From positions 3,466 through 67,465 of the forward strand of contig NZ_LMRW01000003.1 of assembly GCF_001428255.1 (NCBI RefSeq): a stretch of DNA of 64,000 bases. The letters run 5' to 3'. Positions 1 to 64,000 of this stretch are shown one piece after another. The position numbers and the translations under genes are program-made. Each line of letters starts with the position of its first letter. The first letter of the stretch is position 1. Source of the DNA: Agromyces sp. Soil535. GTDB lineage: Bacteria > Actinomycetota > Actinomycetes > Actinomycetales > Microbacteriaceae. The notes beneath the pieces were generated by a model, which was not told the DNA's origin, made no database searches, and saw only the letters and a program-made list of their open reading frames with translations.

Positions 1-73
1 GAGTCTGATGCGCAGCTCAGCCGCATCGGTGAGGATGGTCCGGTCCCTGTGGCGCGAAGAAGGAGTCGACGCG

Positions 74-415
74 ATGACGAAGTACCTGATCTCGTTCCCG
101 AGTGCCGCCATGGTCTTTCCCGACGATGATCTGCAGGCAGTCTCGGATGCGTCGCACGTGGTCGTGCAGGAGGCGAAGGACGCCGGGGTTTGGGTGTTCG
201 GCGGCGGCATCGACGAGAGCATTCCGCCTGTCATGGTCGATGGCGATGAGACCGTGACCGAGGGCACGTACACGCAGACGAAGCAACTCGAAGGCGGCTA
301 CACGGTGCTGGAGCTGCCCTCTCGCGAGGCGGCACTGGAATGGGCCGCGAAGATCGCGGTTGCCTGCCGATGCGCGCAGGAGGTGCGCGCGTTCCAGTAC
401 GACCCCGCCAGCTGA
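74..415 (+). CDS. YCII-related domain protein
   Basis: A 113-residue protein of the YCII/DGPF type: a small alpha/beta ferredoxin-like fold often annotated as a transcription-initiation or dehydrase-like protein, without an established reaction. It starts MTKYLISFPSAAMVF and ends in a helix-strand unit (LPSREAALEWAAKIAVAC, then the strand EVRAFQYD), typical of the family. The ATG at 74 is preferred over the longer frame from 8 because a GAAGGAG Shine-Dalgarno-like stretch precedes it and the family begins with the first beta strand. These proteins often sit beside ECF sigma factors, and the partner may lie upstream of the window. Family fairly sure; function unknown. Confidence 0.75.
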   Translation: MTKYLISFPSAAMVFPDDDLQAVSDASHVVVQEAKDAGVWVFGGGIDESIPPVMVDGDETVTEGTYTQTKQLEGGYTVLELPSREAALEWAAKIAVACRCAQEVRAFQYDPAS

Positions 416-615
416 CGGCCCTCGAACTCGCTGGGTATCGCGTGCGGCTTCGACCAGATCCACTCCTCGCCCCAACGCCATCCCATGTTCCGCGGCGCGA
501 CTAGGAACGGGAAGACCTGGGGATGCCGCTGGCCTTCATCGGGTAACCACGCGTCAGATGCGCATCGTCATCCGTGTATAACCGCGTAACTGCGGCGCGC
601 GAGCGCCTGGCGGCG

Positions 616-934
616 TCAAGTGTCGAGGAAGTCCCACTCGCTCCCGAGAACCCAGCGGAAAGCGGAGAGCTTTCCGTTCGCATGCGGCGTCTTCCAGTCG
701 GTACTCCTGCTGGAGCGACCGGTGATACCGAATGCGATCGAAGAGTTCCTGCTCAGCAGTCACGATCTCATCCGGCCGCCGGGGTTCCTCCCGGAAGTCC
801 GTCTCGTCGAACAGCTCCTCGATTTCCGCGCCGAAGTGTTCGCGAAGAACGGAGTCCAAGCCGTCGACCCCCTGGGCGTAGCGTGCACCGGGTGCAACCT
901 GTCCAATTCCACGGGTACTTGTACCGTGCCGCAA
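616..934 (-). pseudogene. Frameshifted small conserved gene
   Basis: The minus strand holds two well-formed pieces of one protein in different frames. The first reads DSVLREHFGAEIEELFDETDF and on to SLQQEY. The second reads DWKTPHANGKLSAFRW and ends SEWDFLDT followed by TGA at 618-616. Dropping one base near 700 joins them into a continuous frame of about 105 codons. Codon use is coding-like in both parts and a stop lies in the second frame upstream of the junction, so this is a +1 insertion (or -2 deletion), not two genes. The start at 934 is uncertain. I do not recognise a named family. It could be a recent pseudogene or a base-call error. Confidence 0.6.
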
Positions 935-1729
935 TCACCGTGGCGGTGCGGGTCGGACCGTGAGGATCTGGTGTGCGTAGCCGACTGGGCCGGAGCCGTC
1001 GTGAAGCGTGGTGCTGGTGACGCCTTGACCGGTGGGGCCGAAGACCACCGTGGTGTCCAGGCCGACCCAGTGTCCGTGTGGCTGTCGGTGGAGGTGGATG
1101 GTCAGGTCGGTGTTGGGGTACATCCATTCGGTGGGGGTCTCCCGGGCGGCGAGGCCGTTCGCGATGTCGACGAGCGCGATGAAGGCCGCGAGGGCGCTCA
1201 CGTCCTCGCCGTCGACGAGCTCGATGTCGGTCGTCACCCACGCGACGGTGTGGCCGGGTTCCGGTGGGGCGATCGGGCGCACGTCCAGGGACGCAACGAA
1301 TCCGCCGGGCCAGATGGAGGTCATCGGCCACGACGGGAGCGTGTCCGGTGGGGGCAGCGGGCCTGACCCGCCGCCGGCGACAGCGGTCGTGTCCACCGTG
1401 GTCAGGTACCAGGCGTGAGCGTGGACGACGGTTCGGCCGGCGATGCGCACGGTTGCGGTGATGAGCTCGATGGTCAGGCCCCGGCGTGCGGTGTCGACCG
1501 TGATCTCGCATTCCTCCAGGCCGAGGCGCCCGAGGATGTCGAAGCTGATTCGGCCGAGTAGCAAGCCGGACTCCGAGCGGCCGGCCATGTGCTGTTCCAC
1601 TGCATGGACGATGAGGCCACCGAGTGGGCTGAAGTGCAGCTCGGTCGGGTCCCACCCGCCGCCGGCATGGTTCGTCGGTTGGAAGCGGTGTTCGTCGACT
1701 CGCTCGAAGTAGTAGCCCGGTGCGGCCAT
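935..1729 (-). CDS. Thioesterase-like (double hot-dog) protein
   Basis: A 264-residue protein with the look of a TesB/acyl-CoA thioesterase-like fold: two hot-dog halves, the first with GGLIVHAVEQHM and WYLTTVDTTAV, the second with DIANGLAARETPTEWMYPNTDLT and a strand pair ending the domain. The substrate cannot be read from sequence. The ATG at 1729 gives a start just before the conserved aromatic stretch GYYFERV. Longer in-frame extensions run into the panB relic and are low-complexity. The gene begins 20 bp after the point where the panB frame should have ended, so it was probably once translationally coupled to panB. A general fatty-acyl thioesterase or an enzyme of a lost pathway are both possible. 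Confidence 0.6.
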   Translation of the reverse strand: MAAPGYYFERVDEHRFQPTNHAGGGWDPTELHFSPLGGLIVHAVEQHMAGRSESGLLLGRISFDILGRLGLEECEITVDTARRGLTIELITATVRIAGRTVVHAHAWYLTTVDTTAVAGGGSGPLPPPDTLPSWPMTSIWPGGFVASLDVRPIAPPEPGHTVAWVTTDIELVDGEDVSALAAFIALVDIANGLAARETPTEWMYPNTDLTIHLHRQPHGHWVGLDTTVVFGPTGQGVTSTTLHDGSGPVGYAHQILTVRPAPPR

Positions 1730-1748
1730 CGTCCTGCTCTCGTGGTTG

Positions 1749-2138
1749 GAAGGTGTGCTCTGGTGCGGGGAAGGTGCCGGCCTCGACCTCGGCAGCGTAT
1801 TCCTTCGCCGCGTTCGTGAGTGTGCCGTGCAGGTCGGCATACTGCTTCACGAAGCGCGGAAGCCGGCCGGTGCGCAGCCCGGCCATGTTCTGCCAGACAA
1901 GCACCTGCGCGTCGCAGCCTGGACCCGCGCCGATTCCCACGGTAGGGATGCCGATGGCTGTCGTGATCACCGGGATGCCGGCCTCGTCGAACGTGCGGGC
2001 GGTGTACATGTCGTACGCGGTCAGCATCGCCCACCTCTGCCCGCCCTGCTTCATCTCCTGCAGGTGATGCACGCGGACCCGCTTCCGGGTCGACGCCGAC
2101 CCGTCGTCGCCCACGTGGGGTGCCGGTTGCTCGCTCAT
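1749..2138 (-). pseudogene. panB: panB relic: 3-methyl-2-oxobutanoate hydroxymethyltransferase with the core deleted
   Basis: PanB makes ketopantoate from 2-oxoisovalerate and methylene-tetrahydrofolate in pantothenate synthesis and is normally about 265-285 residues. Here the N-terminus (VRVHHLQEMKQGGQRWAMLT, AYDMYTARTFDEAGIPV) runs in frame directly into the C-terminal part (ITTAIGIPTVGIGAGPGCDA, then RFVKQYADL and GTFPAPEHTF), leaving only 130 codons. About 140 residues are missing, including the segment with the Mg2+-binding aspartates (the VGDS motif) and the catalytic Glu. The family usually ends at or near EHTF/EHSF; here the next codon is CAA, one transition from TAA, and the frame runs on into the thioesterase gene. 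The product cannot be active. Confidence 0.8.
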
Positions 2139-2153
2139 ATGCTTCCTCGGTTC

Positions 2154-2789
2154 CTAGGCTCCGGCCGGCCGCGTGACGTGGATCAGCTGCTCCACCAGCA
2201 GGAACGCGCCGATACCGATCATCGCCGCACCCGAGAGTCGCGTCACTATCCTCGCCGCTCGCGGCCGGGCGCCCAGCACCGTCCGGGCACCGACGCCGAC
2301 GATCGTGTAGACCACCGCGCAGCTTGCCGTGTGCACGGACCCGAGGACGCCGATCTGCCACCACAGCGGCCAGCTCGCGCTCGGATCCGTGAACTGCGGC
2401 AGCAGCGCCAGGAACAGCAGGAACACCTTCGGGTTCAGCCCGCTCACCCCGGCCCCCTTCGCCGCCCAACGCGCCCATGACCTCGCAGCAGGATCTTCGC
2501 CGGCGATGGGTGCAGACGGCTTGCGAAGCGTGCCGACGCCGAGCCAGACCAGGTACGTAGCGCCGGCGACCGTGAGCACGGTCAACGCAACCGGTGCTCC
2601 GGCAAGGAGGGTGCCGACCCCGGCTGCGACGACGGCGGTGGCCGCCAAGTGCCCGAACAACATGCCGACGATCGCCGGTGTGACCCGACCGCGCAGGCCC
2701 GCCGAGATCGCATAGGCCCAGTCTGCTCCTGGCGTGATCACGAAGAGGAACGAGAGCACCCAGAATGCGGCGAGTGAGCTCATCTGCAC
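2154..2789 (-). CDS. LysE/RhtB family amino-acid exporter
   Basis: A membrane protein of about 211 residues exporting amino acids or derivatives. It has the LysE layout of six hydrophobic segments, with the early motif FLFVITPGADWAYAISAGLRG, the glycine-rich second segment, and GLNPKVFLLFLALLPQF before the fourth. The GTG at 2789 is chosen because GGGAGGTGG lies seven bases upstream; an ATG two codons later at 2783 and an upstream in-frame start at 2822 are alternatives. It is divergent from the Lrp-type regulator at 2909, the standard arrangement for LysE exporters and their activators, so that regulator probably senses the exported amino acid. Confidence 0.88.
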   Translation of the reverse strand: MQMSSLAAFWVLSFLFVITPGADWAYAISAGLRGRVTPAIVGMLFGHLAATAVVAAGVGTLLAGAPVALTVLTVAGATYLVWLGVGTLRKPSAPIAGEDPAARSWARWAAKGAGVSGLNPKVFLLFLALLPQFTDPSASWPLWWQIGVLGSVHTASCAVVYTIVGVGARTVLGARPRAARIVTRLSGAAMIGIGAFLLVEQLIHVTRPAGA

Positions 2790-2908
2790 GGCCGTTCCAC
2801 CTCCCGGATGTCGATCGTTCACGGCCCGCAGAGAGGCTATGCGCGATCCGACGGAAGGTGTTCCCAGATCTTCCCGCCGAGTCGTCGCTTTGGGGGAAGA
2901 ATGTTCGC

Positions 2909-3361
2909 ATGGACGATGTTGACCGGCGGATTCTTGCCGAACTGCAGATGGACGGGCGACTTACGGTCACCGAGCTCGCCGAGCGGGTACGGCTCAGCGT
3001 CTCCCCATGCCACAGACGGCTGAAGGCCCTCGAGCAGGACGGAGTGATCAGCACCTATCGCGCCCACCTCGATCCGCACGTGCTCGGGCTGGGCTTCGAG
3101 ACGCTCGTGTTCGTCACCATGAGGGCCGCCGACCGCGAGACCGTCGACGCGTTCGAGCAGGCCGTCGCCGACATCTCTCACATCCTGCAGGCGCAACGAC
3201 TCTTCGGTGACCCCGACTACCTGCTCCGCATCATCGCCAAGGACCTCCCGTCCTTCCAGAAGCTCTACGACGAACGCATCGCCACGCTCCCCGGCGTCCA
3301 ACGCCTCAGTTCCACCCTGGTCATGAAGAGCGTCGTCGAGGACCGGCCCCTTCCGCTCTGA
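2909..3361 (+). CDS. Lrp/AsnC family transcriptional regulator
   Basis: A 150-residue regulator. Residues 1-60 form the AsnC-type winged helix (MDDVDRRILAELQMDGRLTV, RLSVSPCHRRLKALEQDGVI), and residues 65-145 the RAM ligand-binding domain, with VFVTMRA, a central FGDPDYLLRI and a C-terminal VQRLSSTLVMKSV. The start is ATG 2909; upstream in-frame codons lack family similarity. It is divergent from the LysE exporter with about 120 bp between them, so it most likely controls that exporter in response to an amino acid. The effector cannot be predicted. Confidence 0.9.
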   Translation: MDDVDRRILAELQMDGRLTVTELAERVRLSVSPCHRRLKALEQDGVISTYRAHLDPHVLGLGFETLVFVTMRAADRETVDAFEQAVADISHILQAQRLFGDPDYLLRIIAKDLPSFQKLYDERIATLPGVQRLSSTLVMKSVVEDRPLPL

Positions 3362-3387
3362 AACCCGCGGGAATCTGCCGACTCGCT

Positions 3388-4512
3388 TCACGCGGAGCCG
3401 AAGAGCTCCCTCTCGACGCTCATGATCGCGACGCGCAGGGCCCCTTGCAGCATGCCTCCGCGGCCGAGGGCGGAGGCGCGCAGCTCCATCGCGGGCGCAC
3501 CCGCCGCCTCGAGGGCGGTCCGCAGTCTCGGGATGAGCACGTCGGCACCGGCTTCGAGGCCGCCGCCCACCACGATGAGGGGCGGCGCGATCGTCCACGC
3601 GAACACCGCGAGCAGCTGTGCGAACGGCGCGACGAAGGCGTCGAGCTCCGCGATCGCCTCGGGCTCCCCGCGGCGCACGCCCTCGGCGACCGCGTCGCCG
3701 ACCGCCCGCTCCACCGGGTCGGGCGACGTGAGCAGGCCGAACCGGTTCTGTTCCATCGCCTGCGTGCCGAGGAGGTTCGCCTCGACGATCTCGCCCGCCG
3801 CCCCGCGGAAACCACGGTGGATTCGACCGTCGATGATGATTCCCGAGCCCGTGCGGTTGCCGGCGAACAGCCAGGTGAAGCTCTCGTAATCGTTCGCGAC
3901 GCCGAGCGCGCGCTCGGCCAGCGCGGCGAGGTTGGCGTCGTTGTCGACGATGACGTGGACGCCGGCGGGAAGCCCGAGCCCCTCCCCCGCCCGGACGCCC
4001 GCCCAGCGGGGTGCATGGACGAGCGTGACGACTGTTCCGTCGTCGTCGACCGCACCACCGGTCGCCACACCGACGGCGCGGAAGGCCTCCACTGGCGTGC
4101 TCGACTCGTCGGCCGCTGCGAGGAGCGCGGCCCTGGCCTCGGCGAGCGTGAGGTCGGGATTCGTCGAGTTCGTGAGCGTACGGCGCGAACGGCCGAGCAC
4201 CGTGCCGCCGAGGTCCGCCACGATCGCCTCGGTCGAATGGGTGTCGATCTGCACGGCGCCGACGAGCGCGCGCTCCGGGCGGAACTCGTAGAGCCTCGGC
4301 GGGCGCCCCGCGCCCGTCGCGGGACCGGGCTCGATCGGCTCGACCCAGCCTTCGGCGACGAGGTCGGCGAGGATCAGTTCGATGGTCCGGCGCGACAGCC
4401 CGGTCGCGCGGTTCAGCTCGGTCATCGTGAGCGGCGCGCTCGCGAGGTACAGCGAACGGAGCGTCAGCGAGGAGTTCAGCTCGCGCATCGCCGTGGGATC
4501 GACTGCCCGCAC
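3388..4512 (-). CDS. ROK family transcriptional regulator
   Basis: A protein of about 374 residues. An N-terminal winged helix (TMTELNRATGLSRRTIELIL, ADLVAEGWVEP) is followed by a ROK sugar-kinase-like domain with VGAVQIDTHSTEAIVADLGG, VGVATGG, VIVDNDANLAALAER and GSGIIIDGRIHRG. The canonical ROK zinc motif (GHx9-11CxCG) is missing: after GAAGEI the cysteines are absent, so it is likely a sensor and not a kinase. The GTG at 4512 is favoured because a GAGAGGGGGAG stretch precedes it; ATG 4533 is the alternative. It is convergent with the Lrp gene and downstream of the XRE-cupin gene. Target genes and the sugar ligand are unknown. Confidence 0.85.
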   Translation of the reverse strand: MRAVDPTAMRELNSSLTLRSLYLASAPLTMTELNRATGLSRRTIELILADLVAEGWVEPIEPGPATGAGRPPRLYEFRPERALVGAVQIDTHSTEAIVADLGGTVLGRSRRTLTNSTNPDLTLAEARAALLAAADESSTPVEAFRAVGVATGGAVDDDGTVVTLVHAPRWAGVRAGEGLGLPAGVHVIVDNDANLAALAERALGVANDYESFTWLFAGNRTGSGIIIDGRIHRGFRGAAGEIVEANLLGTQAMEQNRFGLLTSPDPVERAVGDAVAEGVRRGEPEAIAELDAFVAPFAQLLAVFAWTIAPPLIVVGGGLEAGADVLIPRLRTALEAAGAPAMELRASALGRGGMLQGALRVAIMSVERELFGSA

Positions 4513-4546
4513 GCCGCTCCCCCTCTCCCGCATCGCGCCGCTCAGC

Positions 4547-5182
4547 CTACCGGGGCGCTGAAGCGGGTCGGGCGTGCGCGACGGAGAGCAGCACCCGGGC
4601 CGGCCCGTCGCCCACCACGGCCCAACGGTGCCGGATGTCGGCCGGGTGGCTGATCGCCTCGCCGGCGCCGAGCTGCCAGGAGCCCTGGCCCTCGAGGGTG
4701 ACCTCGATCGTGCCGTCTGCGACGTAGACGGTCATCTCACCGTCGGACTCGAACCAATCGCCGAGGTCGGCACCGGAAGCGACGCGGTATTCCACCACCT
4801 CGAGCACGTGACCGGCGCCGGCGGAGAGGAGGCGTCCGTACGCGGCCCCGGGCGCCTCCGAGACCGGCAGCTCGCGACCCTCCCCGCGCCGCAGCACGTT
4901 CACGTCGCGCGGCGCGCCGACGGTGGGCATGAGTTCGCTCGGCGGCAGTCCGAGCGCGTGGGCGAGCCGGTACAGGCTGGACAGCGATGGGCTCGCCGTT
5001 CCCTTCTCGACGTGGCTCAGGAACGGCTGGCTCATCTCGGCCATGCGCGCGAGCGCGCGCATCGAGAGTCCTGCGGCTTGGCGCGCCTCACGGATGGCCC
5101 GGCCGACCGCCGCACTGACGTCGGCTGCGGCATCCGGATCCTGTAACACCGTGTTCACCCGAGCAGCGGGATCGCCAACCAT
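4547..5182 (-). CDS. XRE family regulator with C-terminal cupin
   Basis: A 211-residue regulator. An HTH_3 domain (about residues 25-85: RAIREARQAAGLSMRALARM, MSQPFLSHVEKGTASPSLSSL) is followed by a cupin (about 120-205: VVEYRVASGADLGDW, VYVADGTIEVTLEG, GEAISHPADIRHRW). Proteins of this type sense a small metabolite and often govern amine, amino-acid or cofactor catabolism. ATG 5182 is preferred to the TTG at 5194, since the inverted repeat at 5185-5203 would then lie just before the start. It is divergent from the dioxygenase at 5265, its probable target. Confidence 0.88.
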   Translation of the reverse strand: MVGDPAARVNTVLQDPDAAADVSAAVGRAIREARQAAGLSMRALARMAEMSQPFLSHVEKGTASPSLSSLYRLAHALGLPPSELMPTVGAPRDVNVLRRGEGRELPVSEAPGAAYGRLLSAGAGHVLEVVEYRVASGADLGDWFESDGEMTVYVADGTIEVTLEGQGSWQLGAGEAISHPADIRHRWAVVGDGPARVLLSVAHARPASAPR

Positions 5183-5184
5183 AC

Positions 5185-5203
5185 TGATAACCAATACCTA
5201 TCA
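5185..5203. promoter_or_regulatory. Candidate operator between the XRE-cupin and dioxygenase genes
   Basis: Inverted repeat TGATA-N9-TATCA directly upstream of the XRE ATG (5182) and about 60 bp before the divergent oxygenase start. It is a candidate autoregulatory site for the XRE protein. It is short, so chance occurrence is possible. Confidence 0.4.
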
Positions 5204-5264
5204 CTTGGCCCGGAATCGGGACATGGAACAGGTCGAACCTATCCGAACACCGAGGGAGACCGGC

Positions 5265-6317
5265 GTGAGCGCTGCATTCCAAGTCCCGGCGATCGACATC
5301 GCCCCCTACGTCATCGGCGGCACCGACGTCGAGCGAGCCGACGTCGCTCGCCGCATCGATGACACGGCCCGCACCGTCGGCTTCATGCAGATCCTCGGTC
5401 ACGGCATCCCCCTCGAGGCATGGGCGCGCCTCGGACGCGCGAGCGATCGGTTCTTCGAATTGCCGCTCGACGTGAAGAAGCGGCACCGCGCCCCGGCCGG
5501 CGTCAACCGCGGGTACAGCCCGCCGAAGTCCGAACGGCTCAGCCTCAGCCTCGGCGTCGAGAAGGCCGAACGCATGAACGACTTCTTCGAGGCGTTCAAC
5601 GTGGGTGCGACGGCCGCCGATTACGCACACGCGAACGTCGATCCCGACATGTACTCCGAGAACATCTGGCCCGCCGAGGCCGACACCTTCCGCGACGACG
5701 TGGAGCTGTGGATGTCGCACGCGACCGCCGTCGCGAAGGTCATGATGCGGATCTTCGCCGACGCACTCGGCCTGCCCGTCGGGTACTTCGACGCCTACAC
5801 CGACCACTCCCTCAACGTGCTGCGCATGAACAACTACGCCCTGCCCGAGGGCGAGCGGGTCGAACTGGACGGCGATCTCATCGGCATGGGCGAGCACACC
5901 GACTTCGGCATCGTGACGCTGCTCTGGGCGGACGACGTGAAGGGCCTCCAGGTTCTGGATGCCGACGGCGGCTGGAACGATGTCTCACCCCTGCCCGGCG
6001 CCCTGCTCGTGAACCTCGGCGACGTGACGGCGCGGTGGACGAACGAGCGCTGGAAGTCGACGCTGCACCGTGTGAAGCCGCCCGTGATCGACGGTCGCAT
6101 CAAGCGACGCCGCTCGGCGGCGTACTTCTTCGACGGCAATGTCGACGCGGTGATCTCCACGCTGCCGGGGTGCGTCGCAGAGGGCGAGACCGAGCTCTAC
6201 GGTCCGATCACGATCGGCGAGCACATCGAGGCGAAGCTCCGGGGTTCCCGAGGGCTCGTGAACAACACGGCCGATACGGAACGCGAGGCGGAGCGAGTGC
6301 TCGCCAGCAGCTCCTGA
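5265..6317 (+). CDS. Isopenicillin N synthase-like 2-oxoglutarate/Fe(II) oxygenase
   Basis: A 350-residue non-haem iron oxygenase. The N-terminal DIOX_N part (VPAIDIAPYV, VGFMQILGHGIP) precedes the jelly roll. Iron ligands are visible as H211 and D213 (GEHTDFG) and H268 (STLHRV), and the 2-oxoglutarate-binding pair as R282 and S284 (RRRSAAYFF). Enzymes of this group hydroxylate or desaturate small molecules; the substrate is unknown. GTG 5265 with GAGGGAGA seven bases upstream is preferred to ATG 5223. It is divergent from the XRE-cupin regulator, which probably controls it. No non-ribosomal peptide synthetase is nearby, so beta-lactam synthesis is not implied. Confidence 0.87.
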   Translation: MSAAFQVPAIDIAPYVIGGTDVERADVARRIDDTARTVGFMQILGHGIPLEAWARLGRASDRFFELPLDVKKRHRAPAGVNRGYSPPKSERLSLSLGVEKAERMNDFFEAFNVGATAADYAHANVDPDMYSENIWPAEADTFRDDVELWMSHATAVAKVMMRIFADALGLPVGYFDAYTDHSLNVLRMNNYALPEGERVELDGDLIGMGEHTDFGIVTLLWADDVKGLQVLDADGGWNDVSPLPGALLVNLGDVTARWTNERWKSTLHRVKPPVIDGRIKRRRSAAYFFDGNVDAVISTLPGCVAEGETELYGPITIGEHIEAKLRGSRGLVNNTADTEREAERVLASSS

Positions 6318-6440
6318 TCGCCCTCGACCGGCGCGGCCTCCGTCGCTAGCGTGGCATGAGTGGATGTCGATTCCGCACGATCCCGTTCGACGCACACGGT
6401 GAGGCGGCATCCGGTCGCCGTTCACGCGAAGGAGCACATC

Positions 6441-7058
6441 ATGGGAATCATCTCGGTCGACCTCTTCATCACCCTCGACGGGGTGTACCAGGCACCGGGC
6501 GGTCCCGACGAGGACCGCGAGGGCGGCTTCGAGTTCGGCGGCTGGCAGGGGGCGTACTTCGACGACGAGACCGGTGAGGCGATCGGCGCCGGCATCGACC
6601 GTATGGACGCGCTGCTGCTCGGTCGCAAGACCTACGACATCTTCGCGGCGTACTGGCCGAACCAGGGCGACGACCCGATCGCGGTGACGTTCAACGCCCT
6701 GCCGAAGTTCGTCGTGTCGCGCTCGCTGACCGACCCGGCGTGGGAGGGCGCCACGGCGCTGTCGGATGTCACGGAGGTGGCCGCATTGAAGGACCGGTTC
6801 GACGACATCCACGTCATCGGCAGCGGTGACCTCGCGCGGTCGCTGCTCGAGGCCGACCTCGTCGACCGGCTGAACCTCTACCTCTACCCGCTCACGTTCG
6901 GATCGGGCAAGCGGCTCTTCGCAGACGGCACCGGCGTGCCGGCGGCGTTCCGATTCGCGGAGCCGCCCAAGGCGTTCCCGAAGGGGGCGATCTCGCTCGT
7001 CTACGAGCGCGCGGGCGCGCCGATCACGGGCGTCGACATCTCGCAGCAGCAGGCGTAG
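6441..7058 (+). CDS. DHFR/RibD C-terminal-like reductase
   Basis: A 205-residue protein of the dihydrofolate reductase-like group (RibD C-terminal domain, YwjB/YyaP type). It shows the N-terminal strand SVDLFITLDGVYQAPGG, then MDALLLGRKTYDIFAAYWP, FNALPKFVVSR, IHVIGSGDLARSLLEADLVD and LYLYPLTFGSGKRLF. These bind NADPH, but physiological substrates are generally unknown. ATG 6441 has GAAGGAG at suitable spacing. It stands alone between the oxygenase and locus A. A second paralogue lies at 39070-39606. Confidence 0.85.
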   Translation: MGIISVDLFITLDGVYQAPGGPDEDREGGFEFGGWQGAYFDDETGEAIGAGIDRMDALLLGRKTYDIFAAYWPNQGDDPIAVTFNALPKFVVSRSLTDPAWEGATALSDVTEVAALKDRFDDIHVIGSGDLARSLLEADLVDRLNLYLYPLTFGSGKRLFADGTGVPAAFRFAEPPKAFPKGAISLVYERAGAPITGVDISQQQA

Positions 7059-7087
7059 CGGGCGACGCCTGCGGCTGGGCGCGCCCG

Positions 7088-8851
7088 TCAGATCTCGGTG
7101 TGGCCCAGGTCGGGCCCGGCGAGCGTGCGGACCTCTGCCGCCATCGCCTCGAACTCGAGCACCACGACCTCGTTCGCACCCGCACGCGTGACCGGCGCCG
7201 GGACGATGAGCGTGCGCTGGGGGCCGCGCCGCCAATAGCGACCGAGCAGGAATCCGTTCACCCACACGAGGCCCTTGCCCCAGTGCAGCGTGTCGAGGAA
7301 GAGGTCGGCAGGCTCGTCGAGCCGCAACTCGCCCCGCGCGAGCGTGGGGCCGGCGGGCAGGCCCTCGGCTCGACCGTGCGAGGCGAGCTCGGGCACGCGG
7401 TCGAGGTCGACGGGCCGCACGGACCAGTCCGTGAGCTCGACGCCGTCGAGTGCGACGCCGCCGATGAGGCCCTTGCGCTCGCCGATCCGCGAGCCGTAAT
7501 CGACGCGGCCCTGGTCCTCGACGAGGATCACGAGCTCGCCGCGGGTCTCGGTCAGCACGACGGATCGCTCGTGCGCGTCGCGCGACAGCACGCCCACCGG
7601 CACGCCGTCGAGCAGCACCCATGCGCGGTCGCGCACTTCCTCGCCCACGGTGAGCACGCCCGTGCCGCCGCGGCGGAGCCGAGTGGCGAACAGCACGATG
7701 CCGCGGTCGTGGCCGAGCTCGTCGAATGTCGGCACGCGGTCGTGGCGGGTCTCGTCGCCGAGGCGCGCTGCGACCTCGAGCAGCGCGGGACCGACATCGA
7801 GCGGGGCGACGAGCTGCGGTGCGTCCGGACGCTCGCCGGGCACCTCGTCGGGCACGTCGGCGTACTTCGCGATCATGTCGCGGAACGCCCAGTACTTCGC
7901 CGTCGGGTGCCCGCTCTCGTCGAGCGGGGCGTCGTAGTCGTAGCTCGTCGTGATCGGCGCGTACCGTCCCTTGTCGTTCGCGCCGTTGGTGAGCCCGAAG
8001 TTGGTGCCGCCGTGGAACATGTACACGTTGACCGAGCCGCCAGCGGCGAGCAGCGCGTCGAGCTCCGCAGCGGATGCCGCGGCATCCGTCGTGTGATGGT
8101 GCGACCCCCAGTCGTCGAACCACCCGCACCAGAACTCCATGCACATGAGCGGGCCGGTCGGCTGGAACTCGCGCAACGTCGCGAACCGCTCGGCGGCGCG
8201 CGAGCCGAACGACGCCGTGAGGTGCAGCCCCGGCAGGCTGCCATCGGCGAGCATCTGCGGCGTCGGCTGGTCGATCGTGGTGAGGGGCACGGTGATGCCG
8301 GCGTCGCGCGTCACTCGCACGAGCTCGGCGAGGTAGTCCTTGTCGGCCCCGTAGGCCCCGTACTCGTTCTCGATCTGCACGAGGATCACGGGCCCGCCCG
8401 CGTCGATCTGCCGGGGCGCGACGATGTCGTAGACGCGGCGCAGGTACTCGCTCACCGCGGCCAGGTAGCGCGGCTCGGAGCGGCGCACGCCCACGTCGGG
8501 ATCGCGGAACAGCCACGCGGGCAGCCCGCCGTTGTCCCACTCGGCGCAGATGTACGGCCCCGGCCGCACGATCGCGTGCATGCCCTCGGCGGCCACGAGG
8601 TCGAGGAACCGGCCCAGGTCGAGTCCGTCGTCGGCGCGCCAGTCGCCGCGCCGCGGTTCGTGCGCGTTCCACGCGACGTAGGTCTCGATGGTGTTGAGCC
8701 CCATGAGCCGGGCTTTGCGGATGCGGTCGGCCCACAGGTCGGGGTGCACGCGGAAGTAGTGCAGCGCACCCGCGAGGATGCGGTGCGGCCGCCCGTCGAG
8801 CTCGAAGTCGGTCGTGCCGATGGCGAAGCGGGAGTGGGCGGTCACGGGCAT
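7088..8851 (-). CDS. GH35 beta-galactosidase (intracellular)
   Basis: A 587-residue GH35 enzyme hydrolysing terminal non-reducing beta-galactose. The (beta/alpha)8 barrel has the family markers GALHYFRVHPDLW, GLNTIETYVAWNAHEPRRG and RPGPYICAEWDNGGLP. The acid/base E163 is in QIENEYGAYG and the nucleophile E239 in MCMEFWCGWFDDWG. The C-terminal part holds the jelly-roll modules, ending with the WVNGFLLGRYWRRGPQRTL region. No signal peptide is seen, so it acts on imported oligosaccharides. It is the last gene of the locus A run (permease, permease, binding protein, GH35), which points to beta-galactosyl oligosaccharides as the transported sugar. A hairpin separates it from the binding-protein gene. 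Confidence 0.93.
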   Translation of the reverse strand: MPVTAHSRFAIGTTDFELDGRPHRILAGALHYFRVHPDLWADRIRKARLMGLNTIETYVAWNAHEPRRGDWRADDGLDLGRFLDLVAAEGMHAIVRPGPYICAEWDNGGLPAWLFRDPDVGVRRSEPRYLAAVSEYLRRVYDIVAPRQIDAGGPVILVQIENEYGAYGADKDYLAELVRVTRDAGITVPLTTIDQPTPQMLADGSLPGLHLTASFGSRAAERFATLREFQPTGPLMCMEFWCGWFDDWGSHHHTTDAAASAAELDALLAAGGSVNVYMFHGGTNFGLTNGANDKGRYAPITTSYDYDAPLDESGHPTAKYWAFRDMIAKYADVPDEVPGERPDAPQLVAPLDVGPALLEVAARLGDETRHDRVPTFDELGHDRGIVLFATRLRRGGTGVLTVGEEVRDRAWVLLDGVPVGVLSRDAHERSVVLTETRGELVILVEDQGRVDYGSRIGERKGLIGGVALDGVELTDWSVRPVDLDRVPELASHGRAEGLPAGPTLARGELRLDEPADLFLDTLHWGKGLVWVNGFLLGRYWRRGPQRTLIVPAPVTRAGANEVVVLEFEAMAAEVRTLAGPDLGHTEI

Positions 8852-8891
8852 CCGTTCTGGTGGTTCTGATCTGTCGGAGAGGTTCTGGACG

Positions 8892-8927
8892 AACGAGGCC
8901 GGCCGGGAGCGCCCGACCGGCCTCGTT
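8892..8927 (-). terminator. Intercistronic hairpin between binding-protein gene and GH35
   Basis: An 11-bp stem (AACGAGGCCGG with CCGGCCTCGTT), one mismatch, then CGGG/CCCG closing a 4-base loop. There is no good U-run. It probably works as a partial attenuator or 3'-end stabiliser, leaving more binding-protein message than downstream message. Confidence 0.55.
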
Positions 8928-8941
8928 GCGGTGCTGCGGGG

Positions 8942-10279
8942 CTACTCGCTGACCGTGAAGCCCTGCTCGTTGCCGTACTCGACGAGCTTGCTCTGCCAGT
9001 CGGCGAGACCCTCGTTGAGGTCGACCTTGTTCGCGTAGGACTGGCCGACAGTGTCGCCGAAGATGCTGTTCGCGTACACCTGGTAGGGCAGGTACGACCA
9101 GCCGGATGCCACGTCCTTCGAGGCCTGCGTGAGCACCTCGTTGATCTTCTGGCCGCCGAAGTACTCCGACTCGGAGCCGACGAACTCGGGGTCCTCGAGG
9201 TCGGCCGTGGTCGACGGGAAGCCGCCGCTCTCGAGGAAGATCTCGATCGACGCGGGGTCGCTGTTCAGCCAGCGGAGGAACGCGGCGGCGAGCGCCGGGT
9301 TCTTGCTCTGCGTCGTGACGGACTGTCCGCCACCGCCGTTCTCGGCGCTCACCGGGGTGCCGTCGTAGGTCGGGATCGGCGCGACGGCCCAGTCGCCCGC
9401 GGCATCCGCGACGCTGGACTCGAGCACGCCGGGCATCCAGGCGCCGGTGACGAGCGACGCGATCGACCCGTCGGCGAGGCCCTTGAACCACTCGTCGCTC
9501 CACCCGGGGGTGGTCGAGAGCAGGTCCTCCTCGACGAGCTGGTTCCAGACGCCGGTCCACTTCTGCGTGCCTTCGTCGGCGAGGTCCACCGTGATGTCGG
9601 TGCCGTCGATCTGGAACGGACGGCCGCCGGCCTGCCAGATCATGCTCGTCGTGAAGCCGGCGTCGCCGGTGTCGGAGGTGATGTACTTCGTCGGGTCGGC
9701 GGTGTGCAGGTCACGGGCGGCCTGAACGTACTCGTCCCACGTGGTCGGCACGGTGATGCCGTTCTGGTCGAACACGGCCTTGTTGTAGAACAGCGCCATG
9801 GGGCCGGAGTCCTGCGGCAGGCCGACGAGCTTGCCGTCGACGTTCACGGCGCCCCAAGTCGAGGCGCTGTACTGGTCTTCCAGCTCGTCGAGGCCGAACT
9901 CGGTGAGGTCGGCGAGCGAGTCGGAGAGCGCGAACTGGGGGATGGCGTAGTACTCGATCTGCACGACATCGGGCGCACCCGAGCCGGCCTTGATCGCGTT
10001 CTGGAGCTTCGTGTACTCCTCGGTGTTGGTGCCGGCGTTCACCAGCTCGACGTCGACGTTCGGGTATTCCTCCTCGAACGCGGCGACCTGGGCCTCGGCG
10101 CTCGGGGTCCAGCTCCAGTAGGTGATCTTGCCGCCGGCCTCGAGCGCGGCGTCGAGGTCGGTGGTGCTGCCGCTCTCGGTGCCTCCGGCTGCTGAACAGG
10201 CGGCGAGCGAGCCGACCGCGAGTGCGGCGGTCGCGGCGACCGTCAGGGTCCGCCGAAGGGCGGTACGGGCGATGGTCAT
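8942..10279 (-). CDS. Sugar ABC transporter solute-binding lipoprotein (locus A)
   Basis: A 445-residue family 1 extracellular solute-binding protein. The N-terminus MTIARTALRRTLTVAATAAL leads to a lipobox LAAC with the modified Cys near residue 29, so the mature protein is lipid-anchored outside the membrane. Typical features are KITYWSWTPSAEAQVAAFEE, GAPDVVQIEYYAIPQF, GLPQDSGPMALFYNKAVFDQ and FLRWLNSDPASIEIF. ATG 10279 follows GAAGGGAAG; an upstream in-frame start at 10309 lacks this. The two permeases lie just upstream and GH35 downstream, so the ligand is probably a beta-galacto-oligosaccharide. Confidence 0.92.
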   Translation of the reverse strand: MTIARTALRRTLTVAATAALAVGSLAACSAAGGTESGSTTDLDAALEAGGKITYWSWTPSAEAQVAAFEEEYPNVDVELVNAGTNTEEYTKLQNAIKAGSGAPDVVQIEYYAIPQFALSDSLADLTEFGLDELEDQYSASTWGAVNVDGKLVGLPQDSGPMALFYNKAVFDQNGITVPTTWDEYVQAARDLHTADPTKYITSDTGDAGFTTSMIWQAGGRPFQIDGTDITVDLADEGTQKWTGVWNQLVEEDLLSTTPGWSDEWFKGLADGSIASLVTGAWMPGVLESSVADAAGDWAVAPIPTYDGTPVSAENGGGGQSVTTQSKNPALAAAFLRWLNSDPASIEIFLESGGFPSTTADLEDPEFVGSESEYFGGQKINEVLTQASKDVASGWSYLPYQVYANSIFGDTVGQSYANKVDLNEGLADWQSKLVEYGNEQGFTVSE

Positions 10280-10376
10280 GTGATGCTTCCCTTCACTTCG
10301 TTGTGCCATGTGTGTTCCGGGGCAGGACGCTCCGGGTGAGCGGTGGGGATGGGGTTCGACATGCGGTGCCGCTCGG

Positions 10377-11357
10377 TCACTGCTTGACGCTTCCGGCGCT
10401 GAGCCCCGACTGCCAGAACCGCTGCAGCCCGAGGAACGCGACGACGATGGGGATGATCGTGAGGAGCGAGCCCGTGATCACCAGGTTGTAGATGGGCTGC
10501 GCGGCCGCGCCGGTGGCCTGCGCGTTCCACTGGTTGAGGCCGACGGTCAGCGGGTACCACGTGGGATCGCTCAGCATGATGAGCGGCAGGAAGTAGTTGT
10601 TCCACGTCGCGACCACGGTGAACAGCAGCACCGTGACGATGCCCGGCGCGAGCAGGCGGATCGAGATGGTGAAGAACGTGCGGAACTCGCCCGCTCCGTC
10701 CATTCGGGCCGCCTCGAGGAGCTCGGTCGGCACCGAGTCGACCGCGTACACCCAGATCAGGTAGAGGCCGAACGGGCTGATGAGCGACGGGATGATGATC
10801 GCCCACGGCGTGTTCGTGAGGCCGAGCTGGCTGAACATGAGGAACGTCGGCACCGCGAGGGCGGTGCCGGGCACCGCGATCGCGCCGAGCACGACCGCGA
10901 ACACCGCGCGGCGACCGGTGAAGCGGAACTTGGCGAGCCCGTAGCCGGCGAGGGTCGCGAGCAACGTCGCGCCGCCCGCCCCGAGGATGACGTAGAGCAG
11001 GGTGTTGCCGAGCCAGCGCACGAAGATGCCGTCGCGGTAGGTGAGCGTCTCCCAGATGTTCTGGAACAGCACGAAGTCGTCGTCGAACCAGAGTCCGAAG
11101 CTCGAGAACAGCCCGCTCTGGGTCTTCGTGGCGTTGATCACGAGCCAGGCGAGCGGCACGAGGCTGTAGATGACGAAGATCGACATCAGCAGCGTGAAGG
11201 CCACCGACTTGCGCGGATGCAGCGGTGAGTGGCGTCGGCGGGAGCCGCCGGATGCGCGGTTGGTACGGGTGCCGCGCGTGCCGGCCGCGCGGGCGGTTGT
11301 CGTGGCGTCTTCGGGTCGGGCGGATGCCGCGTCGGCGTGTTCGGTCGTGGTGCTCAT
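10377..11357 (-). CDS. Sugar ABC transporter permease, MalG/LacG type (locus A)
   Basis: A 326-residue inner-membrane permease with six predicted membrane segments after a long polar, Ala/Arg-rich N-terminal tail (about 50 residues). The EAA loop that contacts the ATPase reads ELLEAARMDGAGEFRTFFTI. The C-terminus ends LQRFWQSGLSAGSVKQ, typical of MalG-type proteins. The start ATG overlaps the stop of the partner permease (ATGA at 11354-11357), so the two are translationally coupled. No ATPase gene is present in this locus. Confidence 0.92.
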   Translation of the reverse strand: MSTTTEHADAASARPEDATTTARAAGTRGTRTNRASGGSRRRHSPLHPRKSVAFTLLMSIFVIYSLVPLAWLVINATKTQSGLFSSFGLWFDDDFVLFQNIWETLTYRDGIFVRWLGNTLLYVILGAGGATLLATLAGYGLAKFRFTGRRAVFAVVLGAIAVPGTALAVPTFLMFSQLGLTNTPWAIIIPSLISPFGLYLIWVYAVDSVPTELLEAARMDGAGEFRTFFTISIRLLAPGIVTVLLFTVVATWNNYFLPLIMLSDPTWYPLTVGLNQWNAQATGAAAQPIYNLVITGSLLTIIPIVVAFLGLQRFWQSGLSAGSVKQ

Positions 11358-12292
11358 CGCTCCTCCTTCCGCGAGCCGCGGAGTTGCACGACGTAGGCGA
11401 TCACCGCGGTGATCACGCCCATGACGATCGCGACCGTGGCCGAGTAGTTGTACTGCTGGCCTTGGAACGAGAGGTTGTAGGCGTACATGTTCGGCGTGAA
11501 GAACGTGGTGATGATGTTCGGCGCCAGCGTGCGCAGGATGTTCGGCTCGTTGAAGAGCTGGAAGCTGCCGATGATCGAGAAGATCGTGGCGATGACGATC
11601 GCCCCGCGCAGCGCCGGGAGCTTGATGCCCGTGACGACGCGCATGGGTCCCGCGCCGTCGAGCTCGGCGGCCTCGTAGAGATCGGTCGGGATCGTCCGCA
11701 GCGCCGAGTAGAAGATGAGCATGTTGTAGCCCACGAACTCCCAGGTGACGATGTTGCCGATCGAGGCGAGGATCCAGTTCCGCGCGAACGGGGTGATGAC
11801 TTCGCTGCCGAGCCAGTCGTTGACGTTGGCCGCGAGGCCGAAGTCGGGGCCGTAGATGAACCCCCACATGAGCACGGCGACGACCGCGGGCACGGCGTAC
11901 GGCAGGAAGATCACGATGCGGAAGAAGCCCGAGGCGTGCAGGCGCGCGCTGTCGATGGCGAGGGCCGCGAAGAGCGCGAGCGCGAGCATGATGGGCACCT
12001 GCACGAGGAGGAAGAGCACCACCCGGCCGAAGCCCTCCCAGAACTGGGCGTCGCCGAACAGGGCGACGAAGTTCTCGACGCCCACGAACGCGTTGCCGCC
12101 CACGAGCTGCTCGCGGAAGAGGCTGAGGTAGATCGAGTAGACGACCGGCGCGATGAACACCAGGAGGAAGACGATGAGGAACGGGGCGACGAACGCGAGG
12201 CCCTTCCACTCGCTGCGATTCCGCACTCGCGTGCGCCGGAGGGGCGGCCCGGAAACCACCGCCGCGGGTGCCACAGGGGACGTCGTTGTCAT
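11354..12292 (-). CDS. Sugar ABC transporter permease, MalF/LacF type (locus A)
   Basis: A 312-residue permease with an N-terminal cytoplasmic stretch, then FVAPFLIVFLLVFIAPVVYS as the first membrane segment and five more. The EAA loop reads DLYEAAELDGAGPMRVVTGI. ATG 12292 is preferred to an in-frame TTG two codons upstream. It is the first gene of the locus A operon; operator sites of the divergent LacI regulator lie 23-75 bp upstream. It pairs with the permease at 10377-11357. Confidence 0.92.
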   Translation of the reverse strand: MTTTSPVAPAAVVSGPPLRRTRVRNRSEWKGLAFVAPFLIVFLLVFIAPVVYSIYLSLFREQLVGGNAFVGVENFVALFGDAQFWEGFGRVVLFLLVQVPIMLALALFAALAIDSARLHASGFFRIVIFLPYAVPAVVAVLMWGFIYGPDFGLAANVNDWLGSEVITPFARNWILASIGNIVTWEFVGYNMLIFYSALRTIPTDLYEAAELDGAGPMRVVTGIKLPALRGAIVIATIFSIIGSFQLFNEPNILRTLAPNIITTFFTPNMYAYNLSFQGQQYNYSATVAIVMGVITAVIAYVVQLRGSRKEER

Positions 12293-12314
12293 TCGCAATT
12301 TCCAATCGGGTCTG

Positions 12315-12332
12315 CATGTTCACGTCAACATG
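12315..12332. promoter_or_regulatory. LacI-family operator A1
   Basis: CATGTTCACGTCAACATG, an almost perfect palindrome centred on the central CG typical of LacI-family sites. It lies 23 bp before the permease start and within the promoter region of the divergent genes. The same motif recurs at 12350-12367, 21271-21288 and 21304-21322. Confidence 0.85.
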
Positions 12333-12349
12333 CAGTCCGAGTACCGTAG

Positions 12350-12367
12350 CATGTTTACGTGAACATG
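12350..12367. promoter_or_regulatory. LacI-family operator A2
   Basis: CATGTTTACGTGAACATG, 35 bp centre-to-centre from A1 and 43 bp before the lacI-type gene start. The pair would let one regulator bind two sites and repress both divergent transcripts, including its own. Confidence 0.85.
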
Positions 12368-12409
12368 CGCCAGTCTGTGCATGTTCGGCGGCCGCGAGGG
12401 GAGCCAGAG

Positions 12410-13447
12410 ATGACAACCACCACTTCGACAGAGGTCACCGCAGCACGGCGGCGCGGTCCCTCGATGGCGGATGTCGCCCGGGAGGCGCACGTCTCGGGCC
12501 AGACCGTGTCGCGCGTGTCGAACGGCCGCGACAACGTCGACGCCGAGACCCGCGAGCGGGTGCTGGCCGCGATGCACAAGCTCGGCTACCGGCCGAACAG
12601 CGCCGCTCGTGCCCTGCGCACCGGCCGCTTCCACAGCATCGGCGTGATCATGTTCACGCTCTCGAGCTTCGGCAACATGCGCACGCTCGACGCGATCGCC
12701 ATCGCGGCCGCCGACGCGGGCTACTCCATCACGCTCATCCCGGTGCCCCATCCGACGCTGGGCGAGGTCTCGGTGGCGTTCGACCGCCTGAGCGAGGAGG
12801 CCGTCGACGGGGTGATCATCATCGTCGAGGCGCACCTGCTCGACGAGAGCGATGTGGTGCTGCCGGCGGGCCTGCCCGTCGTGGTGGTCGACTCGACCGC
12901 GGCCGACCGCTACCCCATGGTCGACACCGACCAGGCTCACGGCGCCCGGCTCGCCACCGAGCATCTCCTCTCGCTCGGGCATCGCACCGTGTGGCACGTC
13001 GCCGGCCCTGAGCGCTCGTACTCGGCGACCCACCGTCGCGAGGCGTGGGAGTCGACGCTACGCGCACACGGCGCCGACGTGCCGCCCGTGCTCGTCGGTG
13101 ACTGGTCGAGTGAATCGGGCCACGAGGTCGGCCTCGAGCTCGCCCGCAACCCCGACGTCACCGCGATCTTCACGGCGAACGACCAGATGGCTCTGGGCGT
13201 GCTTCGTGCATTGCACGAGGCAGGCCGCGCTGTGCCCGGCGAGGTGAGCGTCGTCGGCTTCGACGACATGGAGGAGTCCCGCAGCTTCTGGCCGCCGCTC
13301 ACCACCGTGCGCCAGTTCTTCGGCGAGGTCGGCCGCCTGTCGGTCGAGGAGCTGCTGCAAGAGGTGGAGTCCGGCGAGCGCGGCGGCAGCACGCTCGTGG
13401 CGACCGAGCTGATCGTGCGCGAGAGCACGGCGCGCCCGCCTGCCTGA
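12410..13447 (+). CDS. LacI family regulator of locus A
   Basis: A 345-residue repressor. The DNA-binding domain (about residues 18-68) has SMADVAREAHVSGQTVSRVS, a YRPNSAARAL hinge helix, then a periplasmic-binding-like effector domain (IGVIMFTLSSFGN, MVDTDQAHGARLATEHLLSL, AIFTANDQMALGVLRALHEA, VSVVGFDDMEESRSFWPPLT). ATG 12410 follows GAGGGGAG; an upstream GTG frame from 12359 would run through operator A2. It is divergent from the permease operon, with twin operators between. A matching operator pair in front of the GH30 gene at 21223 suggests it also controls that secreted galactanase. The effector is probably galactose or a galacto-oligosaccharide. Confidence 0.92.
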   Translation: MTTTTSTEVTAARRRGPSMADVAREAHVSGQTVSRVSNGRDNVDAETRERVLAAMHKLGYRPNSAARALRTGRFHSIGVIMFTLSSFGNMRTLDAIAIAAADAGYSITLIPVPHPTLGEVSVAFDRLSEEAVDGVIIIVEAHLLDESDVVLPAGLPVVVVDSTAADRYPMVDTDQAHGARLATEHLLSLGHRTVWHVAGPERSYSATHRREAWESTLRAHGADVPPVLVGDWSSESGHEVGLELARNPDVTAIFTANDQMALGVLRALHEAGRAVPGEVSVVGFDDMEESRSFWPPLTTVRQFFGEVGRLSVEELLQEVESGERGGSTLVATELIVRESTARPPA

Positions 13448-13481
13448 GCCTGGCGGACGCGCCGCGCCCGTCGCGTTCGCG

Positions 13482-14987
13482 TCATCCGAACGGGATCGCC
13501 CCCACGACCACGCCGACGACGAGCATCACGAGTGAGACGATGACGGCCCGCCAGAGCACTTTCTTGTGGTGGTCGCCGAGGTTCACCCCGGCGAGCGACA
13601 CGAGCAGCAGGATCGCGGGAACCAGCGGGCTCTGCAGGTGCACCGGCTGGCCGGTGATCGAGGCGCGGGCCATCTCGACAGGGTCGATGCCGTACGTCGC
13701 GGCGCTCTCGGCGAGCACCGGCAGGATGCCGAAGTAGAACGCGTCGTTCGACATGAAGAACGTCATCGGGATCGACAGGACGCCGGTGATCACGGCGAGG
13801 TACGGGCCGAGCGCCGCGGGCACGACGTCGACGACCCAGTCGGCCATCGCGGTCACCATCCCGGTGCCGTTCAGCACGCCGACGAGTACGCCCGCGGCGA
13901 GCACCATCGAGACGACGCCGACGATGCTCGGCGCATGGGCGACGATCTCGTCGGCCTGGCTGCGCACCTTCGGGAAGTTCACGATGAGCGCGAGCGCGGA
14001 GCCGATCATGAACACGAACGGCAGCGGCACCACGTCGATGACCAGCAGCACCATCACGGCGACGGTGAGCGCGAGGTTGAACCAGATCAGCTTCGGACGC
14101 AGCGTCGCACGGTTGGGGTCGAGCACGGTGTCGGCCATGACGGTGTCGTGCTCGTCCTCGTCGAGGGTGACCGGTGCGGCGGGTCCCCCGACGGCGTTGA
14201 TCGTCATGACGTTCGTCGTCGACAGGGTGGCACGTGCGCCGACCGAGGCCTGCGCCCCGCGCATCCGCGAGAGGCGCGCGCGGATGCCGCCGCCGGACGC
14301 TCGGCGCTCGGTGGCGGCATCCGACTCCGCCGCACCCGCCCACTCGTCGACCATGAGCTCGCTCGTCGCCAGCGACCCGAGTCGCTTGCGCTCCGCGAGG
14401 CCGAGCATCCAGGCGAAGCCGAGCGAGACGGCGAGCCCGACCGCGAGCGAGGGCAGCATCGGCACGAAGATCTCGGTCGGCGAAACCTGCAGCGCCGAGG
14501 CGGCACGCACGGTCGGGCCGCCCCACGGCACGATGTTGAGGGTGCCGTTCATGAGGCCCGCGACGCACGTGAGCACGACGGGGCTCATGCCGAGGCGCAG
14601 GTAGATCGGCAGCATCGCCGAGGTCGTGATGATGAAGGTCGTCGAGCCGTCGCCGTCGAGCGAGACCGCGCCGGCGAGCAGCGCCGTGCCGAGCACGACC
14701 TTCGCGGGGTCGTTGCCGAGCAGGCGCGTGATGAAGCGGATGAGCGGGTCGAACAACCCGACGTCGATCATGATGCCGAAGAACATGATGGCGAACATGA
14801 GCAGGGCCGCGGTCGGCGCGAGGCTGCCGATGGACTCGAGCACCATGTCGCCGATGCCGAGGCCCGCGCCGGCGAACAGCCCGAAGATCGTCGGCACGAC
14901 GATGAGGGCGACCATCGGGGTGAGCCGCTTGGTCATGATCAGCGCCATGAAGGTGAGGATCATGGCGAATCCGAGTATGACGAGCAT
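13482..14987 (-). CDS. CitMHS family citrate:cation symporter
   Basis: A 501-residue transporter importing citrate complexed with a divalent metal. It has about 11-12 hydrophobic segments, with MLVILGFAMILTFMALIMTK at the start, the conserved SLDGDGSTTFIITTSAMLPI and LNIVPWGGPTVRAASALQVS, and the late SNDAFYFGILPVLAE. A polar cytoplasmic insert occupies about residues 215-280. ATG 14987 has AAAGGAG six bases upstream. It is divergent from a CitA/CitB-type two-component system, the usual citrate-responsive arrangement in Gram-positive bacteria. Confidence 0.93.
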   Translation of the reverse strand: MLVILGFAMILTFMALIMTKRLTPMVALIVVPTIFGLFAGAGLGIGDMVLESIGSLAPTAALLMFAIMFFGIMIDVGLFDPLIRFITRLLGNDPAKVVLGTALLAGAVSLDGDGSTTFIITTSAMLPIYLRLGMSPVVLTCVAGLMNGTLNIVPWGGPTVRAASALQVSPTEIFVPMLPSLAVGLAVSLGFAWMLGLAERKRLGSLATSELMVDEWAGAAESDAATERRASGGGIRARLSRMRGAQASVGARATLSTTNVMTINAVGGPAAPVTLDEDEHDTVMADTVLDPNRATLRPKLIWFNLALTVAVMVLLVIDVVPLPFVFMIGSALALIVNFPKVRSQADEIVAHAPSIVGVVSMVLAAGVLVGVLNGTGMVTAMADWVVDVVPAALGPYLAVITGVLSIPMTFFMSNDAFYFGILPVLAESAATYGIDPVEMARASITGQPVHLQSPLVPAILLLVSLAGVNLGDHHKKVLWRAVIVSLVMLVVGVVVGAIPFG

Positions 14988-15082
14988 GTCGACTCCTTTG
15001 TCGGGTTTGTCGGGGGGGTACGAATACGCGGCACGCTAGTCTCCGGATGGGCCCTGCGATGGGTATCGTGCATTGCCTCCGG

Positions 15083-15118
15083 TTCTGCGCATTGCCCGGG
15101 TTCTGCGCATTCTGCGCA
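15083..15118 (+). promoter_or_regulatory. Three direct repeats TTCTGCGCA, candidate response-regulator sites
   Basis: TTCTGCGCA occurs at 15083-15091, 15101-15109 and 15110-15118, spaced 18 and 9 bp, in the gap between the symporter and the two-component system. Direct repeats of this size are typical binding sites for dimeric response regulators. Assignment to the regulator at 16846 is inference. Confidence 0.5.
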
Positions 15119-15205
15119 CCGGGACGACACGGCTTCGGATGCGGCATCCGGGCGTAGCGTGGTGGCAGGCCCGCGAAGACCGCGGGGTGACCGACGGAGG
15201 TCGAC

Positions 15206-16849
15206 GTGCGCTTCGCCGACTCGATGCTGCTGCTGCTCCTCGGATGCGTCGTGGCCGTCGTCGCGGTGTGCCTGGCCGTCTTCGCGTGGCTCGGCGTGCA
15301 GCAGCTGCGTGCGGAGGCGCAGGGCGAGGCGCTGAGCATCGCCCGCACGGTGGCCGAGAACCCCGACGTGCGCGCAGCCGTCGCCGCGTACTCCGCCGCC
15401 CCGGCCGCGCCGACGGGCGCCGAGCTCCGCGGTGGGCCGATGGCGGTGTCGGCCGCCGCCGTGGAGTCGCGCACGGGCGCGCTCTTCGTGGTCCTCACCG
15501 ACGACCGCGGCATCCGCCTCGCGCATCCCGACCCCGACCGCATCGGCGAGCGCGTCAGCACGCCCTTCGCTGCGGCGCTCCGCGGCGAGGAGACCGTGTC
15601 GTGGGAGCGCGGGACGCTCGGCGAGTCCGCCCGTGCGAAGGTGCCGATCTTCGCACCGGGCACCGAGCGTCCGGTGGGCGAGGTCAGCGTCGGGTTCGCG
15701 CCGGCGAGCGTGTTCGACGACCTTCCCACGCTGCTGGCCGGCGTGGCCCTCGCTGCCGTCGCCGCCCTGTCGATCGGCATCCTCGCCGCCGCACTCCTGC
15801 GGCGGCGGCTGGAGCGACTCACCCTCGGCCTGCAGCCCGAGGAGCTCACCGCCCTCGTGCAGCAGCAGGCAGCGGTGCTCGACGGCGTGGGTGACGGCGT
15901 CGTCGGGATCACGCCCGACGGCGTCATCCGCGTCTGCAACACCGCGGCCGAGCGGATGCTCGGGGTCGCCGATCCGGTCGGCGAACGGATCTCGGCCCTG
16001 GGCCTGTCGCCCGAGCTCACCGCCGCGCTCGACGCCTCCGCGCCGCCACCCGAGCCGTCGGCGGCGTTCTCGTCGGGCGAGCGGATCCTCTACGTCGACC
16101 GCCGCTGGGTTCGCCGTCACGGTCGGGACCTCGGGGTCGTCGCGGTGCTGCGCGACCGCACCGACCTGATGACGCTGTCGCAACGCCTCGACGCCGTCGG
16201 CTCCATGGCGAATGCCCTTCGTGCGCAACGGCACGAGTTCGCCAATCGCGTGCACGTGGCGGCGGGCCTCATCGATGCGGGCAGGATCGCGGACGCGCGG
16301 TCGTTCCTCGACGAGCTCCGCAGTCGTGGTCCGATCGCCGCTCCCGGAGGACACGTCGAGCGGCTCGACGAGCCGCTGCTGCAGGCGATCGTCGGCGCGA
16401 AGGCGATCGAGGCCGCCGAGCGCGGCGTGCAGGTCGTGGTTGCGGAGGGCACGTTCGTCCGGGGCCGCCTGGCGGCTCCCGAGGACGTGGGCGCTGTACT
16501 GGGGAACCTCATCGACAACGCAGTGCGCGCCGCGCTCGCGGGCGATCGCGAGCCCAGGCGGGTCGAGATCGAGCTGCTCGACGACGACGATGTGCTGGCG
16601 ATCACCGTCGCCGACTCTGGTGCGGGCGTGGCCGAGCCGGGCCGGCTGTTCTCCGGTGGCGAGGCGGCTCCGTCCGGCGGCGAGCCGGTCGACGCGGTGC
16701 ACGGCCACGGCATCGGGCTGCCGCTCAGCCGCGACCTCGCGCGACGACGCGGCGGCGACGTCTGGCTGGCCGATCCAGGCGGCACCTCCAGCGGCGCGAC
16801 CTTCTGCGCACGACTGCCGGGTGTGATGTCACCGATGGAGGAACCATGA
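15206..16849 (+). CDS. CitA/DcuS-type sensor histidine kinase
   Basis: A 547-residue membrane sensor. A first membrane helix (about 7-30), an extracellular PAS-like sensor (about 35-170, with VVLTDDRGIRLAHPDPDRIG, typical of CitA/DpiB/DcuS), a second helix (about 177-198), a cytoplasmic PAS (about 220-315), the phospho-acceptor H343 in AQRHEFANRVH, and an HATPase domain with N434/N438 (GNLIDNAV), DSGAG (470-474) and HGHGIGL. GTG 15206 follows GGAGGTCGAC. Its stop overlaps the next gene's ATG. The divergent CitMHS gene makes citrate or a similar tri/dicarboxylate the likely signal. Confidence 0.92.
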   Translation: MRFADSMLLLLLGCVVAVVAVCLAVFAWLGVQQLRAEAQGEALSIARTVAENPDVRAAVAAYSAAPAAPTGAELRGGPMAVSAAAVESRTGALFVVLTDDRGIRLAHPDPDRIGERVSTPFAAALRGEETVSWERGTLGESARAKVPIFAPGTERPVGEVSVGFAPASVFDDLPTLLAGVALAAVAALSIGILAAALLRRRLERLTLGLQPEELTALVQQQAAVLDGVGDGVVGITPDGVIRVCNTAAERMLGVADPVGERISALGLSPELTAALDASAPPPEPSAAFSSGERILYVDRRWVRRHGRDLGVVAVLRDRTDLMTLSQRLDAVGSMANALRAQRHEFANRVHVAAGLIDAGRIADARSFLDELRSRGPIAAPGGHVERLDEPLLQAIVGAKAIEAAERGVQVVVAEGTFVRGRLAAPEDVGAVLGNLIDNAVRAALAGDREPRRVEIELLDDDDVLAITVADSGAGVAEPGRLFSGGEAAPSGGEPVDAVHGHGIGLPLSRDLARRRGGDVWLADPGGTSSGATFCARLPGVMSPMEEP

Positions 16850-17514
16850 GCGATCCACTGCGCGTGCTCATCATCGACGACGACTTCCGCGTGGCAGGGC
16901 TGCACCGTGAGATCGTCGCCGGGCGGGCAGGCGTCGAGACGCTGGAGCCCGTGCACACGGCCGCGGCGGCGCGCGCCGCGGCGCGCGATCACGCCCCCGA
17001 TCTCCTGCTCGCCGACGTGTACCTCCCCGACGGCGACGGCATCGGCCTCGTGCGGGAGCTCGACGTCGACGCGTTCGTCATCACGGCGGCGACGGATTCC
17101 GCCACGGTGCGCCGCGCGATGCGTGCCGGCGCGCACGGCTACCTCATCAAGCCGTTCCCGCCGGCGCAGCTCGCCGAGCGCGTCGACGCGTTCGTGCGGT
17201 ATCGCAACCTGCTCCGCCGCGACCAGCCGGTCGAGCAGGAGACGGTCGATCGGGCCATCCGCATCCTGCACGGGAGTGCGTCGCCCTCCGCGATGCGCTC
17301 ACCGACCGAGGAGCTCCTGCTCGACCAGCTCGCCGACACGGAGTGCTCCGCGGCGGAGGCCGCCCAGCGCGCAGGCATCTCCCGCGCGACCGCGCAGCGC
17401 CACCTCGCCGCCCTCGTCGAGCGGGGCCTCGTCGAGGTGTCCCTCCGCTACGGCACGACGGGGCGTCCCGAGCATCGGTACCGGCGCCGCGGCGGACCCG
17501 CTCCGGTCGAGTGA
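16846..17514 (+). CDS. CitB/DpiA-type response regulator
   Basis: A 222-residue regulator. The receiver domain (1-120) has the acidic pocket IIDDDF, phospho-acceptor D57 in LLLADVYLPDGDG and K102 in YLIKPF. The C-terminal winged helix (about 150-215) has CSAAEAAQRAGISRATAQRH. This is the CitB/DcuR layout. It overlaps the kinase gene by ATGA (16846-16849), so the pair is co-translated. The likely target is the CitMHS promoter with its TTCTGCGCA repeats. Confidence 0.92.
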   Translation: MSDPLRVLIIDDDFRVAGLHREIVAGRAGVETLEPVHTAAAARAAARDHAPDLLLADVYLPDGDGIGLVRELDVDAFVITAATDSATVRRAMRAGAHGYLIKPFPPAQLAERVDAFVRYRNLLRRDQPVEQETVDRAIRILHGSASPSAMRSPTEELLLDQLADTECSAAEAAQRAGISRATAQRHLAALVERGLVEVSLRYGTTGRPEHRYRRRGGPAPVE

Positions 17515-17517
17515 GGC

Positions 17518-17546
17518 GAGGCCCCAGGGAAGAACCCCGGGGCCTC
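17518..17546 (+). terminator. Hairpin terminator between convergent genes
   Basis: GAGGCCCC and GGGGCCTC form an 8-bp perfect stem with a 13-base loop, immediately after the response-regulator stop and before the convergent GH30 gene end. It can serve both directions, though no strong U-run is present. Confidence 0.65.
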
Positions 17547-17551
17547 GGCCG

Positions 17552-20500
17552 TCACGGCTTCGCGGCGTTCGCTGCGAGGATGCGCTGCGCCTCGGTCTCG
17601 GCGGTCGCGGGCGCGACGCCGTCGGCCGACACCGTGACCCGCACGCTCAGCAGCTTGCCGGCGTCGCTCGTGACGGGCGTGTAGATCGCCCCGGTGGCGC
17701 CGTCGATCTCCTCGCCGTTGGTGAGCCACTGCCAGGAGATGTCGCCATCGCTCGGGTCGAGCGTGCCCGTCGCCGACGCCGGCGTGCCGACGCGCGGACG
17801 GTCGGCGAGTTCGAGCCCGTCGATCACCACGTGCCGCCGGATCGTCACCGCGTACTCGGCCTTCGCAGTGGCATCCGCCGACGTCACGACGATCTTGGCG
17901 ACGCCTCCGTTCTCCGTCGACGGCTGGGTGACCCGAACCGTCGCCGCCGAGTCCACCGCGATCGCGTCGACCACCGGCAGGCGGCCGCCGTCGACGTCGA
18001 CCTCGTAGTCGTGGCGCGCCGGGTCGAATCCGTCGATCGTCTCGCCGTCGAGCCGGAGCACCGCGAGGTCGGCCACGGCGGCCGGCGACGCCATCGCCTC
18101 GAACACCCCGACCTCCGACACGATGAGGTGCGTGTTCGGGTAGGCGTTCATGATCACCCGCACTCCGGTCGCCGTCACCGGGGCGAACTCGGCCACGACC
18201 GTCGGCGCGGTGCCGTCGGCGGGCGAGGCCACGGGCTGCGCGGTCTCCCAGCCCGGCGCCGCGACCCAGGCGCCGTCGGTGCCGCGCACCTGCACCTGCA
18301 TGGTCTGCGCCCAGCTGGTGGTGCCGTCGCGGTAGAACTGCACCGACACCTTCTCCACCTGGTGCGGCACCGCGTACAGGTACGTCAGCGTGCTCTGCGC
18401 CGGCTTGTTCGTCGACACCCAGTTCGACCAGCCCTTGTCGCCCTGCACGCCGTTGCGGGTGCGGTCGACCGGGTAGCCCGACTCGGTCGAGCTCGCCGAC
18501 GCGGTCGTGCCGGCGTCGGGGTTGAAGTTGCGCAGGGTCCCCTCCGTCACGAGCACCGCGAGCTGAGCGGGCAGTTCGGCGCCGTCGGCGGATGCCGCGC
18601 CGGGCACCTGCACGACGCCGACCTCGTCGAACGCGGCATCCGTGATGCCCGACCAGTCCCAGGTCACGGGTACGTCGAACGCGTTCTCCGAGGCGCCGAG
18701 GCGAGCCGGCACGACGATCGGCGCGGCCGACTGCACCCCGCCGAGCGAGGCGCCGACGGCCACGGTGACCGACACGGGGTCGGTCGCGGTGAGCCCGCCG
18801 ACGTCGACGAGGGCGGTCACGGCGACGGCCTGCCCGAACACGTCGGTCGCCGAGCCCGGCACCTCGACGCGCCCCGTCTGCGCCCACGAGGTGTCGTCCG
18901 GCAGCTGCCACGCGACAGGCACCGGCACGCCCGCGCCCCACGTGTAACGCGGCACGATCGTCTCGGGGAGCACGGGGCTGACGCCCGCCTGCGTACGGGC
19001 CGCGATGGTCTGGCCGTCGAGCAGCGCGAGGTCGCGCGGATCCCACGACTGGTTCGCGCCGCCGTTCGATCCGTAGACGCCGACGGTCGCGCCGTCCGCG
19101 GTCGACTGGCCGCCCACGTCGAGCGAGAGCCCGAGTGCCTCGTTCACGAGCGTGTACGCGCGGCCGTCGGTGGTGCTCACGATCCAGCGCGTGGCCGGGT
19201 CGCCGGCTGCGGCGTCGACGCCCACCGAGCGCAGGTCGGTGCCGGCGCTCGTCGCGCCGAGCACGCGGCCGTCGGATGCCTCGAGCACCGCGCGCTCGGT
19301 GGCCTCGCGGTTGCCCGCCGCCACCTCATGCACGGTCCACGTCTGCGGAGCGGCGGCCGCGGCATCCGTGCCCAGGGTCGTGATCTTCGTTGCGGCACCC
19401 GTGCCGCTCGCGGTGAGCGCCTTGCCGCTCTGCGAGCCGACGAGCTGGTAACGGTGGCCGTCGCGCAGGGCGGGGGCGTCGGCTGCGACGCCCGAGACGC
19501 CGTCGATGACGAACGTGGTCACGGACTTCGCCGGCACCGTGAGGGTGGCGGTGCGCGCCTCGCGGTCGATCGCCACCGGCGTCCCCGTGACGAGCGCGTT
19601 CGCGGTCGGGGCATCCGCCGAGTCGGCCTGGGTCGTGACGACCGGAGTGACCGTCGCGCCCTCGGCGATGTCGCCGAAGTTCGAGAGGTCGAGCGTGACC
19701 TGCCGCTCGGATGCCGCGGTGTTGCGGTGCACGATGGACGCCCCCGTGCCGTCCGCACGCACGGCCGCCGTGCTCGACCCGTCGTCGACCGCCATCAGGT
19801 GGTCGCCCTCGTGGATGGACTTCGTGAAGTTGCGGATCGTGTTGAACTTCGAGTTGACCTGGACGCCGCACTCCTCGACGGCGGTGGAGTCGTCGCCCGC
19901 GTCCTCGACGCGACGCTCGGACTTCCACACGGTGCCGCCCGCCTCCTCGTAGGGCTTGCAGTCGAGGTCGATGAAGATCGAGCCCCAGTTCAGGTTCTCG
20001 CCTTGCGGCTCCATGTTGTAGAGGTCCTCGACGGGCTGCCAGAGCACCCACGCATTCGGCTCCAGCTCGCGCAGGTCGTCCATGATGCGCCCGGCGATGC
20101 CGAGGCCGTTCTCGATGTTCACCGGATTGAACCCGCTGACCCAGTTGCCCTCGATCTCGCTCATCCACAGGTCGGTGTCGGCCTGCTTGGCGAGGTCGCG
20201 CACGATGAGCCGACCCGAGGTGCTGTAGGTGTGCACGTTCATGCGGTCGACCTTGTCGCGCGTCGCGGCCGGATAGCCGGCCCAGTTCGTCGCGAAGCGG
20301 CTCGGGTTGGTCTCGTCCATGGCCGAGAGTCCGGCGTCGGTCGTCGTCGCGGGGTCGTCGAGCTCGGCGCGTACGTCGTCGATGAGCGACACCTGCCGGG
20401 CCGCGCCCATGTGCATGCCCTCCTGGCGGCCGCCGACGGGTGTGCCGTTCACCAGCGTGGTGCCCCAGTAGCCGGTGTTCGGCTCGTTGAACGGGTCGAT

Positions 20501-21223
20501 GGTGTCGACGTCGATGCCGTACTGGTCCTCGAGGTGCTCGGTCACGCGCACGAGGTACGTCGCGAACTGCGCCTCGGCGGCGGGCTTGAGCTGCTCGGCC
20601 GACGAGTTGAAGCCACCCGAGACGTAGCCGCTCTCGGTCATGAAGTAAGGGGCGGAGTTGGCGAAGGTCTCCCAGTGCGTGATCTGCGCGTCGGCGGCGA
20701 GGCGCTCGACCCACCAGCGCTGGGTCTCGTCGGCCGACCAGTCGTACGACGCAGGGTCGTCGGCGTCCCATTCGGCGAGCAGCGCATTCCGGTCGGCGTA
20801 GTTCGTCGCGACCCCGCCGTAGGTGCCGGCGTCGCCGTCGGGGTTCGCCGCCCACCAGCCCTCGACCGTTCCGCCGGGACGCAGGTAGTCCTGCACGTCC
20901 GAGGCGTTGCCGCCGCCGATGTTGTAGCGCGCGATGTTGAGGTCGAGGCCGTTCTCCCCGAACACGGCCTGGTAGAGCTCCTCGCGAAGCTCCTCGGGGT
21001 AGCCGCCGGTCGCGTTCGCGAACCAGACGAGGCTCGTGCCCCAGCCCTCGAACGCCTCGCCCTGGTAGGCGGGGTTCGGCGTGATGGTGAGGCCGTCCGC
21101 CGCGGACGCCGGGGCCGCCGCGCCGATCGGCGCCGCCAGGAGCGCACCGCCCGCGAGCACTCCGCCCGTCAGCAGTGCCGTGACCCGCGTGAGCCGTCTG
21201 AACCGTCTGCCGTGCATCGTCAT
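17552..21223 (-). CDS. Secreted GH30-type endo-beta-1,6-galactanase with accessory modules
   Basis: A 1223-residue secreted enzyme. The signal peptide is about residues 1-41 (cut after ASA). The catalytic domain (about 45-575) reads like beta-1,6-galactanases of GH30: GWGTSLVWFANATGGYPEEL, LNIARYNIGGGNA, the acid/base E247 in DPFNEPNTGYW and the probable nucleophile E356 in LWMSEIEGN. Then come a ricin/CBM13-like lectin (about 585-730), a Big_4-like sugar-enzyme module (about 735-895), an F5/8-type C domain (about 900-1045), a cadherin-like beta sandwich (about 1046-1130) and an Ig-like repeat (about 1131-1215). Two locus A operators lie upstream. The probable substrate is the beta-1,6-galactan side chains of arabinogalactan proteins. 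Another GH30 specificity is possible. Confidence 0.88.
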   Translation of the reverse strand: MTMHGRRFRRLTRVTALLTGGVLAGGALLAAPIGAAAPASAADGLTITPNPAYQGEAFEGWGTSLVWFANATGGYPEELREELYQAVFGENGLDLNIARYNIGGGNASDVQDYLRPGGTVEGWWAANPDGDAGTYGGVATNYADRNALLAEWDADDPASYDWSADETQRWWVERLAADAQITHWETFANSAPYFMTESGYVSGGFNSSAEQLKPAAEAQFATYLVRVTEHLEDQYGIDVDTIDPFNEPNTGYWGTTLVNGTPVGGRQEGMHMGAARQVSLIDDVRAELDDPATTTDAGLSAMDETNPSRFATNWAGYPAATRDKVDRMNVHTYSTSGRLIVRDLAKQADTDLWMSEIEGNWVSGFNPVNIENGLGIAGRIMDDLRELEPNAWVLWQPVEDLYNMEPQGENLNWGSIFIDLDCKPYEEAGGTVWKSERRVEDAGDDSTAVEECGVQVNSKFNTIRNFTKSIHEGDHLMAVDDGSSTAAVRADGTGASIVHRNTAASERQVTLDLSNFGDIAEGATVTPVVTTQADSADAPTANALVTGTPVAIDREARTATLTVPAKSVTTFVIDGVSGVAADAPALRDGHRYQLVGSQSGKALTASGTGAATKITTLGTDAAAAAPQTWTVHEVAAGNREATERAVLEASDGRVLGATSAGTDLRSVGVDAAAGDPATRWIVSTTDGRAYTLVNEALGLSLDVGGQSTADGATVGVYGSNGGANQSWDPRDLALLDGQTIAARTQAGVSPVLPETIVPRYTWGAGVPVPVAWQLPDDTSWAQTGRVEVPGSATDVFGQAVAVTALVDVGGLTATDPVSVTVAVGASLGGVQSAAPIVVPARLGASENAFDVPVTWDWSGITDAAFDEVGVVQVPGAASADGAELPAQLAVLVTEGTLRNFNPDAGTTASASSTESGYPVDRTRNGVQGDKGWSNWVSTNKPAQSTLTYLYAVPHQVEKVSVQFYRDGTTSWAQTMQVQVRGTDGAWVAAPGWETAQPVASPADGTAPTVVAEFAPVTATGVRVIMNAYPNTHLIVSEVGVFEAMASPAAVADLAVLRLDGETIDGFDPARHDYEVDVDGGRLPVVDAIAVDSAATVRVTQPSTENGGVAKIVVTSADATAKAEYAVTIRRHVVIDGLELADRPRVGTPASATGTLDPSDGDISWQWLTNGEEIDGATGAIYTPVTSDAGKLLSVRVTVSADGVAPATAETEAQRILAANAAKP

Positions 21224-21270
21224 TGACGTCGTCCTCTTTCGCCGTTGAGAGATCGTTTCGGTCAGGCGGG

Positions 21271-21288
21271 CATGTTGACGTCAACACG
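21271..21288. promoter_or_regulatory. LacI-family operator A3, upstream of GH30 galactanase
   Basis: CATGTTGACGTCAACACG with the core palindrome TGTTGACGTCAACA, 48 bp before the GH30 start. It matches operators A1 and A2 beside the locus A regulator 9 kb away. Confidence 0.85.
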
Positions 21289-21303
21289 CCCCGCATAGAC
21301 CTT

Positions 21304-21322
21304 ACATGTTGACGTCAACATT
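21304..21322. promoter_or_regulatory. LacI-family operator A4
   Basis: ACATGTTGACGTCAACATT, a perfect core palindrome, 34 bp centre-to-centre from A3. The spacing is almost the same as between A1 and A2 (35 bp), so the paired geometry is conserved. Confidence 0.85.
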
Positions 21323-21428
21323 GGGAAGAGGGAGCCGCCGCGACCGGCGGAACGAGGCATCAGGCGCGCCGTGCCGCGGCCCGCGCCCTTGTCGCCTCCC
21401 GCGCACACCTGCCCGCACCTTGTGGCCT

Positions 21429-21530
21429 CCTGCGCACACCTCCCCGCCCCGTCTGCAGGAACTTTCACGCGACATGCCGTCGCACCACCCTGTTTCGGAT
21501 GCCGCCACGGCGTGTCTTCCTGCATTCGAC
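21429..21530. repeat. 102-bp repeat copy 1 with nested stem-loops
   Basis: It differs from copy 2 (21589-21690) at one position (21522). Within it TGCAGGAA pairs with TTCCTGCA as an outer stem, and GACATGCCGT pairs with ACGGCGTGTC (one G-T wobble) as an inner stem. The copies are offset by 160 bp. Confidence 0.85.
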
Positions 21531-21588
21531 CCGGAACGAGGCACCGGGCGCGGGCGCGCGACGTGCCGCAGCGCGCACCTCGTCGCCG

Positions 21589-21690
21589 CCTGCGCACACC
21601 TCCCCGCCCCGTCTGCAGGAACTTTCACGCGACATGCCGTCGCACCACCCTGTTTCGGATGCCGCCACGGCGTGTCTTCCTACATTCGAC
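21589..21690. repeat. 102-bp repeat copy 2 with nested stem-loops
   Basis: Second copy of the repeat at 21429-21530, with a G-to-A change in the right outer arm (TACA in place of TGCA). The sequences between the copies also share motifs, so the true repeat unit may be about 160 bp, partly decayed. Confidence 0.85.
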
Positions 21691-21811
21691 CGGGGAACGA
21701 GGCAACGGGGGGCGCGCGACCTGCCCGCGGCATCCGTCACCGGCCGGCTCGTCCTGTATTGGGTCCGGGAACGAGGCAACGGGCGCGGGCGCAACCTGCC
21801 CGCGGCATCCG

Positions 21812-22285
21812 TCACCCGCCGGCAGCGACCGGGACCCCCGCGGGCCGAGGCTCCGCGCCGAGCTGCCGCATCATGGTGGCGTCGTCGCGCACCGCCCAGT
21901 GCTCGGCGCCTCGATCTCCGACCATGCGGAGGATGTGCACCTGCTTGTAGGAGAACGGACGCCCGGTCGCCGAGAGCCCGAAGAAGTCGCCGGTGTGCCG
22001 GCCGCTGTGGGTGCAGTACACGACGACGGTGTCGCCCTCGGTCACGGTGCGATGGATGGTCCATCGCTGGTCGGAGAACGCGCGTGCGAGCGCGTGCATG
22101 TAGAACAGCACCCCGCCTGGCCCCGGTGGCGTGCCCTCGGGTGATTCGTGATTGACGAAGTCGTCGGTCACGGCGGCTCGCATGGCCGCTTCGTCGTCGG
22201 CCGGGAAGATCTCCTCGAGCACCCGGCGCGCCGCCGCGGTGATGTCTTCGGTCTCGGTGACGGGGATTGGAGCGTTGGTGGTCAT
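21812..22285 (-). CDS. SnoaL-like ester cyclase family protein
   Basis: A 157-residue protein with an NTF2/SnoaL-like cone fold: a helical start (ITAAARRVLEEIFPADDEAA), DDFVNHESPEGTPPGPGGVL, then strands VTEGDTVVVYCTHSGRHTGDF and YKQVHILRMVGDRGAEHWAV. Family members are polyketide cyclases, isomerases or proteins of unknown role; no polyketide genes are near. It is divergent from the TetR gene at 22360, which may control it. Start ATG 22285 follows GAGGAGGGACATC. Confidence 0.82.
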   Translation of the reverse strand: MTTNAPIPVTETEDITAAARRVLEEIFPADDEAAMRAAVTDDFVNHESPEGTPPGPGGVLFYMHALARAFSDQRWTIHRTVTEGDTVVVYCTHSGRHTGDFFGLSATGRPFSYKQVHILRMVGDRGAEHWAVRDDATMMRQLGAEPRPAGVPVAAGG

Positions 22286-22339
22286 GATGTCCCTCCTCAG
22301 GGCTGGGAGGTGGGCGTGTCGGCGCTCATCTCAAATTCA

Positions 22340-22365
22340 TGACAGTATCATTCTACTTAATGTCA
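22340..22365 (+). promoter_or_regulatory. Leaderless promoter and candidate TetR operator
   Basis: A TATCAT -10-like hexamer at 22346-22351 sits 8 bp before the ATG at 22360, with no Shine-Dalgarno. Arms TGACA (22340-22344) and TGTCA (22361-22365) flank it as an imperfect inverted repeat, a possible autoregulatory site. Confidence 0.45.
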
Positions 22366-23025
22366 GAGACCGCAAGACCCACCCGTCGATACGACGCGAC
22401 CAACCGCCGCCGCAAGGCCGAGACCACGAAGGCGCGGATCATCGAGTGCGCGCAGCGGATGTTCCTCGAGCACGGGTACGTCGACGCGACGATTCCCCGC
22501 ATCGCCGCCGGCGCCGGCGTCGCCGTCGAGACGGTCTACCGCGCAGCGGACGGGAAGGCCGGGCTGCTCGCGACCGCCGTGCAGGCGGCGCTCGCCGGGG
22601 GCGTGGAACGTGCGCAGGTCCCGGTCACGGAGCGCCCCGGCATCCGACGGGTCATCGAGGCGGATTCGCCGCACGCTCGCCTCGTCGCCTACGCCGCCAC
22701 GCAGCCCGGCGTGTGGTCGCGGGTCGGGCCGCTGCTGCGGGTGCTCGCCGACGCGGGCGACAGCGACGCCTCGCTCGTCGCGCTCCGGGAGGAGCTCGAC
22801 GCCCAGCGGCTCGTCGGGCTCCGGGGGCTCGCGGGACTGCTGCTCGAGCGCGGCGACCTCGCACCCGGCCTCACGGTGGATCGCGCCGCCGACCTGATCT
22901 GGACGATCTGCGCGCAGGCCAATTACGACGCGCTTGTCACCTCGCGCGGCTGGTCGCACAACGAGTACCGGACGTGGCTGGTGACGATGCTCGAGGCGGC
23001 GCTGCATGCACCCACCCGCCGCTGA
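22360..23025 (+). CDS. TetR family transcriptional regulator
   Basis: A 221-residue regulator. The N-terminal HTH (about 20-65) shows TKARIIECAQRMFLEHGYVD, IPRIAAGAGVAVETVYRA, followed by a helical ligand domain ending LIWTICAQANYDALV and an RGWSHNEYRTWLVTML segment typical of actinobacterial TetR proteins. ATG 22360 is preferred to the upstream ATG at 22339, because a -10-like box just before it indicates a leaderless transcript. It is divergent from the ester cyclase gene, its probable target. Confidence 0.88.
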   Translation: MSETARPTRRYDATNRRRKAETTKARIIECAQRMFLEHGYVDATIPRIAAGAGVAVETVYRAADGKAGLLATAVQAALAGGVERAQVPVTERPGIRRVIEADSPHARLVAYAATQPGVWSRVGPLLRVLADAGDSDASLVALREELDAQRLVGLRGLAGLLLERGDLAPGLTVDRAADLIWTICAQANYDALVTSRGWSHNEYRTWLVTMLEAALHAPTRR

Positions 23026-23089
23026 CCGTGCCCGTGGGATGGGTTCGCGCAATGGGATGACGGCCTCGCCGCGTCGCTAACGTGGACGC

Positions 23090-24172
23090 GTGGAGCCGCA
23101 TCGCCTCGATCGCGCACAGGCGCGACGCATCGCCATCCGTGCCCAGCTGCTCGACGCGCACCGCCCGACTGACCTGGTCGCTGCGGTGCGGCACCTCACG
23201 TTCCTGCAGATCGACCCGACCGCGGCGATCGCGCCGAGCGCCGATCTCGTGGCCTGGAGCCGGCTCGGGCCGGCCTACGCGCCAGCCGATCTCGTGCGCG
23301 CCCTCGAGGAGGACCGCACGCTCATCGAGCTCAACGCGCTCATCCGGCCGATGGAGGACCTCAGCCTCTACCGCGCCGACATGGCGAACTCACCCGAGTA
23401 TCCGCGCTCACGCAAGTGGCTTCGCGACAACGACTCCTTCCGCCGCGACGTGCTCGATCGACTGCGCGAGGCTGGTCCCGTCACGTCCCGCGACATCCCC
23501 GACACGAGCGTCGTGCCGTGGGCATCGTCGGGCTGGACCGGCAATCGCAACGTCACGCAGATGCTCGAGTACCTGGGGCTGCGGGGCGAGGTGGCCATCG
23601 TCGCGCGTCGCAGGCGCGAGCGCGTGTGGGACCTCGCCGAACGCGTCTTCCCCGCCGACCTCGTCACGGTGCCGGCCGACGAGGCCCGCCGTATCCGTGA
23701 TGAACGTCGTCTCCGGTCGCTCGGCATCGCGCGCGCGAAGACCCCGGTGATGCCGATGGAGCCGGCGGATGTCGGCGCCGCCGGCGAACCCGCCGTGGTC
23801 GAGGGCGTCGCCGGCGAGTGGCGCGTCGACCCGTCGCTGCTCGGACAGCCGTTCGAAGGCCGCACCGCGCTGCTCTCACCGTTCGACCGGCTCGTGCACA
23901 ATCGCACGCGCGCCGTGGAGCTGTTCGATTACGACTACACGCTCGAGATGTACAAGCCCGCCGCGAAGCGCCGCTGGGGCTACTTCGCGCTGCCGATCCT
24001 GCACGGCGACCGGCTGGTCGGCAAGCTCGATGCGGCGGCCGACCGGAAGGGCGGCGTGCTGGCCGTGCACGCGATCCACGAGGACGTGCCGTTCACGCAG
24101 CAGGTGCGCCGCGATGTCGACCACGAGGTGGAGCAACTCGGGTCGTGGCTGGGCCTCGAGGTGCGTCGCTGA
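23090..24172 (+). CDS. YcaQ/AlkZ-like winged-helix DNA glycosylase
   Basis: A 360-residue protein of the HTH_42 (YcaQ/AlkZ) family, whose characterised members unhook DNA interstrand crosslinks or remove bulky alkyl adducts. Visible markers are the Gln-x-Asp catalytic motif in LTFLQIDPTAAIAPSADLVA (QID), the tandem winged-helix signals GPVTSRDIPDT and RRGEVAIVARRRRERVWDLAERVF-like segments, and LLSPFDRLVHNRTRAVELFD. The start is GTG 23090, with no clear ribosome site. It stands alone. The Q-x-D (not QxQ) motif resembles the E. coli YcaQ form, so crosslink repair is the likely role. Confidence 0.85.
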   Translation: MEPHRLDRAQARRIAIRAQLLDAHRPTDLVAAVRHLTFLQIDPTAAIAPSADLVAWSRLGPAYAPADLVRALEEDRTLIELNALIRPMEDLSLYRADMANSPEYPRSRKWLRDNDSFRRDVLDRLREAGPVTSRDIPDTSVVPWASSGWTGNRNVTQMLEYLGLRGEVAIVARRRRERVWDLAERVFPADLVTVPADEARRIRDERRLRSLGIARAKTPVMPMEPADVGAAGEPAVVEGVAGEWRVDPSLLGQPFEGRTALLSPFDRLVHNRTRAVELFDYDYTLEMYKPAAKRRWGYFALPILHGDRLVGKLDAAADRKGGVLAVHAIHEDVPFTQQVRRDVDHEVEQLGSWLGLEVRR

Positions 24173-24179
24173 CCCGCCC

Positions 24180-24572
24180 TCAGGCAGGGGCGATCGTGCG
24201 GATGCCGTACGCGTTCGCGGCGTCCGCGAGCCGCTCGTCGTACACCACGATGCCGTCGAGGTCATCGCCCAGTTCGAGTGCGACCGCCAGGTGGAGCGCG
24301 TCGAGTGCGCGCAGGACCGGCGGATCGAGACGAGCCGCCGCCTCGAAGGTCTCGGTCGAGAGGGTCAGCACGACCATCGCCTCGAGCACTTCGTGAGCGA
24401 CGACCGCCCGGTCGGGCGCCGTCCGGCGCACCGCACGCAGGAGCTCGGTGCGTGCGAGGTCGGATGTCACGGGTTCGCGCCCCGGCGCAAGGAGCCACTG
24501 GCGCAGCGCCGACGATTCCGCCTCGGCGACGACGAGTTTCACGAGCGCCGAGGTGTCGAGGTAGTGCGCCAC
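24180..24572 (-). CDS. vapC: VapC-type PIN-domain toxin
   Basis: A 130-residue PIN-domain ribonuclease. Acidic active-site residues are visible in VAHYLDTSALVKLVV (first Asp), RTELLRAV (Glu), LDALHLAVAL (Asp) and VVYDERLADAANAYGI (Asp). The GTG start at 24572 lies one base beyond the antitoxin stop (TGA at 24576-24574), so translation is coupled. Known VapC toxins cleave tRNA or rRNA; the target here is unknown. Confidence 0.9.
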   Translation of the reverse strand: MAHYLDTSALVKLVVAEAESSALRQWLLAPGREPVTSDLARTELLRAVRRTAPDRAVVAHEVLEAMVVLTLSTETFEAAARLDPPVLRALDALHLAVALELGDDLDGIVVYDERLADAANAYGIRTIAPA

Positions 24573-24573
24573 C

Positions 24574-24849
24574 TCAGTAGCGCTCGCCGTCGCGAGCCTC
24601 GTGCAGCTCGTCGCTGAGCGCGGCTTCCCCGTGTGGGGACACCGAAGGGAGCGGGAGGTCGACGAGCTCACGCCGGGGTGCCCGCGCCCGCCCGGCTGCG
24701 AGCAGGCTCGCGAGTCGGCCGGCGGGAAGCGGCGAGAGCTGCGCGACCGGGCGCCCGCGATCGGTGATGGTCACGATGCGCCCCTCGGCGACCGATGCCA
24801 CGACCGCTGAGGCGTTCTGCTTCAACGCGCGAATTCCGACCTCACTCAT
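24574..24849 (-). CDS. vapB: Phd/YefM-type antitoxin of the VapBC pair
   Basis: A 91-residue antitoxin. The N-terminal Phd/YefM DNA-binding part reads MSEVGIRALKQNASAVVASV and IVTITDRGRPVAQLSPLP. The C-terminal half (ARAPRRELVDLPLPS and the acidic tail) would wrap the toxin. It precedes the toxin in the same operon. The complex probably represses the promoter overlapped by the palindrome at 24853-24863. Confidence 0.9.
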   Translation of the reverse strand: MSEVGIRALKQNASAVVASVAEGRIVTITDRGRPVAQLSPLPAGRLASLLAAGRARAPRRELVDLPLPSVSPHGEAALSDELHEARDGERY

Positions 24850-24852
24850 GTT

Positions 24853-24863
24853 CTACATTGTAG
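24853..24863 (-). promoter_or_regulatory. VapBC promoter: -10 box embedded in a palindrome
   Basis: CTACA-T-TGTAG; on the minus strand its centre is TACAAT (24862-24857), a near-consensus -10 hexamer seven bases before the ATG at 24849. Transcription would start at or next to the A of the ATG, giving a leaderless message. VapB bound to the palindrome would block the promoter. Confidence 0.6.
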
Positions 24864-24912
24864 CACCAGTGGTTCCGCGCCTGACGCGGCGCCCACCCGA
24901 CCGCCCACGGGC

Positions 24913-24945
24913 GGGGGTCCGTGGCCGGCTCGACCACGGACCCCC
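24913..24945 (-). terminator. Hairpin after the vapBC region and before the large GH gene end
   Basis: A 12-bp perfect stem (GGGGGTCCGTGG with CCACGGACCCCC) around a 9-base loop, 26 bp downstream of the stop of the minus-strand gene ending at 24971. It is a strong GC-rich terminator for that gene. Confidence 0.75.
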
Positions 24946-24970
24946 ACCTGCCGCTCGGCGACCCGGTTTC

Positions 24971-27900
24971 CTACCCGGCGTTCGTCACCGTCACCTTCAG
25001 CGGCTTCGTCTCGGTCTGGCCCTTCGAGTTCACGAGGACGCCGACGTACTGGTACACGCCGTTCTGCAGCCCCGAGATATGGACCGATGCGCTCTGCGGG
25101 TTCGGGCTCGATGGCGTGAGCCACTGCGTCGCCACGAGCACGCCGTTCTCGTAGAGCTTGAACAGCGAGCCGTTCTCGCCCCTCTTGAGGCTCATGTCGA
25201 CCGTGAAGTCACCGTCCTTCGGGCCGTTGCTCGCCGACAGCACCGCCTTGCCGGGCACTGCGACGGCGCCGTCGTCCGGAACCTCCGGCAGCGTCACCAC
25301 CGCAGAGGTGTCGGAGCGCGCACCTTCGCCGACGGCGTTGACCGCCGCGACCCGGTACGCGTGGCTGGTCGCGAGGGCGAGCCCCTCGACGGTGCAGTCG
25401 GTGACGGATGCCGCGACGTCGCAGACCGGCACCGTTCCGCCGTTCTCGTACACCCGGTAGCCGGTGAGGGCGCTGCCGCCGTCATCGGCCGGCGCCGCCC
25501 AGTGCACGGCGATCGAGGTCGCCGTGGCCTTGGCGGCGGTCGGGGCATCCGGCGCCGTCGGCGCCGTCGCGGTGAACGGGGTCACGGAGATCCAGTCCAG
25601 GTTCGGCGCGAGCTTCGAACGGAGCAGCACGTCGGGGAACGTCTGCGAGATGTAGGTCTCGCCGTCGAAGTTCGGCAGCTCGCTCGAGGCGATCTCGATG
25701 GTGTTCGATCCCGCCGCGAGCTCCACCGGCACGCTGAGCTCCCAGAAGTTGTTCTGGTGGAACGAGTGCGGGAACCACACCCGAGTCGTCTCGCCGTTGA
25801 TGGCGACCTCGGCGTGACGGGCGAGCGGGTCGGGGTTGTAGTGCGACGCGGGCGACTGCTCCTCGTTGGAGTAGCGGAACGTCAGCGCGTACGTGCCGTC
25901 CTTCGCGACCTGGACGTCGTCGAACGTCAGGGTGTTCCCGTTGCCGGGTTCACCGCCGACGCCGGTGACGGCCGCGCCACCCGATGCCAGCGACCGCGGG
26001 CTGACCTGGGCCGTGCCGGCGAGCACGCCGTCCTCCGCCTCGTAGCGCTGCGTCGTGAGCACGCCGTCGGACGTGCCGACGCCGACGCGGTCGATGAGCG
26101 CGGTTCCATCGACACCCGTGAGGACGATCTTGTTGACGCCGCCCGACAGGAACACCGGCACCTGCGTCGTCGCCGCGACATCCGTCACGTCCACGCCGTT
26201 GACCGCCAGTGACGCCGTGCCGCCACCGAGGCTCTGCACCTCGAGCGTGGCCGGAGCGTCGTCGTGCGAGTACACCCAGAGCGTCGCCGTGTCGCCGTCG
26301 CCCAGAGCCACCGCGCCGGAACCGGATGCCCCGTCGTGGTCGTAACTCGGCACGGTGCCGCTCAGGTCGGCGTACTCCGCCTCGTAGATCGGCGCCGAGG
26401 CCGGGTTGGCCAGCGACAGGTCGATCTTGTCGATGATGGCGTCGCCCTTGGTGGCGCCGACGCCGTCGAGGCTCTGGGCCGCGAGGCTGATCGTGTGCGC
26501 GCCAGCGGTGAGGTCCACCGTGGTGTCGGTGTGATCCCAGACCACCCACTTGTACCCGAGGGTCAGGAACAGCTCCTGCTCGGCTCCGCCGTCGACCCTG
26601 AGGAAGACGTTCGTCGGCCCCTGCTCGGCGTTGGTCGCGAACGTGTTGAGGGAGCTCGCGAACACGGAGAGGTCGTAGGTGCCGTCCTGTGGAACGGTGA
26701 TCGGGAAGTCGAGCACCGTGTCGGAGCCGGTGCGAAGGCCGCCCACGTTGTACTGACCCGACGTGTAGAACCTGCTCACGTTCGACGGAGTGCCCTCCGG
26801 GCCGTTCCTGAAGTAGACGGAGCCCGAGTGCGTGGCGTTCTCCGCCTCGGAGGTGGCGGACCAGAGCTTGGTCGCGACCGACGGCGAGGTGGAGTGCCCG
26901 CCCGGCGTGAGGATGATCTCGTACGCCGAGCTCTCCTTCAGCTGCGGCAGCGACGAGCCGAATCCGAAGTCGACGGTCCCGCCCTCGACCGCGATGTCGG
27001 CCTCGGCGATGACCTCGGGCTCCGCGGAGTCACCGAGCTGACCGGTCCACGGGATCTCCCTGACGAGCGCGTGCGCGGTCGAGCCGAAGACGCTCTCTGG
27101 CACGTTCGTCACGGCGAGGGACGCGTTGCCGGTCGATCCGCCGATGATCACCCGGCTCTGCCGCTTGTCCTCGTCGAGCGTGGCGACGCCCTGCAGGGTG
27201 TAGCTCGTGTTCGGCGACGGCGGGGTCACCGACACGGTGTGCCCCGACATCTGGGCGTAGGCGTTCAGCAGCCACCACTGGCCGTTGCCACGGTTGGCCT
27301 GCACCGCGGAGTCGCTGAGGTTGCCGTCGATGTTCCAGTAGGCGATGTCGGCGTCGATCTTCGACTCCTCGATGGCCGAGATCCACTGGATCATCTGGCC
27401 GGGCACCGAGGTGTGGTAGTTGAACGCGTACTCGTTGACGTTGATCGGCAGCGACTCGCCCTCGAACGCGGTCCCGGCGAAGACCTCGGCCTCCCAGCCG
27501 CGGTACTTCGCGACGCTCGAGCGCACCTGTGCCGGATTGCTGAGCTCGTGCCACGTGATGACGTCGGGCACGGTGTTCGCGGCGACGGCATGCTGCAGGA
27601 ATCCCTTCACCTGCGTGTAGAGCACGCTCGTGTTCGGACCTGCGATGCGGGCCGACGGGAGCTTGCCCTTGATGAGGTCGTAGGCGCTGTCCCACGCGGC
27701 GAAGTACTGCGTCGGGTCGCTGAGCCAGCTCACGCCGTTGAGGCTCCAGGTGCCGGTTCCGAACATGTTGCCCTCGGGCTCGTTGAACGGCACGAAGACG
27801 ATGTTGTCCTGGTACTCCGCCGGCAGCTCGAGCACCTGGTCGACCTGCTTCGCGAGCTTGTCGGAGTAGATCGCAAGCTTCTCCTCGGGGGTCGATCCCT

Positions 27901-29203
27901 CCCACTCGTACGGGAAGCCGCGGTGGATGTCGGTCATGTAGATGTAGACGTCGCCGTCGGTCGCGTCGGCGAGCGGCTTCACCACCTCGAGCGCGTCGGC
28001 ACCGGGGTGCTGCGGCCCGTCCTGGGCCTTCGTCGAGACGGTGCGCAGGTCGATGCCCTCGAGCAGGTTGTCCGAGGGGATGTCCTCGCCGTAGACGCCG
28101 TAGAGGGTTCCGGATGCCCCGCCGTGGAACGCTCCCGTGTCACTGCCGAGGTCGACCGTGATCTCGTTCGGGACGTACACGGTGACCGTCGCGGTGACCG
28201 TCTGACCGGCCGCGACGCCGTTCACGACGAAGGTGCCGCGCTGCGCGTAGGCCGACGGGTCGACGGCATCCCACACGACGGGTGCCGGGCGGTCGTAGCC
28301 GTCGGTGAAGTGGGCGAGCGTCGTCGCCGGCAGTGCGGGCGCGGTGCCGACCGCGGTGCGCACCTCGAGGGAGTCGTCGGCGACTCCCGTGACCGTCGGA
28401 ACCGATGCCACCAGTCCCGCGACCTGCTCCGGCGTGAGCGCGAGGTCGTAGACGGCGAAGTCATCGACCGCGCCGGCGAAGTACGGGTCGGGGTAGAAGG
28501 AACGACCGATGTAGCCAGAGCGCGTGGTCGTGGTGAGCAGGCTCGAGGCGGTGATGGGAGTGGTCACCGAGCCGATCGCGACGCCGTCGAGATAGGTCGC
28601 CAGGCGGTCGGCGGTGGTGTCGAGGGTGACCGTGAGGGTCTTCCAGGCGCCACCGGGAAGCACGGCCGATCCCGTGACGATGTTCTCGGCGGAGCCGCCG
28701 CCGTTCGTCGTGATCGCGGAGCGCAGGAAGCCGTCGCCGTTGCGCGGGGTGCTGAAGAGGTAGCGGGTCGTGTTGGTGCCGAGCGCGTACATCCACTGCC
28801 AGGCGGCGTTCGACGACGTCCAGTTCACCCGGGTGGAGACCGTCAGGTCCGTGCGGTCCTGCAGGATGGACGCCGGCAGGTCGACGTAGGCGACCGCTGC
28901 ATTGGATGCGCCGCCAGGGAGCCCGAGCGCCCTGGTGCCGTCGGTGCCTTCGACCGAGGTCGCGGTCGCGGGGTTCACCAGCGTAGCGTTCCGGTTGTTC
29001 CCTGAGCTGTCGACCACCACGCTGCTTCCGGCGGCGTCGTCGAACGCGTAGTGCACCACCTGGTGTCCGTCTGGGATGTCGGATGCCGCGGCCGTCGCCG
29101 GCGCCGCGCCCAGCGCGAGCCCCGAGCCGATGACCGCGATCGTCACCCCCATTCCCATGGCCGCGCGCCGCACGGCGCCGCTTCGTCGACTGGAAGGGTT
29201 CAT
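24971..29203 (-). CDS. Secreted multi-module clan GH-A glycoside hydrolase, family unclear (locus B)
   Basis: A 1410-residue secreted protein. The signal peptide is about 1-40 (APATAAA). Modules: LamG/concanavalin-like (about 45-255), Big_4-like (265-345), a (beta/alpha)8 catalytic domain (350-770) with the probable acid/base E475 in VFVPFNEPEGNMFG and nucleophile E591 in LPINVNEYAFN, two or three CBM35/CBM6-like domains (780-935, 938-1045, 1050-1210), a fibronectin type III domain (1213-1308) and a ChiA-N/Ig-like end module (1312-1410). The two glutamates on predicted strands 4 and 7 indicate a retaining clan GH-A enzyme, but I cannot assign a CAZy family. ATG 29203 follows GAGGAGG. An operator at 29249 ties it to locus B. 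The substrate is probably a plant polysaccharide. Confidence 0.75.
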   Translation of the reverse strand: MNPSSRRSGAVRRAAMGMGVTIAVIGSGLALGAAPATAAASDIPDGHQVVHYAFDDAAGSSVVVDSSGNNRNATLVNPATATSVEGTDGTRALGLPGGASNAAVAYVDLPASILQDRTDLTVSTRVNWTSSNAAWQWMYALGTNTTRYLFSTPRNGDGFLRSAITTNGGGSAENIVTGSAVLPGGAWKTLTVTLDTTADRLATYLDGVAIGSVTTPITASSLLTTTTRSGYIGRSFYPDPYFAGAVDDFAVYDLALTPEQVAGLVASVPTVTGVADDSLEVRTAVGTAPALPATTLAHFTDGYDRPAPVVWDAVDPSAYAQRGTFVVNGVAAGQTVTATVTVYVPNEITVDLGSDTGAFHGGASGTLYGVYGEDIPSDNLLEGIDLRTVSTKAQDGPQHPGADALEVVKPLADATDGDVYIYMTDIHRGFPYEWEGSTPEEKLAIYSDKLAKQVDQVLELPAEYQDNIVFVPFNEPEGNMFGTGTWSLNGVSWLSDPTQYFAAWDSAYDLIKGKLPSARIAGPNTSVLYTQVKGFLQHAVAANTVPDVITWHELSNPAQVRSSVAKYRGWEAEVFAGTAFEGESLPINVNEYAFNYHTSVPGQMIQWISAIEESKIDADIAYWNIDGNLSDSAVQANRGNGQWWLLNAYAQMSGHTVSVTPPSPNTSYTLQGVATLDEDKRQSRVIIGGSTGNASLAVTNVPESVFGSTAHALVREIPWTGQLGDSAEPEVIAEADIAVEGGTVDFGFGSSLPQLKESSAYEIILTPGGHSTSPSVATKLWSATSEAENATHSGSVYFRNGPEGTPSNVSRFYTSGQYNVGGLRTGSDTVLDFPITVPQDGTYDLSVFASSLNTFATNAEQGPTNVFLRVDGGAEQELFLTLGYKWVVWDHTDTTVDLTAGAHTISLAAQSLDGVGATKGDAIIDKIDLSLANPASAPIYEAEYADLSGTVPSYDHDGASGSGAVALGDGDTATLWVYSHDDAPATLEVQSLGGGTASLAVNGVDVTDVAATTQVPVFLSGGVNKIVLTGVDGTALIDRVGVGTSDGVLTTQRYEAEDGVLAGTAQVSPRSLASGGAAVTGVGGEPGNGNTLTFDDVQVAKDGTYALTFRYSNEEQSPASHYNPDPLARHAEVAINGETTRVWFPHSFHQNNFWELSVPVELAAGSNTIEIASSELPNFDGETYISQTFPDVLLRSKLAPNLDWISVTPFTATAPTAPDAPTAAKATATSIAVHWAAPADDGGSALTGYRVYENGGTVPVCDVAASVTDCTVEGLALATSHAYRVAAVNAVGEGARSDTSAVVTLPEVPDDGAVAVPGKAVLSASNGPKDGDFTVDMSLKRGENGSLFKLYENGVLVATQWLTPSSPNPQSASVHISGLQNGVYQYVGVLVNSKGQTETKPLKVTVTNAG

Positions 29204-29248
29204 GGTCTGCCTCCTCGCATCCCGCTTCGGGCCGATCGACGGACGTTG

Positions 29249-29262
29249 TCGAACCGGTTCGA
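29249..29262. promoter_or_regulatory. LacI-family operator B1
   Basis: TCGAACCGGTTCGA, a perfect 14-bp palindrome, 46 bp before the start of the large secreted hydrolase. The identical sequence recurs at 34255 and 35461, and a one-mismatch form at 35331. Confidence 0.88.
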
Positions 29263-29408
29263 ACGCCGAATGTAGCGGGGAGCATCCGGCGAGGTCAAGG
29301 GCAAAGTGGACAATAAATCGCTTCTGATCAGGGCTTTTCATGCGCTCGAGCACACCGGTGCGCCGCGCTCCTCTTCGAGGGCGCGGTCTGCTCTACTCGC
29401 GGTTCCTG

Positions 29409-31136
29409 TTATGTCCCCCCGGCCGTGTCGCTCACCATCGAACGATCGGATGCCTGGCCTGCAAGCAGCAGGTAGGCGCTCGCCGTCCAGGTGTAGGCGC
29501 GATCGCGGAGCCCCGCTCCGGTGCGCGCGTCGAAGTTCTCGGCGAAGCCGCTGCGCTCGCAGAGGCGACGGAACCGAACGCTGACGTCATCCGCGAGCCG
29601 GTCGTAGCCGGCCGCACGGAGGCCGGCCTCGACGATGACCGTCGACGGCGCCCAGATGGGGCCGCGCCAGTAGCCGTCGGCTTCGTAGTGCGGTGAATCG
29701 GGAAGCTCGGTCGCCGGTCCGAACGCCGTGAGGTGCGCCGTGACCTTCTCGGCCAGCCGTTCGGCCATCCCGTCGGGGAGCCGATGGCTCGCGATGATCG
29801 GCAGCGCCGTGAGCAGGCTCGAGGTGCTTCCGGCTCGCCGTCCGGCGACGGAGCGCGCGATGAACTGGTGGCCGTCCCAGAGCTCACCGATCAGCGCTCC
29901 GAGCAGGTGCTCCCCTTCCCGCCGCCAGCCCTCGGCTTCGCCGGGCGCGACCTCGTCGGCCAAGCGGGCGAGCTCGTCGAGCTGCAGCACGAGGAACGCG
30001 GCGAGGTCTGGTGACTCGACGACCCGGTCGAGGTCGAACACGGTCGAGTTGTCCCATCCGCTGTCGTTGCCGTGCTCATAGAAGGGCAGCACGGCATCGG
30101 TGCCACGGCGATGGTCCAGCCAGTAGCGCGTCCATGCGGCGAGCCGTCGGTAGACCTCACGAAGCACCTCGGCAGGCACGGCGTCGGGGAGCCGCCGTCG
30201 CAGCTCCGACCACATCCACCCGTGCACCGGCGGCTTGACGAAGTTGTAGAGCACTTCCGAGTGCGTGATCGAATCCGGCAGGGCACCCGTCGCGACCTGA
30301 TGGTCGAACACGACGAGGAACTGGTCGATCGCGAGCTCGGGATGCGACGGCGCGAGGGCCAGGGCGTTGAAGCAGTGATCCCAGCTCCACACCTTGTCCA
30401 TCCAGTGCTTCGACATCAGCACGGTCTCGCGGGTCACGAACCCGAGCGGACGCACCGTGGCCGACCAGATCACGTACGCCGCGAGCGTCGCCCCCGGGTG
30501 CTCGTCGCGCCACGGCGCGACGGCGTCGGCGAACGCGGTGAACTCCGCGGCCCGTTCCGCGACCACCGCGTGGAAGTCCCGAGACGGTCGAACGGGGCGG
30601 GGTTCCGAGAACACCTCCTCGATGGCGATCTCCCACTCGCCTCCGTCGCCGCCGACCTCGATCGCCCGTTCCCCCGCCCCGAGCCGTTCGGCGCCGATGA
30701 CCGACAACTCGCCGGCGAGCGGGGTGATGCGGTAGCGCCGTCCGGTCTCGTAGGAGGTGAGCACCGCGGCGCCATCCTGGGGCGCCCGGAAGAGGAACGT
30801 GCCCGTGAACGAGGTCAGTGCGCGAGCGGCATCCCCGAGGCGAAGGCCGAGTCCTGAGCCGCGCACCCGAACGGTGTCGACGTCGGCGAAGACGGCCGTG
30901 AACTCGCCGCCCCTCCCGACCCAGCGGAGCCGCTCGGGTGCGGCGACCTCGGTCGCCTCCACGGCGGCACCGTGGGCCAGTGGCTGGAAGGAGAGCACGG
31001 GATGCATGCCGGTCTGATGGGAGACGAGGTGGACGAGCTCGGCCGAGCGATGCAGCCCGACCACGCGCGACACCGACAACCACGAGCCGCGCATGCTGAA
31101 GGGCACCTCGTCGAGGGCGAATTCGAGGGTCGGCAT
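29409..31136 (-). CDS. GH63-like (MGH1-type) intracellular glycosidase (locus B)
   Basis: A 575-residue protein with an N-terminal beta-sandwich (about 1-170) and an (alpha/alpha)6 barrel. Barrel markers are MDKVWSWDHCFNALALAPSH, YEHGNDSGWDNSTVFD and EADGYWRGPIWAPSTVIVEA, as in mannosylglycerate-hydrolase/GH63-like proteins. The acidic residues in WSWDH, SGWDN and toward the C-terminus are the likely catalytic groups. No signal peptide is seen, so it works on imported sugars. Its ATG shares one base with the stop of the permease gene upstream (TGATG), so it is co-translated with the ABC cassette. Exact linkage and sugar are unknown. Confidence 0.82.
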   Translation of the reverse strand: MPTLEFALDEVPFSMRGSWLSVSRVVGLHRSAELVHLVSHQTGMHPVLSFQPLAHGAAVEATEVAAPERLRWVGRGGEFTAVFADVDTVRVRGSGLGLRLGDAARALTSFTGTFLFRAPQDGAAVLTSYETGRRYRITPLAGELSVIGAERLGAGERAIEVGGDGGEWEIAIEEVFSEPRPVRPSRDFHAVVAERAAEFTAFADAVAPWRDEHPGATLAAYVIWSATVRPLGFVTRETVLMSKHWMDKVWSWDHCFNALALAPSHPELAIDQFLVVFDHQVATGALPDSITHSEVLYNFVKPPVHGWMWSELRRRLPDAVPAEVLREVYRRLAAWTRYWLDHRRGTDAVLPFYEHGNDSGWDNSTVFDLDRVVESPDLAAFLVLQLDELARLADEVAPGEAEGWRREGEHLLGALIGELWDGHQFIARSVAGRRAGSTSSLLTALPIIASHRLPDGMAERLAEKVTAHLTAFGPATELPDSPHYEADGYWRGPIWAPSTVIVEAGLRAAGYDRLADDVSVRFRRLCERSGFAENFDARTGAGLRDRAYTWTASAYLLLAGQASDRSMVSDTAGGT

Positions 31137-31954
31137 CAGTCCTTGACCGCCCCCGCCGTGACACCGGCCGCGACGTAGCGCTGCGCGACGACGAGCAGCA
31201 CCGCCGCAGGGATCGACGCCACCACCGCGGTGGCCATGATGGCGTTCCAGTCCTGCGTGTTGTTCCCGATGTACTTGTAGATGCCCATGGTGATGGGCTG
31301 CAGGTCGCCGCCGCGGTTCAGGGTCGAGGCGAAGATGAAGTCCGACCAGGCCCACAGGAACGTGAACAGCGACACCGTGACGATGGAGTTGCGGCTGATC
31401 GGCATGACGATCGAGCGGAACGTGCGCCACGGCCCCGCCCCGTCGATCTTCGCGGCCGACATCAGCTCATCAGGGATGCCCGCCATGAACGCGGTGAAGA
31501 TGAGCACCCCGAACGGCAGTGCGAGGGTGGAGTCGGCGAGGATCAGCCCGGGGATCGTGTCGAGGATGCCCCAGTTGAAGAAGATCAGGTAGAACCCCAT
31601 CGCCATGATGATGCCCGGGATCATCTGGGCGATGAGCAGCACGAAGTCGAGCACCATGCCGCCGCGCGGGCGGAGCTTCGCGAGCGCGAAGGCGGCCGGC
31701 GCAGACAGCACGAGCGTGAGGACCACGGTACCGAGCCCGATGACGAGGCTCGTCCCGAGGTAGGGCAGCTGCTCGCTGAGCACCCGCGAGTAGCCGTCGA
31801 ACGTCGGGTTCACGGGGAAGAGGTTCGGCGGGTCCTTGCGCAGGTCCGTCGGCTGCGTCAGCGAGACGTTGATCATCCAATAGAGCGGGAAGAGCATCAG
31901 CGCGGTGAAGATCACGCCGAGCACGGTGTTCCCGATCCTCCTCGTCGAGGTCAT
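31136..31954 (-). CDS. Sugar ABC transporter permease, MalG type (locus B)
   Basis: A 272-residue permease with six membrane segments and the EAA loop ELMSAAKIDGAGPWRTFRSI. The C-terminus AQRYVAAGVTAGAVKD is typical of MalG-type proteins. ATG 31954 overlaps the stop of the partner permease (ATGA at 31951-31954). It pairs with the protein at 31951-32940. No ATPase subunit is encoded here. Confidence 0.92.
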   Translation of the reverse strand: MTSTRRIGNTVLGVIFTALMLFPLYWMINVSLTQPTDLRKDPPNLFPVNPTFDGYSRVLSEQLPYLGTSLVIGLGTVVLTLVLSAPAAFALAKLRPRGGMVLDFVLLIAQMIPGIIMAMGFYLIFFNWGILDTIPGLILADSTLALPFGVLIFTAFMAGIPDELMSAAKIDGAGPWRTFRSIVMPISRNSIVTVSLFTFLWAWSDFIFASTLNRGGDLQPITMGIYKYIGNNTQDWNAIMATAVVASIPAAVLLVVAQRYVAAGVTAGAVKD

Positions 31955-32940
31955 GCGCGCTCCAATCGACGCTGGGTGCGGATGTAGATGAGGCCGAAGA
32001 CGAACGCGAGCACGATGAGCAGGTTGCCCACCGCGGCAGCCGGGCTCAGCTCGGGCGACCCGCCGCCGAACCCGAGCCGGTACGACCAGATCGCGAACGT
32101 GGTCGACGAGTTGCCGGGGCCCCCGCGCGTCATGATCCAGATGATGTCGAAGACCTTCAGCGTGTAGACGAGACCCAGGAGGATCGTGATCGCCGACACC
32201 GGACGGAGGAGCGGGAAGGTGATGCGCCAGAACGTCTGCCAGCTGCTGGCGCCATCGAGCGCCGCGGCCTCGTAGACCTCGCCGGGGATGTTCTGCAGGC
32301 CGCTGTAGAGGATCACGAGGTTGAACGGGATGCCGATCCAGATGTTCGCGATGAGCACCGACACCATGGCCCACTGCGGCGAGGTCAGCCAGTTCACCTG
32401 GGTGAGGCCGACGGCCTCGAGGCCCGCGTTGACGATGCCCGACTCGCTGTTGAGCATCCACGCCCAGATCGACGCGGAGACGAGCAGCGGCAGCAGCCAT
32501 GGCACCAGGAAGAGTGCGCGCAGGGTGGCCGCAAGCGGGAACCGCTTGAAGAAGAACACCGCGAGCGCGAGGCCGATCGCGAACTGGAACACGATCGACA
32601 CAAGCGTGAACACCGCCGTGTTGATGAGCGCCGGCGTGAACGTCGAGCTCTGGATGACCTCGACGTAGTTGTCGAACCAGACGAACGGCGCCGTTCCGTC
32701 GATGAAGGAACGGAGGGTGTAGTCGCGGAAGCTCAGGTCGAGGTTCCGGTAGAGCGGATACGCGTAGAAGACGACGAGGTAGACGACGACGGGCGCGATG
32801 AACGCCCACGCCGTCAGCTGCGCCCGAAGGCGCCGTCGGCTGCGAAGCGGACGAGCCGGGGAGATGGCGCCGATGGACGGCGCCACCTCCCCCGCGTCGT
32901 CGCGCACCGCCACCCTGGATGTGGTCTGCGTCGCGGTCAT
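31951..32940 (-). CDS. Sugar ABC transporter permease, MalF type (locus B)
   Basis: A 329-residue permease. After a polar 45-residue N-terminus the first membrane helix reads AWAFIAPVVVYLVVFYAYPL. The EAA loop is EVYEAAALDGASSWQTFWRI, followed by FDIIWIMTRGGPGNSSTTFA, a typical late MalF signature. AGAGAGAG precedes the ATG at 32940. It follows the binding-protein gene by 43 bp. Confidence 0.92.
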   Translation of the reverse strand: MTATQTTSRVAVRDDAGEVAPSIGAISPARPLRSRRRLRAQLTAWAFIAPVVVYLVVFYAYPLYRNLDLSFRDYTLRSFIDGTAPFVWFDNYVEVIQSSTFTPALINTAVFTLVSIVFQFAIGLALAVFFFKRFPLAATLRALFLVPWLLPLLVSASIWAWMLNSESGIVNAGLEAVGLTQVNWLTSPQWAMVSVLIANIWIGIPFNLVILYSGLQNIPGEVYEAAALDGASSWQTFWRITFPLLRPVSAITILLGLVYTLKVFDIIWIMTRGGPGNSSTTFAIWSYRLGFGGGSPELSPAAAVGNLLIVLAFVFGLIYIRTQRRLERA

Positions 32941-32983
32941 CTGACTCTCTCTCCATCGAAGGGCGGTGCGGGTGTGCTGTCGG

Positions 32984-34210
32984 CTACTTGAGCTTGTCGG
33001 CCGCCGCAGCCTGTGCCTCGGCGAGCGCGTCGGCCGGCGAGGCCGCTCCGCTCAGGGCGTTCTGCACGGCGGTGTAGAGCTGCTCCGAGATGACGCCGTA
33101 CGAGATGCCGAGGTTGTCGGCCGTGCGGGGCTTCGCGTCACCCACGGCGCCGATCCAGAACTCGAGCGACGAGTCGGCGGCGAGCTGGGCGGCCTGCCCG
33201 TCGGCCGTCGGCGCGACGTACCCGAGCGCGGTCGCGCCCGTGTCGCCGGAGCTCAGGCATTCGACGATCGCAGCGGATGTCTCGTAGCGCGAGGTGTCCT
33301 TCTGGACCGGGATCGTGATGAACTCGCCACCGGTCGGGGCGGGGGCGACCCCGCCGTCGATGCCCGGGATCTGGACGGACAGGTAGCCGGCCTCGTCGGC
33401 CGCGGACTTGAACCACGAGCCGTTCTCGGCGAAGGCGTACTCACCGGTCATGAACTCGTCCCAGCTGGTGCCCTGGGTGTTCGAGATCACGGAGTTCGGG
33501 GCGAGGCCGTTGTTCAGCCAGTCGGTCCACAGCTGGAGGGCGCTCTCAGCCTGGGCGGAGTCGAGCTCCGTGAGGTCGGCTCCGGCTCCCCAGAACCACG
33601 GGAGGAACTGGAACGAACCCTCCTCGGTGCCGACGGCGGAGAACGTGATGCCCTTCTTGCCCGACGCGACGACCTTCTCGAGGGCCGCGGTGAGCGAGGC
33701 GTAGTCGGTCACCGAGGCGATGTCGACGCCCGCGGCCTCGAGCACGGTCGGGTTGTAGTAGAGGCCGAGGGTGTTCGCCCCGACGGGCACGCCGTAGACC
33801 TTGCCGTCGATCTCGCCGGCGCTGAGGATGTTCGCCTCGATGTTCGAGACGTCGAACCCGTTGTCATCGGTCGTCGTGAGCAGGCCGGCATCCGCGAGCG
33901 TCGAGACCTTCGGGTTGTCGACCATGGCGACGTCGGGCAGGTTGCCTGCGGCCGTGGTGAGGTCCTTGACGGTGTCGCCGGTGTTGCCGGCGTTGCGCTC
34001 GATCGTGATGTCGAGGTCGGCGGCGCAGGCGTCGATGGCCTTGGCCCAGGTCGACTCGGCATCGCGATCGGGGTACGGGTCCCACAGCGTGAACTCGGTC
34101 GACGCCGACGAGCTCTCGCCCGAGGTCGAGCATCCGGTGAGCGCGGCTGCTGCCACGCCGACGGTGATGATGGCGGCGCCGAAGACGCGCGCCCTGTGCT
34201 GAATTGCCAC
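32984..34210 (-). CDS. Sugar ABC transporter solute-binding lipoprotein (locus B)
   Basis: A 408-residue binding protein. The signal sequence ends in the lipobox LTGC with lipid-modified Cys27, followed by a Ser-rich linker (STSGESSSAST). The body shows EFTLWDPYPDRDAESTWAKA, NLPDVAMVDNPKVSTLADAG, GVPVGANTLGLYYNPTVLE and GSWFKSAADEAGYLSVQIPG. GTG 34210 has a perfect AAGGAGGA ribosome site. Operator B2 lies 44 bp upstream. It is the first transport gene of the locus B operon. Confidence 0.92.
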   Translation of the reverse strand: MAIQHRARVFGAAIITVGVAAAALTGCSTSGESSSASTEFTLWDPYPDRDAESTWAKAIDACAADLDITIERNAGNTGDTVKDLTTAAGNLPDVAMVDNPKVSTLADAGLLTTTDDNGFDVSNIEANILSAGEIDGKVYGVPVGANTLGLYYNPTVLEAAGVDIASVTDYASLTAALEKVVASGKKGITFSAVGTEEGSFQFLPWFWGAGADLTELDSAQAESALQLWTDWLNNGLAPNSVISNTQGTSWDEFMTGEYAFAENGSWFKSAADEAGYLSVQIPGIDGGVAPAPTGGEFITIPVQKDTSRYETSAAIVECLSSGDTGATALGYVAPTADGQAAQLAADSSLEFWIGAVGDAKPRTADNLGISYGVISEQLYTAVQNALSGAASPADALAEAQAAAADKLK

Positions 34211-34254
34211 GGTATTCCTCCTTGAATGATGCGGGTGGTGCTTCTTGGTGTCTG

Positions 34255-34268
34255 TCGAACCGGTTCGA
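34255..34268. promoter_or_regulatory. LacI-family operator B2
   Basis: TCGAACCGGTTCGA, extending to a 16-bp palindrome (GTCGAACCGGTTCGAC, 34254-34269), upstream of the locus B binding-protein gene. It lies between the lacI-type stop and the operon start. Confidence 0.88.
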
Positions 34269-34309
34269 CTCGCAAGCCGACGGATGTCCCGCCAGGATGC
34301 GGGACGGGG

Positions 34310-35314
34310 TCAGCGGGTACTGCCTCGATCCGTCAGTTCGGGTGCGATGAATCGGACCACTGGCGCACCGGCGCCGTCCGGATCCTGCATTCGCTGCACG
34401 AGCGCCTGGACCGCTGCGCGGCCCAGCTTGTCCGGCGACGTCTCGATGGCCGTGTACGGCAGCGAGAAGAGTCGACCGAAGTCTTCCGAGTAGATGCCGA
34501 CGACCGAGAGGTCGTCGGGGACGCGAACGCCGCGGGCGTTGAGCACGGGGGGCAGGCCGGCGATCATCGCGTCGTTGTGCACGATGATCGCCGTTGCGGT
34601 CGGCCGCTGGTCGAGGATCGCGTTGAGCGACTCGGTGACCGCCGGCTGTTGGGTCTCGCCGTAGAAGGGGTGGATGCGCAGTCCGTAGCGCGCGGCGCGC
34701 TCGAGCGCGGCGTCGCGGAAGCGCCAGGCGTAGGCGCCGCCGCGGGTGATCACATGCTCGTTCGGCGAGATCAGGATGATCTCGCGGTGGCCGAGCTCAT
34801 AGAGGTGGTCGACGAGCATCCGCGCGGCCTCGCCGAAGTCCAGGTCGAACACGTCGAGTCCCTCGGTGTCCTTCGGGAGGCCGACGAGCGCCCCTGGCTG
34901 CCGCGCGGCGCGCAGTGGCGGGACCCGCTCGTCGTCGTGCGCGACGTTCAGGAGGATGACGCCGTCGACCATGTCGGAGTCCGTGATCCGGCGCAGCGCC
35001 CGTGGGCCGTCGTCTTCGGTGACCATGAGGATGTCGTAGCCGGCCTCGCGCGCGGCATCCGAGATCGGCAGCACGTACTGCAGCATGGCAGGCGAGAACT
35101 CGTCGCGGAAGAACTGCACGAAGAGGCCGATGACCTTGGTCTGCGAGGTCGCGAGCGCTCGTGCTCCGGCATTCGGGGTGAAGCCGAGCTGGCGGATGGC
35201 GGATTCGATGCGCTCACGCGTCTCGCTGGAGATGGTCCGCTTGCCCGAGAGGGCGTACGACACGGTGCTGCGGGAGACCCCCGCCGCCTTGGCTACATCG
35301 CCGATCGTTGCCAC
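34310..35314 (-). CDS. LacI family regulator of locus B
   Basis: A 334-residue repressor. The HTH (residues 1-50) reads MATIGDVAKAAGVSRSTVSY, ALSGKRTISSETRERIESAI, then the hinge FTPNAGARALATSQT. The effector domain has VIGLFVQFFRDEFSPAMLQY, VDGVILLN and LSVVGIYSEDFGRLFSLPYT. The start is GTG 35314. It sits directly upstream of the ABC operon on the same strand. Four copies of TCGAACCRRTTCGA-type sites in the locus, two of them upstream of this gene, indicate autoregulation and control of the transporter and the secreted hydrolase. The effector sugar is unknown. Confidence 0.92.
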   Translation of the reverse strand: MATIGDVAKAAGVSRSTVSYALSGKRTISSETRERIESAIRQLGFTPNAGARALATSQTKVIGLFVQFFRDEFSPAMLQYVLPISDAAREAGYDILMVTEDDGPRALRRITDSDMVDGVILLNVAHDDERVPPLRAARQPGALVGLPKDTEGLDVFDLDFGEAARMLVDHLYELGHREIILISPNEHVITRGGAYAWRFRDAALERAARYGLRIHPFYGETQQPAVTESLNAILDQRPTATAIIVHNDAMIAGLPPVLNARGVRVPDDLSVVGIYSEDFGRLFSLPYTAIETSPDKLGRAAVQALVQRMQDPDGAGAPVVRFIAPELTDRGSTR

Positions 35315-35330
35315 GTCGTCCCGTTCTTCT

Positions 35331-35344
35331 TCGAACCGATTCGA
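35331..35344. promoter_or_regulatory. LacI-family operator B3 (one mismatch)
   Basis: TCGAACCGATTCGA, 17 bp upstream of the lacI-type start, well placed to repress that gene itself. It differs from B1, B2 and B4 at one base. Confidence 0.8.
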
Positions 35345-35460
35345 TGATTCTCTGCGGATTATTCCGGATTCTCGCCCGTTTCGTGTGGTCGAACGCGAAC
35401 ATTACGTGTTGATCTGTCGAACGAGCGGCTTGAATCCGTGTGTACGAGACTGTACGGTAA

Positions 35461-35474
35461 TCGAACCGGTTCGA
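35461..35474. promoter_or_regulatory. LacI-family operator B4
   Basis: TCGAACCGGTTCGA, 130 bp from B3 (start to start) and 147 bp upstream of the regulator gene. The distance would allow looping between B3 and B4. No divergent gene starts here, since the SDR gene at 35569 ends in this direction. Confidence 0.82.
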
Positions 35475-35568
35475 CAACGCAAGCCCCTTCCGAGATCGGG
35501 CGGGAGGGCGGATGCCGCGTGTGAGGCTCGGCATCCGCCCTGTGTCGGAGCCGCCGGCTCGCCCGGGG

Positions 35569-36276
35569 TCAGCGCCGCACGGCGAGCTCGGGATAGAGGC
35601 CGACCAGCTCCCCCGAGAGCGCGGACTTGACGTACACGCTCGTGTCGTCGGCGAGCACCTCGTGCGCACCGGCCTCGAGACCGTCGTAGATGGCCGCGAC
35701 GATGACCTCGGGGCGCTCCTTCGGCACGTCGAGGTCCGCGATCATCGGAGTGTCGGTGTACCCGAGATGTGCACCGACGACCTGTGTGCCCTGCCCCGCC
35801 AGCTCGAGCCGCAGCGAGTTGGTGATCGACCAGAACGCCGCCTTCGATGCGCTGTACGCATTGCCGCCGGCGTGCCAGCTGAGCGCGGAGTGGATGTCGA
35901 CGAGGGCACCTCCGCCGTTCGCCACGAGGACCGGCGCGAACGCCTGCGCCACCGCCAAGGGACCGAACACGTTCGTCTCGAAGAGCGAACGCACGTCGTC
36001 GAGACCGACGCTGAGCATCGGCTGACCGCCGATGGCGCCCGCGTTGTTCACCACCACGGTGGTGTCGGATGCCGCGGCCGCCGCTGCGGCGACGGACGCC
36101 TCGTCGGTCACGTCGAGCGCGAGCGGCACGACGCGGTCGTCGCCCCACTCGCGCGGGTTGCGGGCCGTGGCGTACACCTTCGCGGCGCCGCGCTCGAGGG
36201 CCTGGCGCACGAACTCCGTGCCGAGCCCGCCGTTGGCTCCGGTGATGAGGACGACGGCGTGGTGGAGATTGGTCAT
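35569..36276 (-). CDS. Short-chain dehydrogenase/reductase
   Basis: A 235-residue classical SDR. The Rossmann motif TGANGGLG is near residue 13, NNAGAIGG follows, the active-site Ser is in LVDIHSALSW and Tyr-Lys in AYSASKAAF. The substrate is not predictable. ATG 36276 follows GAAAGG. It is divergent from the HxlR regulator at 36362, with two operator-like palindromes between, so it is likely the regulator's target, as is common for HxlR/oxidoreductase pairs that respond to aldehydes or electrophiles. Confidence 0.9.
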   Translation of the reverse strand: MTNLHHAVVLITGANGGLGTEFVRQALERGAAKVYATARNPREWGDDRVVPLALDVTDEASVAAAAAAASDTTVVVNNAGAIGGQPMLSVGLDDVRSLFETNVFGPLAVAQAFAPVLVANGGGALVDIHSALSWHAGGNAYSASKAAFWSITNSLRLELAGQGTQVVGAHLGYTDTPMIADLDVPKERPEVIVAAIYDGLEAGAHEVLADDTSVYVKSALSGELVGLYPELAVRR

Positions 36277-36299
36277 GGTGTGTTGCCTTTCGCAGCTGA

Positions 36300-36344
36300 C
36301 TTGGAATCACCAAGCTAGCAGGCTGAGTTGGATTCTCCAACTCA
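36300..36344. promoter_or_regulatory. HxlR operators and leaderless promoter
   Basis: Two related inverted repeats: CTTGG-N5-CCAAG (36300-36314) and TGAGTTGG-N5-CCAACTCA (36324-36344). A TATGAT -10 box at 36350-36355 lies six bases before the HxlR ATG, and the second palindrome overlaps the matching -35 position. This suggests autorepression of a leaderless transcript. Confidence 0.7.
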
Positions 36345-36361
36345 GTTGGTATGATCGAGTC

Positions 36362-36829
36362 ATGCGACAGAATGCGGAGACCGCAGAGCGATGCTCCATC
36401 GCGCGCAGCCTGGAGGTGCTCGGCCAGAAGTGGTCGGTGCTCGTCCTGCGCGAGGCGATCCTCCGCGGCCGCACCCGCTTCGCCGAGTTCCGCGCGGAAC
36501 TGGGTGTCGCACCAGATGTGCTCACCGACCGGCTCGCCCGGCTGGTCGAGGCCGGCATCCTCGAGCGCAGACCCTATCGCGAGGCCGGCGAACGAGAGCG
36601 CGTGGAGTACGTGCTCACCGAAGCAGGCTGGGCGCTCAAGCCCGTGCTCGCCGCGATCAGCGCATGGGGCGACGAGTACCGCCCGAGCGGCTTCGGCCCC
36701 GCGGCCATCTACACCGAGCGCGAGACGGGTGCCCCCGTGCGGCTCGCGTTCCTCGACGGCGAGGGCGGTGAGCTCGACCCAGAGGATGTCGTCGCTGTGC
36801 CGGGCCCCGGGGCGACCGTCACGGCCTGA
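36362..36829 (+). CDS. HxlR family transcriptional regulator
   Basis: A 155-residue winged-helix regulator: CSIARSLEVLGQKWSVLVLR, EAILRGRTRFAEFRAELGVA, LTDRLARLVEAGILERRPYR, then the wing and EYVLTEAGWALKPVLAAISA. A conserved early Cys (C11) is present; in some HxlR proteins it senses electrophiles. ATG 36362 is supported by a -10 box six bases upstream. It is divergent from the SDR gene. Confidence 0.9.
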   Translation: MRQNAETAERCSIARSLEVLGQKWSVLVLREAILRGRTRFAEFRAELGVAPDVLTDRLARLVEAGILERRPYREAGERERVEYVLTEAGWALKPVLAAISAWGDEYRPSGFGPAAIYTERETGAPVRLAFLDGEGGELDPEDVVAVPGPGATVTA

Positions 36830-36853
36830 CGGTCACGCTGTCGAGCACACGCA

Positions 36854-38377
36854 CTACTCACGCAGCATCCCCCGCAGCGTCTGGATCGTGTCGGCGTCTT
36901 CGGGGCGCTTGTCGTCGCGGTAGCGCTTGACCCGCGCGAACCGCAGTGCGATGCCGCCCGGATAGCGGGTCGACCGCTGCACCCCGTCGATCGCGATCTC
37001 GACGACCGTGGTCGGAGCGACCCACACGGTGTTGCCGGTGCGCCGCACCTCGATCTGCTGGAAGTACTCGGTCTGCCACCGCAGCAGCTCGTCGGTGAGC
37101 CCCTTGAACGTCTTGCCGACCATCACGTAGTCGCCCGGCTCACCGAACTCGCCCGTCGGGTCGAGCGCGCCGAGGTGCAGGTTCGACAGCCAGCCCTCGC
37201 GCCGTCCGTACCCCCATTCGCAGGCGAGCACCACGAGGTCGTAGGTGTGCACGGGCTTCACCTTGATCCAGCTCGATCCCCGGCGGCCGGCCGCGTAGGG
37301 CGAGCCGATCGCCTTGACCACGATGCCCTCCTGGCCGGCGGCGAGCGCGTCGCGCGAGACGCGCTCGGCGACCTCGGGATCTGCCGTCACCTCGCCGGGG
37401 ATGCGGTGCTCGCCGGCGATGCGCTCGAGCTCGCCGAGGCGGGTCGCGAGCGGCTCGTCGAGCAGGTCGCGCCCGTCGACGTGCAGCACGTCGAAGAACC
37501 ACGGATGCAGCAGCGTCTCGCGCGCGGTCTCGGCGCCGAACCGCGACATCGTCTCCTGGAAGGGCCGCGGCCCACCGTCTTCGTCGAGCGACAGCGTCTC
37601 CCCGTCGAGGATCACGTCGCGCACCGGCATCCGCCGCACGACGTCGACGACCTCGGGCAGGCGATGCGTGATGTCGGCGAGGTTGCGGGTGAACACGCGC
37701 ACGTCGTCGCCCGAGCGATGCACCTGGATGCGCGCACCGTCGAGCTTGTATTCGACGGATGCCTCGCCCGTCGTCGTGACCGCGTCGGCCGCGCTCGGGG
37801 CGGTCGCGGCGAGCATCGGGAGCACCGGGCGGCCGACGACCAGTCCGACCGCGTCGAGCTCTGCCGGGTCGCCGGTGAGCGCGAGCCGGGCGGTCTCGCC
37901 GAGGTCGCCCGACAGCATCGCGGCGCGACGCACGATGTCGCCCGGACGGTCGGCGGCGCGAGCGATCGCGTCGGTGAGCACGCCCTCGAGGGCACCGGTG
38001 CGCATGTCGCCCAGGAGCACCCGCCCGAGGAAGCCCTGCTCCCGCTCGGTCGCGCGGGCGGTGAGTTCGCGGAGCGCGCGGGCACGCTCGGCCGCCGACC
38101 CAGCTCCGGAGGTCACGGCCAGCCGGTCGAGCAGCTCGTCGAGCTCGGCGATGGTGAGCGTCGGCGACTCGGCCGGCTCGCCCATCGCGGCGGCGACCCC
38201 GCGCCATCCGACCCCGACGCGCCCCTGCCGCGGCTTGCCCACGAGGAAGCCCACGGCGGGCGCGATCTCGTCGGGCTCGAGCCGCACGAGCAGCCCGGCG
38301 AGCGCATCGACCTTCGCCAGCCGCGATCGCGTCGAAGCGACGGCATCGGCCGTGGTCACGAGCTCGTCGAGCAGCAC
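36854..38377 (-). CDS. lig: ATP-dependent DNA ligase
   Basis: A 507-residue ligase of the actinobacterial LigB type. The N-terminal DNA-binding domain (about 1-190) is followed by the adenylation domain with nucleophile K211 in SVEYKLDGARIQVH, motif III DVILDGETLSLDEDG, motif IV EGIVVKAIGSPYAAG and motif V SSWIKVKP, then an OB-fold with motif VI ALRFARVKRYRDDK. The GTG at 38377 (VLLDELVTTADAV) matches the family start; upstream residues are not conserved. Such ligases act in repair alongside the NAD-dependent LigA. It is unrelated to its neighbours. Confidence 0.93.
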   Translation of the reverse strand: MLLDELVTTADAVASTRSRLAKVDALAGLLVRLEPDEIAPAVGFLVGKPRQGRVGVGWRGVAAAMGEPAESPTLTIAELDELLDRLAVTSGAGSAAERARALRELTARATEREQGFLGRVLLGDMRTGALEGVLTDAIARAADRPGDIVRRAAMLSGDLGETARLALTGDPAELDAVGLVVGRPVLPMLAATAPSAADAVTTTGEASVEYKLDGARIQVHRSGDDVRVFTRNLADITHRLPEVVDVVRRMPVRDVILDGETLSLDEDGGPRPFQETMSRFGAETARETLLHPWFFDVLHVDGRDLLDEPLATRLGELERIAGEHRIPGEVTADPEVAERVSRDALAAGQEGIVVKAIGSPYAAGRRGSSWIKVKPVHTYDLVVLACEWGYGRREGWLSNLHLGALDPTGEFGEPGDYVMVGKTFKGLTDELLRWQTEYFQQIEVRRTGNTVWVAPTTVVEIAIDGVQRSTRYPGGIALRFARVKRYRDDKRPEDADTIQTLRGMLRE

Positions 38378-38510
38378 GGGGCCAGTCTGCCACCGGCATC
38401 CGACACCGGGGCGCATCAGGATGCCCTCTTGCACGAGCGGGCACGCGACCGCCATGATGGCGTCCGGATCTCCCCCGATCCGTCCCCTTCACACCAATCC
38501 GAGGAGCCCC

Positions 38511-38981
38511 ATGGCCGTCGAGTCCCCGACCGTCGATTCCCAGCCCGCCAAGGCCGCCGCCCTGTCCCAGCCGCTGTACGGCGCGACGATCGGCCAGGCC
38601 ATCGCGCGGTTCTTCGGGAAGTACGCGACCTTCTCGGGCCGCGCGAGCCGCAGCGAGTTCTGGTGGGTCTACCTCGCCTACGTGGTCGTGGGCGTCGCGA
38701 TCATGATCCCGCTGAGCGCCGTCGGCATCACGAACGTGACCGTGACGGCGGACTACCAGATCGTATACGGGCCCGGCTACTGGACCGTCTGGACCATCAG
38801 CCTGATCGTGACCCTCGCGCTCCTCGTACCGTTCCTCGCGATCTTCTGGCGGCGCCTGCATGACACGAATCGCTCGGGTGGGTATTACTTCCTCGCCTTC
38901 ATCCCATTCGTCGGCCCCATCATCGTGATCGTCCTGCTCGCCCTGCCGAGCAGTCCCGCCGGCGCCCGTTTCGACCGCTGA
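38511..38981 (+). CDS. DUF805 family membrane protein
   Basis: A 156-residue membrane protein. The DUF805 signature FFGKYATFSGRASRSEFWWV is followed by three or four hydrophobic segments (VYLAYVVVGVAIMIPL, WTISLIVTLALLVPFLAIFW, YYFLAFIPFVGPIIVIVLLA) and the internal RRLHDTNRSGGYYF typical of the family. Function unknown. ATG 38511 has GAGGAG seven bases upstream. It is divergent from the ligase gene. Confidence 0.9.
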   Translation: MAVESPTVDSQPAKAAALSQPLYGATIGQAIARFFGKYATFSGRASRSEFWWVYLAYVVVGVAIMIPLSAVGITNVTVTADYQIVYGPGYWTVWTISLIVTLALLVPFLAIFWRRLHDTNRSGGYYFLAFIPFVGPIIVIVLLALPSSPAGARFDR

Positions 38982-39069
38982 GTCCCGGCTCGCCCTGACG
39001 GCGGCCGGCGATGGGGGTAGTCCCCGCGCCGGCCGTTTCCCGACACCGTCGCGGATGAGGCGGCCGCGC

Positions 39070-39606
39070 TCACGTCCTGCGCGGCACGTAGCTGAGGATC
39101 GTGATGCCCGAGGCGAGCACGTGCATGCCGGCCGCGCGCAGGCCGATCGGCCGGGGGGACGTCAATCGCAGGCCGCTGCCGCCGTGGATGTGCGGAAACA
39201 CGCCGACCCGCAGCTCGTCGAGCAGCCCGTGCTCGACGAGGAACGCGCCGAGCTCGCCGAACCCGTACGACACGATCGTGTCGAACCGGCCCTTCAGGTC
39301 GCAGACGGCCGCCTCGACGTCACCCTCGATCAGGGTGGCGTTCCACTCCAGCGGGCCGGTGCGCGTTCGCGAGACGACGAACTTCGGGATCGCGTTCAGC
39401 CGGTCGGCGAAGCCGAGCGCGTCGTGCTGCCGCATCCAGTACGCCGACAGGCCCTCGTAGGTCTCTCGGCCGAGCAGCAGCGCATCGCTGGCGAACAACA
39501 ACTCGTGCGACGCTCGCTGCTCGTCATCGGCCGAGACGTACCACTCGTCGACGTGGTCGAACACGCCGTCGAGCGTCATCTGGAATGTGGCGATGATGCG
39601 GCCCAT
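39070..39606 (-). CDS. DHFR/RibD C-terminal-like reductase (second paralogue)
   Basis: A 178-residue protein of the same superfamily as the gene at 6441: MGRIIATFQMTLDGVFDHVD, SDALLLGRETYEGLSAYWM, LNAIPKFVVSRTRTGPLEWN, DTIVSYGFGELGAFLVEHGL and RVGVFPHIHGGSGLRL. ATG 39606 with GGAGAGGA upstream is chosen over the longer frame from 39702. The physiological substrate is unknown. It is convergent with the DUF805 gene. Confidence 0.85.
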   Translation of the reverse strand: MGRIIATFQMTLDGVFDHVDEWYVSADDEQRASHELLFASDALLLGRETYEGLSAYWMRQHDALGFADRLNAIPKFVVSRTRTGPLEWNATLIEGDVEAAVCDLKGRFDTIVSYGFGELGAFLVEHGLLDELRVGVFPHIHGGSGLRLTSPRPIGLRAAGMHVLASGITILSYVPRRT

Positions 39607-39734
39607 GGTTGCGTCCTCTCCGAGTCCGATCCTCCCCCCATGCTCCGAACGGCGACACCCCTCATCGACATGTCCCCCGAAATCGGGATGAGCGGATGTC
39701 ACGTGCGCATCCCGCTCACGGAAGAATGTCTCGC

Positions 39735-40208
39735 ATGGCTCTCTTCTCCCGGCGTTCGGCGCGCACCGACGCGGCCTCGCCGCCGCCCCGGTTGAGCGAG
39801 CTCACCGACGTGGAGCAGGAGTGGATCGACAGCCTCATCGCCATCGTCGCCGACACCGGCACCGACATCGGCGACGTCGGCCAGATCCGGGACCTGTACG
39901 AGAAGTCCGTCACCCAGTGGCATCGGGTGAATCCCCCGGAGCGAGTGGATCCCCATCCGATGATCAACGCGATCGGATCGGCGTTGGGTGAGCACCTCGT
40001 GCTGAGGACGCAGCTGCGGTGGATGATCGCCGACGACGGGCACCGTACGGAGCTCGCCCTGCACGAGCCCAGGTCGAAGATGCTCCTCTACCCGACCGAC
40101 CTCGTGGCCGAACGCTGGATCGCCCACGACGGAGGCGAGTTCATTCCGGCGACCGTCCACCGCGTGGTGGCGGCGCTGCCCGTCACGAGCGGGCGCCGGC
40201 GCGCGTAG
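39735..40208 (+). CDS. Conserved hypothetical protein, DUF3806-like
   Basis: A 157-residue soluble protein. After a short basic N-terminus it reads LTDVEQEWIDSLIAIVADTG, INAIGSALGEHLVLRTQLRW, then SKMLLYPTDLVAERWIAHDG and VHRVVAALPV, which resembles DUF3806 proteins. Function unknown. ATG 39735 is chosen; ATG 39726 is possible but too close to GGAAG. No operon partner is seen. Confidence 0.65.
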   Translation: MALFSRRSARTDAASPPPRLSELTDVEQEWIDSLIAIVADTGTDIGDVGQIRDLYEKSVTQWHRVNPPERVDPHPMINAIGSALGEHLVLRTQLRWMIADDGHRTELALHEPRSKMLLYPTDLVAERWIAHDGGEFIPATVHRVVAALPVTSGRRRA

Positions 40209-40267
40209 GCGGCACGACTCGGGTCGGGCGAACGCGGCGCGACTCGGGACGAATGGACCAGGTGCCC

Positions 40268-40304
40268 TTGACATCCGGACCCTAGTAACGTGCAATATAT
40301 TGCA
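40268..40304 (+). promoter_or_regulatory. Leaderless gntR promoter with operator over the start codon
   Basis: TTGACA at 40268-40273 is a perfect -35. Seventeen bases later TGCAAT (40291-40296) is a plausible -10, seven bases before the ATG. The perfect 14-bp palindrome TGCAATATATTGCA (40291-40304) covers the -10 and reaches the A of the ATG, a strong candidate GntR autorepression site. Confidence 0.75.
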
Positions 40305-41017
40305 TGCCGCTGAATCCGTCCCGCGCGGAGCGCCCGAGCTCGCTGCGCGACTACGCCTATCGCGAGTTGCGCGATGCGATCGTCAGCGGCGAGCTCGCCC
40401 CCGGCGAGCGCCTGCGCGACCCCGAGCTCGAGCAGTGGCTCGGTGTCAGCCGCACCCCGATTCGCGAAGCAATTGCACGCCTCGAGATCGCCGGTCTCGT
40501 GCGCACCGAGCGGGCGAAGCAGACGTTCGTCGCGCCGTTCGACACCCGCTCGACGCTCGCGGCGCAGCGCATCGCCGCGGCCCTTCACGAGCTCGCGGTA
40601 CGCGACGCGGTGCCGCAACTCACCGAGGCCGACCTCGACGCCATGCGCGAGGCGAACACCAGGTTCGCGGCCGCGTTGCAGGCGCACGATGTCGAGGCCG
40701 CGATTGCGGCCGACGACGATTTCCACGGCGTCGCCGTGCGCGCGAGCGCGAACCCGCTGCTGCCGGGCCTGCTCGAACAGGTCACGCCGCTGCTGCGCCG
40801 GGTCGAGCGGGCGCGGTTCGGCTCACTCGCCGGCCGCGGCTCCGTGGCCGACCACGACCGCATCATCGCGCTGTGCGGCGCCGGCCTCGCCGACGAGGCC
40901 GGCGTCGCAGCCCGCGAGAACTGGTCGACCCTCGGGCGTCTGCTGCAGCTCGAACCGCAGCGCGACGCCGACGCGGACGCGGAGGCCGGTGCGGCATCCG
41001 TGACCGAAACGCCGTGA
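40304..41017 (+). CDS. GntR family (FCD domain) regulator next to acdS
   Basis: A 237-residue regulator. The GntR winged helix (about 10-75) has SLRDYAYRELRDAIVSGELA, RDPELEQWLGVSRTPIREAI and LVRTERAKQTFVAPF. The FadR-type FCD domain follows with the metal/ligand-binding pattern DDDFHGVAVRASANP and SVADHDRIIALCGAG. ATG 40304 is supported by the leaderless promoter and in-place operator. It ends 38 bp before the ACC deaminase gene on the same strand and most likely controls it. Confidence 0.9.
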   Translation: MPLNPSRAERPSSLRDYAYRELRDAIVSGELAPGERLRDPELEQWLGVSRTPIREAIARLEIAGLVRTERAKQTFVAPFDTRSTLAAQRIAAALHELAVRDAVPQLTEADLDAMREANTRFAAALQAHDVEAAIAADDDFHGVAVRASANPLLPGLLEQVTPLLRRVERARFGSLAGRGSVADHDRIIALCGAGLADEAGVAARENWSTLGRLLQLEPQRDADADAEAGAASVTETP

Positions 41018-41055
41018 CGGGGTTTCCGCCGCGGTATCACTGAGAGGAGCGCATC

Positions 41056-42078
41056 ATGGCACTCACCGACTTCCCCCGTCACTCGCTCACATTCGGGCCG
41101 AGTCCCGTGCATCCGGTGGACCGACTGAGCGACCATCTCGGCGGCGCCCGCATCTGGATGAAGCGGGAGGACGTCTCGAGCGGCCTCGCCTTCGGCGGCA
41201 ACAAGGTACGCAAGCTCGAGTACCTCGTGCCCGATGCGATCGCGAAGGGCGCCGACACGCTCGTCTCGATCGGCGCCGTGCAGTCCAACCACACTCGCCA
41301 GGTCGCCGCGGTCGCGGCGCACCTCGGCATGAAGTGCGTGCTCGTGCAGGAGCACTGGGTCGACTGGCCGGATGCCGTGCACGACCGGGTCGGCAACATC
41401 CTGCTGTCGCGGCTCATGGGCGCCGACGTGCGGCTCTCCCCCGCCGGGTTCGGCATCGGCTTCAAGGAGTCGTGGCGTCAGGCCCTCGCCGATGTCGAGG
41501 CATCCGGCGGCACGCCCTACGCCATCCCGGCGGGCGCCTCCGACCATCCGCTCGGCGGCCTCGGCTTCGCCAACTGGGCGCATGAGGTCGCCGCACAGGA
41601 GCGCGAGCTCGGCGTGTTCTTCGACACGATCGTGGTGTGCTCGGTCACCGGCTCCACGCACGCCGGCATGATCGCCGGCTTCGCCGACCTCGAGCAGAAC
41701 TTCGGCGGCCGGCCGCGGCGGGTACTCGGCATCGACGCGTCCGCGAAGATCGACGAGACCCGCGACCAGGTCGCGCGCGTCGCCCGCAACACGGCGGCGC
41801 TCATCGAGGTCGGCCGCGAACTGCGCGACGACGAGATCACCGTGCTCGACGGCTGGGCGGGCGACTTCTACGGCATCCCCGTCGAGTCGACCGACGAGGC
41901 GATCTACCTCACCGGCCGGCTCGAGGGCATCATCCTCGACCCGGTGTACGAGGGCAAGTCCATGGCGGGCCTCATCGACCTCGTGTCGAGCGGCAAGATC
42001 TCCCACGATTCGAACGTGCTCTTCGCGCACCTCGGCGGGCAGCCGGCCATCAACGCGTACAGCGGCCGCTACCACTGA
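41056..42078 (+). CDS. acdS: 1-aminocyclopropane-1-carboxylate (ACC) deaminase
   Basis: A 340-residue PLP enzyme cleaving ACC, the ethylene precursor of plants, to 2-oxobutyrate and ammonia. PLP binds K50 in [13 protein letters not shown]. Closeness to AcdS is clear along the whole length ([51 protein letters not shown]). The residues that separate true ACC deaminases from D-cysteine desulfhydrases are the ACC type: E299 in DPVYEGKS and L326 in LFAHLGG (equivalent to E295 and L322 in the Pseudomonas enzyme). ATG 41056 follows GAGAGGAG. It forms a unit with the GntR gene and supports a plant-associated habitat. Confidence 0.94.
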
Positions 42079-42302
42079 GCCCCGCCCGCCGAGGAGCGAC
42101 GGGCGAGCCAGCCGCAACTCGAGATCCCGATGCGCGGCCTTGACGCGCGGACGCGGCATCCGCTCACCTCGCGCCTTGGTTCCCCGGCGGCCTCTCACAC
42201 CGAACCGTCGCATATCGCGGGTGCAACGCACGATGTGCGACCGTTCGATGCGACGGCTGCCCGCGCACAATAATCTCCGCCCGGCCAGCCGAGGCGCGAG
42301 CA

Positions 42303-42336
42303 CACGGCCCCGAGCGGCGTTCCGCCCGGGGCCGTG
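42303..42336 (-). terminator. Hairpin terminator after the GH43-GH51 gene
   Basis: CACGGCCCCG pairs with CGGGGCCGTG, one mismatch, then GCGG/CCGC closes the loop CGTT. It lies 11 bp beyond the stop of the minus-strand gene. The rest of the gap to acdS shows nothing further of note. Confidence 0.65.
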
Positions 42337-42346
42337 CGCTCACCCG

Positions 42347-45300
42347 CTACTTCACCGTGCAGGCATCGCCGTTCACGCTGAACGAACCGGGTTCGAGATT
42401 CCCACCCCCGTTCACCCTGCCGTTGAATCCGAGCTCGACCGTCTGGCCCGGCTCGATCGTGCCGTTCCACGGCAGGTTGCCCGCCGTCACCGCTGCACCG
42501 TCCTGGTGCCACCACGCGTCGTGGCCGGCGCGCAGCGTCTGCGTGCCGGGGAACTCGAAGCCGAGCTCCCACGCCGTGTACGGCGCATCCCCGGTGTTGG
42601 TGATGGTGAGGTCCGCTGAGAAGGACTGCTTCGACGCGCCGTTGATCACGTAGGTCACCTCGCAGCGCGGCTGCGGCTCCTCGGTGAGGGTGAGGAAGGT
42701 GATCGAGTACGCCGGGAAGTCGTAGCTGAACTCGTTGCCGCCGCCCGACCACTCCCGATCCACGGGGACGAGGTGCTCGGGGTCGGCCTTCGTGTTCACG
42801 TCGCCCGGTGCGCCCACCATCTCGGTGACCGCGACGTCGCCGTCGATCGTGAGCCCCCCGGTGACCGCCACGTCGGTGCGGGCGGTCGACCCGGTCGGGT
42901 TGACGACCTTGAGCACGAGCTCACCGGTCTCCGTATCGCGCGTGACCACCTGGTAGAGCCCCTTGGCCGACGGCTCGGTGTAGCTGAGCTGCAGCACCCC
43001 GTCGAGGTAGAGCTCGATCGTCGAGCCGTCCACCACGATCTTCACGTGGTAGTCGCGCCCGGTCTCAATGCTCCGTCCCTCCACGGCGGCGACCTCGTTC
43101 GCCGATCCACCGGCGGCGTGCTGGAGGGCCATGCGGGTATTGTTCCACCCTCCGAGGTTCCACCAGTAGAAGTCGTTGGGCGCCCCGGCCGCGAAGCCGA
43201 TCAGGAAGCCCTCGGACCCGGAGATCTTGCGTGCGTCGAGTTCGAGCGTGTAATTCGACCAGTCCCGCGCATAGGCGTCGGGAGCCAGCGAGCGCGCGTC
43301 CTGGACCGAGGTCGACGACTGCACGTACTCCCCGCCGGCGAGCGCCCATGACCCGGCAACGGGCGACCACGTCGCATCCGGGCCCTCGAACGACTCGGCG
43401 TAGAGCACGTCGCTCGTCGCGTTGTCGGTGACCCGCACCTCGTCGTAGGCCGCACTCGTGCGCCACGTCGAGAGGAACACGCCGCCGTCGAGATCGGACG
43501 CCCGGTCGGCCTCCGTGTGGCTGCTGGGCACCACCTCGTCGCCGACGTTCGTCATGAACATCTGCTGCGTGTAGTAGTTCACCGACCCCCACGACTCGTC
43601 GTTGTCGAACCACATCATGTCGGGCGCCCACTGCACGTGGTTCTCGTTCGCGAACATCGGCGCGTACGAGGCGAGCTCCACGACATCCGAGTTGCGCTCG
43701 AGCCCCGTCATGTAGGCGGCCTCGGCGAGGGCGTTCCCGAACGTGTTGCCACGCGAGGCGTACTCGCCGAGGAACACGTGCGGTCCCTCGCGGTCGTACG
43801 CGTCGTACCGCTCCGAGTTCTGCAGGAACCACGACGGGTCGTTGTAGTAGTGCTCGTCGACCATGTCGACGCCCTGCGCACGGTTGAACTCCCACAGCTC
43901 GTCGAAGCGCGCGCCCGTGTCATCCGGTCCGGAGTTCGAGATGATCGTGACCTCGGGCCACGCCGCCTCGACCGCATCGCGGAACTTCGGGAAGTTCGCC
44001 TGGAACGTGTCGGTGTTCTCCTCGTTGCCGAGCCCGATGTAGCGCAGGTCGAAGGGCTCGGGATGTCCGAGCTCGGCGCGCTTCGCGCCCCACTCGGTCG
44101 TCACGTCGCCGTTCGCGAACTCGATGAGGTCGACCGTGTCCTGCACCCACCGGTCGATGCGCGCCTGGTCGGTCATCTCGGGGATGCTGCTGCCGCAGCC
44201 GTTGGCGCCGACGGACACCACGGGAAGCGGCGTCGCGCCGAGATCCTCGGCCCACTTCAGGTACTCGAGGTAGCCGATGCCGTACGACTGGTTGTACCCC
44301 CAGAAGTTCCAGTTGGCCGGCCGCTCCTCGACCGGTCCGATGGTCTCCTTCCACTGGTAGGTGCGCCGGCGGTCCTGGCCGTCCGACTCGAGGTAGGTGT
44401 TGAAGGTTCCGACGTTCGTGACGCACCCACCGGGGAAACGCAGGAACGACGGCTCGAGTGCCGCGACCTTCTCGGCGAGGTCCTTGCGGAGCACACTCGG
44501 CCCGTTCACGGGACCGACCCAGGTGTCGACCGGGAACAGCGAGACCATGTCGAGCTGCAGCGAACCCGCAGCACCGCCGAGCACCACGAGGCGCCCGGCA
44601 TCCGTGGTCGCGTTCGAGGTGACCCGCACGTCGTACTTCCGCCACGTGTCGTCGCCGGCGACGTCGACCGTGCCGAGCGCATACTGCTCGGTGCCTGTGC
44701 TGTTCTCGACGGTCACGGTGAGCTGCTGCGCCGTCGCCGACCGCGCCCAGACCGAGAAGTCGTAGCTCGCGCCCTCCTCCACGGCGATGCCGCGATCGAA
44801 CCCGGTGTTGCGCACGCCGACGCCCGCGCCATCGGATTGCACGGTGAGCGAGAACCGGTTCGAGTCGTTCAGCCAGCGCGCCCGGTCGGCGCCCACGGCG
44901 ATGGAGCCGGTGGCGCCCCGCTCGACCTCCTCCCACGCCGTGAGTCCGGTGAACGCCCGGTTGTCGGCGGTGTTGAACTCGAACGAGCGGTTTCGCACGA
45001 GCTCCGCGTAGAGCCCGCCGTCTGCGGCGTAGTTGATGTCCTCGTAGAAGATGCCGTAGAGGTCGTCGCTCATGTCGGTGCGGGGCGCGTCGGTGTCGAT
45101 CTCGATCGAGTGCTCGGTGATCTCGACCGGCACGACCGTGAGCCGAGCCGCGTCCGCCTGGTCGCCGACGACGAGCGCGCCGCCTTCACCGAGCACGAGG
45201 TACCGGTCGTCGATGGTGTGCAGGGCGGCCTTGCCGCCGCCGACGTCGGTCAGCCGGAACACGGTCGCCTCCGCGCCGTCTGCGGCGAGCGCGAGGCGGT

Positions 45301-47830
45301 CGCCGTCGATGACGAGCAGGCGATCGCTCCCCGAGTCGCGGATCACGACGGGCCGGGCAGCGGATGCCTCGGCGCCGGCCTCGCCCGCGTCGACCTCGTC
45401 GGCGATCAGCGCGAGCTGCTCGAGCGGCCGGGTGCCGTCGAGCCGGACCGTGCCGCCGTCGCCGGCGGTGAGGTACCGCTCGTCGCCGGAGCCCTCGAAC
45501 GTGAACGTGCCCTCTGGCACGATGTCGGCACCCTCGGGCGCGACGAGTGCGAAGGAGTCGAAGGTCACCTCGTGGCTCGGCGCGGAGCCGGCCGCCAGCG
45601 CGTACAGGCCGATGCGGGCGGCGTCGAAGCCGACGGTCGCGCGCGCGGCCTCGGCCCAGTCGTGGCCCGTCCAGTAGCTCGTCACGACCTCGTCACCGGT
45701 GCGCTGCACGCGGAGGTACTCGTGCGTGGAGCCGGGGCGGGAGGTGAAGGTCGAGCCGTAGACCGCGTTCTGCTCGACGCCGTTCTCGATGATCGTCGGG
45801 CCGCCGGCCGCGAAGCTGACGTTCGTCAGGCCCGCTCGCACGTAGTTGTCGAAGTCCTTCATGACGAAGAGTCCCGCGCCCTGGAAGTCGCGGCTGACCG
45901 CGCCGCTCACCGAGGTGAACGCCGTGAAGTCGCCCGCCGGCACGTCGACGAGGAACACGTTCTTCGCCGTGTTGGCGGTCTGATAGGTGTCGCCGCTCTG
46001 CGAGTGCAGGGTGAGCGAGCCGGGGTTCTCGGTGAGCGACCACGCATCTGGCACCTCACCCTCGATCGCCCATCGGCCGTCTAGTGTGTCGCCGTCGAAC
46101 TCGTCGACCCACGCGTCGGCGGGCAGTTCGGGTGCAGCGGGGGTCTCGACCGTGACGGTGGCGGTGCCCTCGGTGCCGCGCACCGATCGTGCGGTGATCG
46201 TCGCGGTCCCGTCGGCGACGGCGGTCACGACACCGGCGGCGTCGACCGTCGCGACGGCCTCGTCGCTCGAGCTCCATGCGACGCTGCGGTCCTCAGCGGT
46301 CACGGGCGTGACGGATGCCTCGAAGCCGGCGGCCTCGCCCGCTGCCAGCGTCGCCGAGTCCGGCGTCACGGTCACGCCCTCGACGAGTGCGTCGGGCTGG
46401 TAGGTCTCGAGGAGGCGCTGGTACTCACTCGCCGTCACGGGCAGCACGGTGCCGTGGCGCGGGCTCTCGGGGAGCTGCGCCTCGGGCACCGCCGTCCACT
46501 CGCCGCTCGCGAGGTCGGGGCTCTCGAAGAGCATGTAGCCTTCGCCGCCGTGGTACGAGGGTTGGTCCTGCAGCAGGTACCACGTGGCATCCGTGTTGGA
46601 CTTGAAGACCGAGGGCCCCTCGCCGTTGGTGAAGGTGCCGCCCCAGGGGTTGGGCTGACCCACGCCGACCTGCTCGGCGATGAGGTCCCAGCCGTCGCCG
46701 TCGACGACGCCCTGCGTGCGGCGCAGATCGGTCGACTTCTCCTCGCGGACGGTGAAGTCGGACTCGTCCTTGGTGAAGCGGTAGTAGGCGCCGTTCTCGA
46801 AGGCGACGGTCGAGTCGATCATGCCGCGACCGGCTCCCTGGGGCTCGTCGATCCAGACCTGGGGCTCCGAGAAGGTGACGAAGTCGCGCGTGGTCGCGTA
46901 CATCATGCGCTGGTAGCTCGTCGCGATGTCGCGCTGGTCTGCGGGGACGTCCTCGGGGTAGAGCGCCGAGGCCCAGTAGACGACGTACTCCTCGTTCGCG
47001 GCATCCCAGTACGCCTCGGGCGCCCACGTGTTTCCGGCCTTCTCTGGCGAGACCACGATCTCGCGCTGCTCCGACCAGGTGACGAGGTCGTCGGACTCCC
47101 ACACCATGATCGAGCGGCTGCCGGTCTCCTGGGCCGTGCCGAAGTCGCCGCCGCCGTATATCTTCAGGTCGGTGGCGAGCAGGAAGAACCGGTCGCCCTC
47201 GGGTGAGCGGATGAGGAACGGGTCGCGCAGGCCCTGCTCGCCGAGCGTCGAGGCGAGCACGGACTCGCCGTCATTGAGGCTCATCCATTCCTCGGGGTCG
47301 TTGCCGACGCTCGCGGCGAAGTAGATCTCCTCACCGTCGGCGGTGGACTCGCCGACGAAGTGGGGGAAGAAGTAGGCGGCGAGCGGCTCGTCGACCGGCG
47401 ACGGGGTCACCGTGGCCACGTAGTCGTGCGTCGCGACGGCGCCGTCGAAGGTCGCGGTCGCCTCGAGGGTGACGGTGGCCGGATCCGACTCGGGCGCCGG
47501 GCGCTCGACGAGTCCATCGGTGGAGACGACGGCCGGGTCGCTCGAGGTCCACGTGAGCGACGAGCCGCCGGCTCCCGTCGCCGGGAGCGTGATGTTGCCG
47601 CGAACGTCGTCGAGGTTCGGGATCGCCACGCCTGCCGCGTCGCTCGCGGCGATGTCTGCAGGCGCGGCGGCGGCCGGTGAGGCGAAGGGCGATCCGACGG
47701 CGCCCGCAGGGGCGAGCAGGGCGAGCGTGAGCGCCGCGCACAGCGCGACGCCCGAGCGCCTGCCGATCCTTCGACGCCGGGGCGGGTGCTCGGCCACCGA
47801 CGGTGGAGCAGTGCTGCTGGACCTGGTCAT
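42347..47830 (-). CDS. Secreted GH43-GH51-CBM2 fusion, arabinofuranosidase/arabinanase type
   Basis: A secreted protein of about 1827 residues (numbering here from ATG 47833). The signal region is about 1-57. A short Big-like stretch (65-145) precedes a GH43 five-blade propeller (150-480) with D204 (LRDPFL), D340 (RGMIDSTV) and E405 (NGEGPSVF) as the catalytic triad. A Big_2 domain follows (487-565), then a LamG/CBM66-like jelly roll (570-765), a poorly defined stretch (770-903), GH51 (about 905-1710) with acid/base E1271 (IGLGNEEN) and nucleophile E1357 (VFLGEYAS) and an inserted concanavalin-like module (1480-1620), and CBM2 (1720-1828) with C1724/C1825. GH43 and GH51 both act on alpha-L-arabinofuranosides. 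ATG 47830 is better spaced from GAGAGAGG than 47833. Twin operators lie upstream. Confidence 0.9.
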   Translation of the reverse strand: MTRSSSTAPPSVAEHPPRRRRIGRRSGVALCAALTLALLAPAGAVGSPFASPAAAAPADIAASDAAGVAIPNLDDVRGNITLPATGAGGSSLTWTSSDPAVVSTDGLVERPAPESDPATVTLEATATFDGAVATHDYVATVTPSPVDEPLAAYFFPHFVGESTADGEEIYFAASVGNDPEEWMSLNDGESVLASTLGEQGLRDPFLIRSPEGDRFFLLATDLKIYGGGDFGTAQETGSRSIMVWESDDLVTWSEQREIVVSPEKAGNTWAPEAYWDAANEEYVVYWASALYPEDVPADQRDIATSYQRMMYATTRDFVTFSEPQVWIDEPQGAGRGMIDSTVAFENGAYYRFTKDESDFTVREEKSTDLRRTQGVVDGDGWDLIAEQVGVGQPNPWGGTFTNGEGPSVFKSNTDATWYLLQDQPSYHGGEGYMLFESPDLASGEWTAVPEAQLPESPRHGTVLPVTASEYQRLLETYQPDALVEGVTVTPDSATLAAGEAAGFEASVTPVTAEDRSVAWSSSDEAVATVDAAGVVTAVADGTATITARSVRGTEGTATVTVETPAAPELPADAWVDEFDGDTLDGRWAIEGEVPDAWSLTENPGSLTLHSQSGDTYQTANTAKNVFLVDVPAGDFTAFTSVSGAVSRDFQGAGLFVMKDFDNYVRAGLTNVSFAAGGPTIIENGVEQNAVYGSTFTSRPGSTHEYLRVQRTGDEVVTSYWTGHDWAEAARATVGFDAARIGLYALAAGSAPSHEVTFDSFALVAPEGADIVPEGTFTFEGSGDERYLTAGDGGTVRLDGTRPLEQLALIADEVDAGEAGAEASAARPVVIRDSGSDRLLVIDGDRLALAADGAEATVFRLTDVGGGKAALHTIDDRYLVLGEGGALVVGDQADAARLTVVPVEITEHSIEIDTDAPRTDMSDDLYGIFYEDINYAADGGLYAELVRNRSFEFNTADNRAFTGLTAWEEVERGATGSIAVGADRARWLNDSNRFSLTVQSDGAGVGVRNTGFDRGIAVEEGASYDFSVWARSATAQQLTVTVENSTGTEQYALGTVDVAGDDTWRKYDVRVTSNATTDAGRLVVLGGAAGSLQLDMVSLFPVDTWVGPVNGPSVLRKDLAEKVAALEPSFLRFPGGCVTNVGTFNTYLESDGQDRRRTYQWKETIGPVEERPANWNFWGYNQSYGIGYLEYLKWAEDLGATPLPVVSVGANGCGSSIPEMTDQARIDRWVQDTVDLIEFANGDVTTEWGAKRAELGHPEPFDLRYIGLGNEENTDTFQANFPKFRDAVEAAWPEVTIISNSGPDDTGARFDELWEFNRAQGVDMVDEHYYNDPSWFLQNSERYDAYDREGPHVFLGEYASRGNTFGNALAEAAYMTGLERNSDVVELASYAPMFANENHVQWAPDMMWFDNDESWGSVNYYTQQMFMTNVGDEVVPSSHTEADRASDLDGGVFLSTWRTSAAYDEVRVTDNATSDVLYAESFEGPDATWSPVAGSWALAGGEYVQSSTSVQDARSLAPDAYARDWSNYTLELDARKISGSEGFLIGFAAGAPNDFYWWNLGGWNNTRMALQHAAGGSANEVAAVEGRSIETGRDYHVKIVVDGSTIELYLDGVLQLSYTEPSAKGLYQVVTRDTETGELVLKVVNPTGSTARTDVAVTGGLTIDGDVAVTEMVGAPGDVNTKADPEHLVPVDREWSGGGNEFSYDFPAYSITFLTLTEEPQPRCEVTYVINGASKQSFSADLTITNTGDAPYTAWELGFEFPGTQTLRAGHDAWWHQDGAAVTAGNLPWNGTIEPGQTVELGFNGRVNGGGNLEPGSFSVNGDACTVK

Positions 47831-47919
47831 CATCGACCTCTCTCTCGTCTTCGAGTGGGCGCGCTCGTGCGCGCCACGGCGCGGAGGGTCTGCGGCCTGT
47901 CATGCGGCGCCGTGTGCGT

Positions 47920-47947
47920 TGTGAGCGCTAACATGTGAACGCTAACA
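47920..47947. promoter_or_regulatory. Abutting twin LacI-family operators
   Basis: TGTGAGCGCTAACA (47920-47933) and TGTGAACGCTAACA (47934-47947) stand directly next to each other, both with the central CG of LacI-family sites. They lie about 90 bp upstream of the GH43-GH51 gene. They differ from the A and B operators, so a third regulator, not obviously encoded in the window, is expected. Confidence 0.75.
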
Positions 47948-48001
47948 GGGCGGCGCCCGAGCGCGCTAGAGGAAATCTGCCGATCTCGCGGGCGTCCCCG
48001 G

Positions 48002-48058
48002 CGAGAGGACGGGTTCGGCGTTTCGCCACCGCCGACACCGCCGAATCCCGTCCTCTCG
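48002..48058. repeat. Long inverted repeat (19/20-bp arms)
   Basis: CGAGAGGACGGGTTCGGCG (48002-48020) pairs with CGCCGAATCCCGTCCTCTCG (48039-48058), with one bulged base and an 18-base loop. It lies between the divergent GH43-GH51 gene and the gene at 48085, so it is not a simple terminator. It ends 27 bp before the downstream start. Confidence 0.8.
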
Positions 48059-48084
48059 ATCGCGTGGCGACCTATCCTCGAGGG

Positions 48085-48708
48085 GTGCCCTCCGCCATCT
48101 CCACCGCCGCAACCGTCGTGCTCGACGCACGCGACTGGCGCGCCCGCGAGGAGGCGCATGCGGAGCGGGCGGATGCGCTCACCGCGGCGCATCGCGCCCG
48201 CGCGACGCGGGGCGAGCGGCATCCGATCGAGGACTTCCTGTTCACGTACTACCCCTACTCGCCGAGCCTGCTGCGCCGGTGGCACCCCGGCGCGGGCGTC
48301 GAGCTGGCGGATGCCGCGGGCACGCCTCGCGCGGACTGGCGCTGGTACGCGCCTGGTGCGACGGCCCGCGGGCTCATCGTCGACCGCGCCGCGATGGAGC
48401 GCGAGAAGGCGCCGATGCTGGCGACGAGCGAGCTGCTGCTCGACGCGTTCGAACTGGCCCGGGACATCCGGTATCTCGACATGCAGGCCTCGCCCTACGA
48501 CATGCGGGAGTGGGGCGGCGCCCCTGTGCGCATCGAGACGGGCGAGGGCAAGGCCGAGTACGTGCGCCGGCAGCGCGGGTTCGCCGAGCGGTCGAACGCG
48601 CTGCGGCACCGCATCCTCGACGCATGGCGGGGTGCAGGCGCCGTGGGTGAGGAAGGCGGCACGCTTGCCGCACGACACGGCACCGTCGTAGCGTCGACCC
48701 ATGGATGA
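48085..48708 (+). CDS. Conserved actinobacterial protein, often labelled 3-methyladenine DNA glycosylase
   Basis: A 207-residue protein. It reads LDARDWRAREEAHAERADAL, HPIEDFLFTYYPYSPSLLRR, WHPGAGVELADA and SPYDMREWGGAPVRIETGEG, with strongly conserved Tyr/Trp clusters. Proteins like this are frequently labelled 3-methyladenine DNA glycosylase in actinobacterial genomes; I see no motif that proves that activity. GTG 48085 is chosen because upstream codons cross the inverted repeat and are not conserved. It overlaps the TfoX-like gene by 8 bp (48701-48708). Confidence 0.65.
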   Translation: MPSAISTAATVVLDARDWRAREEAHAERADALTAAHRARATRGERHPIEDFLFTYYPYSPSLLRRWHPGAGVELADAAGTPRADWRWYAPGATARGLIVDRAAMEREKAPMLATSELLLDAFELARDIRYLDMQASPYDMREWGGAPVRIETGEGKAEYVRRQRGFAERSNALRHRILDAWRGAGAVGEEGGTLAARHGTVVASTHG

Positions 48709-49072
48709 TCGCACGCGCGGGCGCGAGCGACTGGCCGAGGTCGCGAGTGCGCTGACGGCTCGGCCGGATGTCGAGGTCGGCCGCATGTTCGGGTCCGAGG
48801 GCTACTCCGTACGCGGCAAGATGTTCGCGTTCGTCGCGAAGGACGGGCGGCTCACGGTGAAGCTCTCGGCCGAGCTCATCGAGGAGCTCGGGCTCGACAA
48901 CATGGTGATGCGCGGCAGTCCGATGCGCGAGTGGGCGGTCGTGCCGTTCGACGACGGAGCCGATCGCTGGCGTTCGGTCGCCGCGGACGCCTACGCCTTC
49001 GTGGACTCGATCACGCCGAAGTCCGACGCGGCCGGCGCGGCCGACGCCGGCCGCGCGACCGACGCCGACTGA
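48701..49072 (+). CDS. TfoX N-terminal-domain protein
   Basis: A 123-residue protein with the TfoX/Sxy N-terminal fold: LTARPDVEVGRMFGSEGYSV, RGKMFAFVAKDGRLTVKLSA, then MREWAVVPFDDGADRWRSVA. It lacks the C-terminal helix-hairpin domain of Sxy, so a competence role cannot be assumed. The Ala/Asp-rich tail is low-complexity. The start overlaps the previous gene's stop, and the stop is 4 bp before the DUF1905 gene, so the three form an operon. Confidence 0.82.
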   Translation: MDDRTRGRERLAEVASALTARPDVEVGRMFGSEGYSVRGKMFAFVAKDGRLTVKLSAELIEELGLDNMVMRGSPMREWAVVPFDDGADRWRSVAADAYAFVDSITPKSDAAGAADAGRATDAD

Positions 49073-49076
49073 GCCG

Positions 49077-49364
49077 ATGGAACTCGCGTTCAGCGGTGAG
49101 CTGTGGTTCTGGCGGGGTCCCGCGCCCTGGCACTTCGTGACGGTTCCCCACGATGAGGCCGTCGCACTCGAGGCCATCTCGCCGGCCGTCACCTACGGCT
49201 GGGGGATGATCCCGGTCACGGTGCGCATCGGCCGCAGCGACTGGGCGACGTCGCTCTGGCCGAAGGACGGCGGATACATCGTGCCGGTGAAGGCCTGGGT
49301 GCGCGAGGCCGAGGGGCTCGACGTGGGCGACCCGGTCGACGTGCGACTGACCGTCGACCTCTGA
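49077..49364 (+). CDS. DUF1905 domain protein
   Basis: A 95-residue beta-barrel-like protein: MELAFSGELWFWRGPAPWHF, VTVPHDEAV, GWGMIPVTVRIGRSDWATSL and a KDGGYIVPVKAWVREAEGLD, DVRLTVDL end. This is the DUF1905 pattern. Function unknown. It is the last gene of the three-gene operon from 48085. Confidence 0.85.
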   Translation: MELAFSGELWFWRGPAPWHFVTVPHDEAVALEAISPAVTYGWGMIPVTVRIGRSDWATSLWPKDGGYIVPVKAWVREAEGLDVGDPVDVRLTVDL

Positions 49365-49447
49365 CTCGACCGGCGCCGAAGTGCCGGAGTGCCGAAGTGC
49401 CGGGGTCTCGGTGCGCGGATGAGTCGGCGCATCGAGCCAGGCGGTCC

Positions 49448-50179
49448 TCATTGCCCGGCCGCCATGACGACGGCCGCCAGGTCTGAACCGGCTCGAAGCA
49501 GCGCCACCGTCCGTGTGGCGAGCCGATCGAGGCGTTGCTGGAGGATGCGCCGAGTCTCGCCGAGCCCGTCGAGGCTGCCGAGGGAGCCCATGAGGTCACG
49601 CACGGCGGCGATGCCGTAGCCGCTGTTGCGGAGGGCTGCCACGATTCGAGCCTCCCGGATGGCTGAAAGACCGTACCGACGTGCCCGAAGCGAGGTCACC
49701 CGCTCGGGGAGGACCAGCCCTTCCTGTTCCCAGAACCGCAGGGTCGACGGGCGCACGTTGAGTGCTCCGGCGAGCTCGGTGATCGTCATCGCGTCACGCT
49801 CCTGCTCGCCTACGGTCGCTTCAGCTTGGATCGCACGCAGCGCGTCCTGGGCCCGTAACGCCTCGTCCCGTTCCCGCGCGAGACCGACGTGCACCGCGCT
49901 GATCGCCGCGGCCGCCTCGGCGAGCGTGGCCGTTCGCAGCTCCGCGAGCAGCTGCCGGGCTGCCACCGGCCCGACTGCACCTGCGAGTCCTCGATAGGCA
50001 CGGAGCGCGTGCACGTGGATCGACGTGTAGGAGCGGTATCCGTTCGCCGAGCGGGCAGCCGGCGGAATGACCCCCAGCCGTTCGAGGTCCCGGACCTGTT
50101 GCGCCGAGTACCCCGATGCTCTGGCGACGTCGACCGTCCGGAGCGGCGCCGGTTGCGAATCGCTCGCGGACTCGTCCAT
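49448..50179 (-). CDS. MerR family regulator with two HTH domains
   Basis: A 243-residue protein with two MerR-type DNA-binding domains in one chain. The first (about 14-60) reads LRTVDVARASGYSAQQVRDL, ERLGVIPPAARSANGYRSYT. The second (about 132-198) reads ITELAGALNVRPSTLRFWEQ, EGLVLPERVTSLRARRYGLS. Usual MerR proteins have one HTH and a dimerising helix; here a helical stretch (about 75-128) links the two. The start is the second ATG of an ATGATG pair; 50182 and 50200 are alternatives. It is divergent from the DUF6194 gene with about 40 bp between, so it probably controls it. Confidence 0.85.
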   Translation of the reverse strand: MDESASDSQPAPLRTVDVARASGYSAQQVRDLERLGVIPPAARSANGYRSYTSIHVHALRAYRGLAGAVGPVAARQLLAELRTATLAEAAAAISAVHVGLARERDEALRAQDALRAIQAEATVGEQERDAMTITELAGALNVRPSTLRFWEQEGLVLPERVTSLRARRYGLSAIREARIVAALRNSGYGIAAVRDLMGSLGSLDGLGETRRILQQRLDRLATRTVALLRAGSDLAAVVMAAGQ

Positions 50180-50220
50180 CATCCAACCCCACAGATGCAC
50201 TTGAAGGTGATGCTTGAACC

Positions 50221-50685
50221 ATGAGTATGGAACAGATCATCGCGACCGTGCGAGGTTTCGACGGCGCGTTCGTGGTCGCCCCGGAGCCGGGCGACGACGT
50301 TCCCGAGATCGCGTGGGGCGACGCGTTCTTCTACTACGCGCCAGACGGCCGGATGCCTCAGCACGTCCAGCCCTACGGGACGATCGTCACCAAGGACTAC
50401 CCCGACGAAACCGGCTCCGACCTCGACCGTCCGGGCCGCTGGCGCGTGAACATCCACGTCGACCGCGCCACGTTCCTGGAGCTCACCGGGGAGGAACCCC
50501 GCAGCCTCACTCAACCTCGCGACTTCGCAACCGCGGACGTGGTGAATCCACACCCGGTCTACGGCGCACTCGGCTGGATCGCCGTCGTCAACCCCGCCGA
50601 GAAGACCACCGACACGGTCGTGCAGCTGCTGCGCGCCGCGCACGACGCCGCCCGCGCGCGTGTCGATCGACGGCGCGCCACCTAG
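50221..50685 (+). CDS. DUF6194 family protein
   Basis: A 154-residue protein: MEQIIATVRGFDGAFVVAPE, IAWGDAFFYYAPDGRMPQHV, QPYGTIVTKDYPDETGSDLD, RWRVNIHVDRATFLELTGEE and GWIAVVNPAEKTTDTVVQLL. The pattern is that of DUF6194 proteins, of unknown function and common in actinobacteria next to regulators. ATG 50221 or 50227. Its stop overlaps the convergent DUF4239 gene by 4 bp. Confidence 0.8.
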   Translation: MSMEQIIATVRGFDGAFVVAPEPGDDVPEIAWGDAFFYYAPDGRMPQHVQPYGTIVTKDYPDETGSDLDRPGRWRVNIHVDRATFLELTGEEPRSLTQPRDFATADVVNPHPVYGALGWIAVVNPAEKTTDTVVQLLRAAHDAARARVDRRRAT

Positions 50686-51488
50686 GGTTCGCTGCCGAGC
50701 CGGTCGATCGTCTGCTGCAGCACGCGCTCGAACGCGCCGGGCCCGACCGAGATGGAGCCCTGGTACGGGTGATCCATGTCGGCCGTGACGAAGATCACGA
50801 GGCCGACGAAGAGCGCGAGCAGCCCGGCGATCAGCAGGTGCAAGCCGACCTTCTTCACGTGGATGAACCCGATCAGCACCGCGTTCACCGCGGCGCCGAC
50901 CCAGATGACCAGCCAGAACGGCGGCGGAAGCTCGAGCGAGGTCGCATCGATGCGGGCGCGTCGGGACTCGATGAAGTCGTCGAAGGTCGCGAGCAGCTGG
51001 ATGAACTCGGCCTGCTGTTGGAGGTCGGCCGGCTCGTAGTCGTGCAGCAGTCGCTCCAGGTCGTCCACCAGCACGGCACTGCCCTCGGGCAGGATGCCGC
51101 GCCGCTGCGACGGGAAGTCCTGGTCGACGACCGTGTGCACGTACTCCTGGATCGTCTCGCGCATGGGTGCGCCGGCGTCTTGCGGCAGGCCGGTGGTGCC
51201 CCGGTAGAGGGCGGTGAGCTGGGCGGCTTCCTCGAGCGTCGACACACGGGTGTCGGCGAAGTTCTCGTACACCGACACCGCCACGAGCGCGAGCAGGATA
51301 CCGAAGAACACGCCGAACGTGCCGATCACGTGCGCGAGCGCGTGATCCCACTCCCGCGGGTCGTCGACGAGCTTCCGTATCACGGGGCGCAGGCCGATGA
51401 CGACCAGGCACGAGAGCGCCACGAAGCCGCCGACGAACAGCGGTAACGTGATCCAGATCTCGGTGGAGTAGAACCAGTCGGTCAACAT
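50682..51488 (-). CDS. DUF4239 (bestrophin-like) membrane protein
   Basis: A 268-residue membrane protein: a first helix about 13-32, a second about 55-75 (IGTFGVFFGILLALVAVSVY), a long extracytoplasmic or cytoplasmic helical section (80-195) with TALYRGTTGLPQDAG, and two C-terminal helices (WLVIWVGAAVNAVLIGFIHV, LLIAGLLALFVGLVIFVTAD) followed by DHPYQGSISVGPGAFERVLQ. This matches DUF4239. Function unknown; channel-like activity is only suggested by fold analogy. Confidence 0.85.
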   Translation of the reverse strand: MLTDWFYSTEIWITLPLFVGGFVALSCLVVIGLRPVIRKLVDDPREWDHALAHVIGTFGVFFGILLALVAVSVYENFADTRVSTLEEAAQLTALYRGTTGLPQDAGAPMRETIQEYVHTVVDQDFPSQRRGILPEGSAVLVDDLERLLHDYEPADLQQQAEFIQLLATFDDFIESRRARIDATSLELPPPFWLVIWVGAAVNAVLIGFIHVKKVGLHLLIAGLLALFVGLVIFVTADMDHPYQGSISVGPGAFERVLQQTIDRLGSEP

Positions 51489-51646
51489 TCCGCCCCCTTC
51501 CCCGGTGAGCTGCGGTCACGGCGACGCACCCGATCGGGGTTCAGCCTAGGGATTCCTTCCCGCCGCCGCACCGACGGATCGCGAATTCGGCGGTCGTCGT
51601 CCGGCTTCCGGATGCCGCGGCTCTGCGCGCGTCCTACGATGACGGC

Positions 51647-52411
51647 ATGGCGGTGCACGAGCGCGTCCACATCGTCACCGGCGCCGCCGGCGGGATCGGC
51701 CGGCGGATCGCCGAGGTGCTGCTCGCCGAGCACGCGGCGGTCGTCGTGGTCGACGTGCGGCCCGCCGACTGGCTCGCGGATGCCGCGGGCGCCTCGATCG
51801 TGGGCGACGCCGGCGACCTCGAGGTGCTCGAGCGAGCGGTCGACCGCGCCCGTTCGCTCGGCGAGCTGCGCGGCTGGGTGAACAACGCCGCGGTGTTCCG
51901 CGACGCGTGGCTGCACGAGGCGGGCGGCCCGGCGACCCTCGGCCTCGTCGAGGCGAACCTGCGGCCTGTGCTCTGCGGCGCCGCTGCCGCGGTCGACGAG
52001 TTCCTGCGCAGCGGCGTCCCGGGTGCGATCGTGAACGTGTCGTCGCACCTGGCGCAGCGCGCCGTCCGGGGCGCCCTGCCCTACGCCACGGCGAAGGCCG
52101 CGATCGAGGGCCTCACGCGTGCGATCGCGGTGGACTACGGCAGTCGCGGCATCCGCTGCAACTGCGTCGCGCTCGGCTCGATCGTGACCGAGCGATACAC
52201 GAGCCACCTCGCCGAACTCGGCGTCCGGAGCCGCGCCGCGTTCGAGGCGGAGGTGCGGCGGCTGCATCCGCTCGGTCGGCCCGGTGAGCCCGACGACGTC
52301 GCGCGCACCGTGGCGTTCCTGCTCTCGGATGCCTCGAGCTTCATCACCGGCGCGGTGATCCCGGTCGACGGGGGCCGCGCTGCGCGCGGCGCCGACCCCG
52401 AGGAGCGCTGA
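51647..52411 (+). CDS. Short-chain dehydrogenase/reductase
   Basis: A 254-residue classical SDR: TGAAGGIG (NAD(P) binding), VNNAAVFRDA, catalytic Ser in IVNVSSHLAQRAV, Tyr-Lys in LPYATAKAAIEG, and the C-terminal FITGAVIPVDGGRAARG. It is similar to sugar or alcohol dehydrogenases; the substrate is unknown. It stands alone, convergent with the XRE-cupin gene. Confidence 0.9.
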   Translation: MAVHERVHIVTGAAGGIGRRIAEVLLAEHAAVVVVDVRPADWLADAAGASIVGDAGDLEVLERAVDRARSLGELRGWVNNAAVFRDAWLHEAGGPATLGLVEANLRPVLCGAAAAVDEFLRSGVPGAIVNVSSHLAQRAVRGALPYATAKAAIEGLTRAIAVDYGSRGIRCNCVALGSIVTERYTSHLAELGVRSRAAFEAEVRRLHPLGRPGEPDDVARTVAFLLSDASSFITGAVIPVDGGRAARGADPEER

Positions 52412-52466
52412 CCGCGGGCGGCGGGGACGCGGGCGTCCATCGACGCCGTGCCGGGGCATCCGTGGC

Positions 52467-53048
52467 TCAGGCCGACCCGGTCTCGCGCAGGTGCACGCGC
52501 TCGCCCTGGCGGCTGAGCAGGTTGAGGATCTCCGCGGGCTCGAGCGAGGCGCTCGCGTGGCCGTGCGGCACGCGGGTGTCGAACTCGGCGGCCTCGCCCG
52601 CTTCGAGCACGATCTCGTCGTCGCCGAGTGCGAGCCGCACGCGGCCGCTGAGCACGTAGATCCAGTCGTAGCCCTCGTGGGCACGCTGAGCGACGGGCGC
52701 CTCGGGCGGATGCCCCGGGAGCACCATCTTGTAGGCGTGCACGTCGGGGTTGTCGCGGGTGAGCGGGATGATGGCGCGCCCGCCGCGGTAGAACGGCTTC
52801 GGATGCACCCGGGGGTCGGCGATCTGCGGGGCGCCGACGAGGTCGTCGAGGCTGGCGCCGTACACGCCCGCGAGGCGGATGAGCAGGTCGAGCGTGGGCC
52901 GGCGACCGCCGGACTCGAGCCGCGACAGCGTGCTCACCGAGATCCCGGTCTGCTCCGAGAGCTCGGCGAGGGTGAGGCCGCGGCGGGCACGTAGGGCTCG
53001 CAGGCGCGGCGCGACCCCGTCGAGCACGCGGTCGAGTTCATCGGGCAT
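52467..53048 (-). CDS. XRE family regulator with C-terminal cupin
   Basis: A 193-residue regulator. HTH_3 (about 12-68): LRALRARRGLTLAELSEQTG, ISVSTLSRLESGGRRPTLDL. The cupin (about 105-180) has HEGYDWIYVLSGRVRLALGD, EAGEAAEFDTRVPHGHASAS. ATG 53048 has AAAGGAG upstream. It is divergent from the thioredoxin-reductase-like flavoprotein at 53118, with two TTGCC-N5-GGCA-type sites between; such pairs are common in actinobacteria. Confidence 0.9.
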   Translation of the reverse strand: MPDELDRVLDGVAPRLRALRARRGLTLAELSEQTGISVSTLSRLESGGRRPTLDLLIRLAGVYGASLDDLVGAPQIADPRVHPKPFYRGGRAIIPLTRDNPDVHAYKMVLPGHPPEAPVAQRAHEGYDWIYVLSGRVRLALGDDEIVLEAGEAAEFDTRVPHGHASASLEPAEILNLLSRQGERVHLRETGSA

Positions 53049-53061
53049 CCGGTCGCTCCTT

Positions 53062-53097
53062 TTGCCGTTCCGGCAACTCGAGTTGCCTTAGTGGCAG
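53062..53097. promoter_or_regulatory. Twin operators TTGCC-N5-GGCA(A/G)
   Basis: TTGCCGTTCCGGCAA (53062-53076, perfect arms) and TTGCCTTAGTGGCAG (53083-53097), 21 bp apart, two helical turns, between the divergent XRE-cupin and flavoprotein genes. They are probable XRE binding sites on one face of the DNA. Confidence 0.75.
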
Positions 53098-53117
53098 GTT
53101 AGCCGCAGAGTCGGACC

Positions 53118-54065
53118 ATGCACAACACCACGTGGGACGTCATCATCATCGGCGGCGGCAGCGCCGGACTCAGCGCAGCACTCATGCTGGGCCGCGCCCG
53201 GCGTCAGGTCCTCGTGCTCGACGCGGGCGAGCCGCGGAATCGCTTCGCGCCTCACATGCACGGCGTCCTGGGTCGCGACGGCTGGTCACCCTTCGACCTG
53301 CTCGCCGCCGGCCGTGAGGAGGTGGAGCGATACGGCGTCGTCATCCAGTCGGGGGATGTCGCGAGCGCGTCGCTCGGCGCCGACGGATTCGACGTCGTGC
53401 TCGACGGCGGCGACCAGCACGTCGGGCGCCGGATGCTCGTCGCCACGGGCCTCCGCGATGAGTTGCCCGACATCCCCGGCCTCGCCGAGTTGTGGGGTAC
53501 GGGCGCCGTCGTGTGCCCGTACTGCGACGGCTGGGAGGTGCGCGACCGGCGCATCGCCGTGCTCGCGACCGGGGCCATGAGCGGGCACCAGGCACAGCTG
53601 CTCCGCCAATGGTCGAGCGACGTCACGTACTTCGTCAACGGATCGGAGCTCCCCGCGGAGGCCTATACCGCCCTCGTCGCCCGCGGCGTCGCGGTCGAGT
53701 CCCGCGAGGTGGTGCGCGTCGTCGCCGACGAACACGGCGGTCTCAGCGGCATCCGGCTCGCCGACTGCACCGACGTGGCGGTGGACTCCGTCTTCCTGCA
53801 CCCGCTTCCGCTGCCGAACGACGCCGTACTCCGCGACCTCGGGGCGGCGACCACCGAGCACATGGGCGTCGACTGGGTCGCCGTCGACGGCGACGGTCGC
53901 ACGAGCGTGCCCGGACTCTGGGCGGCGGGCAACGTCGTGTCCCCCCGCACGTCGGTGCCCATCGCGTCAGGCGCGGGGAACCTCGCCGGCGCCTCGATCA
54001 ACGCCGACCTCGTCGAAGAGGAGATCCGGCAGGCGGTCGCGGCATCCGGCGCGTCAGGGGTCTGA
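53118..54065 (+). CDS. Thioredoxin-reductase-like NAD(P)/FAD oxidoreductase
   Basis: A 315-residue flavoprotein. The FAD motif VIIIGGGSAGLSAALMLGRA is at the start, the redox pair C133/C136 in VVCPYCDGWE, and the late FAD motif VPGLWAAGNV. The second nucleotide motif reads LATGAMSGHQ in place of the usual GxGxxA, as in a TrxR-like subgroup whose electron donor or partner is unclear. No thioredoxin gene is next to it. It is probably controlled by the divergent XRE-cupin protein. Confidence 0.87.
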   Translation: MHNTTWDVIIIGGGSAGLSAALMLGRARRQVLVLDAGEPRNRFAPHMHGVLGRDGWSPFDLLAAGREEVERYGVVIQSGDVASASLGADGFDVVLDGGDQHVGRRMLVATGLRDELPDIPGLAELWGTGAVVCPYCDGWEVRDRRIAVLATGAMSGHQAQLLRQWSSDVTYFVNGSELPAEAYTALVARGVAVESREVVRVVADEHGGLSGIRLADCTDVAVDSVFLHPLPLPNDAVLRDLGAATTEHMGVDWVAVDGDGRTSVPGLWAAGNVVSPRTSVPIASGAGNLAGASINADLVEEEIRQAVAASGASGV

Positions 54066-54122
54066 CTGCTCACCCCGCGGGCCCCGATGGACCGCGGCGT
54101 ACGCCCTCGGTACCCGCCTTCA

Positions 54123-54160
54123 CACTGATAGTTTTAGTATCGATAGTGCTACTATCAGTG
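54123..54160 (+). promoter_or_regulatory. MerR-type promoter/operator, leaderless
   Basis: CACTGATAG (54123-54131) and CTATCAGTG (54152-54160) are perfect 9-bp arms. TACTAT at 54150-54155 is a -10 box six bases before the ATG at 54162. The -35-like CTGATA at 54125 leaves a 19-bp spacer, the long spacer characteristic of MerR-controlled promoters. Confidence 0.72.
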
Positions 54161-54161
54161 C

Positions 54162-54812
54162 ATGCGGATCTCGCGGCTCAGCCAGCAGAGCGGGGTGCCG
54201 GTCTCGACGTTGAAGTACTACCTGAGGGAGGGGCTCCTCCACGAGGGCGAACGCCTGAGCGGCAACCAGACCGACTACGACGAGTCCCACGTGCAGCGGG
54301 TGCGACTCGTTCGCGCCCTGCTCGACACCGGTGGGCTGTCGATCGCTGCGGCGAAGCGCGTGCTGTCGACGCTCGAAGCCGAGCCCGACACGATCGCGAC
54401 GACCTTCGAGGCGGCGCAACACGCGATGGCCGTGGGCCGGGCGTCGAGCGATCCGTCCGAGGCATCGCGACGGCGGATCGCCGACGTCGCGTCCGCCCGG
54501 GGCTGGCGGATCTCCCCCGACAACCCGGGATTCGACCTCGCCGCACGCGTGCTCGACGACTTCTCGGCGATCGGCTTCGAGCCGTCAGACGAGTATCTCG
54601 GCGCGTATGCGGCGGCTGCAGATCTCATCGCCCGGGCTGACCTCTCGGCGCTGCTGGAGCGCGAGGACCCCGCGCTCATCGCCGAGCTCATGGTCGTCGG
54701 CACGGTGGTGGGCGACGCCCTCACCGCGGGCCTCCGGCGCCTCGCGCACCAGGAAGCGACCGCCGAGCTCTTCCCCACGCCCGACCCCAACCACCGAAAG
54801 GATTCGTCATGA
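54162..54812 (+). CDS. MerR family regulator
   Basis: A 216-residue regulator. The MerR HTH (1-70) reads MRISRLSQQSGVPVSTLKYY, LREGLLHEGERLSGNQTDYD, HVQRVRLVRALLDTGGLSIA. A helical C-terminal domain (about 105-200) may bind a ligand. There is no CXXC metal motif. It overlaps the next gene by ATGA (54809-54812), so regulator and reductase are co-translated. Confidence 0.9.
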   Translation: MRISRLSQQSGVPVSTLKYYLREGLLHEGERLSGNQTDYDESHVQRVRLVRALLDTGGLSIAAAKRVLSTLEAEPDTIATTFEAAQHAMAVGRASSDPSEASRRRIADVASARGWRISPDNPGFDLAARVLDDFSAIGFEPSDEYLGAYAAAADLIARADLSALLEREDPALIAELMVVGTVVGDALTAGLRRLAHQEATAELFPTPDPNHRKDSS

Positions 54813-55729
54813 CCACTCACCTCATCCTCGGAAGCAACGGCGTCGTCGGCCGCGAGACGATCGCGGCGCTTCGCGCAGGCGGCCACTCCGTGACGGCGGT
54901 CTCGCGTACCACGTCCTCGGACTCCGAGGTCACGCATATCGCCGCCGACCTGCGGGACGCCGCATCCGCTTCCCGCGCAATGCAGGGTGCCGACGTCGCC
55001 TACCTGACCGTGGGCCTGCCGTACTCCACCCGGGCGTGGCGGCGAGACTGGCCGGTGCTGCTGCGCAACGCCATCGACGGATGCCTCGCCAACGGCACCC
55101 ACCTCGTGTACTTCGACAACGTCTATGCGTACGGGCGCACCGACGCGCCGATGACGGAGTCGACCCCGATCCGGCCGACGAGCCGCAAAGGCGAGGTTCG
55201 CGCCGGGCTGCTCCGGATGCTCGACGCGGCACGCGACGAGCACGGGCTCGACGTCACGGTCGGTCGCAGTGCCGACTTCTACGGACCCGGCGCATCGACG
55301 AGCGCGTTCAACATGTTCGCGATCGACCGGGTCACCGCCGGCAAGCCGCCGACCTGGCTGTTCGACGCGAGCCAGCCGCACTCCATGACCTATACACCCG
55401 ACATCGGCGCCGCCCTGGCGGTGCTCGGCACCGACGACCGCGCCCGCGGGCGCGTCTGGCACCTGCCGACGGCCCCCGCCCTGACCGGCGAGCAGTACCT
55501 CGCCCTCACGACCGGCGACCGGCTTCGCCACCGCACGATGTCGATGGGCACGATGCGGTTCGGCTCACTCTTCTCGAGCGCCGCCCGCGAGACCCTCGAG
55601 ATGGCCTACCAGTACACCGGGCCGTACGAGTTCGACTCGACCGCGTTCGAGCGCACATTCGGAGTCGCGCCGACGCCGTACGTCGAGGGCATCGCGGCAT
55701 CGTTGGGGCGCGCCACGGCCCGCACCTGA
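54809..55729 (+). CDS. NAD-dependent epimerase/dehydratase family protein
   Basis: A 306-residue extended-SDR protein. HLILGSNGVVGRETIAALRA is an N-terminal GxxGxxG variant, YFDNVYAYGRTDAPMTESTP holds the active-site Tyr with an unusual spacing to its Lys (TSRKGEVRAGLL), and YTPDIGAALAVLGTDDRARG resembles NmrA-like and sugar-epimerase members. Substrate unknown. It is co-translated with the MerR regulator. It is convergent with the NUDIX gene. Confidence 0.85.
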   Translation: MTTHLILGSNGVVGRETIAALRAGGHSVTAVSRTTSSDSEVTHIAADLRDAASASRAMQGADVAYLTVGLPYSTRAWRRDWPVLLRNAIDGCLANGTHLVYFDNVYAYGRTDAPMTESTPIRPTSRKGEVRAGLLRMLDAARDEHGLDVTVGRSADFYGPGASTSAFNMFAIDRVTAGKPPTWLFDASQPHSMTYTPDIGAALAVLGTDDRARGRVWHLPTAPALTGEQYLALTTGDRLRHRTMSMGTMRFGSLFSSAARETLEMAYQYTGPYEFDSTAFERTFGVAPTPYVEGIAASLGRATART

Positions 55730-55792
55730 ATGCACGAACTCGCCGGCCCCTCGCTCATCAGGCGCGAGTGGTGCAGGTGCCATGCCCTCGGG

Positions 55793-56476
55793 TCACCGCC
55801 GCAGATCGTCGCGCTCGACGATCCGGGCGGGGTCCCACGCCTCCGCCCAGCCGAGCTCGTCGAACATGCGCGAGAGCACCAGGGCGGTGAAGCCCCAGAC
55901 GAGCCGGCCGTCGACCGTGAAGGCCGGCGACCGGTAGGCGCGCGTGCCGAGCCTGAACTCCGTGTTCGCTCGGTTCGCCGGGTCGAGCAGATCCGCGACG
56001 GGCACCCGGAACACCTCGACGGATTCGTCGTGGTCGACAGCCGCCACGTCGGATGGGCGTGTCCACCACGCCGGTACCGGTGTGACGATGTGGTTGCTCA
56101 CGGGCACGGACATCACGGGGAGCGTGCCGAGCGGCTCGATTCCGTCGGGGTCGAGGCCCGTCTCCTCGGCGGCCTCCCGCAGCGCCGCCGCGATCGGTCC
56201 ATCGTCGGATGCCTCGAGCCGGCCGCCCGGGAAGGCGATCTGGCCGGCGTGGCTCCCGAGCGTCGCCGCGCGACGGAGCAACAGCACATCGAGGTCGCGC
56301 GCGACGGGACCGCTCGCACGGGACGGCACTGAATCGAGCACGCCGAACAGCACGAGCACGGCCGCCGGTCGCGGGTTCGTGTCATCCCACAGCCCCTGGG
56401 GCGTGTCGGCGTGCCACTCGAGGCCGCGCTCGCACAGGGCGATGAGCTCGGCGCGGGGATCAGTGGACGCGATCAG
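55793..56476 (-). CDS. NUDIX hydrolase (CoA pyrophosphatase type), start codon unclear
   Basis: A NUDIX hydrolase probably cleaving CoA or nucleoside diphosphate derivatives. The Nudix box reads GGRLEASDDGPIAAALREAA, then EETGLD (GX5EX7REUXEEXG pattern with one extra residue). LLLRRAATLGSHAGQIAFPG is the CoA-type UPF0035-like region just before it. The conserved N-terminal part (AELIALCERGLEWHADTPQG) lies upstream of the first GTG in frame (56359), and no ATG, GTG or TTG occurs between it and the preceding in-frame stop. The best candidate is CTG 56476 (or ATC 56473), overlapping the TGA of the 55-residue gene upstream. If GTG 56359 is used, the protein lacks about 39 residues. Confidence 0.8.
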   Translation of the reverse strand: MIASTDPRAELIALCERGLEWHADTPQGLWDDTNPRPAAVLVLFGVLDSVPSRASGPVARDLDVLLLRRAATLGSHAGQIAFPGGRLEASDDGPIAAALREAAEETGLDPDGIEPLGTLPVMSVPVSNHIVTPVPAWWTRPSDVAAVDHDESVEVFRVPVADLLDPANRANTEFRLGTRAYRSPAFTVDGRLVWGFTALVLSRMFDELGWAEAWDPARIVERDDLRR

Positions 56477-56640
56477 AAGTCCTCTCGCGCCTCGCGGAGT
56501 TCACTCAACGCGTCCTCAGCAGCTTGCCACTCCTCGAGCGCCGACGTCAGCTGGCGCTCGAGCCAGGCGGCATCCTGCCCTGCATCGGCGGCCCGCAATT
56601 GCGCGAGCCGCTCCGTCGGCGATCCCGTCAGGTCGTCCAT
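56473..56640 (-). CDS. Small conserved hypothetical protein (55 aa)
   Basis: A 55-residue acidic, helical protein: MDDLTGSPTERLAQLRAADA, WLERQLTSALEEWQAAEDAL, ending LREAREDF. A long amphipathic or coiled-coil helix is likely. ATG 56640 follows GGTGGAG; a longer frame from 56715 has no such site. The stop overlaps the probable start of the NUDIX gene, suggesting coupled translation. Function unknown. Confidence 0.6.
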   Translation of the reverse strand: MDDLTGSPTERLAQLRAADAGQDAAWLERQLTSALEEWQAAEDALSELREAREDF

Positions 56641-56775
56641 TGCTCCACCCTCCACCCCGGGTGCGGGCGTGCCGACGACCGACGGCCGCGTACTTCGAGC
56701 CCGCATGAAAGCCATCCTGCCAGCCCCGGCCGACGAGCCATAGGGCCCGGTCAGACGTGCTCGTTCACGACGTGC

Positions 56776-56953
56776 CTACGCCAACCGCGCCGTGCCGCGC
56801 TCGACCAGTTCGCGCACGAGGTCGACGGTCGCGCCGAGATCCATGGCGGTGGTGTCCACCACGTGGTGCTCGAGCTCGCCGAGGTCCGCGAATTGCCGGT
56901 GCAGGTCACGGATGACGCTCTCATCGCTGAGCTCATCCGTGACCTGCACCGGC
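56776..56953 (-). pseudogene. 3'-fragment of a truncated gene ending in a fold-back repeat
   Basis: The minus strand codes for DESVIRDLHRQFADLGELEH, HVVDTTAMDLGATVDLVREL, VERGTARLA and then TAG (56778-56776). It resembles the C-terminus of a nucleotide-kinase or AAA-type protein and has no usable start. Upstream it runs into a perfect 21-bp inverted repeat (56895-56915 and 56933-56953), beyond which the frame is not protein-like. The gap from 56641 to 57025 otherwise shows nothing. It is a remnant, probably not expressed. Confidence 0.5.
56895..56953. repeat. Perfect 21-bp inverted repeat with 17-base spacer
   Basis: The arm at 56895-56915 (starts GCCGGTGCAGG, ends ACGGATGA) is the exact reverse complement of 56933-56953. 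It lies at the broken end of the gene fragment, as expected from a fold-back template switch during a deletion. Confidence 0.85.
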
Positions 56954-57025
56954 CGTTCACAGTGTCCGACTCGGAGGTTCGTCCGCGAGGAGACGTTGAA
57001 ATAGCCGCGGGCCCGGAGCCGCCGC

Positions 57026-57931
57026 TCAGTACGCCGGCGGCTCTGGCGCTGGTGTCGGATCGGCGCAGGCGTCCGGGAACGCTTCGCAGATCGTGATCGT
57101 CGGGAATTCCAGGTTCGGCGGTGGGAAGTGGAGCGTCCCGCTTGAGCTTGCCGACTCCTCGACGTCGAGCTCCGCTCGGCGCGCCGCCTCCGCGGCCGCC
57201 TCCTGCTCCGCCAGCACCGCCGATGCCTGCGACGACTCCAAGGCGCCGGCGGCTGCGATCCATTGTTCGACGCCACCCGACTCGGCCGCGACCACCGCGT
57301 CGCGCGCGACCACGAGGGTCGACCGCAGGTCCGCGGCAGCCTTCGGGTTGGCTGCGATGAGCTCGTCGCTGCGCCGGGTGATCTCGCGTACGATCGCCGC
57401 CTCCGCACGGCGTGCCGAGGTGCAGGCCTCCTCCGTCGCCCGCGCCGTCGATGCGAGTGCGGCGACCTCCGCCTCCGTCGTGACGAGCGCATCGCGGAGC
57501 ACCACGAGCGACGAGTCGAGTTCGTCGAGGCCCGCGTCGCCAGGTGGTCGGGGCGGCGGAGCCGGGTCGTACGCCGGTACCGGGGAGGCATCCGCTGCGC
57601 GTTGCACCGTGGTCGTTGCTTGCCCCAATGCGGACGGCGTGAAGCGCGTGCCGCTTCCGGCAAAGGGGCTGAGCCGCGAGGACACGTCCGCCACGCACAC
57701 CGACGAGGCCAGGTGCGCCGACACGACCGCACGCCCCACCTCGACCCTCGTGGTTATCGTTCGGACGATCCCATCGATCTCGGTGTTGAGCCTTGTTCGC
57801 GTTCCTGCCTCGGCACTCGCGGCCCAGACTACGCTCGTCCCGCCGAGCACGAGGGCGGATGCCGCGATGACGGCGATGAGTACGCGACGCTCCTGACGGA
57901 ACCGGCGGGTGAACTCTCGCAGCGTCATCAC
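57026..57931 (-). CDS. Membrane-anchored hypothetical protein
   Basis: A 301-residue protein. A short basic N-terminus (MMTLREFTRRFRQERR) precedes one membrane segment (about 17-38, VLIAVIAASALVLGGTSVVW). An extracytoplasmic part follows with a Pro-rich break (PAYDPAPPPRPPGDAGL), then long Ala/Glu-rich helices (about 135-265), and a tail PTITICEAFPDACADPTPAP with two Cys. It resembles secreted coiled-coil proteins of unknown function. No neighbour is clearly linked. ATG 57931 or the next codon. Confidence 0.65.
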   Translation of the reverse strand: MMTLREFTRRFRQERRVLIAVIAASALVLGGTSVVWAASAEAGTRTRLNTEIDGIVRTITTRVEVGRAVVSAHLASSVCVADVSSRLSPFAGSGTRFTPSALGQATTTVQRAADASPVPAYDPAPPPRPPGDAGLDELDSSLVVLRDALVTTEAEVAALASTARATEEACTSARRAEAAIVREITRRSDELIAANPKAAADLRSTLVVARDAVVAAESGGVEQWIAAAGALESSQASAVLAEQEAAAEAARRAELDVEESASSSGTLHFPPPNLEFPTITICEAFPDACADPTPAPEPPAY

Positions 57932-58108
57932 CGTGCGAGTCTATTGGCACGCCGGGTGTCCGCCACAACCGACCGATTCGAGGGAGCGTCGTGCCATCCG
58001 GCCCGCCCATACGACTACTGGTGGTCACATTTCGGCGACCCGGCACGTCGACAGAGTGAGGCATTCGCCGCGGCCAGCGGCAACTCAGAGCGAGAGGAAG
58101 GATCCACC

Positions 58109-58455
58109 ATGAAGATCGGCGCATCTCCGGACTCGAGTACCGGGTGAAGGACCTCGACACGACCGTGCAGTTCTACGAGTCGCTGGGCTTCCGCATCGGC
58201 AAGCGCGAGGACCACGCGGCGACCTGTCATGTCAACTGGTTCTGGATCCGGTTCATCGCCGCCGAGGAGGCGGGGCCTGCGCCCGAGCAGCCTGCACTGT
58301 ACATGAAGGTCGACGACATCGACGACGCCTACGGATCCGTCGTCGCACAGGGACACCTGCCGTCGACTGAGCCGCGAAAGCAGCGTACGGGTGGACCGCG
58401 AGAGTTCCGACTCGACGACCCCGACGGCAACACCCGCGCGTTCTTCGCGAAGTGA
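58109..58455 (+). pseudogene. VOC family protein with an early frameshift
   Basis: A vicinal-oxygen-chelate (glyoxalase/bleomycin-resistance) protein of about 115 residues. A well-placed ATG at 58109, with GAGAGGAAGG upstream, opens MKIG and then leaves frame, reaching TGA at 58145. In the next frame the expected first strand RISGLEYRVKDLDTTVQFYE follows at once and continues through GFRIGKREDHAATCHVNWFW, YMKVDDIDDAY, EFRLDDPDGNTRAFFAK. One missing base near 58118-58122 (GGCGC for GGCCGC) explains it. Translation could restart at GTG 58144, but would lose the first beta strand. A sequencing error is possible. Confidence 0.65.
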
Positions 58456-58526
58456 CCGAACGCCCGGCGTCGTGCTGGGCCGGGCGTTTCCGCGTCGAGC
58501 ACGCCGTAGGCCCAACCCTCGATTCC

Positions 58527-58596
58527 GCAGGAAGAATCGGGCCGGCTGCGGCGTGTCGGGGGCCCGACACGCCATCAGCACGCCCGTTCTTCCTGC
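58527..58596. repeat. Nested hairpin element
   Basis: Outer arms GCAGGAAGAA (58527-58536) and TTCTTCCTGC (58587-58596) are perfect. Inside, GGCGTGTCGGG (58550-58560) and CCCGACACGCC (58563-58573) form an 11-bp hairpin. It lies between the convergent VOC and GNAT genes. The organisation and the sequences GCAGGAA and GGCGTGTC match the repeats at 21429 and 21589. It may also act as a bidirectional terminator. Confidence 0.75.
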
Positions 58597-58600
58597 ACTG

Positions 58601-59101
58601 CTACTCGGCGGCGCTCGACGGCTCGAGCTCGAGCTCGAGCTCGAGGGTCATGAAGACGCTGTTCGGGTCGAGCCGGTACTCGGCGAACGGCCCGCACTCC
58701 CGGAACCCGTACTTCGCATACAGCGTGCGAGCGGGACGGAAGAACTCCTGCGACCCCGTCTCGAGGCTGACCCACCGGTAGCCCCGCTGCGCCGACTCGG
58801 CGAGCACGTGCTCGAGCAGGCGTGCTCCGAGCCCACGGCCCCGCGCCGCAGCATCCGTGCGCATCGACTTGAGCTCACCGTGCGCCGGATCGAGCTCCTT
58901 CAGCGCGACGCAACCGAGCAGGTCGTCGCCCTCGGCGATCGTCCAGAAGGTAACGTCGGACACCGCGAGGCCCGAGACGTCGAGCGCGTGGACGCTCTCG
59001 GCAGGAGACGTAGCGAACATGTCGGTGAGATGGTCGGTGAGCAGGCGGATGACGCGCTCGTCCGCGAGGTCGCCGAGGTCGATGGAGGTGGTGGTCGTCA
59101 C
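58601..59101 (-). CDS. GNAT family N-acetyltransferase
   Basis: A 166-residue acetyltransferase. Acetyl-CoA motif A reads LKSMRTDAAARGRGLGARLL, followed by RGYRWVSLETGSQEFFRPAR and LYAKYGFRECGPFAEY (motif B). It is similar to PA4866/YjaB-like or amino-acid N-acetyltransferases; substrate unknown. The C-terminus is extended by LELELELE, encoded by four CTCGAG units (58621-58644), a simple-sequence repeat that could change length. Confidence 0.88.
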   Translation of the reverse strand: MTTTTSIDLGDLADERVIRLLTDHLTDMFATSPAESVHALDVSGLAVSDVTFWTIAEGDDLLGCVALKELDPAHGELKSMRTDAAARGRGLGARLLEHVLAESAQRGYRWVSLETGSQEFFRPARTLYAKYGFRECGPFAEYRLDPNSVFMTLELELELEPSSAAE

Positions 59102-59116
59102 CCGTCCATTCTCTCG

Positions 59117-60136
59117 TCAGCGACCGGCGGCGGGTGGACCGGCGCTCTCGCGGACGACGAGCTCCGGGAGCTCGGACGAGCTGCGGCGCACGGCATCGCC
59201 GCTCATCGCGCCCCGAAGCAGTTCGAATGCGCGCGCGCCGAGGCCGCCGAAATCCTGCCGAACCGTCGTGAGGGCAGGTGACCACATCGCGGCCAGCGGA
59301 TGGTCGTCGAACCCGACGACGCTGACGTCGTCGGGCACCCGCACGCCGACGTCGCTGAGCCCCTTGATCACGCCCATCGCGATCTCGTCGTTCCCGCAGA
59401 ACACCGCGGTGATCTCCCGGTCGCGCCCGATCTCCTGGCCGATCGTCCGTCCGGACTCGGGCGACCACGTCGCCTCGAACAGCGCGGGCGGCTCCACGCC
59501 GGCTTTCTTGAGCGCGCGTCGCCACCCCGTGGTGCGGCCGTCCTCACGTCGGGACGGCGGAACGCGAACGTGGTGGACCGTGCGGTGACCGAGGGCGAGC
59601 AGGTGCTCGGTCAGCGCCTCCGCGGCACGACTCTCGTCGAGCACGGCCTGTGCGACATCGCGGGAACGCACGCCGGAGACGGCGACGATCGGGATGTCGC
59701 GCGGCAGGCGCTCGAGCACGGCGACACCCGGGGGGTCGAACTTGAGCACGACCAACCCGGCGGGGCTCTGGTCGAGCACCAGCGCCACGGCACGCTCGAC
59801 CTCGTCGGGTTCGGTGGTCTCGACCACCGTGATCGTCACGGTGTAGCCGTCGGCCCTCGCCTCCTCCTCCACCCCGCGGATCGTCTCGGCGTAGCCGTAC
59901 TGGGAGGTGTTGCCCGCCACGATCGCGATCGTGTGCGACTGCCGGGACGCGAGCGCTCGCGCCGTCGCGCTCGGTCGATAGTTGAGCTTCGCGATCGCGT
60001 CGAGGACGAGCCGCTCCTTCTCCGGGCGCACGCGCGCGGCGCCGGTGAGCACGCGCGACACGGTCGGCACGGATACGCCGGCCAGCTTCGCGACATCCGC
60101 GATCACCGCCGGGCGCGGAGTGTTCTTGCCCGCCAT
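59117..60136 (-). CDS. LacI family regulator of locus C
   Basis: A 339-residue repressor: AVIADVAKLAGVSVPTVSRV, LTGAARVRPEKERLVLDAIA, then the hinge YRPSATARALASRQS. The effector domain contains TIAIVAGNTSQYGYAETIRG, LTEHLLALGHRTVHHVRVPP, VFCGNDEIAMGVIKGLSDVG and VVGFDDHPLAAMWSPALTTV. ATG 60136. It lies downstream of the permease genes on the same strand. Its operators are not evident in the window except for a possible palindrome at 60155-60177; the main promoter is probably beyond position 64000. Confidence 0.92.
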   Translation of the reverse strand: MAGKNTPRPAVIADVAKLAGVSVPTVSRVLTGAARVRPEKERLVLDAIAKLNYRPSATARALASRQSHTIAIVAGNTSQYGYAETIRGVEEEARADGYTVTITVVETTEPDEVERAVALVLDQSPAGLVVLKFDPPGVAVLERLPRDIPIVAVSGVRSRDVAQAVLDESRAAEALTEHLLALGHRTVHHVRVPPSRREDGRTTGWRRALKKAGVEPPALFEATWSPESGRTIGQEIGRDREITAVFCGNDEIAMGVIKGLSDVGVRVPDDVSVVGFDDHPLAAMWSPALTTVRQDFGGLGARAFELLRGAMSGDAVRRSSSELPELVVRESAGPPAAGR

Positions 60137-60154
60137 CGCGCTCCTCGCCGCTCG

Positions 60155-60177
60155 GATCGGGCGGCGTACGCCCGATC
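60155..60177. promoter_or_regulatory. Palindrome between permease gene and lacI-type gene
   Basis: GATCGGGCG-N5-CGCCCGATC, perfect 9-bp arms, 19 bp upstream of the regulator ATG. It may be an operator for autoregulation or an intercistronic hairpin; sequence alone cannot decide. Confidence 0.5.
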
Positions 60178-60243
60178 TCGGTCCCTGCGGCTCCCATTCT
60201 GGCTGTCCATCGGCCTGCTGCGCGACCGACGGCACTGGCGCGT

Positions 60244-61095
60244 CTATTTGACCGCTCCGCTGGTGACGCCGGAGATGATCTTCCGCTGCGCGAACGCGAA
60301 GACGAGCAGCAGGGGCAGGCTCATGAGGATGATGTACGCGAAGATCAGGTGCCAGTTCTGCAGGTAGAGTCCGGCGCTCGCCACCTGGAAGAGGTTCAGG
60401 GGCAGGGTGTCCAGCCGTCCGCCGACCGCGAAGAGCGCGTAGAAGACGTCGTTCCAGATGTAGAGGCAGATGAGGATGGTCGCCGTTGCGAGCACCGGCA
60501 TCAGCAGCGGCAGGATGATGCGGACGAACACCTTGACCGGCCCCGCTCCGTCGACACGCGCGGCTTCCTCGAGTTCCTGCGGGATGGTCCGCACGAAGCC
60601 GGTGACGAAGAAGATCACGGTCGATAGGTACATGCCCATGTACACCCCGATCATGCCGACCGGCGTTCCCGCGAGCCCGAGCTGGCGCAGGAGCAACACG
60701 ATCGTCACGACCGCCGGCGGCAGCACGATACCGCTGATGGCCAGGGCGTAGACCACCGCGAGCCCGCGGCTGCTGCGCCGCGCGAGAACCCACGCTGCCA
60801 TCGAGCCCAGGATGAGCACGCCGAACACCGCAGGAATCATCACCAGCAGGCTGCCGCCGAAGGCGAGCGCCATGCGTCCTTCGGTGAAGACCTGGGCGAG
60901 GTTCTCGAAGAGCTGCCACTGCGACGGCGGCGCGAGGTTCGGGTTGAGCGCCTCCGCCTGGCTCTTGCCGGCGGTGCTGATGACCAGCCAGAACGGCACC
61001 CCGAGCAGCAGGACCAGCGCCAGCACGGTGACGATGGGCTGGGCGATGTCGGCGAGGGAACGACGTCGGCGCATCCTCGAAGCGGTCGCGCTCAC
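60244..61095 (-). CDS. Sugar ABC transporter permease, MalG type (locus C)
   Basis: A 283-residue permease with six membrane segments and the EAA loop ELEEAARVDGAGPVKVFVRI. The C-terminus FAQRKIISGVTSGAVK is MalG-like. GTG 61095 overlaps the stop of the partner gene (GTGA, 61092-61095), so translation is coupled. It pairs with 61092-62039. Confidence 0.92.
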   Translation of the reverse strand: MSATASRMRRRRSLADIAQPIVTVLALVLLLGVPFWLVISTAGKSQAEALNPNLAPPSQWQLFENLAQVFTEGRMALAFGGSLLVMIPAVFGVLILGSMAAWVLARRSSRGLAVVYALAISGIVLPPAVVTIVLLLRQLGLAGTPVGMIGVYMGMYLSTVIFFVTGFVRTIPQELEEAARVDGAGPVKVFVRIILPLLMPVLATATILICLYIWNDVFYALFAVGGRLDTLPLNLFQVASAGLYLQNWHLIFAYIILMSLPLLLVFAFAQRKIISGVTSGAVK

Positions 61096-62039
61096 AGCAC
61101 GTCCTCTCTCTTGCGAAGGAACCGGATGACCGGGAAGGCCAGGATCATGACCATCAGGAAGAGCACCAGGCTCATCGTCGTCGCCTGCGCGAAGAGCCCT
61201 TGGCCGAAGGTGCGGAAGATGAAGATGTTCAGCAGCTCGGTGGTTCCGCCCGGACCGCCCTCGGTGGTGGCTTGCACGATGTCGAAGCCGTTCATCGAGC
61301 CGAGCAGCGCGGTCGCCACGTTGAAGGTGATCGCCGGCGCGAGGAGTGGGATGCGGATGTAGACGAGGGTCTGCCACCATCCCGCGCCGTCGAGGCGGCT
61401 CGCCTCGAGCACGTCGGGGTTGATCGTCTTGAGTCCGGCGAGGTAGATGAGCATCGACAGGCCCATCCACTTCCAGGCGTGCACGAGCGCGACCACGACG
61501 ATCGTCCAGGTCGTGTCGCCGAGCCAGGCGATGCTGATGTCGGTGCCGGTGATGAATCCGAGGATGTCGTTGAGGGCGCCCTCGGGCTTCAGGAGGGCCT
61601 GGAAGATGTAGCCGACGGCGAGCGCGGACATGATCACGGGGACGAAGAACGCCACGCGCGCGGCACGGTTGAGCGGCGTGTCCTTCTCGAGGAGCAGCGC
61701 GAGGGCGAGTCCGAACACGTTCTGGAAGATCGCGACGAGCACTGCGTAGACGAGCGTGACCCGCAACGAGTTGAGGAGGGTTCCGTTGGCGAAGAGCGCC
61801 ACGAAGTTGTCGAAGCCGACGAAGCTGATGCCGGACTTGAAGCTCGACCAGTCGGTGAACGCGTAGATGAAGTTGAAGAGCGTCGGCACGAAGAAGAAGA
61901 CCACGAGCACCGCGAGCGCGGGCAGCAGGAACCACAGCGGGTGATCCTGCCGTCGCCCCCTCGGCCGGGCCGAGATCGGCGACGCGAGCGACGGGGCGGC
62001 GCCTGGGGCGACGATCGCGCGGGTTGTGGTGGTGGACAC
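61092..62039 (-). CDS. Sugar ABC transporter permease, MalF type (locus C)
   Basis: A permease of about 315 residues. HPLWFLLPALAVLVVFFFVP is the first membrane segment, the EAA loop is DVLEASRLDGAGWWQTLVYI, and QATTEGGPGGTTELLNIFIF is a late MalF signature. GTG 62039 is chosen since AAAGGCGG lies nine bases upstream; ATG 62060 is the alternative. A long hairpin separates it from the binding-protein gene. No ATPase gene is present. Confidence 0.9.
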   Translation of the reverse strand: MSTTTTRAIVAPGAAPSLASPISARPRGRRQDHPLWFLLPALAVLVVFFFVPTLFNFIYAFTDWSSFKSGISFVGFDNFVALFANGTLLNSLRVTLVYAVLVAIFQNVFGLALALLLEKDTPLNRAARVAFFVPVIMSALAVGYIFQALLKPEGALNDILGFITGTDISIAWLGDTTWTIVVVALVHAWKWMGLSMLIYLAGLKTINPDVLEASRLDGAGWWQTLVYIRIPLLAPAITFNVATALLGSMNGFDIVQATTEGGPGGTTELLNIFIFRTFGQGLFAQATTMSLVLFLMVMILAFPVIRFLRKREDVL

Positions 62040-62067
62040 GGGGTTCGTTCCGCCTTTCATGGAGTGT

Positions 62068-62102
62068 CCGTGCACCGGGCGGGAGGTCCGCCCGGTGCAC
62101 GG
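62068..62102 (-). terminator. Intercistronic hairpin after the locus C binding-protein gene
   Basis: A 15-bp perfect stem (CCGTGCACCGGGCGG with CCGCCCGGTGCACGG) around a 5-base loop, between the binding-protein stop (62110) and the permease start. No U-run follows. It probably protects the binding-protein message and lets only some transcripts continue. Confidence 0.75.
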
Positions 62103-62109
62103 ATCGGGG

Positions 62110-63423
62110 TCAGAAGCCTTCGGCTCCCTGCGCCTTGGCGAGTTGCGCGAACTGGTCCTGCGTGGCCTGCGCGACCTCTTCAGGCGTCTTCGTGCCCTGG
62201 ATCATATCCGCGAGGAAGATGTACAGGTCGGGGTTCGCGATGGCGAGAGCCTGCATCGACCCCACCGAGCTGCCCAGCGAGTCGCTGACGGCGAGGAGGG
62301 CGCTCGGTACCGTGTCGGGCGTCGCCACGTCGTCCTGCAGCGACACGGTCTCGCGCGTCTCGACGAAGTCGGCGTAGCCGTCGCCCAGCCAGTAGGAGAG
62401 GAGCTGGCGTGCTGCTGCCTCCTTCGCCGCGTCGCCGGTCTTGAAAGCGACGAGGGCGTTGCTCTGGTCGGGGATGAAGGTGCCGACGTTGCCCGACGGG
62501 GAGATCGGGAAGAAGCCGATGGTCTCGTCGAGCTCCTCGGCCGACGCCTTGGACTGGAGCTGGTTGAAGAAGGAGTTCACCTGCACGACCATCGCGGCAT
62601 CGCCGGCGAGCAGGGCGTCGCCCTGGTCCTCGAACGTGGCCGTCTTGATGTCCTCGTTGAACAGCCCCTCGTCGATGAGGCCCTTGTAGGTCTCGATGGT
62701 GCCGAGGATGGTCGGGTCGGTGAACTTCTCCTCGTTCGCATTGACGCGATCCCAGAGTCCGTCGGCCGCGGCATCCGCAAGCTGCACCTGCACCCACCAC
62801 TGCGTGGCCCAGCGGTCGCCCGCCATCTCGTAGAAGGGCGTGACGCCGGCGGCCTTGAGGTCGCGGCCGAGCTGGACGAAGGAGTCCCAGTCGGTCGGCA
62901 GGTCGGTGACCCCTGCGTCGGCGAGGACCTTCTTGTTGTAGTAGACCCCCTCGACAGCCGGTGTCGTGATCAGTGCGGCGTAACGGGTGTCGTCGAGGAT
63001 GCCGGTGATGTCGCGCAGGTCGGCGGCGGTGGCGTCGAGCCACGGCGCGTCATCGAGCGGCTGCAGGTTCGTCGTGGCGTTGAGCGCGGTGAGCTGGGAT
63101 GCCGTCGGCTGCCAGAAGGCCAGATCGGGCTTGTCACCCGTGGCGACCTTCGTCTGGATGCCCTGCTCGTAGGGGTCGGGGATGGTGACCACGTCGATGC
63201 TCGCGCCGGTGAGCTCCTCGAAGCCGGCGACGACGCTCTCGGGAACGGTGTTCGAGTTCTGCGCCGCCCAGATCGTGAGCGAGACGCCATCGAGCTTCGT
63301 GTCCTGGGCGGGCCAGTCGGCTGGGGCGGAGTCGCCGCCGCCCGCGGTGGGGTCGCTGCATCCGGAGAGGACGAGTGCGGCTGCCGCGGCGACCGCGGCG
63401 AAGCCGATCAGAGTTTTCTTCAT
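62110..63423 (-). CDS. Sugar ABC transporter solute-binding lipoprotein (locus C)
   Basis: A 437-residue binding protein. MKKTLIGFAAVAAAAALVLS leads to the lipobox LSGC (Cys22). The body has VSLTIWAAQNSNTVPESVVA, KPDLAFWQPTASQLTALNAT, VEGVYYNKKVLADAGVTDLP, YEMAGDRWATQWWVQVQLAD and GNVGTFIPDQSNALVAFKTG. ATG 63423 has AGAGAAG upstream. It lies just downstream of the alpha-galactosidase gene, so alpha-galactosides such as raffinose or melibiose family sugars are likely ligands. Confidence 0.92.
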   Translation of the reverse strand: MKKTLIGFAAVAAAAALVLSGCSDPTAGGGDSAPADWPAQDTKLDGVSLTIWAAQNSNTVPESVVAGFEELTGASIDVVTIPDPYEQGIQTKVATGDKPDLAFWQPTASQLTALNATTNLQPLDDAPWLDATAADLRDITGILDDTRYAALITTPAVEGVYYNKKVLADAGVTDLPTDWDSFVQLGRDLKAAGVTPFYEMAGDRWATQWWVQVQLADAAADGLWDRVNANEEKFTDPTILGTIETYKGLIDEGLFNEDIKTATFEDQGDALLAGDAAMVVQVNSFFNQLQSKASAEELDETIGFFPISPSGNVGTFIPDQSNALVAFKTGDAAKEAAARQLLSYWLGDGYADFVETRETVSLQDDVATPDTVPSALLAVSDSLGSSVGSMQALAIANPDLYIFLADMIQGTKTPEEVAQATQDQFAQLAKAQGAEGF

Positions 63424-63497
63424 TGAACTTCTCTTTCTGTGAACGATACCTCGGCCTCGGGTGATGCCGACGGTGTTGCGATGCAGGTGCCGGATGG

Positions 63498-64000
63498 TCA
63501 CTCGATGCGGGGTGAGATCCGGAAGGTGCGGGCCGATGTCTCGGCATCGCCCGCGCGAACGGTGAGCACTGCCTCCTCTCCGTTCCACTCGGTTTCCCAT
63601 TGCTGGAGCGTGCGGGGGAAGACCGTCTCGACCACGACCTCGAGGCCGCGGAAGTCGGGAAGGTCGAGCCGGACCGGCCCGGGGCCACCTCGGTTCCAGA
63701 CCGAGACGTATGCGGCCCCCTGGTCCGCGAGCCCCATCGACACGACCTGGCCGCCGTCAGGCAGCCCGGTCGGCCAGAAGGGGGTCGAACGGGCGATTGC
63801 GCCGCGGAGTCGCTTCGCGGCGTCGACCGCTTCTCGTACGAGCTCGCGCTGGCCGGAGGTCATCCGGTTGAGGTAGCCCGACAGGTAGTAGCGGCCGAGC
63901 AGGCCGGTGACGAGGCAGAACGCGACCTCCTCGTCGGTCATCTCCGGCTGCGGGTACGCCCAGCTCGCCGCCTGCTCGGGGAGCATCGAGATCGGCGCGG
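63498..64000 (-). CDS. GH36-type alpha-galactosidase, C-terminal part (runs off the window)
   Basis: The last 167 residues of a larger protein whose frame stays open to the window edge. SMLPEQAASWAYPQPEMTDE, VAFCLVTGLLGRYYLSGYLN, RMTSGQRELVREAVDAAKRL form the end of the barrel as in GH36 alpha-galactosidases, followed by a C-terminal beta-sandwich (AAYVSVWNRGGPGPVRLDLP). The catalytic aspartates lie outside the window. It is upstream of the binding-protein gene and in the same direction, and is probably the first or an early gene of locus C. GH27/GH31 are less likely. Confidence 0.7.
   Translation of the reverse strand, partial: APISMLPEQAASWAYPQPEMTDEEVAFCLVTGLLGRYYLSGYLNRMTSGQRELVREAVDAAKRLRGAIARSTPFWPTGLPDGGQVVSMGLADQGAAYVSVWNRGGPGPVRLDLPDFRGLEVVVETVFPRTLQQWETEWNGEEAVLTVRAGDAETSARTFRISPRIE

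Follow-up and report, generated by a model that had tools for sequence, protein, structure and literature searches.

We identified a gene in Agromyces sp. Soil535 whose product combines a GH43 and a GH51 catalytic domain in one polypeptide, and whose upstream region carries an operator-like sequence that recurs at genes for arabinose uptake and catabolism elsewhere in the genome. The gene is an uninterrupted ORF of 1828 aa (47833..42347, minus strand) in the window, the 64-kb stretch of DNA that was analyzed. Judging from these features, the protein is probably (about 80%) a regulon-controlled, secreted, two-site alpha-L-arabinofuranosidase of an L-arabinofuranose utilization regulon. GH43 (inverting) and GH51 (retaining) enzymes both release terminal L-arabinofuranose. 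In the mechanism that we propose, terminal alpha-L-arabinofuranosyl branches of a plant cell-wall polysaccharide would be removed at both sites, by the GH43_22-like propeller with inversion and by the GH51 barrel with retention. Arabinoxylan is the most likely substrate; arabinan and arabinogalactan are possible ones. The two sites probably take different linkages or substitution states, such that cleavage at one would uncover the substrate of its partner. Repression would come from a LacI-family protein bound to the tandem palindromes that lie 87-114 bp upstream of the gene. The freed sugar would be imported by a YtfQRT/GafABCD-like furanose transporter and passed to L-arabinose isomerase, a kinase, and L-ribulose-5-phosphate 4-epimerase, which are encoded elsewhere in the genome with the same operator.

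Architecture of the 1828-aa protein

The domain order, from the N terminus, is a signal-like sequence, aBig_2, GH43, Big_2, GH43_C2/DUF1349, an unannotated module, a CBM4-like domain, the GH51 barrel, the GH51 C-terminal sandwich with a concanavalin-A-like (ConA-like) insert, and CBM2 (Table 1). The original prediction, GH43 and GH51 in one secreted polypeptide, was borne out in that both domains lie in a single intact ORF with a signal-like N terminus. Its module list was correct for Big_2, the jelly roll and CBM2, which were found with Pfam, and lacked the aBig_2, the beta-trefoil-like module, the CBM4-like domain and the ConA-like insert. It had placed the gene at 42347-47830; the ORF is intact over this interval, and the start requires correction, 47830 being the second of two adjacent ATGs. 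The intact ORF rules out a pseudogene in the window. Basic and hydrophobic stretches and an Ala-rich cleavage-like sequence were read by eye at the N terminus, and the chain is apparently secreted. We refer to residues 766-905 as beta-trefoil-like from the count of predicted strands and weak profile matches to the designed trefoils 3pg0 and 3o4a (E 0.003-0.01); the top Pfam match of this segment was Fascin, with E 0.12, below the cut-off.

Table 1. Features of the gene, its predicted product and its upstream region.
Feature	Position in window	Strand	Basis
ORF, apparently secreted GH43-GH51 double arabinofuranosidase (predicted), 1828 aa	42347..47833	-	ORF reading; G007 orthologue 87% identical over 2-1828
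Putative signal peptide region, ~residues 1-57	47663..47833	-	Read by eye: RRRRIGRR, hydrophobic stretch, AxA
aBig_2, residues 73-143	47405..47617	-	Pfam PF20578, E 1.1e-19
GH43 five-bladed propeller (GH43_22-like), residues 147-477; base D204, pKa modulator D340, acid E405	46403..47395	-	NF052546 194 bits; AF2 model; triad
Big_2 Ig-like, residues 484-557	46163..46384	-	Pfam PF02368
GH43_C2 / DUF1349 concanavalin-A-like jelly roll, residues 577-763	45545..46105	-	Pfam PF17851, PF07081; 3o12 Z 21.7, rmsd 2.5 A
Unannotated beta-trefoil-like module, residues 766-905	45119..45538	-	12 predicted strands; weak profile matches
CBM4-like N-domain of GH51 unit, residues 944-1085	44579..45004	-	Pfam CBM_4_9 42.8 bits; MgGH51 6zps aligned from residue 919
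GH51 (beta/alpha)8 catalytic domain, residues 1123-1359; acid/base E1271, nucleophile E1357	43757..44467	-	Pfam ASD1_dom E 1.5e-57; 6zps; invariance 80/80
GH51 C-terminal beta-sandwich, residues 1360-1710, interrupted by insert	42704..43756	-	Pfam Alpha-L-AF_C
Concanavalin-A-like insert within GH51 C-terminal domain, ~residues 1465-1625	42959..43441	-	Laminin_G_3, 3keto-disac_hyd, both below cut-off
CBM2, residues 1724-1825	42359..42664	-	Pfam CBM_2 79 bits vs cut-off 24
Putative LacI-type palindromic operator TGTGAGCGCTAACA, 87 bp upstream of start codon	47920..47933	.	Sequence reading + pattern scan
Second putative operator TGTGAACGCTAACA, abutting TGTGAGCGCTAACA	47934..47947	.	Sequence reading + pattern scan

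For comparison with relatives, we scanned 84,980 species genomes with a pattern of the GH51 module, which gave at least 595 stretches, at least 576 of them encoding a relative. The best 80 named loci were used, and segments of the window protein served as queries against the stop-to-stop ORFs of these best 80 of at least 576 loci.

The GH43 and GH51 catalytic domains

The Pfam model of GH43 (PF04616) had no match in the 1828-aa protein at E values up to 0.1; with a gathering score of 32.2 bits, it gave 27.2 bits (L021) and 32.2 bits (L060) on homologues at two other loci. Residues 152-477 matched the NCBIfam model NF052546 (BAD_1527, GH43_22) at 193.9 bits, below its cut-off of 500. Because this was the best GH43 model of NCBIfam here, yet scored 193.9 bits against 500, we consider the domain to be related to the NF052546 family and not an equivalog, and for the same reason the linkage preference of that family is not transferable to it.

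The fold is consistent with this assignment. A model of the first half of the protein (AF2, residues 60-930) had a pLDDT of 91 and a pTM of 0.65, and its residues 90-392 aligned with the GH43 chains 3qz4 and 4qqs at a Z of 21.1 and an rmsd of 3.2 A, indicating a five-bladed propeller. Structural matches that paired the propeller with the jelly roll had an rmsd of ~20-27 A, and single-domain matches were used for the propeller. The same propeller scored equally well against a GH32 levanase (7znr, Z 21.5) and a GH159 chain (7zei, Z 21.3), so that the fold alone does not pick out GH43 and the assignment rests on sequence and the catalytic triad. D204, D340 and E405 do not vary across the 58 aligned domains, and their spacing is that of the triad D58, D194 and E259 of BAD_1527 (PMC11264647). 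The GH43 catalytic residues are thus complete, as had been predicted.

The GH51 unit was recognized directly, with the barrel matching ASD1_dom at 195 bits (cut-off 22.2) and the C-terminal sandwich matching Alpha-L-AF_C at 100 bits (cut-off 27). A predicted structure of the second half (residues 906-1828, pLDDT 86.5) had MgGH51 (6zps) as its best structural match (Foldseek E 8.5e-46, TM 0.86 by target length). The ConA-like insert is missing from 6zps, where the alignment jumps from residue 1438 to 1626; the insert segment was detected in the GH51 ORF at all 80 loci (the best 80 of at least 576 relatives). E931, N1270, E1271, Y1329, Y1330 and E1357 were invariant in 80/80 aligned sequences, and E1271 and E1357 align with E351 (acid/base) and E429 (nucleophile) of MgGH51 (PMC7604909). 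The GH51 residues are therefore also complete, in agreement with the original prediction, and the alignments (58/58 for GH43, 80/80 for GH51) rule out a loss of catalytic residues in either domain.

The CBM2 module

The CBM2 reference 1exg has three surface tryptophans, presumably its binding positions. In the alignment of the window protein with 1exg, these places are occupied by A, H and W, so that the third tryptophan alone is kept and the module departs from a CBM2a cellulose binder. By eye, CBM2 copies at four other loci (L020, L023, L004 and L006) lack the same two tryptophans, and the copy from Antribacter (L036) has all three. The predicted CBM2 is thus present (79 bits), and the suggestion that it anchors the enzyme to cellulose or xylan is weakened: with two of three binding tryptophans missing, cellulose anchoring is doubtful. 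A nearby WW pair may stand in for the missing residues. The operators tie the gene to arabinose release better than the CBM does.

Putative operators upstream of the gene and a proposed arabinose regulon

There are two abutting 14-bp palindrome-like boxes, TGTGAGCGCTAACA and TGTGAACGCTAACA, 87-114 bp upstream of the ORF start, and we take these to be LacI-type operators. A search of the 64-kb window for TGTNANCGNTNACA with up to one mismatch found two matches, both upstream of the 1828-aa ORF. Shuffled sequences had a mean of 0.61 matches, and 12/100 shuffles reached two; the weight is therefore carried by the position of the boxes and their repeats elsewhere, and not by the count in the window.

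We found nine sites in the 4.83-Mb genome when searching for TGTNAGCGCTNACA with up to one mismatch, and three with a reversed control pattern. Two of the nine are those at the 1828-aa ORF, and four are at an araD-kinase-araA/YtfQRT cluster on another contig (C25:197109-204146). In this cluster, one site is located 124-137 bp before araD, and the genes after araD are an FGGY kinase and then L-arabinose isomerase. The other three precede ytfQ and include a tandem pair 95-122 bp from the ytfQ start. Both araD (L-ribulose-5-phosphate 4-epimerase) and L-arabinose isomerase score above the cut-offs of their models, with 375 bits against 251 for the former and 790 against 622 for the latter, and a LacI gene (L103:13244-14281) adjoins the transporter. 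Another site is 64-77 bp before a second double-GH43 gene, encoding a GH43_22-like domain and another GH43 domain. The remaining two sites fall outside the arabinose set, one before a pullulanase-like gene and one between two ORFs that by eye look unrelated. This link from the operators to arabinose uptake and catabolism is what appears to be new here. It suggests that a solitary gene belongs with arabinose functions encoded elsewhere in the genome, and it provides a testable regulon for Agromyces-like bacteria. In bifidobacteria, there are related LacI regulons for arabinose and arabino-oligosaccharides (PMC5928203).

The boxes are shared with relatives. Tandem boxes precede the orthologues in Agromyces albus and in two other genomes of the genus (G007 and G020). 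Among the best 80 of at least 576 loci, an exact site was present within 250 bp of the ORF start in 39/80: four of the 23 in which GH43 is N-terminal to GH51 (GH43-first loci), 33/43 and 2/13 of the unfused loci with and without a GH43_C2 module, and 0/1 with a C-terminal GH43. Across these best 80 loci, 68 of 90 exact sites were near the ORF start, compared with 3.3 expected if sites were evenly spread, and the reversed pattern had zero sites in the same loci. Of the GH43-first loci, 19/23 had no exact operator within 250 bp of the start of the ORF; one of the 19 (L036) starts at a contig end. The sole near-match in Agromyces humatus (L023) is far from the gene. This low share in the fused loci counts against a simple regulon story. 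Transporter genes are nearby in 16 of the 19 fused loci that lack a near site, and so we guess that their promoter may be further upstream.

Distribution of the GH43-GH51 fusion

It had been suggested that GH43/GH51 fusions are uncommon, and we reject this because 24/80 of the nearest named GH51 relatives (best 80 of at least 576) have both domains in one ORF and because a hybrid of GH51 and GH43 has been on record since 2013 (PMC3662619). The value of 24/80 is a share among close relatives and not a frequency in nature. In this sample of the best 80 of at least 576 named loci, GH43 was N-terminal to GH51 in 23 and C-terminal in one (Cellulomonas carbonis). No GH43 was detected in the GH51 ORF of the other 56, which comprise 43 with a GH43_C2 module in front and 13 without one detected. 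The 24 fused loci are from Agromyces, Isoptericola, Myceligenerans, Promicromonospora, Antribacter, Kocuria, Zhihengliuella, Arthrobacter, Krasilnikoviella, Glutamicibacter and Cellulomonas (11 named genera) and an Actinomycetales MAG.

The full set of modules is less regular. Ten of the 23 GH43-first loci have GH43-CBM4-GH51 without the middle modules, and 3/23 have a recognizable CBM2 like that of the window protein (best 80 of at least 576). Near full-length copies were present in three of 24 congeners: one is 87% identical (G007), one is cut by a contig end (G014), and in one, a frame change and an in-frame stop disrupt the gene (G020). Among the matches listed, the closest named organism was A. 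albus, with 89% identity over the GH51 module.

Origin of the fusion

We made trees of the GH51 units (quick maximum likelihood) and of the GH43 domains, with SH-aLRT as the sole support and a midpoint root. In a tree of 84 CBM4-GH51 units, all 26 GH43-first rows were on one side of one branch (SH-aLRT 100), with no GH43-less row inside this clade. There was one state change when N-terminal fusion was scored against all other states, and two when fused was scored against not fused. The sampled GH43-first fusions thus form one clade with a single origin.

In a tree of 62 GH43 domains, the fused clade had 27 rows (SH-aLRT 100), 26 of them fused; the 27th is a stand-alone Myceligenerans gene, a gain or loss with no counterpart in the GH51 tree. 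The sister group consists of 12 GH43s, all encoded beside an unfused GH51 (joint support 90, own support 94, neither starred), from Nocardioides (7), Saccharothrix (3), Cellulomonas composti and Flavimobilis. At the sister-group loci, the GH43 frame is just downstream of GH51 on the same strand. The next branch contains the C-terminal domain of C. carbonis and the GH43 of a Georgenia neighbor. The same pair therefore exists as neighboring genes and as fusions in both orders. A well-bounded family with separate neighbor genes, GH43-first fusions and GH51-first fusions provides a natural test of the benefit of joining two debranching enzymes.

Comparison with characterized enzymes

Multicatalytic arabinofuranosidases are already known; the regulon link and the fusion in two orders are what the window protein and its relatives add. 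The termite-gut Bacteroides fosmid G12 encodes a CBM4-GH51-GH43 hybrid that was expressed in 2013 and had measured arabinofuranosidase activity (PMC3662619). This hybrid is like the window protein in having GH43, GH51 and CBM4 in one chain, and unlike it in having the opposite order, in belonging to Bacteroides, and in having no CBM2 listed in the accessible part of the report. Its activity on pNP-Araf was 22.2 U/mg, compared with 22.9 U/mg for the other GH51 enzyme of the same fosmid clone (PMC3662619), and because these are equal, there seems to have been no gain from fusion on this substrate. That equality, and the absence of xylosidase activity of the hybrid in the accessible part of the same report, would be expected if only one site matters, with the GH51 barrel doing nearly all of the hydrolysis and GH43 serving as a weak or binding module, and no two-step machine. 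We think that this is unlikely for the window protein: its GH43 triad is invariant in 58/58 domains, the 26-row fused clade of GH51 has no row lacking GH43, and related GH43_22 domains are active enzymes (PMC8939339, PMC11264647).

Two working sites have a parallel in BlArafE of Bifidobacterium longum, a GH43_22 plus GH43_34 protein in which two linkages are cut in order (PMC8939339). Like the window protein, it is secreted and has a GH43_22-type domain followed by a second arabinofuranosidase. It differs in that the second domain is GH43_34 and not GH51, a transmembrane region holds it at the cell, and its action was shown on the arabinogalactan protein (AGP) of gum arabic. By analogy with BlArafE, the predicted cutting of two arabinosyl linkages by one protein is plausible. 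We found no report in the literature of the activity of the 1828-aa protein or its orthologues.

MgGH51 of Meripilus giganteus (6ZPS) is like the GH51 half in its CBM4-like domain, barrel, C-terminal sandwich, and acid/base and nucleophile; it differs in having one catalytic domain and no ConA-like insert, and a separate GH43 (AXHd3) is needed for full debranching (PMC7604909). MgGH51 cuts singly substituted xylose, and doubly substituted residues need a GH43 (PMC7604909). The window protein bears on this question of the order of cuts in mixed GH43/GH51 debranching.

CBM2 modules suit cell-wall polysaccharide, and the presence of one speaks against AGP side chains as the substrate in place of xylan. 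We regard such a substrate, which would be that of BlArafE, as a real but lesser possibility. It would fit the same operator before the gene for a GH43_22-like plus second GH43 protein in this genome. It would also fit the NCBIfam result, in which the closest model to the GH43 domain is that of BAD_1527; the AGP-active BlArafA and BlArafE are members of the same subfamily as BAD_1527, GH43_22. Characterized GH43_22 domains mostly cut branches of arabinoxylan, arabinan or AGP, with BlArafB cutting the arabinan backbone (PMC8939339, PMC11264647). BAD_1527 itself acts on arabinoxylan and arabinan and, in the accessible part of the report, not on larch arabinogalactan (PMC11264647), and MgGH51, the nearest solved GH51, debranches arabinoxylan (PMC7604909); both argue against AGP and are consistent with arabinoxylan as the most likely substrate.

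Transporter genes and the gene neighborhood

YtfQRT-like ABC transporter genes were found within the fetched 6 kb at 18/23 GH43-first loci, 29/43 unfused loci with GH43_C2, 2/13 without GH43_C2, and 0/1 with a C-terminal GH43 (best 80 of at least 576). An ArfA-type GH51 was nearby in nine of the 23 GH43-first loci of the same best 80 of at least 576 (that of L029 scored 637 bits against 625). Because related loci share descent, these transporter and ArfA counts are not independent. For the transporter genes near the 80 loci, the top NCBIfam models were YtfQ, YtfR and YtfT, below cut-off. The transporter of the Soil535 genome likewise had these as its best models, at 340, 680 and 337 bits, below the respective cut-offs of 510, 850 and 535.

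beta-D-galactofuranosides and alpha-L-arabinofuranosides are similar in shape, and the best models of the presumably co-regulated transporter include YtfQ, which is of the galactofuranose type. These models, and the fact that some GH43_34 enzymes are galactofuranosidases (PMC8939339), would be consistent with beta-D-galactofuranose as the target, instead of or besides alpha-L-arabinofuranose. We consider this very improbable. The operator-bearing cluster contains araD and L-arabinose isomerase, and the nearest characterized GH43_22 and GH51 enzymes are arabinofuranosidases. YtfQ homologues bind L-arabinofuranose too, and that of Shewanella does so specifically (PMC10191376).

For L-arabinofuranose as the imported sugar, GafABCD (YtfQRT-YjfF) of Shewanella sp. 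ANA-3 is a precedent: it belongs to a transporter family linked to secreted arabinofuranosidase genes, and the released furanose is imported directly (PMC10191376). YtfQRT-type transporters often adjoin arabinose and arabinofuranosidase genes (PMC10191376). GafABCD differs in being proteobacterial, and the Agromyces transporter is on another contig and is tied to the enzyme by operators. A more speculative idea, which we hold to be rather unlikely, is that the protein and the transporter form one capture system, in which the two anomers of L-arabinofuranose would be released side by side by GH43 and GH51, and the furanose would be taken up, before its conversion to the pyranose, by a GafABCD-like importer controlled from the same LacI operator. 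If this were true, selection for coupling would explain the GH43/GH51 pair as neighboring genes, as the GH43-first fusion, and as the GH51-first fusion of C. carbonis.

There was no polysaccharide-utilization cluster around the window gene among the neighbors examined, which by Pfam are a DNA ligase, a GntR/FCD regulator, a PLP-dependent enzyme and TfoX_N. The ligase, PLP-enzyme and TfoX neighbors are common to the window gene and that of A. albus. By eye, we read the PLP-dependent neighbor as an ACC deaminase.

Additional modules, neighbors and a disrupted copy of the GH43-GH51 gene

The beta-trefoil-like module of the GH43-GH51 protein was contained in 49 rows, with the window counted in. 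Twelve strands were predicted, and there were weak matches to designed beta-trefoils; a Pfam search of the module gave no match above the cut-off. The ConA-like insert was detected in the GH51 ORF of all 80 loci (the best 80 of 576 relatives), and was skipped in the alignment to the Meripilus giganteus GH51 (MgGH51; structure 6zps).

The copy in the congener G020 was disrupted: its reading frame changes at around residue 236, and it also contains an in-frame TAG. Its tandem operators were nevertheless intact. The grouping of the ligase, the PLP-dependent enzyme gene and TfoX was conserved in A. albus and G020, where the GH gene sits across the ligase, on its other side. Judged by eye, the PLP-dependent enzyme was ACC-deaminase-like.

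Operator-like sites elsewhere in the genome

We found an operator 64-77 bp upstream of the gene for a second double-GH43 protein, which resembles the Bifidobacterium longum GH43_22 + GH43_34 protein BlArafE (PMC8939339). The arabinose cluster had four operator-like sites; a second permease of its transporter was recognized by eye. The box TGTAAGCGCTTGCA probably belongs to a different LacI-type regulator.

Locations of features in the window, in other contigs of the Soil535 genome (C5, C25) and in G020
Feature	Location	Strand	Context or content
GH43-GH51 gene copy	L017 / G020:C1:620115-625591		
Beta-trefoil-like module, ~140 aa, conserved	45119-45538	-	Between GH43_C2 and CBM4-like domain, in that order
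ConA-like jelly roll insert	42959-43441	-	Inside C-terminal sandwich of GH51
PLP-dependent enzyme gene	41056-42078	+	Adjoins GntR regulator
Second protein, secreted-looking	L015:10634-15232 (C25)		LamG, aBig_2, GH43_22-like, another GH43
Arabinose cluster	L103:1110-14281 (C25)		araD, FGGY kinase, L-arabinose isomerase, YtfQRT-like transporter, LacI gene
TGTAAGCGCTTGCA box	L113:4001-8000 (C5)		Immediately 5' of pullulanase/alpha-amylase-like gene
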